Part shown: positions 1 to 24,638 of the stretch, piece after piece
Layout: each line of letters begins with the position of its first letter
Position numbering within the stretch: the stretch's first letter is position 1
IMG/VR virus record: IMGVR_UViG_3300032316_000758
Location: 1-24,638 of that record
Reading direction: 5' to 3' (one strand)
Source: a virus
Length of the DNA: 24,638 nt
Notes under the pieces: model-generated
Told to the model about the DNA's origin: nothing
Databases searched by the model: none
Seen by the model: the letters and a program-made list of their open reading frames with translations, nothing else
Made by a program: the position numbers and the translations under genes

Positions 1-95
1 CCTAATCCTTCAGCATGCGTAGCATACGCGGGCCTCATACCCTCATTTATGCGTTTGCATATCTTAGCAACACGCTCTTTTGTGACTTTAGCCAT
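1..95 (-). CDS. Partial small protein, N-terminus only
   Basis: An open frame begins with ATG at position 95 and reads to the left edge of the window without a stop. The 31 visible residues begin MAKVTKERVAKICKRINEG and are basic, with a helical look. The start has the same upstream context as the next gene (an AATTAAT-rich leader ending in 'aaaaaccaat' shortly before ATG), which supports it. The fragment is too short to assign a family. It lies downstream of the gene ending at 193 and reads the same way. Confidence 0.5.
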   Translation of the reverse strand, partial: MAKVTKERVAKICKRINEGMRPAYATHAEGL

Positions 96-140
96 TCTAT
101 TGGTTTTTAATTGATATTAATTGAATACCCTAACTACAAA

Positions 141-162
141 GCAGGAGAATTGACACTCCTGC
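141..162 (-). terminator. Hairpin after the 255-residue gene, possible terminator
   Basis: A perfect 7-bp stem (gcaggag / ctcctgc) encloses an 8-base loop about 30 bases past the stop of the gene ending at 193. On the minus strand it is followed only by a short CTTTG, so the U-tract is weak. Confidence 0.35.
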
Positions 163-192
163 AATGTATTAGGTCTTATCTACCTCCCACCC

Positions 193-960
193 TTAAAACG
201 AATAAAGTGGTAACCACTCCTGTCTAATAACTTCTATTTCTTTTTCCCATTCAATGCGTTTACTAGTAGTAGTAGAAAGGTCCCAATTAAAATCTATTTT
301 TCTATTGAGCATCCTTGCATATTTTACAAGATCTAGCATTATCCAAGAAAAACCACCATGATTAGATAATTTATCTAATACAACATTAACATCTTGAGCA
401 ACATCTACATAGTCAGCTAATGATTGAACACGATTGTTAGTAGTTGCTGTATAAATCATTAACCTAGTAACATCAACATCATAGTTACGAAGTATCGGGT
501 TACTATTCATAATACTTTTGAGTAATTCAGTAGTATTAGTAATTTTACCTTTCAATACTTTAACAAACACAGAGTTGGTGGCACTAATTTTTATACCGTT
601 AGGTTCTTTTATAAACCATTCAGCATCAAAGTACTTGCACATATCTTCATATATCTGAGGAGCAGCAAACATAACCTGTTTACCAAACCACCACTTAAAC
701 TTCTTAGTAACCTTCTCATAGGTACAACCTACACTTGAAACATTCTTAAGGTATATACCTGTCTTTGCATTCCACTTAGGAGTATGAGAAGTTTGGGCCC
801 AATACACATGAGTATCGGTTTCCATCCTACTAACATCTTGATATGGATATACATCATTACCAAAAAACTTGAATCTTTGCTCTGCAATTGGAGCATTTTT
901 AAGCGCTTCATACTTCATACGAGTAGGATGCACATCATCTTCAATATAACTTATTGTCAT
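193..960 (-). CDS. Hypothetical phage protein, 255 residues
   Basis: I do not recognise this protein. It is the longest gene of the leftward block and looks soluble: there is no signal peptide or membrane segment, and it is rich in aromatic residues (a KWWFGK patch near residue 90). The C-terminal third is acidic and helical and ends in LPLYSF. The ATG at 960 has an upstream leader nearly matching that of the partial gene at position 95, so both may use the same kind of initiation signal. It sits downstream of the lipoprotein gene at 993-1160, with a 32-base gap. No catalytic motif is evident. Confidence 0.75.
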   Translation of the reverse strand: MTISYIEDDVHPTRMKYEALKNAPIAEQRFKFFGNDVYPYQDVSRMETDTHVYWAQTSHTPKWNAKTGIYLKNVSSVGCTYEKVTKKFKWWFGKQVMFAAPQIYEDMCKYFDAEWFIKEPNGIKISATNSVFVKVLKGKITNTTELLKSIMNSNPILRNYDVDVTRLMIYTATTNNRVQSLADYVDVAQDVNVVLDKLSNHGGFSWIMLDLVKYARMLNRKIDFNWDLSTTTSKRIEWEKEIEVIRQEWLPLYSF

Positions 961-992
961 ACAATTGGTTTTTTAGTTGAAATTAATTTATC

Positions 993-1160
993 TTACCATT
1001 TATTGTGCTTCTTATAGCACTTACTAGGTTTAGCGTTATGAGACTTCTTATGGTGAGTCTTGTAGTCATACCCATTTTGAGTAGAACTACAAGATACCAT
1101 ACACGCCACTAACGTAATTAACACAAAGTACATTAAGATATAGGCATTGCTCTTCTTCAT
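993..1160 (-). CDS. Small lipoprotein, 55 residues
   Basis: The protein starts MKKSNAY, has a hydrophobic stretch over residues 8-22, and then two lipobox-like sites, LVAC (Cys20) and MVSC (Cys24), followed by a short basic His/Lys-rich tail. This is the layout of a signal-peptidase-II lipoprotein: a lipidated Cys anchored in a membrane with a 30-35 residue polar tail. Its ATG overlaps the TGA of the upstream gene (ATGA at 1157-1160), which implies translational coupling. Small phage lipoproteins can be outer-membrane spanins or superinfection-exclusion proteins. The sequence cannot decide between these, and a spanin would usually sit next to a lysis gene, none of which is recognised here. 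Confidence 0.7.
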   Translation of the reverse strand: MKKSNAYILMYFVLITLVACMVSCSSTQNGYDYKTHHKKSHNAKPSKCYKKHNKW

Positions 1161-1477
1161 ATATCAGCAGGATTAAATCCTTTAAACATATTTTTAAGCA
1201 TATCCGTATTGTCAATCAATTTCTCTTCATCTTCATTAAGACCACTTTTGTGATCTTTATACGCATCTAATGATAAACTAAACTTCTCCATTGCATCTAA
1301 GAAAACTTTTTGTGCTTCAATATACTCATCAACTGCTTGAGTAATAAAATTATGTGCAGCAAGATCTTTAAGCAATTGCTCTTTTTCTTGCTCTTGTTCA
1401 GCGTAATTAAACATTGTTGCTGAATTTAACTCGTCCATCATACGATGAAACTCTTCTGTGTTTTTTGTTTTACTCAT
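1157..1477 (-). CDS. Hypothetical coiled-coil protein, 106 residues
   Basis: This is an acidic, Glu/Lys-rich, almost entirely helical protein with likely coiled-coil segments (residues 20-95, including EQEQEKEQLLKDLAAHN). It has no Cys and no membrane segment. It overlaps its neighbours by ATGA on both sides (the 63-residue gene upstream at 1474-1477 and the lipoprotein downstream at 1157-1160), so the three are very probably one co-translated operon. I recognise no family. Confidence 0.7.
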   Translation of the reverse strand: MSKTKNTEEFHRMMDELNSATMFNYAEQEQEKEQLLKDLAAHNFITQAVDEYIEAQKVFLDAMEKFSLSLDAYKDHKSGLNEDEEKLIDNTDMLKNMFKGFNPADI

Positions 1478-1665
1478 TTTCCTATAACTAAATTAATATG
1501 TTGTTGTAAATCACCAAACATGATCTCAAGTTCACCAATACTCATATCATATATGGTATCGAACTCATAAGCATCAAGATTTCTACCAAATAGAAAGTTA
1601 ATGCCCTTATTTATATCCTCGATTAGCGTAACTTTTGTACGTCTATAATCCTGTGTCTCTACCAT
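1474..1665 (-). CDS. Hypothetical small protein, 63 residues
   Basis: A small acidic protein (MVETQDYRRTKVT...) with a central helical segment, FDTIYDMSIGELEIMFGDL. Its TGA overlaps the next ATG (ATGA at 1474-1477). It is the first gene after the structured non-coding stretch at 1705-1988 and lies about 40 bases beyond the hairpin there. Its function is unknown. Support comes from operon fit and the overlap rather than from homology. Confidence 0.6.
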   Translation of the reverse strand: MVETQDYRRTKVTLIEDINKGINFLFGRNLDAYEFDTIYDMSIGELEIMFGDLQQHINLVIGK

Positions 1666-1690
1666 CTTATAATTTTTAACTTAAATTTAT

Positions 1691-1726
1691 TTAAAATAAA
1701 AGAAGGGTACAAGTTTCCCTGTACCC
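1691..1726 (-). terminator. Terminator-like hairpin
   Basis: A perfect 7-bp stem (gggtaca 1705-1711 with tgtaccc 1720-1726) encloses an 8-base loop. On the minus strand it is followed by the U-rich run ttcttttatttt. It closes the non-coding stretch downstream of the gene ending at 1989. Confidence 0.6.
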
Positions 1727-1732
1727 TAACTT

Positions 1733-1986
1733 TTAATGTAATACTGCAATAGAACCAACCCTTCGTGATGACCTTGTTGCCACCTTTTAACAGTCCTGTT
1801 CATGCATAAACAACTACCCTTATTATAACTTTTTGAGGATTACAGGTAGATACTGCAGTATTATTATACATTACAATAGGGTCACTCTTCATGTTACAGT
1901 ATCTTAGTAACTTACTTTCAACCCTGCTTGTGCACAACAATCACCCGTGAGAACTTGTTATAGTTAGAGCCCGGTGAATACTGTAA
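1733..1986 (-). ncRNA. Candidate structured non-coding RNA between genes
   Basis: No credible gene lies between 1705 and 1988. Two large stems stand out. Stem A pairs 1893-1901 with 1978-1986 (ttacagtat / atactgtaa, 9 bp). Stem B pairs 1733-1747 with the end of a segment near 1855-1874 in two blocks (taatgta / tacatta and atactgca / tgcagtat), leaving a 5-base bulge. A terminator-like hairpin follows at 1691-1726. This suggests a transcribed RNA of about 280 bases, read with the minus-strand genes. There is no tRNA T-loop motif, and I match no known RNA family. Confidence 0.4.
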
Positions 1987-1988
1987 TG

Positions 1989-2201
1989 TTATAATTCATC
2001 TGGAGCCATACTATTAAAGTAATCCTCCATAAAATTCTCTACAATGCCGTCAATCCTATGAATATTATTCGTAGGGGTCCCTAATATCATTGCGTCATAG
2101 TAACTAATTACTTGAGCTATGCTATATCCTGGTAACAAAGAACCATCAAGTAAGTTAGTAAACTTCTCAATGGTCTTTATCTTGGCAAGGTCCCTAGTCA
2201 T
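1989..2201 (-). CDS. Hypothetical small protein, 70 residues
   Basis: A helical acidic protein (MTRDLAKIKTIEKFTNLL...) ending in MAPDEL. Its ATG overlaps the TAG of the upstream 52-residue gene (ATGACTAG at 2194-2201), which supports both as real, coupled genes. The stop codon is followed directly by the structured non-coding stretch. The family is not recognised. Confidence 0.6.
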   Translation of the reverse strand: MTRDLAKIKTIEKFTNLLDGSLLPGYSIAQVISYYDAMILGTPTNNIHRIDGIVENFMEDYFNSMAPDEL

Positions 2202-2352
2202 TTATACAAATGATTTGAGCATTAACACAATCTCGGTTCTTCCTAACTACAACCTCAAGGCAACTCCATGCCTCGGCCAATGTCATACGATCAGAGATAC
2301 TAGTTGTACCTCTATCATAATGACATATGTAAATCCAATTCTTTTCTTCCAT
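2194..2352 (-). CDS. Hypothetical small protein, 52 residues
   Basis: The frame runs from ATG at 2352 to TAG at 2194 and encodes a protein starting MEEKNWIYICHYDRG and ending QIICIND. It fills the gap between two other minus-strand genes exactly: one base separates it from the upstream stop (2354), and it overlaps the downstream start by 8 bases. It contains four Cys and no clear motif. The packing is the main support, as the length alone would be weak evidence. Confidence 0.55.
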   Translation of the reverse strand: MEEKNWIYICHYDRGTTSISDRMTLAEAWSCLEVVVRKNRDCVNAQIICIND

Positions 2353-2353
2353 T

Positions 2354-2725
2354 TTAGTCTAATAAAAGGTTACATAAATACTCTTTGTCTTGCGCATTGA
2401 TATTATTCTTTGCACACTCAGCGTCCACAATCTTATTGAATGCTGGATCACCCACTACATGTTTCAATTGTATACAACAATCAACATATACATTATACAA
2501 ATCAGGTCTTGTGTCTTTTAAGCAGGTATAATAACCACGCTCATAAGCCTTGACACGATTCTCAATCATCAGATGCTCAAACTCGGTGTCTATAACATCA
2601 TCTTCATACAACTCACAGTTATTACTTGATGTAACATTTGCGTTAAAATACAGGATACACAGAATTGTGCATATCCAAACTGACGAGGCTATTATCATGC
2701 CTATCAAAAAGGGTCTCTTCTCCAT
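2354..2725 (-). CDS. Small membrane-anchored protein, 123 residues
   Basis: An N-terminal hydrophobic helix (about residues 6-27, LIGMIIASSVWICTILCIL within it) follows the basic start MEKR and fits a signal anchor. The remainder is an acidic, Cys-containing soluble domain (seven Cys after the anchor), probably outside the cytoplasm if the anchor is oriented N-in. Cys pairs could form disulfides there. The start is preceded by 'taccaATG', the usual leader context in this window. No family is recognised. A role at the host envelope is an inference from topology only. Confidence 0.65.
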   Translation of the reverse strand: MEKRPFLIGMIIASSVWICTILCILYFNANVTSSNNCELYEDDVIDTEFEHLMIENRVKAYERGYYTCLKDTRPDLYNVYVDCCIQLKHVVGDPAFNKIVDAECAKNNINAQDKEYLCNLLLD

Positions 2726-2770
2726 TGGTATTGGGTATTAAGTTAAACATTTTAAAGATATAGAACAGCA

Positions 2771-2798
2771 CGGGGGAAAAATTCATCAAAAACCCCCG
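2771..2798 (-). terminator. G/C-clamped hairpin in the 2726-2807 gap
   Basis: A 6-bp stem (cggggg / cccccg) encloses a 16-base A/T-rich loop, between the 62-residue gene and the 123-residue gene. On the minus strand no U-tract follows the second arm directly, so it may be a terminator or simply an mRNA structure. Confidence 0.3.
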
Positions 2799-2807
2799 GC
2801 TTCCTAC

Positions 2808-2996
2808 CTATTCCAACTCACCTGGCTTTGCAAGGTTATCATCATACATAAAGACACCGGTCTCTATATACAATAACACTTCACCTTCACAAGCATACTC
2901 AATAACAGAACTCTCACTAGTATGTATGGTATACAAACCATCTACCTTCTCAACCTTACCGGTAAGAAGATAGATTAATAGGATAAACTTACTCAT
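2808..2996 (-). CDS. Hypothetical small protein, 62 residues
   Basis: The protein begins MSKFILLIYLLTG, a short hydrophobic start, followed by an acidic Glu/Tyr-rich body ending in AKPGELE. The ATG lies two bases after the stop of the upstream 57-residue gene (taactATG), consistent with one operon. No family is recognised. The hydrophobic start is too short to call a membrane helix with confidence. Confidence 0.5.
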   Translation of the reverse strand: MSKFILLIYLLTGKVEKVDGLYTIHTSESSVIEYACEGEVLLYIETGVFMYDDNLAKPGELE

Positions 2997-2998
2997 AG

Positions 2999-3172
2999 TT
3001 ATCCTTCGATAAGATAAAGTGACTCTTCAAACTTCTCGATAAACAAGAGTAACTCTTTTTCTTGATCAAAAAGCAAGTGGGCTTCACCATGCAAACCCGA
3101 CATAACAAAATTATGCTTTTGTTCTCGGATAATCTCTACAGCCTCTTTCAAAGACTTAATAACTTTATACAT
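2999..3172 (-). CDS. Hypothetical helical protein, 57 residues
   Basis: The frame runs from ATG at 3172 to TAA at 2999 and encodes MYKVIKSLKEAVEIIREQK... ending in LYLIEG, a charged, almost wholly helical protein. It overlaps the upstream gene by 8 bases and is followed after two bases by the next ATG. The position fills an otherwise empty gap in a tightly packed operon. Function unknown. Confidence 0.6.
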   Translation of the reverse strand: MYKVIKSLKEAVEIIREQKHNFVMSGLHGEAHLLFDQEKELLLFIEKFEESLYLIEG

Positions 3173-3458
3173 ACTCTTCTAGTTTAGTTAATATTCCTAC
3201 TGCTTCCCAAAATAAAACTTTACCCTGGGCTGATATCTTATCATACTTTAAGTCAAATACCTTAGAGGCCAATGACTTATCATGCTTAGATATACACACA
3301 ACAAACATGATAAAGTTATCTTCATCAATGTTGTCCAATAAACTCGGGTTATTAAGAGCCCGGTTACCCAACTCTTGGGCTTTCTCTTTTCCTATATACA
3401 TAGACATAAGTATTAAAGGGTTAAACACACTAATAACAAAAATAACTGTAGTGCACAT
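3165..3458 (-). CDS. Hypothetical protein with hydrophobic N-terminus, 97 residues
   Basis: Residues 3-21 are hydrophobic (TTVIFVISVFNPLILMSMY) and may be a signal anchor. The rest is a soluble helical domain. An internal Met at residue 18 or 20 could be the true start, which would remove the hydrophobic segment. I favour the first ATG because a purine-rich aggaag lies 9 bases upstream of it. It is the first gene after the 505-base non-coding stretch and leads the operon that runs to 2808. No family is recognised. Confidence 0.6.
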   Translation of the reverse strand: MCTTVIFVISVFNPLILMSMYIGKEKAQELGNRALNNPSLLDNIDEDNFIMFVVCISKHDKSLASKVFDLKYDKISAQGKVLFWEAVGILTKLEEYV

Positions 3459-3963
3459 TCCAATTATCTTCCTGTAAAGGATTAAGTAACTTGTAATGTG
3501 CTAACGATAAGGAGACTGTTTTACACCTTGTACTAGGGTAACCTTTTAGCTTCTTCATGAGACTCGTATTTTCTACAGCTGTATCACTCTGCATTCAATT
3601 GTAATAAGTTCAATAAGTTTCAGTATACTAGCGATTTTGTGTCTAAGAACTTAATCCTAACGCCTATTATCTTTTACCTATTACAACTGCTTACCCTTGT
3701 GAAGTAAGTTATGATGCATTAATACAAACAGTTATAATGTAAGTTTTCCCTTCGCTTTACTAGACTTTGGGTTAGCTAGTAACTCGACTTACATTACAAC
3801 TGTTGTGAGGACTTGTGCTCGCAAGCATCATTGTCCCTTTAGCTATCTAGTGCGCACATTTGCACACTATTAATCTACATAGTAGTTAAATACAAGGAAG
3901 TGAGAGGAGTGTGTTAACCTATTAAGCTAACACACTCATTCTCAATCACTTAAGTCCTGCGAC
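3459..3963 (-). ncRNA. 505-base gene-free stretch with a chain of hairpins; candidate non-coding RNA
   Basis: No convincing open frame lies here on either strand, but foldable elements follow one another. 3727-3744 pairs with 3787-3804 (18 positions, one G-U class change), enclosing a second stem 3757-3763 / 3776-3782 (ttactag / ctagtaa). 3809-3812 / 3833-3836 encloses 3816-3819 / 3824-3827. 3907-3916 / 3928-3937 is a perfect 10-bp stem just past the gene ending at 3964. Such long arms are unlikely by chance in ordinary spacer. The transcribed strand is probably minus, reading on from the 130-residue gene. No tRNA signature and no known riboswitch was recognised. Confidence 0.4.
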
Positions 3964-4356
3964 TTAAATGTTTCCTATACCAGTATTCACACTGGCAGCG
4001 GTATTGCTTGACACAACACTGCTAGTACTCTTACCCGCAACACTTGCAGCAATCTGTGCAGCCAATGCTTGGCCTAGATTACCACCAAACTGCTGCACCA
4101 TGGCGGCTTGCTTGTCCATTTCCGTGGTATCAGGATAGAATCCAGTACCTTCATGGTTAGCAACTAGAGGACATGCCTCACCAACATAGCGAGATGTGAA
4201 GAACAACGGGTTGCTCTTATCATCTTCCACAAGGTAACTACCCTGTGCATCGCGATAAGCATCTAATTCAGACGCGTTACCTTTCACGGTGTATACAAAC
4301 ACCAATTTTCCAGTTTGTTTTTTGCGATACTGGCGCGCGAAATTCAATGTAGTCAT
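3964..4356 (-). CDS. Conserved paralogous protein A, 130 residues
   Basis: Paralogue of the product of 4772-5179. Both begin with a beta-like segment ending in a basic (Q)RxYRK motif, then F-VYTV-G-A, then DAYRD/DNYRN, an EDDK-x-PLFFTxRY-GE block, NHxGT-xY--xxEMDKQAA, and a QxGGNLGQA-A-QIA helix near residues 92-107. This copy ends in a Ser/Thr/Ala-rich tail. The conserved layout suggests one compact fold plus a helical tail that may mediate oligomerisation. It resembles small abundant phage DNA-binding or virion-associated proteins in size and basic start, but I do not recognise a family. It has its own upstream region with a promoter-like TACTACTTAT. Confidence 0.8.
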   Translation of the reverse strand: MTTLNFARQYRKKQTGKLVFVYTVKGNASELDAYRDAQGSYLVEDDKSNPLFFTSRYVGEACPLVANHEGTGFYPDTTEMDKQAAMVQQFGGNLGQALAAQIAASVAGKSTSSVVSSNTAASVNTGIGNI

Positions 4357-4422
4357 AGTACTAATTGATTGGTTATTAATTGATTACAACACTAAAATAC
4401 TCGACAATTATCGAGGAACTCG

Positions 4423-4435
4423 ATAAGTAGTATAT
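4423..4435 (-). promoter_or_regulatory. TACTACTTAT promoter-like motif upstream of paralogue A
   Basis: On the minus strand this reads tatatactacttat. It matches elements before the genes starting at 5179 and 5443. GCTACGC lies 11 bases upstream of TACTACT here, with almost the same spacing as at 5179. It is 67 bases from the ATG. Confidence 0.4.
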
Positions 4436-4440
4436 AAGAA

Positions 4441-4550
4441 TTCGCGTAGCGAAAGTAGCGTAGCCAAGCGCGAAGCGCTTGCGAAGCGTAAAGCGAAGCG
4501 CGAAGCGCTGAGCGTGTATTAGCGCAGCGAGCGGAGCGAGCGTAGCATAT
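4441..4550. repeat. Dense AGCG / GCGAAGCG repeat tract
   Basis: About 110 bases are built from iterated agcg units (gcgtagcg, gcgaagcg, gcgcgaagcgct), strikingly GC-rich against AT-rich surroundings. Two copies form mini-hairpins with a GAA loop: aagcgc-gaa-gcgctt at 4466-4480 and agcgc-gaa-gcgct at 4497-4509. Related gcgtagc words recur at 5225-5231, 5490-5505 and near 5630. An open frame through the tract is a by-product of the repeat. Confidence 0.8.
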
Positions 4551-4675
4551 TTAGGATTCCAAGCATCTATAAACACTAACATGCTGGTACACAGTGTATT
4601 AGTGTTTATCACACCCGTGACCCATGTGTATATAGGAATCCAAGTTTCCTAAATATCCCATGTGCATATAAACAC
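4547..4675. repeat. Nested inverted and direct repeats between the paralogues
   Basis: An outer 10-bp inverted repeat (atatttagga 4547-4556 with tcctaaatat 4647-4656) encloses a perfect 11-bp inverted repeat (ataaacactaa 4569-4579 with ttagtgtttat 4599-4609). A 13-base direct repeat ccatgtgYatata occurs at 4622-4634 and 4658-4670, and ataaacac recurs at 4668-4675. Together with the adjoining AGCG tract, this fills the gene-free 4357-4771 stretch. It could be a replication origin, a recombination site or a structured leader RNA. Confidence 0.65.
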
Positions 4676-4726
4676 AATAGTACAATAGTATAGCGTTACT
4701 AAAAAAGTATATAGGAACTTGCAGAG

Positions 4727-4756
4727 CAAAAAAAAACTACTCCGAAGAGTAGTTTT
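4727..4756 (-). terminator. Intrinsic terminator with UUCG tetraloop
   Basis: A perfect 10-bp stem (aaaactactc 4733-4742 / gagtagtttt 4747-4756) is closed, on the minus strand, by C-UUCG-G, a very stable tetraloop, and followed by a run of U. It lies just past the stop of paralogue B at 4772. Confidence 0.85.
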
Positions 4757-4771
4757 CCCCACAACACAGCA

Positions 4772-5179
4772 TCAGATGCTGCCCAGTTCCTGAGAACTTG
4801 GCTGCGGCTGAGCCTGTGGTGTGCGTTGCCCTATGCCGGCTGCTTGGGAAGCAATTTGCATAGCAATTGCTTGACCCAAGTTGCCGCCATATTGGGCAAC
4901 AAGCGCTGCTTGCTTATCCATTTCGGAATTATCTACGTAGTAGTTAGTTCCAGAATGGTTAAGCGCTAAAACAGCGCGCTCACCCGCATATCTTGTAGTG
5001 AAGTATAAAGGCTGGCCTTTATCATCTTCACGCAAGAACGCGGAATTGAGGTTACGGTAATTGTCAACAGCGTCAGCTGTGCCAGTTACTGTGTAAACGA
5101 AAGTTACGCGTGCGGGTGCACCAGCAGTTTTTCCCGCCTTGCGGTAAGAACGCTGAAAGTTGATTGTTAAATTTTTCAT
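4772..5179 (-). CDS. Conserved paralogous protein B, 135 residues
   Basis: Paralogue of the protein at 3964-4356, sharing QRxYRKxGK, F-VYTV-G-AD, YRN, EDDKGQPLYFTTRYAGE, NHSGTNYYVDNSEMDKQAALV and YGGNLGQAIAMQIAS blocks, with a Gln/Pro-rich tail (PQAQPQPSSQELGSI). The frame stays open upstream to 5233, but I place the start at 5179, because MKNLTINFQRSYRK aligns with MTTLNFARQYRK of the paralogue and a promoter-like motif lies between. It is flanked by two strong minus-strand terminators, so it is a stand-alone transcription unit, as expected for a product needed in quantity. Function unknown. Confidence 0.85.
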   Translation of the reverse strand: MKNLTINFQRSYRKAGKTAGAPARVTFVYTVTGTADAVDNYRNLNSAFLREDDKGQPLYFTTRYAGERAVLALNHSGTNYYVDNSEMDKQAALVAQYGGNLGQAIAMQIASQAAGIGQRTPQAQPQPSSQELGSI

Positions 5180-5204
5180 AAAATTTGATAATTGATTTTC
5201 AATT

Positions 5205-5217
5205 ATGAGTAGTATTA
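5205..5217 (-). promoter_or_regulatory. TACTACTCAT promoter-like motif upstream of paralogue B
   Basis: On the minus strand this reads taatactactcat, 26 bases from the ATG at 5179. A GCTACGC box lies 10 bases upstream of TACTACT, matching the arrangement at 4423-4450. Confidence 0.4.
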
Positions 5218-5230
5218 TATTATTGCGTAG

Positions 5231-5260
5231 CAAAAAAAAAGAAATCGCCTAAGCGATTTC
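5231..5260 (-). terminator. Intrinsic terminator overlapping a stop codon
   Basis: An 8-bp stem (gaaatcgc 5241-5248 / gcgatttc 5253-5260) has the loop ctaa and, on the minus strand, a run of nine T. The TAG stop of the 64-residue gene (5249-5251) sits in the loop, so translation and termination are physically interlocked. Confidence 0.85.
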
Positions 5261-5443
5261 TACTTGCATTGTGAGTAACTCACGGTGCATTGCTGCAAGT
5301 TCAGTAAGATCTTTGCCCCAAAGATATTGCTTACTTGTAGCCGATTTAGGAAACTTTGTGTAAGCAAAGATCTCCTTAATCACTTGTTTTTTAGCGAGAT
5401 AGTGGTCATCATGACCAACTAGATTGATTAAAAACTTATTCAT
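5249..5443 (-). CDS. Hypothetical small protein, 64 residues
   Basis: The likely product is MNKFLINLVGHDDHYLAKK... ending in LLTMQVEIA, a basic, helical, His-containing protein. The frame continues upstream to 5671, but that extension runs through repeat-like DNA and is low-complexity in character. I chose the ATG at 5443 because the promoter-like TACTACTTAT lies 20 bases upstream, as for paralogue B. A terminator overlaps the stop. Function unknown. Confidence 0.6.
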   Translation of the reverse strand: MNKFLINLVGHDDHYLAKKQVIKEIFAYTKFPKSATSKQYLWGKDLTELAAMHRELLTMQVEIA

Positions 5444-5462
5444 AATATTAATATTATGAGGC

Positions 5463-5475
5463 ATAAGTAGTATTA
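5463..5475 (-). promoter_or_regulatory. TACTACTTAT promoter-like motif before the 64-residue gene
   Basis: On the minus strand this reads taatactacttat, 20 bases from the ATG at 5443. It is the third copy of the motif in this part of the window. Confidence 0.35.
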
Positions 5476-5751
5476 ACCTATTACTAATAGCGAGCGCAGC
5501 GAGCATGATAAGAACATGTAATATATGTAGGACAGCTGTGCCTTGTGCCAGCTGGTAGACATGTGATGCATGACCTTGCTCTGCATGACAACCCATGAGA
5601 TACGATAGTATCATGGCTAACACTTTTTTAGCGTAGCAAAAGTTTCTAGCCAGATTACCTAATAGGTGCAAACCGTTTGGGAATTCATGGGGGGTACCCC
5701 CCTAGCGATGATGAGCCGGGGGATTTTTTGTAGTATACCCCTCACATTGTC

Positions 5752-5798
5752 TCCTATACTATGAATACCCAAACCACATCCTTTCCTATACTATAAAT
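5752..5798. repeat. Direct repeat tcctatactatRaat, two copies 32 bases apart
   Basis: Copies start at 5752 and 5784 and differ at one of 15 positions. A related tagtata lies at 5731-5737. The spacing of about three helical turns suggests protein-binding sites or tandem minus-strand promoters. Confidence 0.5.
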
Positions 5799-5914
5799 CC
5801 CCTAATCCCATAATCCCTTTTGCCATGCCCGGGGGGGTGTTCCCACCTAACCTTACTACCGGGGGTAGGTTGATTGTCTACTTTCCTATGGGGATATGTT
5901 GTCCCCAGGTAGAG

Positions 5915-5953
5915 ATGTCCAGTTTTTTGCACTAAAAACTTCTGGACATTTTT
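5915..5953 (+). terminator. Hairpin with T-tract upstream of the HNH gene
   Basis: An 8-bp stem (atgtccag 5915-5922 / ctggacat 5942-5949) is extended inside by a T-run facing an A-run, and ends in ttttt at 5949-5953. It looks like a rightward terminator, although no rightward gene precedes it, and it ends just before the TTGACA of the next promoter. It may therefore shield or regulate that promoter. Confidence 0.45.
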
Positions 5954-5954
5954 C

Positions 5955-5984
5955 TTGACAATGTAATAATTTGTAGTATCTTTA
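5955..5984 (+). promoter_or_regulatory. Promoter candidate for the HNH gene
   Basis: TTGACA at 5955-5960 is followed by TATCTTTA at 5977-5984. TTG to TATCTTTA is 19 bases, close to the Bacteroidetes -33/-7 spacing, and the -7 box matches TAnnTTTG at all but the last base. Confidence 0.4.
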
Positions 5985-5996
5985 TAAAAAAAGGAT

Positions 5997-6437
5997 ATGA
6001 CAAAAGAAAAATTAGAAGAGCTGATAGCATCAGGTGCTACTAGAAAATGTAATAAGTGTAATGAAGTAGTACCAGTTACTGAATTTTATATACATAAGGA
6101 TATAAAAAACAATAAGCATTATAGATTCAATTCTCCTTGTAAGTTTTGTGCTAACATTACCAGAAACATAGATTACCATAAAGCATATCAAAGGAAGTTA
6201 AAGTACAATCTAACTACTGAGGAGTATGATGCTAAATTACATTCTCAAGACTATTCTTGCGCTATATGTAATATACACAGAGATGATTATTCTAAAGATT
6301 TTGTAGTAGACCATTGCCATCAAACAGGTAAGGTTCGGGCACTATTGTGCAACAACTGTAATAGTGGATTAGGGTTCTTTAAAGATAGATCAAGCATTAT
6401 GAAAAAAGCTATTGCCTATTTAGATAAGCACAAGTAG
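5997..6437 (+). CDS. Recombination endonuclease VII-like HNH nuclease
   Basis: The C-terminal half carries the endonuclease VII signature: CAIC (88-91), the catalytic DHCH (105-108), then TGKVRALLCNNCN (110-122) with the second zinc Cys pair at 118/121, and a following GLGFFKD. Enzymes of this fold cut branched DNA (T4 gp49) or act as free-standing homing-type nucleases. The N-terminal half adds another four-Cys zinc motif, CNKC (18-21) and CKFC (48-51). This arrangement is common in stand-alone mobile HNH genes and suggests target recognition rather than Holliday-junction resolution alone. It stands alone between two non-coding regions with its own promoter, consistent with a mobile gene. 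Family confidence is high, biological role open. Confidence 0.88.
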   Translation: MTKEKLEELIASGATRKCNKCNEVVPVTEFYIHKDIKNNKHYRFNSPCKFCANITRNIDYHKAYQRKLKYNLTTEEYDAKLHSQDYSCAICNIHRDDYSKDFVVDHCHQTGKVRALLCNNCNSGLGFFKDRSSIMKKAIAYLDKHK

Positions 6438-6613
6438 TGTAATAAACTTGACTATATGCTTTTGCATACCGGAATAAAGAATTGGGCACTTTTAGGAGCA
6501 ATTGCATACTAAATGCATATAGTTTTGCATGTAAAATCTGGAAAAATTCATGCAAAATTATAGGGGGTAACTCGGTAAACTTCCGAGTTTGTCCATGTTT
6601 TGTTTCGGAGTTT

Positions 6614-6692
6614 GGCAAATATTTTCCACTAAGCCATAGGGGGTTGGGGATTATTTTCCACTAAAGGGCTGATTTTGGAGATTATTTTCCAC
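6614..6692. repeat. Three iteron-like direct repeats
   Basis: The core attttccac recurs at 6621, 6653 and 6684, within longer matches of the form gg-gattattttccacta. Spacings are 32 and 31 bases, close to three helical turns, so a bound protein would face the same side of the DNA each time. Confidence 0.65.
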
Positions 6693-6696
6693 AATG

Positions 6697-6750
6697 CTTG
6701 TCACAAAAACAGAATAAATTTGTGACAAGAGAACTTCCTATATATATTTG
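6697..6750 (+). promoter_or_regulatory. Promoter with an operator-like inverted repeat
   Basis: A perfect 11-bp inverted repeat (cttgtcacaaa 6697-6707 / tttgtgacaag 6719-6729) covers the -33 TTTG (6719-6722). The -7 box TATATTTG follows at 6743-6750 after 20 bases, the Bacteroidetes arrangement. A factor bound to the repeat would block or recruit polymerase directly. Confidence 0.65.
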
Positions 6751-6772
6751 TAACATATTAAACCAATGAACT

Positions 6773-7063
6773 ATGTCATTATTTAAACAACTACGCGGAA
6801 AGCGTGTAATGATTCAAAAGCCTGAGTCTGAAAAAAAGTCTATGATTGAGCTTACCCCAGAGGTAGAGGCACAGTTAGAAAAGGAAGCTATTGCTAAGTG
6901 GACCCGTCTTAAAGTATACGCTGTTGGTACAGAAGTTACCGATATCGTAGCTGGTGATGAGGTGTATATTACACCAGGTGTTTTAGCAGCTGCTGAGATT
7001 TTTAAAGTGGACGAGGAAGTTTTTATGATTGTACCGGATCACGCGGTAGCAGTTATATATTAA
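6773..7063 (+). CDS. GroES-like co-chaperonin
   Basis: At 96 residues it matches the size of GroES (about 97) and follows its beta-barrel pattern: an N-terminal GKRVMIQKPE strand, a mobile-loop-length insert (residues 20-44), then RLKVYAVG (45-52), AGDEVYI (60-66) and EEVFMIVPDHAVAVI (81-95), comparable to the V-AVG, VGD-V and EEV-I-----A positions of GroES. Phage-encoded GroES analogues such as T4 gp31 work with the host GroEL in the cytoplasm to fold the major capsid protein. No GroEL gene is visible. It has its own well-formed promoter and a terminator-like structure, so it is monocistronic. The mobile-loop sequence is divergent, so partner specificity is uncertain. Confidence 0.65.
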   Translation: MSLFKQLRGKRVMIQKPESEKKSMIELTPEVEAQLEKEAIAKWTRLKVYAVGTEVTDIVAGDEVYITPGVLAAAEIFKVDEEVFMIVPDHAVAVIY

Positions 7064-7080
7064 GGAACATACCTTAACCT

Positions 7081-7156
7081 GTAGGGTCTACGTTACTCCA
7101 AACGCTTTTTATCTCGGGATAGAATTGCGCTCGTAATGCGGACCCTACTCTTTTTT
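7081..7156 (+). terminator. Long branched terminator-like structure
   Basis: 7081-7096 pairs with 7133-7148 (16 positions, gtagggtc / gaccctac perfect, one A-C mismatch and two G-T pairs inside). It encloses a 7-bp hairpin (ttttatc-tcgg-gatagaa), and a T-rich run tctttttt follows. The stem is far longer than a terminator needs. It may also be a structured 3' end or small RNA. A short hairpin (ttaagg / ccttaa, 7060-7077) overlaps the preceding stop. Confidence 0.65.
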
Positions 7157-7225
7157 GCACCTGCTTATACTTTAGCAACGACCCCTAAATACTCAGCCTT
7201 ATTATTCACAACACAATGTAAATAA

Positions 7226-7262
7226 TTTGGTCACCCTAAATATATTTACTATATTGTAATAT
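7226..7262 (+). promoter_or_regulatory. Promoter candidate for the first fibre gene
   Basis: TTTG at 7226-7229 is followed after 20 bases by TATATTG (7250-7256). The segment tttactatattgtaatat resembles the motifs at 11901 and 18477. It lies about 15 bases before the ATG at 7276. Confidence 0.45.
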
Positions 7263-7275
7263 CAACCTGATACCA

Positions 7276-8727
7276 ATGTTAAACAACCTTACAAACTTTT
7301 TTAATCTAATATCTACCAGAAGGGTTAAAATTTCAGTAGATCCAAATGATCTAGTAGTCCTAGGAATATTAGACCCGAGGACTCCTGGAATCTACCAACC
7401 TGCTGCTATTAGAGCATGCAATCTTGGTGGTAGTGACAGTGTTATTATAGCTGGCACAGGAAATGGCTCTAGCTTACGCTGTGGCGCAAGTAATACGGCT
7501 AGTGGATCTTATTCTTTTGCGATTGGAGGTTGCACAACAGCGAGTGGTGCTTTTTCTACCACATCGGGATATTGCACATTAGCAAGTTGCTCTTATTCCA
7601 CCGCATCGGGTCAATATACAATCGCAAATGCATTTCATTCCACCGCATCGGGATATTGCACATTAGCAATAGGAAATTATTCCACCGCATTGGGAAGATG
7701 CACAACCGCAAGTGGTAATTATTCCACCGCATCGGGATATTCTACAATTGCAAGTGCAAATTATGCAACCGCATCGGGAAGATGCACAACTGCAAGTGGA
7801 TATTGTTACGCAAGTGTTCACAATGGACTTTTTAATCACATCGGAAACGCTACTTGTTCAAATTATGCAAACTACGGAGTAGTTCTCAACGGAAACGGAA
7901 ACAACACTACGGGAGGAACTTGGTCGGGAACATATTGGTCAGTCGCTCCAACACCCGCAAATTCGGGATGTTATTCTTTCATTGGTAACGGATTTCAGAA
8001 TAGCGCAAGTGGTTGTCAAGCAAGTGTTTTGAATGGTTGTTGTAATATTGCAAATAGTAGTTATTCCACCGCATCGGGTTATTACTCAATCGCAAGTGAT
8101 ACCTATGCCACCGCATCGGGTCAATGTACAATGGCAAGTGCATTGCATTCTACCGCATTGGGAGATAACACAATTGCAAGTAGTAAATATTCCACTGCAT
8201 CGGGAAGATGCACTAACTCAAGTGGATTTTTTTCCACCGCATCGGGAGTTGGTACAATCGCAAGTAATGATTTTTCAAACGCATCGGGAAATTACTCAAC
8301 TGCAAGTGGAAATTATTCCACCGCATTGGGATATTGCACAACCGCAAGTGGTGCTTTTTCAATCGCATCGGGTTATTGCACAACTGCAAGTGGAGGGTAT
8401 TCCACAGCATCGGGATGTTACACAACCGCGAGTGGTCTTTATTCCACCGCTTCGGGATATTACACAACAGCAATTGGTGATTATTCCACAGCATCGGGTT
8501 ATTGCTCAACCGCAAGTGGAGCATATAGTTTAGTTCATGGTGCGTCAAGTTGTGACAACGGAAACAATCTAGCTTATGTATTTGGAAGTAACATTGTAGC
8601 AAACAGAGCATGTGCTACATTTGTAAACAACTTAAACATTATGAATATTCCTACATCTAGTGCAGGACTCCCTACAAAATCAGTTTGGTTTGATAATACA
8701 ACATGTACTTTAAAAATGGTACCATAA
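7276..8727 (+). CDS. YadA-like beta-roll phage fibre protein 1 (type 1 repeats)
   Basis: Domains in order: an N-terminal anchor (1-45, VDPNDLVVLG...DPR) shared with the products at 11946, 13146 and 13702; a cap, AGTGNGSSLRCG (59-70); about eight 14-residue beta-roll repeats (72-178) of the form NYSTASGYCTTASG; an inserted GNG/TWSGT module (181-258, ending FIGNGFQN); about twelve more repeats (262-418); and a C-terminal PTSSAGLP...VW...LKMV tail (459-483). The repeat is that of trimeric YadA/Hia head domains, a left-handed beta roll. About 23 Cys occur, many at the same position of the repeat, which is unusual for this fold. Likely a virion fibre binding the host surface. The repeats use GC-richer codons (acc gca tcg gg) than the ends of the gene. 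Confidence 0.8.
   Translation: MLNNLTNFFNLISTRRVKISVDPNDLVVLGILDPRTPGIYQPAAIRACNLGGSDSVIIAGTGNGSSLRCGASNTASGSYSFAIGGCTTASGAFSTTSGYCTLASCSYSTASGQYTIANAFHSTASGYCTLAIGNYSTALGRCTTASGNYSTASGYSTIASANYATASGRCTTASGYCYASVHNGLFNHIGNATCSNYANYGVVLNGNGNNTTGGTWSGTYWSVAPTPANSGCYSFIGNGFQNSASGCQASVLNGCCNIANSSYSTASGYYSIASDTYATASGQCTMASALHSTALGDNTIASSKYSTASGRCTNSSGFFSTASGVGTIASNDFSNASGNYSTASGNYSTALGYCTTASGAFSIASGYCTTASGGYSTASGCYTTASGLYSTASGYYTTAIGDYSTASGYCSTASGAYSLVHGASSCDNGNNLAYVFGSNIVANRACATFVNNLNIMNIPTSSAGLPTKSVWFDNTTCTLKMVP
7591..8520 (+). repeat. 42-base tandem repeats coding for the beta roll
   Basis: The core ccaccgcatcggg recurs at exact 42-base steps (for example 7598 and 7640), with two arrays split by the module at about 7815-8050. 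Copies are nearly identical at the DNA level, so expansion or contraction by slippage or recombination in steps of 14 residues is possible without a frameshift. Confidence 0.8.
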
Positions 8728-8775
8728 TAATTAGTAACTTAGTAACTTAAAATAATAACTTAAACAAAAACAAAA

Positions 8776-9108
8776 ATGGCAACTTGGTCAACATTACACA
8801 TCTTTGGGTACGGAGAGACTCAATTAATTGGAACAGATTCTAACAAGAAAGTTCCTTCTACAGCTTTAACTACGTTAACACTTGTAGTAAACAATGTATA
8901 TTCTCTTAAACCAGAAGAGAATACGGCAGATACACAGTATCATGCAATCAATATCTTCAATGATATGTTTGCGGATTGGCAGCCAAAAGGACCTGAAGCA
9001 AAAGGTTGGAGAACTGAGTATGCAAAACTAGATGCACAAGCTATTGCAGCTTTAGTTGCTGAGATTGAAGCATATGTAGAGCCAGTAGCTCCAGAAGTTG
9101 TTGCATAA
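8776..9108 (+). CDS. Hypothetical protein between fibre and glycosylation genes, 110 residues
   Basis: The N-terminal half is beta-rich (TLHIFGYGETQLIG, then TLTLVVNNVYSLKP). The C-terminal half is helical and acidic, with an Ala-rich segment (KLDAQAIAALVAEIEAYV) and a Pro/Val tail. There is no signal peptide or Cys. It follows fibre 1 by 48 bases in the same direction, so it may be a small virion protein or fibre-assembly factor, but I recognise no family. The last codons overlap the -33 element of the next promoter. Confidence 0.7.
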   Translation: MATWSTLHIFGYGETQLIGTDSNKKVPSTALTTLTLVVNNVYSLKPEENTADTQYHAINIFNDMFADWQPKGPEAKGWRTEYAKLDAQAIAALVAEIEAYVEPVAPEVVA

Positions 9109-9130
9109 TAAAAAAATTGTATTATATTTG
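9101..9130 (+). promoter_or_regulatory. Promoter of the sugar/sulfate operon
   Basis: TTG (9101-9103), 19 bases, then TATATTTG (9123-9130), an exact TAnnTTTG box, 25 bases before the ATG at 9156. The next obvious promoter is at 11901, so the five genes probably form one transcript. Confidence 0.65.
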
Positions 9131-9155
9131 TTTTCGTAATTAAAAACGAAAACCA

Positions 9156-10025
9156 ATGAATATCATTTTTCAAATTAGCGGTGGTATGGGCAAATGCATT
9201 ATGGCCACTGCAGTATGTACAGCAATCAAAAAAAAGTATCCTGAGTCTAACTTAATAGTTATATCAGGTTATCCAGACGTATTCTTAAATAATAAAGAAG
9301 TCCATAGAGCCTACGTGTTCAATGGACTTTCTTATTTCTATGATGAGTACATTGATGGTAAAGAGTTCTTAGTATTTGCTAATGACCCTTACTTAGAAAC
9401 AGGGCACATTAGACAAGATGAGCACCTGTTAAAAACTTGGTGTGAGATGTTTGGTCTTGAGTATGCTGGAGAAAAGCCAGTAATTAATCTTACAACAAGA
9501 GAGGTACAATACTTCCAAAATAAGTTTGCATCAGATAAACCAATTATGTTGTTACAAACAAATGGTGGAGCGCAAACAGAGCACAAATATTCTTGGGCAC
9601 GAGATCTTCCTTCTGCAGCGGTAGTAAAAGTTATTGAACACTTTAAAAATGACTATACTATTGCACACATTAGAAGAGAAGATCAACTATCTTACAATGA
9701 TACAATTCCTGTAACTGACACATTTAGAGCACTTTGTATATTACTTGCAATGAGTTCTAAAAGATTGTTGATTGATAGTTTTGCACAACATGCTTCCGCA
9801 GCCTTAGAATTACCATCAACCGTATGTTGGGTATCTAATAAACCAGAAGTATTTGGTTATGAACTACATGATAATATACTAGCAAATGAATTTACAACTA
9901 AGCCAGAATTAAGAAACGCTTACTTATCTAAATTCAATATTGCAGGAGATCTAATAGAGTTTCCTTATAACTCAGAAGATGAGATCTTCAATGTAGAAGC
10001 AATTATAGAGTCATTAAGCAAATAA
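9156..10025 (+). CDS. GT9-like glycosyltransferase
   Basis: The protein has the features of the heptosyltransferase-like GT-B family (GT9). The N-terminus MNIIFQISGGMGKCIMATA has the Gly-rich acceptor-side loop, followed by TAIKKKYPESNLIVISGYP. The second half holds a central LLQTNGGA (about 130-138), then a donor-side segment with LLIDSFAQHASAAL, PSTVCWVSNKPEVFGYELHDNI and a short acidic tail. These enzymes move a sugar from a nucleotide donor to a glycan or protein in the cytoplasm. At 289 residues it is shorter than LPS heptosyltransferases (about 320-350). It leads the operon with the sulfotransferase 3 bases downstream, which suggests that the sugar placed here is then sulfated. Donor and acceptor cannot be read from the sequence. 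Confidence 0.72.
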   Translation: MNIIFQISGGMGKCIMATAVCTAIKKKYPESNLIVISGYPDVFLNNKEVHRAYVFNGLSYFYDEYIDGKEFLVFANDPYLETGHIRQDEHLLKTWCEMFGLEYAGEKPVINLTTREVQYFQNKFASDKPIMLLQTNGGAQTEHKYSWARDLPSAAVVKVIEHFKNDYTIAHIRREDQLSYNDTIPVTDTFRALCILLAMSSKRLLIDSFAQHASAALELPSTVCWVSNKPEVFGYELHDNILANEFTTKPELRNAYLSKFNIAGDLIEFPYNSEDEIFNVEAIIESLSK

Positions 10026-10028
10026 CCA

Positions 10029-10847
10029 ATGGAAAAATTATTCTTTCAGTCCTCTATGCCGAGGTCTGGTAGCACATTGTTACAAAATATCTTTGCTCAA
10101 AATCCAGATATGTACGCTACACCTACATCAGGTGTATTAGAATTAGTATTTGCTGCAAGAGGAAACTATACCAATTCTTCTGAATTCTTAGCACAAGACT
10201 CTGAACTAATGAAAAAAGGATTCTTAGAGTTTTGTCAAAAAGGAATGATTGGGTACTATGAAGGTATCACAGATAAAAAGTATGTAGTGGATAAATCCAG
10301 AGGTTGGGGTATTCACTATGACTTTTTAAATACAATCTTTCCAGAACCTAAAGTAGTTTGCATGGTTAGAAATCTTAAAGATGTATTTGCATCTATGGAG
10401 AAGAACTATAGAAAGAATCCAGAGAAACAAGATCCTATACTAGATTGGTCTAAAATGCAAGGTACATCAGTTCCTAAGAGAGTAGATATTTGGGCTCAGA
10501 ATCCTCCAATAGGCATGGCACTAGAAAGACTCTCAGAGATTTTTAGAATGGGTCTAGACAAGAAGATACACTTTGTTAAGTTTGAAGACTTATGCTTATA
10601 CCCAGAAGAAACCATGAGAGGTGTCTATAGATACCTTGGTATCCCAGAATATGAACATGACTTTGATAACATAGAACAAGTTACTAAAGAAGATGATTCA
10701 GTATACGGTGCATTTGGAGACCATGTTATTAGACAGAAACTAGAAGTAGTTCCGTCTAAAGCTAAAGATATCTTAGGCAAAGATGTTGTAGATTGGATCT
10801 GGAATAACTATGATTGGTATAATAAAGCTTTTAACTACAAGCCATGA
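10029..10847 (+). CDS. PAPS-dependent sulfotransferase
   Basis: At the N-terminus, FQSSMPRSGSTLLQNIF has the 5'-phosphosulfate-binding loop PRSGST at residues 11-16. The 3'-phosphate-binding segment is KVVCMVRNLKDVFASMEK (about 108-125), with Arg114 and Ser122 in the expected positions. A late HFVKFEDLCLYPEETM block (171-186) and YRYLGIP match the usual end of the fold. It would transfer sulfate from PAPS to a hydroxyl or amine, probably on a carbohydrate or tyrosine. It sits 3 bases after the glycosyltransferase and overlaps the APS kinase start by ATGA, so donor synthesis and use are coupled. 272 residues is normal for the family. The acceptor is unknown. Confidence 0.85.
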   Translation: MEKLFFQSSMPRSGSTLLQNIFAQNPDMYATPTSGVLELVFAARGNYTNSSEFLAQDSELMKKGFLEFCQKGMIGYYEGITDKKYVVDKSRGWGIHYDFLNTIFPEPKVVCMVRNLKDVFASMEKNYRKNPEKQDPILDWSKMQGTSVPKRVDIWAQNPPIGMALERLSEIFRMGLDKKIHFVKFEDLCLYPEETMRGVYRYLGIPEYEHDFDNIEQVTKEDDSVYGAFGDHVIRQKLEVVPSKAKDILGKDVVDWIWNNYDWYNKAFNYKP

Positions 10848-11302
10848 TAATAGTATTATTTGGTCAGCCCCATTCGGGTAAGACAACACTAGCAGAAAAG
10901 CTTGCAGAAAAACTTGCTAACTCTGAGATAATTGATGGAGATAGATTTAGAGAAGCATTTAAGAACACAGACTATTCTAAAGAAGGAAGAATTAAGAATC
11001 TTACCAAAGCCTGTGATATAGGTTATTACATGCATAAGAACTTAATCAAGTCTAATGTTATTTATTCTATGGTGTTCCCCTACAAAGAAGTACGCGACTA
11101 TCTTAGAGAGCTGCATCCTGAGGCTCATTTCTTCTATTTAACGTATGAAAAACCAAGAGGAAGGGAAGAATACCATGTAAAAGATTTTGAATCCCCTACA
11201 GATTCCGAGGGTGTAGAAATATTAAACACAGATAATAACTCAATTGATGCTTGCATTGATTATATAACAGATGCATTATGGATAAAGAATGGGGAAAATT
11301 AG
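10844..11302 (+). CDS. cysC: Adenylylsulfate (APS) kinase
   Basis: Catalyses APS + ATP to PAPS + ADP. The P-loop GQPHSGKTT lies at residues 7-15 and the DGDRFR substrate motif at 31-36, followed by YSKEGRIKN (44-52), which parallels the canonical FS--DR--N. FPYKEVRDYLREL corresponds to the SPY---R---R motif, and KDFESP with a later LNTD corresponds to the mobile lid and C-terminal segments. At 152 residues it is shorter than bacterial CysC (about 175-200), with a shortened lid, but no essential motif is missing. It overlaps the sulfotransferase start-to-stop (ATGA), and the downstream gene by 25 bases, so it most likely supplies PAPS to its neighbour. Confidence 0.85.
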   Translation: MIIVLFGQPHSGKTTLAEKLAEKLANSEIIDGDRFREAFKNTDYSKEGRIKNLTKACDIGYYMHKNLIKSNVIYSMVFPYKEVRDYLRELHPEAHFFYLTYEKPRGREEYHVKDFESPTDSEGVEILNTDNNSIDACIDYITDALWIKNGEN

Positions 11303-11679
11303 TACACGTAGGATCATCATTACCAGCTAAACCAGAGCAATATGCTTTGTTTGTAGGAAGATGGCAACCATTACACGATGGTCACAAAGCTTTATTTCAA
11401 AGAGCATTACGTGAAGGAAAAAAAGTTTGGATTGCTATTAGAGATATTGCACCAGATGAGAAGAATCCTTGGACAGCAGAAGAAGTACTAAGTAACATAA
11501 CTAATGAATACAAAGAACTTTGTGCTCAAGGTATAGTTAGAATTAGTATTATCCCTGACATATGTTCAATTGAATTTGGTAGGGGTGTTGGCTATGATAT
11601 CATTGAGCACATACCCCCCGCGCAGGTAGCAGAAATTTCAGCAACAAAAATTAGAGAGCAACTAAAAAATGGAAAATAA
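11278..11679 (+). CDS. Small HxGH nucleotidyltransferase (cytidylyltransferase-like)
   Basis: The motif FVGRWQPLHDGHKALFQRAL (25-44) holds the T/HxGH nucleotide-binding site (HDGH 33-36), and EISATKIREQL (119-129) is the ISxTxxR site that closes on the triphosphate. KNPWTAEEV in between fits the same fold, used by NadM-type and pantetheine-phosphate adenylyltransferases. These transfer a nucleotidyl group from NTP with release of PPi. ATP sulfurylase belongs to the same superfamily and makes APS, the substrate of the gene upstream, so a minimal APS- or nucleotide-sugar-forming enzyme is attractive. The motif details are closer to NadM, so the substrate is open. Overlaps both neighbours. Confidence 0.75.
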   Translation: MDKEWGKLVHVGSSLPAKPEQYALFVGRWQPLHDGHKALFQRALREGKKVWIAIRDIAPDEKNPWTAEEVLSNITNEYKELCAQGIVRISIIPDICSIEFGRGVGYDIIEHIPPAQVAEISATKIREQLKNGK

Positions 11680-11881
11680 TCTAATAAGGCATATTCTTAA
11701 GACAGTATCCTATAGAATTTTAGGCACCTTAACTACGGTAACTGTAGCATATTCTCTAGGTGCATCTTTAAGTATGGCATCATTACTTGGCGTAGGAGAG
11801 CTGGTTATCAAACCTGTCATATACTTCTTCCATGAAAGACTGTGGTATAAGCATATAAGAATAGGTAAAAAAGCTAATTAA
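11669..11881 (+). CDS. DUF2061 small membrane protein
   Basis: 70 residues with the family pattern: an N-terminal HILKTVSYRILGTL, a hydrophobic central part (about 21-50, with VTVAYSLGASLSMASLLGVGELV), then the signature K-V-YFFHERLWY at 48-59. Two short membrane helices with a His/Glu/Arg cluster near the second are expected. The biochemical role is unknown. I recall that in bacteria DUF2061 often lies next to or is fused with APS kinase and sulfate-assimilation genes, which fits its place here, 11 bases into the end of the nucleotidyltransferase. It may help sulfate entry or hold the complex at the membrane. Both are inference. Confidence 0.8.
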   Translation: MENNLIRHILKTVSYRILGTLTTVTVAYSLGASLSMASLLGVGELVIKPVIYFFHERLWYKHIRIGKKAN

Positions 11882-11882
11882 C

Positions 11883-11925
11883 TTTGAAGTTTGAGATAGA
11901 TTTAGTATATTATAGTATATACTAA
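11883..11925 (+). promoter_or_regulatory. Promoter with palindromic AT-rich motif before fibre 2
   Basis: TTTG (11883-11886), 19 bases, then TATATTA at 11906. The box lies within a 9-bp inverted repeat (ttagtatat 11902-11910 / atatactaa 11917-11925). The same tttMgtatattata core recurs at 18477. It is 21 bases before the ATG at 11946. Confidence 0.5.
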
Positions 11926-11945
11926 TCCATAATCTACTCACTCTC

Positions 11946-13124
11946 ATGGATATTCTAAATTTTATCTCCTGGGTTAAAAGCGGCAGAGTTGTTACTTCTG
12001 TTGACCCAACTCAAACACTATTACCTGTTGGACTTAAAGATCCAAGAAGGGATGATGGTTACCTTGCTGGTGCTATTACTGCTCAAGATTTTATTGATCA
12101 AGTAGTTACTTGTATTCCAACACCTCCTGCAGGTATTATGGTAGTAGGAGCAGGTACTGGTTCTACAGTAAGATGTGGTCTATCCAATACGGCTAGTGGT
12201 GCATGTTCAACAGTTAGTGGAGGTATAACTAATATCACAAATAGTACTTATTCAGTAATTGCTGGTGGTAAATTAAATTTAATGTGTATTACAACAGGTT
12301 CAGATGGGCCAGGAAACGTAATTGCTGGTGGATTTTGTAATACAATTAGTGGGTATGGTATTAGTTATTCATCTATTCTAGGTGGTTCTACAAATACAAT
12401 AAGTGCTGCTTACTCTGCTGGTGCAATAATAGCAGGTGGTAAATGCAATACTAATAGTGGAGGATATTCAACTATTAGTGGAGGATATAGTAACACAATA
12501 ACTTTATTTAAATCTAAGGCTACAATAGGTGGAGGTGGTACTATTACAGTAAGTAATACATATGGAACTGTTAGCGGAGGTAACAGTAATACAGCAAGTG
12601 GGGTTGCTTCTACAATTGGGGGTGGTACAAGCAATATTGCAAGTGGTTGTTATTCTACACTAAGCGGAGGATATCTTAATACAGCAAGTGGAGTTTGTTC
12701 AACGGTATCTGGAGGTCAATCTAATCTAGCAAATTCGTGTGTTGCAACAATTGGCGGCGGTCGGCAAAATACTGCAAGTGGTTGTCTTTCAACAGTAGCC
12801 GGAGGATACAATAATACAGCAAGTGCTTCATATACAACTATTAGTGGAGGTTCTAGTAATAAGGCATGTTCTCTTTGGTCAATAGTTAGTGGAGGTAGAT
12901 GTAATACAGCATCTGGAAATTATTCAGTAATTCTAGGAGGTAGATGTAATATAACTTCTAATGATTGTGCCTTTATTGTTGGTGCTAATATTACTTCGGA
13001 TAGAGCATGTACTACTTTTGTTAATGCTCTTTCTATGAAAACTGCACCAACATCTTCAGCTGGCTTACCATCAGGAACTGTATGGGTAGATACTACAGCA
13101 GGCAATGTTTTAAAAATGGTATAA
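11946..13124 (+). CDS. YadA-like beta-roll phage fibre protein 2 (type 2 repeats)
   Basis: The N-terminal anchor (1-55: MDILNFISWVK, VDPTQ, LKDPRR, ITAQDFI) matches those at 7276, 13146 and 13702. A cap, GAGTGSTVRCGLSNTASG, begins at about residue 73. Then come imperfect repeats of the type ISGGxxNTASGxxSTISGG to about residue 340, glycine-richer than fibre 1 but with the same beta-roll logic. A C-terminal GANITSDRACTTFVNALS and PTSSAGLPSGTVW...LKMV tail matches fibres 1 and 4. The repeats again carry many Cys. Likely a trimeric virion fibre. It follows the sugar/sulfate operon directly, with its own promoter. Confidence 0.78.
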   Translation: MDILNFISWVKSGRVVTSVDPTQTLLPVGLKDPRRDDGYLAGAITAQDFIDQVVTCIPTPPAGIMVVGAGTGSTVRCGLSNTASGACSTVSGGITNITNSTYSVIAGGKLNLMCITTGSDGPGNVIAGGFCNTISGYGISYSSILGGSTNTISAAYSAGAIIAGGKCNTNSGGYSTISGGYSNTITLFKSKATIGGGGTITVSNTYGTVSGGNSNTASGVASTIGGGTSNIASGCYSTLSGGYLNTASGVCSTVSGGQSNLANSCVATIGGGRQNTASGCLSTVAGGYNNTASASYTTISGGSSNKACSLWSIVSGGRCNTASGNYSVILGGRCNITSNDCAFIVGANITSDRACTTFVNALSMKTAPTSSAGLPSGTVWVDTTAGNVLKMV

Positions 13125-13145
13125 TAAAAATAATAAAAATAAATT

Positions 13146-13700
13146 ATGGAAATCTTAAATTGGCTTTATCTTGTTAAAAACAAATTTACAAGAACAACTA
13201 TTGAAACCCCTGCTACTGACCTTGTTGTACTTGGGGCAGATGTAGGATTTCAAAAGCGTGGTGATAAATATCAGAACTACGCAATGACTGCGCAAAATTT
13301 TATTCGGTCAGGAATTGCTGCTGATACTGCGCATTATGAGTTAGATATTACAACTAGTACTGTTGTAACAGTAACTACTACCCGCGGTATTATTGATATC
13401 GTTGGTATGGGGACATCTGCCCCTTTAACTCCTGGTGCAGCTTATGCTACTTCAGTATCTTTTAATATTGATAATTTAGATTTAGATCTTACATCAGGTA
13501 ACATAGATAACATATATGTACAATACTCTGTATATTACAACCGCGCTGGTTCTGATAATACTATGCCCTATGTAATTACTACAACTGCAGCGCAGGGATT
13601 AGTATTTACGGTTTACAATGCCAATGCTGCAGTAGCTGGTGCTAATAATTGGGATGGTAAATTTTATGTTTACTACGAACTTTATACAATAAATAACTAA
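13146..13700 (+). CDS. Small fibre-like virion protein with shared anchor, 184 residues
   Basis: Residues 1-55 (MEILNWLYLVK, TIETPATDLVVLGADVGFQKRGDKY, YAMTAQNFI) are the best example of the anchor shared by four genes here. The rest is Thr/Val/Asn-rich beta structure (TTSTVVTVTTTRG, then NIYVQYSVYYNRAG and a KFYVYYELYTINN end), which suggests a single beta-sandwich tip with no repeats. It lies 21 bases after fibre 2, and one base separates it from the next gene. The anchor probably docks to a common baseplate or capsid site, with the tip as the variable head. The tip family is not recognised. Confidence 0.7.
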   Translation: MEILNWLYLVKNKFTRTTIETPATDLVVLGADVGFQKRGDKYQNYAMTAQNFIRSGIAADTAHYELDITTSTVVTVTTTRGIIDIVGMGTSAPLTPGAAYATSVSFNIDNLDLDLTSGNIDNIYVQYSVYYNRAGSDNTMPYVITTTAAQGLVFTVYNANAAVAGANNWDGKFYVYYELYTINN

Positions 13701-13701
13701 G

Positions 13702-14265
13702 ATGGATATTTTAAATTGGCTTCACATAAAGAGACAACAATTAATTAGAACCACCCTAGATAGTCCACAAGACTTAGTAGTATTAGGTGCTGATGTATCA
13801 TTCCAAAAGCGCGGAGATAAGTATCAATCTTATGCTATGCCTGCTGAAGATTTTGTTTCTTCTGTAATAACAGCTGTACCTTTTAATCCTTTATTTACGG
13901 ATGCTGGTGGTTTACTAGCAGGTGTAACATCTATAGGATCATATACACTTATTGGAAATATTTGTTACTTTAGAGTATACGTAGATTTTGCAGGATGTAC
14001 TAACTTTGGTACAACACAATACCAGATAACTTTACCTTTTGCTTCTGTAGAAACAATGAGACAAGCGGGTGGTACATTACATCAAACAACAGGTGCATCT
14101 TTATATCACATTGCAGGCATAACGGATATAGCGGTAAGCACTACTATTCATAAGTTATATTACTCAGGAAGTACAACAGATTTAGCTTGGAAGAATACCA
14201 CGCCTGTAGGAGCTACAACAATAACAAGTCACTTTGATATCTCAGGTGTATATCAAATTGCATAA
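13702..14265 (+). CDS. Small fibre-like virion protein with shared anchor, 187 residues
   Basis: The anchor at residues 1-50 (MDILNWLHIKRQQL, DLVVLGADVSFQKRGDKYQSYAMPAEDF) is nearly identical to that of the preceding gene. The rest differs completely: LFTDAGGLLAG, ICYFRVYVDFAGC, TQYQITLPFASVETMR, SGVYQIA. The latter part looks like the beta-sandwich common at phage fibre and collar tips (strand pattern IGNICYFRVYV...ITLPF). The head swap after a conserved anchor within adjacent genes is clear from direct comparison. One Cys pair is present. Starts one base after the previous stop. Confidence 0.7.
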   Translation: MDILNWLHIKRQQLIRTTLDSPQDLVVLGADVSFQKRGDKYQSYAMPAEDFVSSVITAVPFNPLFTDAGGLLAGVTSIGSYTLIGNICYFRVYVDFAGCTNFGTTQYQITLPFASVETMRQAGGTLHQTTGASLYHIAGITDIAVSTTIHKLYYSGSTTDLAWKNTTPVGATTITSHFDISGVYQIA

Positions 14266-14276
14266 AACATAAAACA

Positions 14277-14792
14277 ATGGCACTAGGAAACGGAAATCCA
14301 AAAGATGGAGATAAAGGCTCTAACTTTAACTACGAGTTAAAAGTATTGCAAGGTCTTCAAAGCATTATTAACAATGTTCTTGCAGGTACTAATGTTACTG
14401 TGGTAAACGGTTCAGGTGCTGCAGCAGTAAACATCCAGGATGGTGGTAACTCCATTACTGTAGATGGTACAGTAGCAGTATCTTCATTACCTAATGAAGG
14501 TCAGCAATCAATGGCTAACTCTATATCAGTTGCTCTTGCTAGTGATCAAGCAGGTGTTCAAAGAACTCCTACTTTCCTAAGACCATCTGGTACATCAGGT
14601 ACTATAGCTGCGGGTCAATACTCAGTATCATTTGCTAGTGTAGGAACTGCTAACGCAACAGTTGGTGGTATTACACTAAAGCCAAATGAAACAATAAACT
14701 TTGATGCAGGAGCTATTAATAATACCTTATCAGCAATAGCTTACAGCACTACAACAGCAGGCGCTGAGTTAATAATTATAACAATTGCCTAA
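14277..14792 (+). CDS. Virion structural protein, beta-rich, 171 residues
   Basis: Composed of short beta segments rich in Gly, Asn, Ser and Thr: an early helical piece (KVLQGLQSIINNVL), then NVTVVNGSGAAAVNIQDGGNSITVDGTVAVSSLP, a motif style common in phage virion proteins, then ALASDQAGVQRTP and a C-terminal beta domain ending in ELIIITIA. It lacks the shared anchor. It stands directly before fibre 3 with two bases between stop and ATG, so it may be the adaptor for fibres 3 and 4, which also lack the anchor. This adaptor role is inference. Confidence 0.65.
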   Translation: MALGNGNPKDGDKGSNFNYELKVLQGLQSIINNVLAGTNVTVVNGSGAAAVNIQDGGNSITVDGTVAVSSLPNEGQQSMANSISVALASDQAGVQRTPTFLRPSGTSGTIAAGQYSVSFASVGTANATVGGITLKPNETINFDAGAINNTLSAIAYSTTTAGAELIIITIA

Positions 14793-14794
14793 AC

Positions 14795-17095
14795 ATGGGT
14801 ACATTTATAAATTTAGGCGGAGGTGGCGGAGGTGGTACTGCTGTAATTTTAGCAGATACTGGACTAGGTAGCTCAGTTCGCTGTGGAGTTGGTTCTTGTG
14901 CAAGCGGGCTTTATTCCTTTGCGGCTGGTAAATCTACAACTGCGAGTGGTGCATATTCAAATGCATCAGGAAATATAACTACAGCTGGAAGTTGTTTTTC
15001 AAGTGTTCACAATGGTTTAAGAAACTATGTTCAAAATACAGTTTCTTCAACGTGTGCTAGTTTTGCAACTGTTGTTAATGGAACTGGTAACAATACTATT
15101 GGTGGAACATTTAATGGAACAACCTGGACTGTTTTACCAACTTCAATATGCAATGCAGGTTGTTATTCTTTTATAGGAAATGGATTCCAAAATAGAGCTA
15201 GTGGTTGTCAGTCATCCGTTTTAAATGGTAGGCTAAATGTTTCAAGTGGTGCTTACTCAATAGCGTCAGGTCAGAGTAGTGTTGCATCACAAACCTACTC
15301 TACCGCTATTGGACTTACTGCTACCGCTAGCGGATATCTAGCTACTTCTATTGGATTTGGAAATACCGCAAGTGGAAATTACTCTATTGCTTCTGGAAGA
15401 AACTCATTTGCAACAGGGACTTATTCAAGAGCGCACGGACTACAAGCCTGTGCAACTAATGGATGGGCAACGGCTTCAGGTTCGTATAGCACGGCAAGTG
15501 GTGCTTATTCTACAGCCTCTGGAAAATACGTAACAGCAAGTCAGGCGCATTCAAAAGCATACGGAAACCAAAGTTTTGCTCAGGGTAGTCACTCAACTTC
15601 ATCAGGGTATTACGCTTATGCTTATGCCGCTTTTTCTAGTGCGTGCGGAGCTTATGCATCAGCAAATGGGCAATACTCTATATCTAGAGGAAGTCAAGTA
15701 TCTGCAAGTGGTAATTACTCCTCAGCTTCTGGTGCATATACAACAGCAAGTGGTCTTAATGGAGCGTTTGCTTTTGGAATAGGAGTAACTGCGAGCGGAG
15801 CTTATTCTTTTGCGGTTGGATGTCAAACAGTTGCAAGTAGTCAATTTTCAAGTGTCAATAATGGTTTTAAAAACTATATTGGAAATAGCGTATGTTCATT
15901 ATGCGCTCAATGGGGAACTATCGTTAATGGAAACTCAAATAATACTGCTGGCGGAACTTGGACTGGAACAGCGTGGAGTGTTCCGCCATCAGGCTCTAAC
16001 TCAGGATGTAGTTCTTTTATAGGCAATGGCCGTCAAAATTTAACTAGTGGAACTGCTTTTGCAACCGCAATAAATGGTATTTGCAATGTAGCAAGTGGAA
16101 CTTGTTTCGCAACTATTGTCAATGGAAATGGACATAACACTAATGCTGGAACGTGGAATGGAACAACGTGGACTGTTGCGCCAACGGCTTGCGTCGCAGG
16201 TTGTCATTCATTTATAGGTAATGGATTCCAGAATAGAGCAACAGGTATTTATTCAAGTGTGCTAAATGGAAATTGTAACACAGCAAGTGGCGCTTATTCT
16301 CTAGCTATAGGTAATGGTAATCAAGCAGTAGGTTGTAATACTGTTGCTTTGGGTTGTAGCAATCAGGCTTGTACTATGTATTCTTTTGTTCAAGGACAAA
16401 ACAATGCCGTAACAGGCAATTTTTCAGTAGGATTTGGCAGATTAACTACCTCTTCAGGAAGTTATAGCCTTGTAAGTAATGGATATATTTCAAGCGCGAC
16501 AGGAACTCACGCTAATGCAAATGGATTTATAGTTCAAGCAAGCGGTCTTTATTCTACTGCAACTGGGAATCAAACAATAGCTAGTGGTGCATATGCAACA
16601 GCAAATGGTCAGCAATCTGTCGCTAGTGCTTGTACCGCTCTTGCACAAGGTTTATTTGCTTGTGCCGCTCAGTATGGAGAAAGGTCTTGGGCAAATGGTT
16701 CTTTTTCAGGAGTTACAGACGCTCAACACGTTCAGTTTGTTTTAAGAAGAGTGACAACAAGCACTTCACCATTGTTTATGTATTTGGATAATGCATCACA
16801 AGAAATTTCAATTGTGAATAATTCAGTAATGATGCTTAACATTAACACCATTGGTATAGAAACCGATGGAACACCCGTTAGTTCATCGCAAGTTTATGCT
16901 ATAATAAAAAATGTAGCGGGAACAACAACCATAGTTCACCAAAATGTAATAGCATCGCACTTTGGAGGAGGTGGAGCAATAACAATTACCGCTAATGACA
17001 CTACCGATAAATTACAAATTGCAGTTACGGGAACGGCTAACACAATGCGTTGGGTGAGTTATGTATATGGAGTAGAATTACTTTACGCTACATAA
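14795..17095 (+). CDS. Large YadA-like beta-roll fibre protein 3 with C-terminal tip domain
   Basis: 766 residues. It starts with MGTFINLGGGGGGG, shared with fibre 4, then a cap SSVRCGVGSCASG and type 1 roll repeats (YSTASG, YTTASG), interrupted by three copies of the GNG module (about 69-150, 352-420 and 430-505, each ending in SFIGNG-QN). The last 130 residues differ: after ERSWANGSFSGVTDAQ (about 640) comes FVLRRVTTST...LFMYLD, then VYAIIKN..., ANDTTDKLQIAVTGTANTMRWVSYVYGVELL. I know that C-terminal pattern (DAQ-S-VLR--TT... and VTGEA--T-RWVA-V) from many phage fibre or tail tips, where it is a terminal beta-sandwich. Many Cys again lie in the roll. Probably the longest fibre of the set. 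Confidence 0.78.
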   Translation: MGTFINLGGGGGGGTAVILADTGLGSSVRCGVGSCASGLYSFAAGKSTTASGAYSNASGNITTAGSCFSSVHNGLRNYVQNTVSSTCASFATVVNGTGNNTIGGTFNGTTWTVLPTSICNAGCYSFIGNGFQNRASGCQSSVLNGRLNVSSGAYSIASGQSSVASQTYSTAIGLTATASGYLATSIGFGNTASGNYSIASGRNSFATGTYSRAHGLQACATNGWATASGSYSTASGAYSTASGKYVTASQAHSKAYGNQSFAQGSHSTSSGYYAYAYAAFSSACGAYASANGQYSISRGSQVSASGNYSSASGAYTTASGLNGAFAFGIGVTASGAYSFAVGCQTVASSQFSSVNNGFKNYIGNSVCSLCAQWGTIVNGNSNNTAGGTWTGTAWSVPPSGSNSGCSSFIGNGRQNLTSGTAFATAINGICNVASGTCFATIVNGNGHNTNAGTWNGTTWTVAPTACVAGCHSFIGNGFQNRATGIYSSVLNGNCNTASGAYSLAIGNGNQAVGCNTVALGCSNQACTMYSFVQGQNNAVTGNFSVGFGRLTTSSGSYSLVSNGYISSATGTHANANGFIVQASGLYSTATGNQTIASGAYATANGQQSVASACTALAQGLFACAAQYGERSWANGSFSGVTDAQHVQFVLRRVTTSTSPLFMYLDNASQEISIVNNSVMMLNINTIGIETDGTPVSSSQVYAIIKNVAGTTTIVHQNVIASHFGGGGAITITANDTTDKLQIAVTGTANTMRWVSYVYGVELLYAT

Positions 17096-17108
17096 AAAAA
17101 TATAAAAA

Positions 17109-18443
17109 ATGGGAACATTCATTAATTTAGGATCAGGTGGCGGAGGTGGTGGTATAATAGTAGCGGGTACGGGAACATTAAGTTCCGTTCGCTGTGGAGT
17201 TAGTTCTACCGCAAGTGGAAATTATTCTTTTGGAGTTGGTAAAGCCAATTCATCAACGGGTAATTTTTCATCAGTTTCGGGTGGTGCTTCTAATACCGCT
17301 TCTGGATTACTTTCAACAATAAGTGGTGGTGAAAAAAACCTTGCACAAGCAATAGGTGGGTTTATTGGTGGAGGTGAATGTAATAATGTTTGCAACTCAA
17401 CAAGTGGATGTTTGGCTTATGGAGCAGTTGTAGTAGGTGGTGTTGGTAATAACACAACGGGAGGTACTTGGAATTTACCAACTTGTACTTTCACCGTTGC
17501 TCCTACAATATGCAATGCGGGTATTTACTCGGCAGTAGGTGGAGGTTTTCAAAATAGAGCAACGGGATGTTATTCAACTATTAGTGGTGGCTTTTGCAAT
17601 ACTGCAAGTGGTGCTTTTTCCACTGCATTAGGACAATGCAATACCGCAAGTGGTTATAATTCTACAGTATTTGGGAGTTGCAATGTAGTTAGTAATAATC
17701 GTTCAACGGCATTAGGATTTCGCAATATTGTTTCGGGGACACAGTCAACAATAAGTGGTGGGTATGGAAATATAAATAGTGGAAGTAGTTCATTTCTTGG
17801 TGCTGGTTGTTCTAATATTTTAACTGGTGACTTTTCTTTTATAGGCGCGGGAATTTGCAATCAAACGAGTTATACTTTTAGTGGGTATGCTTATGGTACT
17901 GCTATTGACGTAATTACGGGAGGACAACGAAATTGTATTTCTGTTAATTTAAATGCGGGTTGTGAGTCAGGTGGTTATAATGGTAATCAAGTAATTGGTG
18001 GCGGAAAATTTAATTGTATTATTAATACAGGAAGTGGTGTTTACATTGATTTTTATGGTTTTAATACAATAAGTGGTGGTTATAACAATGTAATTCGTGG
18101 TGATAAGGGTAATACAATAAGTGGTGGATATTGTAATACAATTTGCTCAGGCGCATTTTGTTCAACAATACTTGGTGGTTTTCGTAATTCAATAAGAACT
18201 GGCTATATGAATATAGTAGGAGGTAGTAGTAATGTTTTGTGTGGAAGTGATAGCATCATTTTAGGAACCAGTAACATTATGGGAGCATTTACTTCATCAG
18301 CAATTATTGGAGCAAATATCACCGCAGATAGAAGTTGCACGTTACATATTAATAACCTTTCAATTAAATCAATTCCAACATCAAGTGCGGGATTGCCTTC
18401 AGGGTCTGTGTGGAGAAATGGTAATGTGCTAAATATAGTATAG
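17109..18443 (+). CDS. YadA-like beta-roll fibre protein 4 (type 2 repeats)
   Basis: 444 residues. It starts MGTFINLGSGGGGGG, like fibre 3, with cap GTGTLSSVRCGVSSTASGNYSF. Type 2 repeats (SGGxxNTASGxxSTISGG) follow, with one divergent GNG module (VVVGGVGNNTTGGTW...GGGFQNRATG) at about 112-160. The C-terminal part has GANITADRSCTLHINNLSIKSIPTSSAGLPSGSVW and a short NGNVLNIV end, as in fibres 1 and 2. Cys is frequent. It stands 13 bases behind fibre 3 with no promoter between, so the pair is probably co-expressed. The paired type 1 / type 2 order copies that of fibres 1 and 2. Confidence 0.78.
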   Translation: MGTFINLGSGGGGGGIIVAGTGTLSSVRCGVSSTASGNYSFGVGKANSSTGNFSSVSGGASNTASGLLSTISGGEKNLAQAIGGFIGGGECNNVCNSTSGCLAYGAVVVGGVGNNTTGGTWNLPTCTFTVAPTICNAGIYSAVGGGFQNRATGCYSTISGGFCNTASGAFSTALGQCNTASGYNSTVFGSCNVVSNNRSTALGFRNIVSGTQSTISGGYGNINSGSSSFLGAGCSNILTGDFSFIGAGICNQTSYTFSGYAYGTAIDVITGGQRNCISVNLNAGCESGGYNGNQVIGGGKFNCIINTGSGVYIDFYGFNTISGGYNNVIRGDKGNTISGGYCNTICSGAFCSTILGGFRNSIRTGYMNIVGGSSNVLCGSDSIILGTSNIMGAFTSSAIIGANITADRSCTLHINNLSIKSIPTSSAGLPSGSVWRNGNVLNIV

Positions 18444-18476
18444 TAAAAAATAAATCTTACTGTAACTAGGAGATAA

Positions 18477-18500
18477 TTTCGTATATTATAAGTATATATA
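18477..18500 (+). promoter_or_regulatory. AT-rich promoter motif before the membrane/coiled-coil gene
   Basis: tttcgtatattata at 18477-18490 repeats the core seen at 11901-11914, followed by agtatatata. It lies 13 bases before the ATG at 18513. No clear TTTG is at -33 here. Confidence 0.4.
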
Positions 18501-18512
18501 TTTATTAGAATT

Positions 18513-18866
18513 ATGGGATCAGCAGACGCATGGATGTTTAGCACCAAAGATGTAATCTGGATAGCAATGACAATAGGTTCTGGACTATCAGCATACTACG
18601 CTCTTAAGCAAGAGCTAGGTAAGTTAAAAGGAAAAGTAGACAAGCTTAATGGAGACATGGTGTCTCTAGAGACTGACCTCACAGCTAAAGAGACTAACAT
18701 TTACAATAGAATGGAGATACTTAAAGAAGATCAAAAAGCTGCACACGAGAAGCTTGATTTAAAGATGGATAACTTAACTACTCACATGACACAGTTAAGT
18801 ACTAATATTGCAGAGCTTACGGGCTACATAAAAGCAAAAAGAGAAGAGGACGGTAAACGTTCTTAG
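18513..18866 (+). CDS. Membrane-anchored coiled-coil protein, 117 residues
   Basis: A single N-terminal membrane helix (about residues 12-29, KDVIWIAMTIGSGLSAYYAL) is followed by a long charged coiled coil (31-110, LKGKVDKLNGDMVSLE...). This N-anchor-plus-coiled-coil plan is that of inner-membrane spanins and of some holin-associated proteins, and its place at the end of the fibre block is typical for lysis genes. No endolysin is adjacent, so the lysis assignment is weak. It could equally be a tail-associated membrane protein. It has its own promoter motif and is closed by a strong terminator. Confidence 0.7.
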   Translation: MGSADAWMFSTKDVIWIAMTIGSGLSAYYALKQELGKLKGKVDKLNGDMVSLETDLTAKETNIYNRMEILKEDQKAAHEKLDLKMDNLTTHMTQLSTNIAELTGYIKAKREEDGKRS

Positions 18867-18895
18867 TTTTCATAGATTAGTTTAGTTTAAGTTAA

Positions 18896-18928
18896 ATGCC
18901 TAGGTTGCTTAGCCTAGGTATTTTTTTT
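18896..18928 (+). terminator. Intrinsic terminator at the end of the fibre/lysis block
   Basis: A 9-bp stem (atgcctagg 18896-18904 / cctaggtat 18913-18921, one G-T pair) with an 8-base loop is followed by a run of eight T. It separates the fibre block from the next operon. Confidence 0.9.
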
Positions 18929-18936
18929 ATTAAATG

Positions 18937-18966
18937 TTGTAAGTTTAAACTTTTTACATATATTTG
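18937..18966 (+). promoter_or_regulatory. Promoter of the packaging operon
   Basis: TTG (18937-18939), 19 bases, then TATATTTG (18959-18966), an exact Bacteroidetes -7 box, 25 bases before the ATG at 18991. Confidence 0.65.
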
Positions 18967-18990
18967 TGTAAACTTAAATATTTAAAAGTT

Positions 18991-19260
18991 ATGTCAAACC
19001 AACAAGAAATGTTTACTCCTGAGCAAATTGAGGAGAAGAAAGCTGAGTTAATGGCTTTTTACAAAGAGCAAATTGAAGTTCTTCAATTGCAAAAAGATTA
19101 TGAAACACTTGCTACTGAGATTGAAGAACTACGTACGCGTAGACTTATGGCTCAAGTACGTCAAGCTCAAATCGTAGCACCTGGTCCTGATGAAGATGGT
19201 CCTGAGACACCTGAGGAATCTGCTGAGATTAAGAAACGTATTTTAAGAAAAGAAAAGTAA
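18991..19260 (+). CDS. Hypothetical coiled-coil protein, 89 residues
   Basis: A charged helical protein: MSNQQEMFTPEQIEEKKAEL, then a coiled coil to about residue 60 (QKDYETLATEIEELRTRRLMA), an acidic Pro-rich linker (APGPDEDGPETPEE) and a basic tail (KKRILRKEK). The frame opens nine codons upstream, but I take the ATG at 18991, since the -7 box at 18959-18966 makes the upstream codon (18964) part of the promoter. First gene of the packaging operon. Unknown function; size and coil would suit a scaffold or small-terminase-like helper, which cannot be shown here. Confidence 0.7.
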   Translation: MSNQQEMFTPEQIEEKKAELMAFYKEQIEVLQLQKDYETLATEIEELRTRRLMAQVRQAQIVAPGPDEDGPETPEESAEIKKRILRKEK

Positions 19261-19266
19261 TTTATC

Positions 19267-19671
19267 ATGGCAGTAGTAAATCAAGTTCAAAAGAAAGTGC
19301 GCATGAACCTATGGGACATTGTGCGCTTTCAGCTTAATGTACATTGCCATTTGAAAAACCTTTCAGTATCAGACCGCGACCTAAATTGCTTAACGTACTT
19401 AGCAATATCAGGTGAAAAAGAACTTTCGGATTTTTGTAATGCTGTTGCCGATAATAATATCTTCGGCAACAGCCAATCCGTTAGAAATGCAATATCTAAA
19501 GGGCAGCGTCGCGGTTTAGTGAATGTGTTTAAAAACGGCAAAACTAAAAAACGTATTAAGCTTAATCCAGAAATATTGATCCAGACTAATGGCAATATAT
19601 TATTAGACTATAAAATTGTAAGAGTTGAATCCCAAGAAAGCGAAGATCCTTTACAAAGAAGTAGCATCTGA
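19267..19671 (+). CDS. Hypothetical protein, possible winged-helix, 134 residues
   Basis: A basic protein with a helical first half (LWDIVRFQLNVHCHLKNLSVSDRDLNC) and a following NSQSVRNAISKGQRRGLVNVFKNGKTKKRIKLN segment. Helix, turn, helix and a Gly-containing beta pair resemble a winged-helix DNA-binding unit (roughly 50-112). No known family is recognised. It follows the previous gene by six bases, and its end overlaps the HU-like gene by 47 bases. A regulatory or DNA-binding role is inference. Confidence 0.65.
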   Translation: MAVVNQVQKKVRMNLWDIVRFQLNVHCHLKNLSVSDRDLNCLTYLAISGEKELSDFCNAVADNNIFGNSQSVRNAISKGQRRGLVNVFKNGKTKKRIKLNPEILIQTNGNILLDYKIVRVESQESEDPLQRSSI

Positions 19672-20014
19672 CCTAGCATTAGATGAGAGTCTTGTTAAAG
19701 ATATCTTAGACTTTTACTGGAGCAGCTTGCGAAAACAAATGTCTAATCTTACTGCTGTAAGACTTGATGTGATGAACCTAGGTACATTTGAGATAATGCC
19801 TAAGACATTAAACAAATGCATTGAAGCATATAAGAATTACCAAAAAGTTCCTGTACCTAAAACATTTGTAAGGTATGAAGCATACAGTCTTATAGAGGAG
19901 CGACTTAAACGCCTCCTAGAAATACAACAAGAATTAGAAAGCTATAAACAAATAAAACAAACCGTTATAGAAAAACGTTATGGTAAGCAAGATCAAGAAA
20001 ATCTGGAAGAATAA
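19625..20014 (+). CDS. HU/IHF-like DNA-binding protein, 129 residues
   Basis: Residues 1-60 follow the HU/IHF pattern: an N-terminal NPKKAKILYKEVASDLALDE helix pair, then LVKDILDFYWSSLRKQM, a beta strand VRLDVMNLGTFEIMP, matching the family's V-L-GLG-F, and a basic continuation. The DNA-binding arm is reduced or divergent, and a long helical tail (85-129) is added. HU-type proteins bend and compact DNA. In phages they are seen next to packaging or replication genes, as here. The start is a TTG at 19625, 47 bases inside the upstream gene; no ATG lies near the expected start. Frameshift fusion to the upstream gene is an alternative. Confidence 0.65.
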   Translation: MNPKKAKILYKEVASDLALDESLVKDILDFYWSSLRKQMSNLTAVRLDVMNLGTFEIMPKTLNKCIEAYKNYQKVPVPKTFVRYEAYSLIEERLKRLLEIQQELESYKQIKQTVIEKRYGKQDQENLEE

Positions 20015-20825
20015 GTGGTTAATCCTTGAGGGGATGTTTAACTATTACTTTACTCGTAAGAAGATTGAGAAAGTAGCAAGCTACAGAAATGATATATGTA
20101 GCACGTGTCCGCTTATTGACCTTACAGGTGATAAGTGTGAGGTACCCGGAACTCATCCATGTTGTGGTGATTGCGGTTGTTCTCTTAAGTATAAGACTTA
20201 TAGTATGTCATCAGAATGCCCACAAGGTAACTGGTTTGCTGTAATGAGCGAAGAAGAAGAGGACGATATAACTGCAAGATTAGAAGCTAATGAAAAGCTA
20301 TCTCCTGTTGATGAGCTTGTTGAAGAACTAGTAGAGATACCTGTTGATCCTAAGACTCTTTTTAAATCAACTGTATTTAAAAACATTAAAGATGAGTACA
20401 ATAAAAATTTAGAAGTAACTAATGAGCTTTTAGATGAACCTAATCTTTGTGATAAGGCATGTTTTTTTAAAAATTATGAACTTGTTGAGTATTATGAGAC
20501 AATGAATGCTACTAAAATTGCTAAGGGTAGTATATATAACGAGGGTGATTATGAAAAACTTATAAATGATGCTGCAGATATTATTCAATCTGCCCTAGAT
20601 AAAAATAATGTATGTAATATATATGGACGTTGGAAGCAAACTATTTATGAACTATACCAATATGATCATAGCTTATTTAAATTTTGGTTTAAAAAGTATA
20701 GACCATCTATAGGTTTTTTCTTAATGCATTCATATGAGAATGATACTTGCGAAGTATTTATTAAGTTTTATAGTAGAGAAGATGATTTTAAAACCATAAG
20801 TTATAAAATTCCGTATAATAAGTAA
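19980..20825 (+). CDS. Cys-rich zinc-binding-like protein, 281 residues
   Basis: Residues 1-85 carry a dense Cys cluster: DICSTCPL (39-46), DKCEVPGTHPCCGDCGCSLKYK, SECPQGNWF, a spacing that suggests one or two zinc sites (CxxC ... C ... CCGxCGC ... CP). An acidic linker (SEEEEDD) and a long helical acidic domain follow, ending in an aromatic-rich region. It overlaps the HU-like gene by 35 bases and sits four bases before the nuclease. I recognise the C--C/CCG-CGC pattern as recurring in phage proteins but know no function. A nucleic-acid-binding role is plausible only. Confidence 0.72.
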   Translation: MVSKIKKIWKNKWLILEGMFNYYFTRKKIEKVASYRNDICSTCPLIDLTGDKCEVPGTHPCCGDCGCSLKYKTYSMSSECPQGNWFAVMSEEEEDDITARLEANEKLSPVDELVEELVEIPVDPKTLFKSTVFKNIKDEYNKNLEVTNELLDEPNLCDKACFFKNYELVEYYETMNATKIAKGSIYNEGDYEKLINDAADIIQSALDKNNVCNIYGRWKQTIYELYQYDHSLFKFWFKKYRPSIGFFLMHSYENDTCEVFIKFYSREDDFKTISYKIPYNK

Positions 20826-20829
20826 AACC

Positions 20830-21645
20830 ATGGCAATAGTATTCAAACCTGAGACTCACAGTTACACAAGTATTGATCCTAATGAGAATATCTCATGGAC
20901 AAGTGTAACTAGCGTTATATCTAAATTTAAAAAACCATTTGATGCTGATACTATAGCTACTAAGTCAGCTAAGAGTAAAAAAAGCAAATGGTATGGTATG
21001 ACACCGGAAGATATTAAAGAAGCTTGGAAGAGTGAATCTAATAGAGCTATGAGTCTTGGTACTTGGTACCATGCACAAAGAGAGCGGGATCTATTATCAT
21101 GTGACACTATTAGTAGGGAGGATATTATTGTGCCTGTTTTCAAACCTATTGAGGTAGATGGAATTAAAAATGCACCAGATCAAAAGCTTGGCAATGGTGT
21201 ATATCCCGAACATATGATGTATCTTAAGAGTGCGGGTTTATGCGGCCAAGCTGATAGAGTTGAGGTCGTAAATGGAAAGGTTAACATTTATGATTATAAG
21301 ACTAATAAAGAAATTAAACTCACCGGTTATACTAACTGGGAAGGAATTACTGATAAGATGCTTGATCCAGTTACTCACTTGGATGATTGTAATCTCAACC
21401 ATTACTCGCTGCAACTAAGTTTTTACATGTACATGATCATTAAACATAACCCTAAACTTAAGCCTGGAAAGATGATTATTGAACATATCTTATTTAAAGA
21501 AGCTGGTAAAGATGCTTATGACAATCGTGTGGTAAAATATGATGCATTTGGAGAACCTGTTGTAGATAAAGTTGTAAATTACGATGTACCCTATCTTAAG
21601 AACGAAGTAATAAGTATAATAAACAAATTAAAAGACAATGTCTAA
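20830..21645 (+). CDS. PD-(D/E)XK nuclease (RecB/Cas4-like)
   Basis: Core motifs are in order: GTWYHAQRE (77-85, the conserved His of motif I), GQADRVEVVNG (139-149, Asp142), IYDYKTNK (153-160, Asp155 and Lys157, the D-xK catalytic pair), and QLSFYMYM (195-202, Gln195 of the QxxxY motif). This is the lambda-exonuclease/RecB/Cas4 nuclease fold, cutting single- or double-stranded DNA with a divalent metal. In phage genomes it is used for recombination or processing of replicating DNA. 271 residues is normal. It starts four bases after the Cys-rich gene and its stop overlaps the next ATG, so it is part of the packaging/DNA-processing operon. Confidence 0.82.
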   Translation: MAIVFKPETHSYTSIDPNENISWTSVTSVISKFKKPFDADTIATKSAKSKKSKWYGMTPEDIKEAWKSESNRAMSLGTWYHAQRERDLLSCDTISREDIIVPVFKPIEVDGIKNAPDQKLGNGVYPEHMMYLKSAGLCGQADRVEVVNGKVNIYDYKTNKEIKLTGYTNWEGITDKMLDPVTHLDDCNLNHYSLQLSFYMYMIIKHNPKLKPGKMIIEHILFKEAGKDAYDNRVVKYDAFGEPVVDKVVNYDVPYLKNEVISIINKLKDNV

Positions 21646-22270
21646 ATTAAACGAGAACATAGAATTATTCAAGTGTTATGTAAAAGCATCGCACTTTACA
21701 AAAGATGATGCTCATAATGATACCTATCATAAAGCATATGCGTTTGCCGTACAATCCTGTGCAGGTAAAATATTAACCTTTCATGTTATGACTGAATACG
21801 GCATGCTTAGATCAAGAGTGCCTATATCAGAGATATATATGGAGATACCTAAGAATGATATCCCATTTCATTTTAAACAGCTATGGGATTGCTTCTCAGA
21901 GAATGTAGCAGTTATAACTTACGATTACTTATATGAAAAGCGTTGTCAAGTAGTATTAAAGGATGGTAGTCAAATATGGGCTACATACTTAATGACTGTA
22001 GACTGGTATAGTAACGCTTACTCAGATGAACCTTCTGACTATAAGTGTGGACATATCTTAATAGCAGATGATGGGTATTTATTATGCCAACCTAATAATA
22101 GAATATACTGGAAAGATTCTAATTGGGTTACTAAGCCATTTCCTGTAGAACCTTCTGCATTTAAGGTAGATACTCATATAGAATCTGTTGAAGCTCAATC
22201 TGATAAATGGATATCTGAAGACTCAAGTAGTTACTATTATACAATAAATAAAGTAGAAGATGTTAGTTAA
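21638..22270 (+). CDS. Hypothetical protein, 210 residues
   Basis: An aromatic-rich soluble protein (MSKLNENIELFKCYVKASHFT...), with mixed beta and helical content: HKAYAFAVQSCAGKILTFHVMTE, IYMEIPKNDIPFHF, CQVVLKDGSQIWATYL, HILIADDGYLLCQPNNRIYW. It overlaps the nuclease by 8 bases and the next gene by 11. The pattern -GYLLCQPNN- recalls a beta-barrel-like segment but matches no family I know. Packing supports it as real. Confidence 0.72.
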   Translation: MSKLNENIELFKCYVKASHFTKDDAHNDTYHKAYAFAVQSCAGKILTFHVMTEYGMLRSRVPISEIYMEIPKNDIPFHFKQLWDCFSENVAVITYDYLYEKRCQVVLKDGSQIWATYLMTVDWYSNAYSDEPSDYKCGHILIADDGYLLCQPNNRIYWKDSNWVTKPFPVEPSAFKVDTHIESVEAQSDKWISEDSSSYYYTINKVEDVS

Positions 22271-22778
22271 GTTATTTGATATACAAAATGGCGTAATGTT
22301 ACCTAGCGAAAGTTGTTATACATTACCTACTTTAAAAAAAATTATGGATGATTATCCTGATAATCACCTTAAGATATATCAATATATATTTTATATGAGT
22401 TGTCCGAATCCAGATATAAATCCTTTTTTTAATATTGCTGATGATGACAAAGAAGAGCTTATCTTAGCAGAAATAGATGCGGATTTTACTTCCGAAGATG
22501 ATGGTATTCCAGGTGCATTAGAGTTTTGCAAAAAACTTTACGAGACACCAACATCTAGAGCTTATAATGGTATTAAACAAATGCTTGATAGATTAGGTAG
22601 GTATATGGAGACGACTAATATAACTGATGGTAGAGATGGTAACTTAACAGCACTTGTTAATGCTGCATCAAAGTACCAACAGATACGTGAGGCTTATAAA
22701 GGTGCCTATAAAGATCTTCAAGAAGAGCAAGGGGGTCGCGCGCGCGGTGGCGCGGGTCTTGCATATGATCAAATGTAA
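22260..22778 (+). CDS. Hypothetical protein before PhoH and terminase, 172 residues
   Basis: Helical and acidic, with an N-terminal hydrophobic strand, a DYPDNHLKIYQYIFYMS segment, a helical core (GALEFCKKLYETPTSRAYNGIKQMLDRLGRYMETT) and a C-terminal Gly/Arg-rich end (EEQGGRARGGAGLAYDQM). The order small protein, PhoH, large terminase makes a small-terminase role conceivable, but no helix-turn-helix is clear. The last 40 codons include a GC-rich patch (gtcgcgcgcgcggtggcgcg). It overlaps its upstream neighbour by 11 bases and sits 16 bases before PhoH. Confidence 0.68.
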   Translation: MLVKLFDIQNGVMLPSESCYTLPTLKKIMDDYPDNHLKIYQYIFYMSCPNPDINPFFNIADDDKEELILAEIDADFTSEDDGIPGALEFCKKLYETPTSRAYNGIKQMLDRLGRYMETTNITDGRDGNLTALVNAASKYQQIREAYKGAYKDLQEEQGGRARGGAGLAYDQM

Positions 22779-22794
22779 TCTTAACTAATATAAA

Positions 22795-23457
22795 ATGGCT
22801 ACTGAAAACATCAAGAAGAATCCCCCAAAAGGAGACGTAAAGTTTGCAATAACTTTATCTGAGGAGCAAAAGAGAGCTAAAGAATTAATTTTAGCAAAAC
22901 CCTATAACTTTATCATTGGTCAGGCTGGTAGTGGTAAAACATTACTTGCTGTGCAAATTGCCTTAGACCTTTACTTTAAGCGAAATGTTAATAAGATTAT
23001 TATAACAAGACCTACTATATCTACAGAGGATAATGGTTTTTTACCAGGATCTGAGAAAGAAAAAATGGAGCCTTGGTTAGTCCCTATTAAATCTAACATA
23101 AAAAAGGTTTATGATAAGCCTGATATTATTGCGAAGCTTGAAGAATCTGAAGCTTTAGAGTTAGTATCACTTACACACTTTAGAGGTAGAACCTTTGAGA
23201 ATGCTGTATGTATTATTGATGAATGTCAAAACTTAACCAAACCTCAATTGCAAATGTGTTTGGGTAGATTAGGTAAAGGGTCATTAATGATATTTACAGG
23301 AGATAATCACCAGATAGATTTAAAGTTTAAGAATGATTCTGCTATTCACGAAGTACCTAAATTAGAGAAATCTCAATGGGTCAACAAAGTAGTACTTAAG
23401 GACAACCATAGACATGAGGCTCTTAATGAAGTCCTAAGACTTTTAAATGAATATTAA
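22795..23457 (+). CDS. phoH: PhoH-like ATPase
   Basis: The P-loop GQAGSGKT lies at 42-49, the KIIITRPT strand at 67-74, and RGRTFENAVCIIDECQN at 130-146 holds Walker B (IIDE) with the DE-QN variant typical of PhoH. Sensor-like TGDNHQID is at 168-175 and NHRHEALNEVL at the end. PhoH proteins are RecA-like ATPases related to the SF1 helicase core. Their phage role is unsettled and probably touches RNA metabolism or DNA handling. 220 residues is the compact phage form without the added PIN domain. Its TAA overlaps the terminase ATG by one base, so the pair is translationally coupled. Confidence 0.9.
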   Translation: MATENIKKNPPKGDVKFAITLSEEQKRAKELILAKPYNFIIGQAGSGKTLLAVQIALDLYFKRNVNKIIITRPTISTEDNGFLPGSEKEKMEPWLVPIKSNIKKVYDKPDIIAKLEESEALELVSLTHFRGRTFENAVCIIDECQNLTKPQLQMCLGRLGKGSLMIFTGDNHQIDLKFKNDSAIHEVPKLEKSQWVNKVVLKDNHRHEALNEVLRLLNEY

Positions 23458-24638
23458 TGCTTCAACAAACTGATATAGAAATTCCAACATGGGAGAATGA
23501 AGAGTGGTCAGTGACCACTTTTCCTACCCGTGATGATTTTAAAGATTTTGTACTTAGTATATTTAAGGAACCTGGACAATACCAATTTGATGAGACCAGT
23601 AAAATGTTCAATGAACAAGCTAGACATTTCAATGAGTTTAGCTTTTACTGCAAAGCCCCGCAAGGAACTAAAGATTTTATTCAATACTGGAATGACCAGA
23701 AAAACAAATGTAAAACTGGTGTAATTTTTAAAAATAATGGTAACGCTTGGTATATACCTCGGGACTATTATATGTGGTTAAACTTCCTACCTATATTTAA
23801 TAAAGAGATCCAAAAGTTTGGATTTGCTGATATTCGTGATGCACAATATCATATGGCATTATATGAATGTTTAGCAGAATTAAATTATAAGCATGCGGCT
23901 ATTTTAAAGAAACGTCAAATTGCATCTTCATATTTTCATGCTGGTAAGATGATTAACCAAATATGGTTTGAAGAAGGTATTACCCTTAAAATGGGTGCTA
24001 GCCTTAAAGATTATATTAATGAAAAGGGTACTTGGAAATTCTTAAATGAATATGAGGCTTTTTTAAATAAACATACTGCTTGGTACCGCCCTATGAACCC
24101 TAATAAGGTTATGATGTGGCAGCAGAAAATTGAGATGGTGGACCCTGTTAATAAACGTAAATCAGAAGTTGGTCTTAAGGGTGTGCTGCAAGGTATGTCT
24201 TTTGAAAAAGATCCTACCAATGGTGTAGGGGGACCGTGTAGATACTTTTTTCATGAGGAAGCAGGTATTGCTCCGAAGATGGATACAACATTTGAGTACA
24301 TCCGCCCTGCTATGAAATCAGGTTTTATGACTACGGGGATGTTTATTGCTGCAGGATCTGTGGGTGACTTGTCTCAATGTGAGCCTTTAAAGAAAATGAT
24401 TACTCGCCCGGAGGCAAATGATATATATAGTTTAGAGTCTAACTTAATAGATGAAACAGGTGTTATAGGTAGGACAGGCTTGTTTATTCCTGAGCAATGG
24501 TCAATGCCACCGTTTATTGATAGCTATGGTAACTCTAAAGTAGAAGAAGCATTAGCTGCATTAGATGAACAATTTGCTGATTGGAAGAGAGAGCTTGACC
24601 CACAGGAGTACCAACTCCGTATATCCCAGCACCCTAGA
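23457..24638 (+). CDS. terL: Terminase large subunit, N-terminal part (runs off the window)
   Basis: 394 residues are visible from ATG at 23457, and the frame is open at the edge. Recognised by the family's landmarks: YIPRDYYMWLNFLPIF, DAQYHMALYE, KHAAILKKRQIASSYFHAGK (147-166, deviant Walker A without a canonical GKS/T), LKGVLQGMSFEKDPTNGVGG, RYFFHEEAG (262-270, Walker B with catalytic Glu), and MFIAAGSVGD (coupling motif region, where many relatives have GTGGD). The enzyme is the ATP-driven motor and headful or site nuclease that packages phage DNA into the procapsid. The nuclease domain is beyond the window. Confidence 0.85.
   Translation, partial: MLQQTDIEIPTWENEEWSVTTFPTRDDFKDFVLSIFKEPGQYQFDETSKMFNEQARHFNEFSFYCKAPQGTKDFIQYWNDQKNKCKTGVIFKNNGNAWYIPRDYYMWLNFLPIFNKEIQKFGFADIRDAQYHMALYECLAELNYKHAAILKKRQIASSYFHAGKMINQIWFEEGITLKMGASLKDYINEKGTWKFLNEYEAFLNKHTAWYRPMNPNKVMMWQQKIEMVDPVNKRKSEVGLKGVLQGMSFEKDPTNGVGGPCRYFFHEEAGIAPKMDTTFEYIRPAMKSGFMTTGMFIAAGSVGDLSQCEPLKKMITRPEANDIYSLESNLIDETGVIGRTGLFIPEQWSMPPFIDSYGNSKVEEALAALDEQFADWKRELDPQEYQLRISQHPR

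Follow-up and report, generated by a model that had tools for sequence, protein, structure and literature searches.

Gene content of the locus

We analyzed a 24.6-kb virus record, referred to here as the window, in which five open reading frames (ORFs) running in the same direction form an operon set among fibre-like genes. The features of this region are as follows.

7276..8727, plus strand: YadA-head repeat fibre protein, candidate acceptor (Pfam YadA_head, 1.7e-19)
8776..9108, plus strand: small conserved protein of 110 amino acids (aa) directly upstream of the operon; the same cluster lies beside 15 of 59 cassettes
9123..9130, plus strand: possible Bacteroidota-type -7 element, TATATTTG, proposed from sequence only and not statistically set apart from background
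9156..10025, plus strand: GT9-fold glycosyltransferase, 289 aa (AlphaFold fold), beside the sulfotransferase in most related phages
10029..10847, plus strand: predicted PAPS-dependent sulfotransferase, 272 aa (Pfam Sulfotransfer_3, 1.6e-18)
10844..11302, plus strand: short APS kinase homologue, 152 aa (Pfam APS_kinase, 6.8e-11)
11278..11679, plus strand: HxGH nucleotidyltransferase (NT), 133 aa, predicted non-orthologous ATP sulfurylase (from motifs, APS kinase fusions, and CysDN replacement)
11669..11881, plus strand: DUF2061 small membrane protein, 70 aa (Pfam, 3.3e-17)
11946..13124, plus strand: UspA1-repeat fibre protein, candidate acceptor (Pfam UspA1_rep, 3.6e-12)

An earlier note on this DNA had described five co-directional genes with overlaps or tiny gaps, flanked on both sides by fibre genes, and this layout was borne out (gaps of +3, -4, -25, and -11 bases). 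Its gene identities also held, with Pfam naming four of the genes and the fold naming the GT9 enzyme. The single promoter that it proposed is at most hinted at: an TATATTTG motif does begin at position 9123, but there are 17 motifs of this type on the plus strand of the window, generic promoter matches in the window occur at the level of shuffled sequence, and promoter and terminator scans of the window gave background signal only.

The terminase large subunit resembles its counterparts in crAss-like phages and in phages of Flavobacterium psychrophilum (approximately 25 to 28% identity among the matches listed) and the window also encodes PhoH; a Bacteroidota host is therefore likely. Elsewhere in the window, an Endonuclease VII homologue (5997-6437; PHROG, 1.1e-35) lies near the fibre genes, and two similar small proteins of unassigned family are encoded in tandem on the minus strand (3964-4356 and 4772-5233).

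Conservation of the cassette in phages

Viral contigs were scanned three times, using the sulfotransferase, NT, and the kinase as queries, which yielded 215 loci (here and in the order counts, duplicates of one contig are included). The five genes recur across these loci in several orders: GT9-sulfotransferase-kinase-NT-DUF2061 in 74 loci, sulfotransferase-kinase-NT-DUF2061-GT9 in 23, and sulfotransferase-GT9-kinase-NT-DUF2061 in 16, with kinase-NT-DUF2061 alone in 22 and other orders as well. Once duplicates were removed, there were 164 distinct core sets, or about 160 distinct phage loci, carried by a large group of phages known mostly from metagenomes. Because pooled co-occurrence is biased by the seeds, we also counted each seed separately, using solely loci with flanking DNA. 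NT seeds (n = 43) were accompanied by the kinase in all 43 cases, DUF2061 in 41, the sulfotransferase in 32, and GT9 in 31; kinase seeds (n = 36) by the sulfotransferase in 36, GT9 in 34, DUF2061 in 32, and NT in 30; and sulfotransferase seeds (n = 40) by GT9 in 29, the kinase in 26, and NT in 23. Most neighboring core genes overlap or are nearly contiguous: of 480 gaps, 381 were ≤30 bases. The earlier note had made its reading depend on the five genes staying together in other phages; they do so in shuffled order, from which we conclude that they act as a unit. The same pattern led us to reject the idea that they are stray moron genes.

Where the usual sulfotransferase is missing, as in locus L106, a member of another sulfotransferase family (PF03567, Sulfotransfer_2, 1.7e-12) is encoded directly before the kinase. 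A small HAD-type hydrolase, which could act on a 3'-phosphonucleotide or a sugar phosphate, is often found between the kinase and NT (for example, L116 5882-6223; approximately 36 loci).

The sulfotransferase and the GT9 glycosyltransferase

The PRSGST motif that the earlier note had picked out in the sulfotransferase is part of a loop that is invariant across the phage family (PR.GST; P11, R12, G14, S15, and T16), as is a pair formed by R114 and S122, eight residues apart. The 5'-phosphosulfate loop and the 3'-phosphate Arg/Ser pair are both present, which points to PAPS-dependent sulfate transfer. The nearest solved structures, at low similarity, are protein-tyrosine sulfotransferases (TPST1). 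Sulfotransferases from cyanophages and marine single-cell viruses are Sulfotransfer_3 homologues, 25 to 28% identical to the phage enzyme.

The first ORF has no Pfam match and its sequence profile found no match in the PDB; a structure search with its AlphaFold model (pLDDT 94) did find relatives. The best was the GT9 structure 3tov (Z 22.8; 3.3 Å over 265 residues), followed by the heptosyltransferases WaaF (Z 21.2) and TibC (Z 19.6). By this model, the first gene has the GT-B architecture of a GT9 heptosyltransferase. In two phage loci (L017 and L018), genes for an HldE-like kinase and adenylyltransferase, which score below NCBIfam cut-offs, are found within the operon, suggesting that the GT9 donor is probably an ADP-heptose-like sugar. 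The insertion in L017 (8604-11184, between the kinase and NT) encodes a Cupin, a HAD protein, the HldE-like adenylyltransferase and kinase, and an epimerase and is possibly a phage-borne nucleotide-heptose pathway.

TibC heptosylates repeat adhesins (PMC4358343). The phage enzyme shares its GT9 fold and adjoins YadA-like fibres, but the alignment of its model to TibC starts at TibC residue 97, so that the N-terminal part of TibC is missing.

The APS kinase homologue and DUF2061

The kinase motifs of the earlier note (GQPHSGKTT and DGDRFR) proved to be intact, and residues G12, K13, D31, G32, D33, R36, R49, N52, P79, and R84 are invariant. They make up a P-loop, DGD..R, S...R..N, and P...R, columns that are common to canonical enzymes in the alignment. 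The best PDB match is an archaeal-type APS kinase (3.4e-8). The lid segment (KGLYKKAR / FTGIDxPYE) that is present in the canonical kinases of L053, L246, and L217 is absent from the short phage and Marinimicrobia forms, and “APS kinase homologue” is therefore the safe name for a protein that groups with short PRK05541-like proteins. In three phage loci, a full canonical APS kinase, fused to NT, replaces the short form; the kinase of the L053 fusion scores 255.9 bits against TIGR00455 (cut-off, 138.7). As judged from these residues and relatives, the short kinase would phosphorylate APS to PAPS.

The last gene scores 63.1 bits against DUF2061 (PF09834; cut-off, 23.1). In Bacteroidota, a DUF2061 gene separates CysQ from APS kinase in L307 and L317 and immediately precedes APS kinase in L316, which indicates that DUF2061 belongs to sulfate activation or sulfation; the literature on DUF2061 was uninformative as to its role. 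A conserved domain of approximately 75 aa that has no Pfam match is joined to the N terminus of DUF2061 in about 53 phage loci (L067 9903-10346), and this domain also occurs as a stand-alone protein beside the cassette.

NT is outside the known sulfurylase families

The main point missed by the earlier note is the role of NT, which we predict to be a small, unrecognized ATP sulfurylase. Pfam assigns NT to CTP_transf_like (1.4e-6), with a weak, subthreshold ATP-sulfurylase match (0.029), and the family has invariant motifs (GR.Q..H..H, R55, N63 P64, GRxxGY, and ISxT.IR). It falls outside both known types of sulfurylase: against the Sat-type family PF01747 it scores 14.2 bits (cut-off, 24.3), and its HxGH fold is not that of CysDN, in which a PAPS-reductase-like CysD pairs with the GTPase CysN. 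The closest sequence relatives of NT are NadM-type NMN adenylyltransferases (1e-9), so the sulfurylase claim concerns function, not family. Nor is it a recognizable NadM, as one bacterial NT scores 41.0 versus a required 181.2 bits for TIGR01527 and 49.4 versus 127 for PRK01153, and the window NT scores 26.6 and 32.1 bits, respectively. NT and NadM have the HxGH and ISxTxIR motifs and the fold in common; they differ in that NT family proteins are approximately 110 to 150 aa long, carry IRDV at the aligned GS.Q region, and have a sulfation genomic context. In a fold search, sulfurylases, NMN adenylyltransferases, and pantetheine adenylyltransferases scored alike, and the fold match is therefore evidence for neither a sulfurylase nor an NMN adenylyltransferase.

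NT takes the place of known sulfurylases in some bacteria

When bacterial genomes were scanned once with an NT profile, relatives turned up in Bacteroidota, Marinimicrobia, Dadabacteria, SAR11, and Nomurabacteria. Among 80 fetched bacterial NT regions, 35 contain a kinase homologue, mostly adjacent or fused and including canonical APS kinases, whereas in the other 45, mostly from SAR11 and Dadabacteria, no APS kinase was found within the region fetched. NT is fused to a canonical APS kinase both in a phage (L053) and in Nomurabacteria (L231).

Known sulfurylases are largely missing where NT accompanies a kinase: among 26 such genomes, Sat was found in 2 and CysD in 1. In Flavobacteriales, NT is present in 8 of 296 genomes, with APS kinase adjacent in all 8. 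CysD or Sat occurs in none of these 8 genomes versus 97 of the 99 APS kinase genomes that lack NT (Fisher P = 1.4e-10), and in a Marinimicrobia sample (149 genomes of the phylum of one Marinimicrobia genome), a known sulfurylase occurs in 1 of 9 NT genomes versus 73 of 81 others with APS kinase (P = 1.4e-6). Both P values are weakened by the phylogenetic nonindependence of the NT genomes and by the possible incompleteness of the assemblies, most of which come from single cells or metagenomes. The Marinimicrobia exceptions are one genome with both NT and Sat and eight APS kinase genomes with neither NT nor a known sulfurylase.

The replacement can also be seen within one conserved locus. L315 encodes proteins that we take to be GcvH and TonB, then APS kinase-CysD-CysN, with a divergent CysQ, a flippase, and three sulfotransferases. 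L308 to L310 retain the presumed GcvH and TonB, APS kinase, CysQ, flippase, and sulfotransferases, with NT in the CysD-CysN position. Given this syntenic replacement and the genome distribution, NT is predicted to be an ATP sulfurylase, the simplest reading being that it makes APS from ATP and sulfate.

In SAR11, a diverged NT stands alone beside a permease-like gene or is fused to a different P-loop kinase (L276 9959-10339 and L261 9533-10336). Some Bacteroidota have a second cytidylyltransferase-like gene between APS kinase and NT (L305 4887-5285 and L306 14542-14940).

A probable phage sulfation cassette

In our view, the operon probably constitutes a sulfation cassette of the phage. NT, predicted to be an ATP sulfurylase of a new, non-orthologous type, would convert ATP and sulfate to APS; the kinase would convert APS to PAPS; and the sulfotransferase would move sulfate from PAPS onto an acceptor. 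GT9, probably with an ADP-heptose-like donor, would build or start the glycan to be sulfated, and DUF2061, a small membrane protein, may be a partner of the genes for sulfate activation. From the observed gene content, the conservation of the cassette, protein families and folds, and the displacement of CysDN, we infer the enzyme activities and the acceptor. The earlier note had proposed a self-contained unit that adds a sugar, makes the sulfate donor, and adds sulfate; this is supported more fully than it knew, since NT would supply the first step, from sulfate to APS, as bacterial distribution and synteny suggest.

The likeliest acceptor would be a glycan carried by the neighboring fibre proteins, which are rich in Ser and Gly, or by the host surface, and either is plausible. 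Of the 59 cassettes with enough flanking sequence, 41 have a fibre-like protein encoded within 4 kb. The association of the gene set with fibres, which the earlier note proposed to look for, is thus common, but it is not universal, about one third of the cassettes having none; some, such as L106, are found in polysaccharide gene clusters instead. The 97 neighboring gene clusters include glycosyltransferases, FkbM methyltransferases, sugar epimerases, collagen repeats, and lectin-like domains. Since fibres are not constant neighbors and some cassettes sit in polysaccharide clusters, a sulfated virion glycan is something that we infer. The fibre-like neighbors, HldE-like genes, and likeness to TibC make it a good hypothesis that the fibre carries a sulfated glycan, perhaps one with heptose, the alternative being a host-surface or other acceptor. 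The boldest form of the proposal, a third type of ATP sulfurylase besides CysDN and Sat that is widespread in phages and marine bacteria, together with a mobile phage cassette that sulfates the phage's own fibre sugars, is put forward tentatively, at less than even confidence.

A sulfotransferase whose nearest solved relatives act on protein tyrosine might modify tyrosine or a small molecule, leaving the cassette real but its acceptor other than a glycan. We regard this as rather unlikely, since GT9 accompanies the sulfotransferase in most loci (34 of 36 with kinase seeds), glycan genes, the HldE-like ones among them, are found close by, and a Sulfotransfer_2 enzyme can substitute. The donor itself could be a PAPS-like compound that lacks sulfate, as CysC-like kinases with other substrates exist: that of Campylobacter jejuni acts on cytidine diphosphoramidate, and the phage kinase belongs to the short PRK05541-like group without the canonical lid. 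Nonetheless, L053 has a canonical APS kinase in its place, as do bacterial loci that also encode CysQ and sulfotransferases, and such cassettes are not restricted to a single Pfam family of sulfotransferases, which makes a nonsulfate donor very unlikely.

We assign similarly little probability to a NadR-like NAD-salvage pair (ribosylnicotinamide kinase and NMN adenylyltransferase) unrelated to sulfate, with the sulfotransferase drawing on host PAPS. The closest characterized relatives of NT by sequence are indeed NMN adenylyltransferases, and some annotated phage homologues carry that label, but NT falls far below NadM cut-offs, its partners in bacteria and in fusions are canonical APS kinases, and in sulfation loci that also encode CysQ and sulfotransferases it stands in for CysDN. 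More improbable still is that the genes serve assimilatory sulfate reduction or the sulfur metabolism of the host, the role published for phage cysC, the transcription of which was reported in lake samples (PMC10914622). APS kinase is one step of that pathway; the cassette, however, ends in a sulfotransferase and a glycosyltransferase rather than a PAPS reductase, its neighbors are glycan and fibre genes, and PF01507 does not appear in a list of the 25 most frequent Pfam families of the 97 neighboring gene clusters.

Relation to known systems

The sulfation cassette proposed here parallels bacterial operons in which CysC-CysDN (or Sat), CysQ, and sulfotransferases likewise couple sulfate activation to sulfotransferases and which, in L307, L316, and L317, also include DUF2061. 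Unlike them, the phage operon has a 133-aa HxGH protein in place of CysDN or Sat and no CysQ. The APS kinase-NT fusions of L053 and L231 show the same pairing as PAPS synthase, an APS kinase-ATP sulfurylase fusion, although the NT domain is a small NadM/PPAT-like HxGH domain and not a PF01747 sulfurylase. In a literature search that covered few subscription journals, we found no description of the cassette or of an HxGH, non-PF01747 ATP sulfurylase; the new content is this predicted enzyme.

The cassette offers a concrete role for phage sulfotransferases, the function of which was called unclear (PMC10580990); the described enzymes of cyanophages and OM43 phages are reported without PAPS-making genes, unlike those of the phage cassette. 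The cassette offers the same for phage cysC, which virus ecology has counted as assimilatory sulfate reduction (PMC10914622). The predicted sulfurylase may explain sulfate activation in some marine bacteria that have APS kinase without a known sulfurylase. If the acceptor is the fibre, sulfation would be a new chemical decoration of the virion and could change how receptors are bound or how the phage is recognized.
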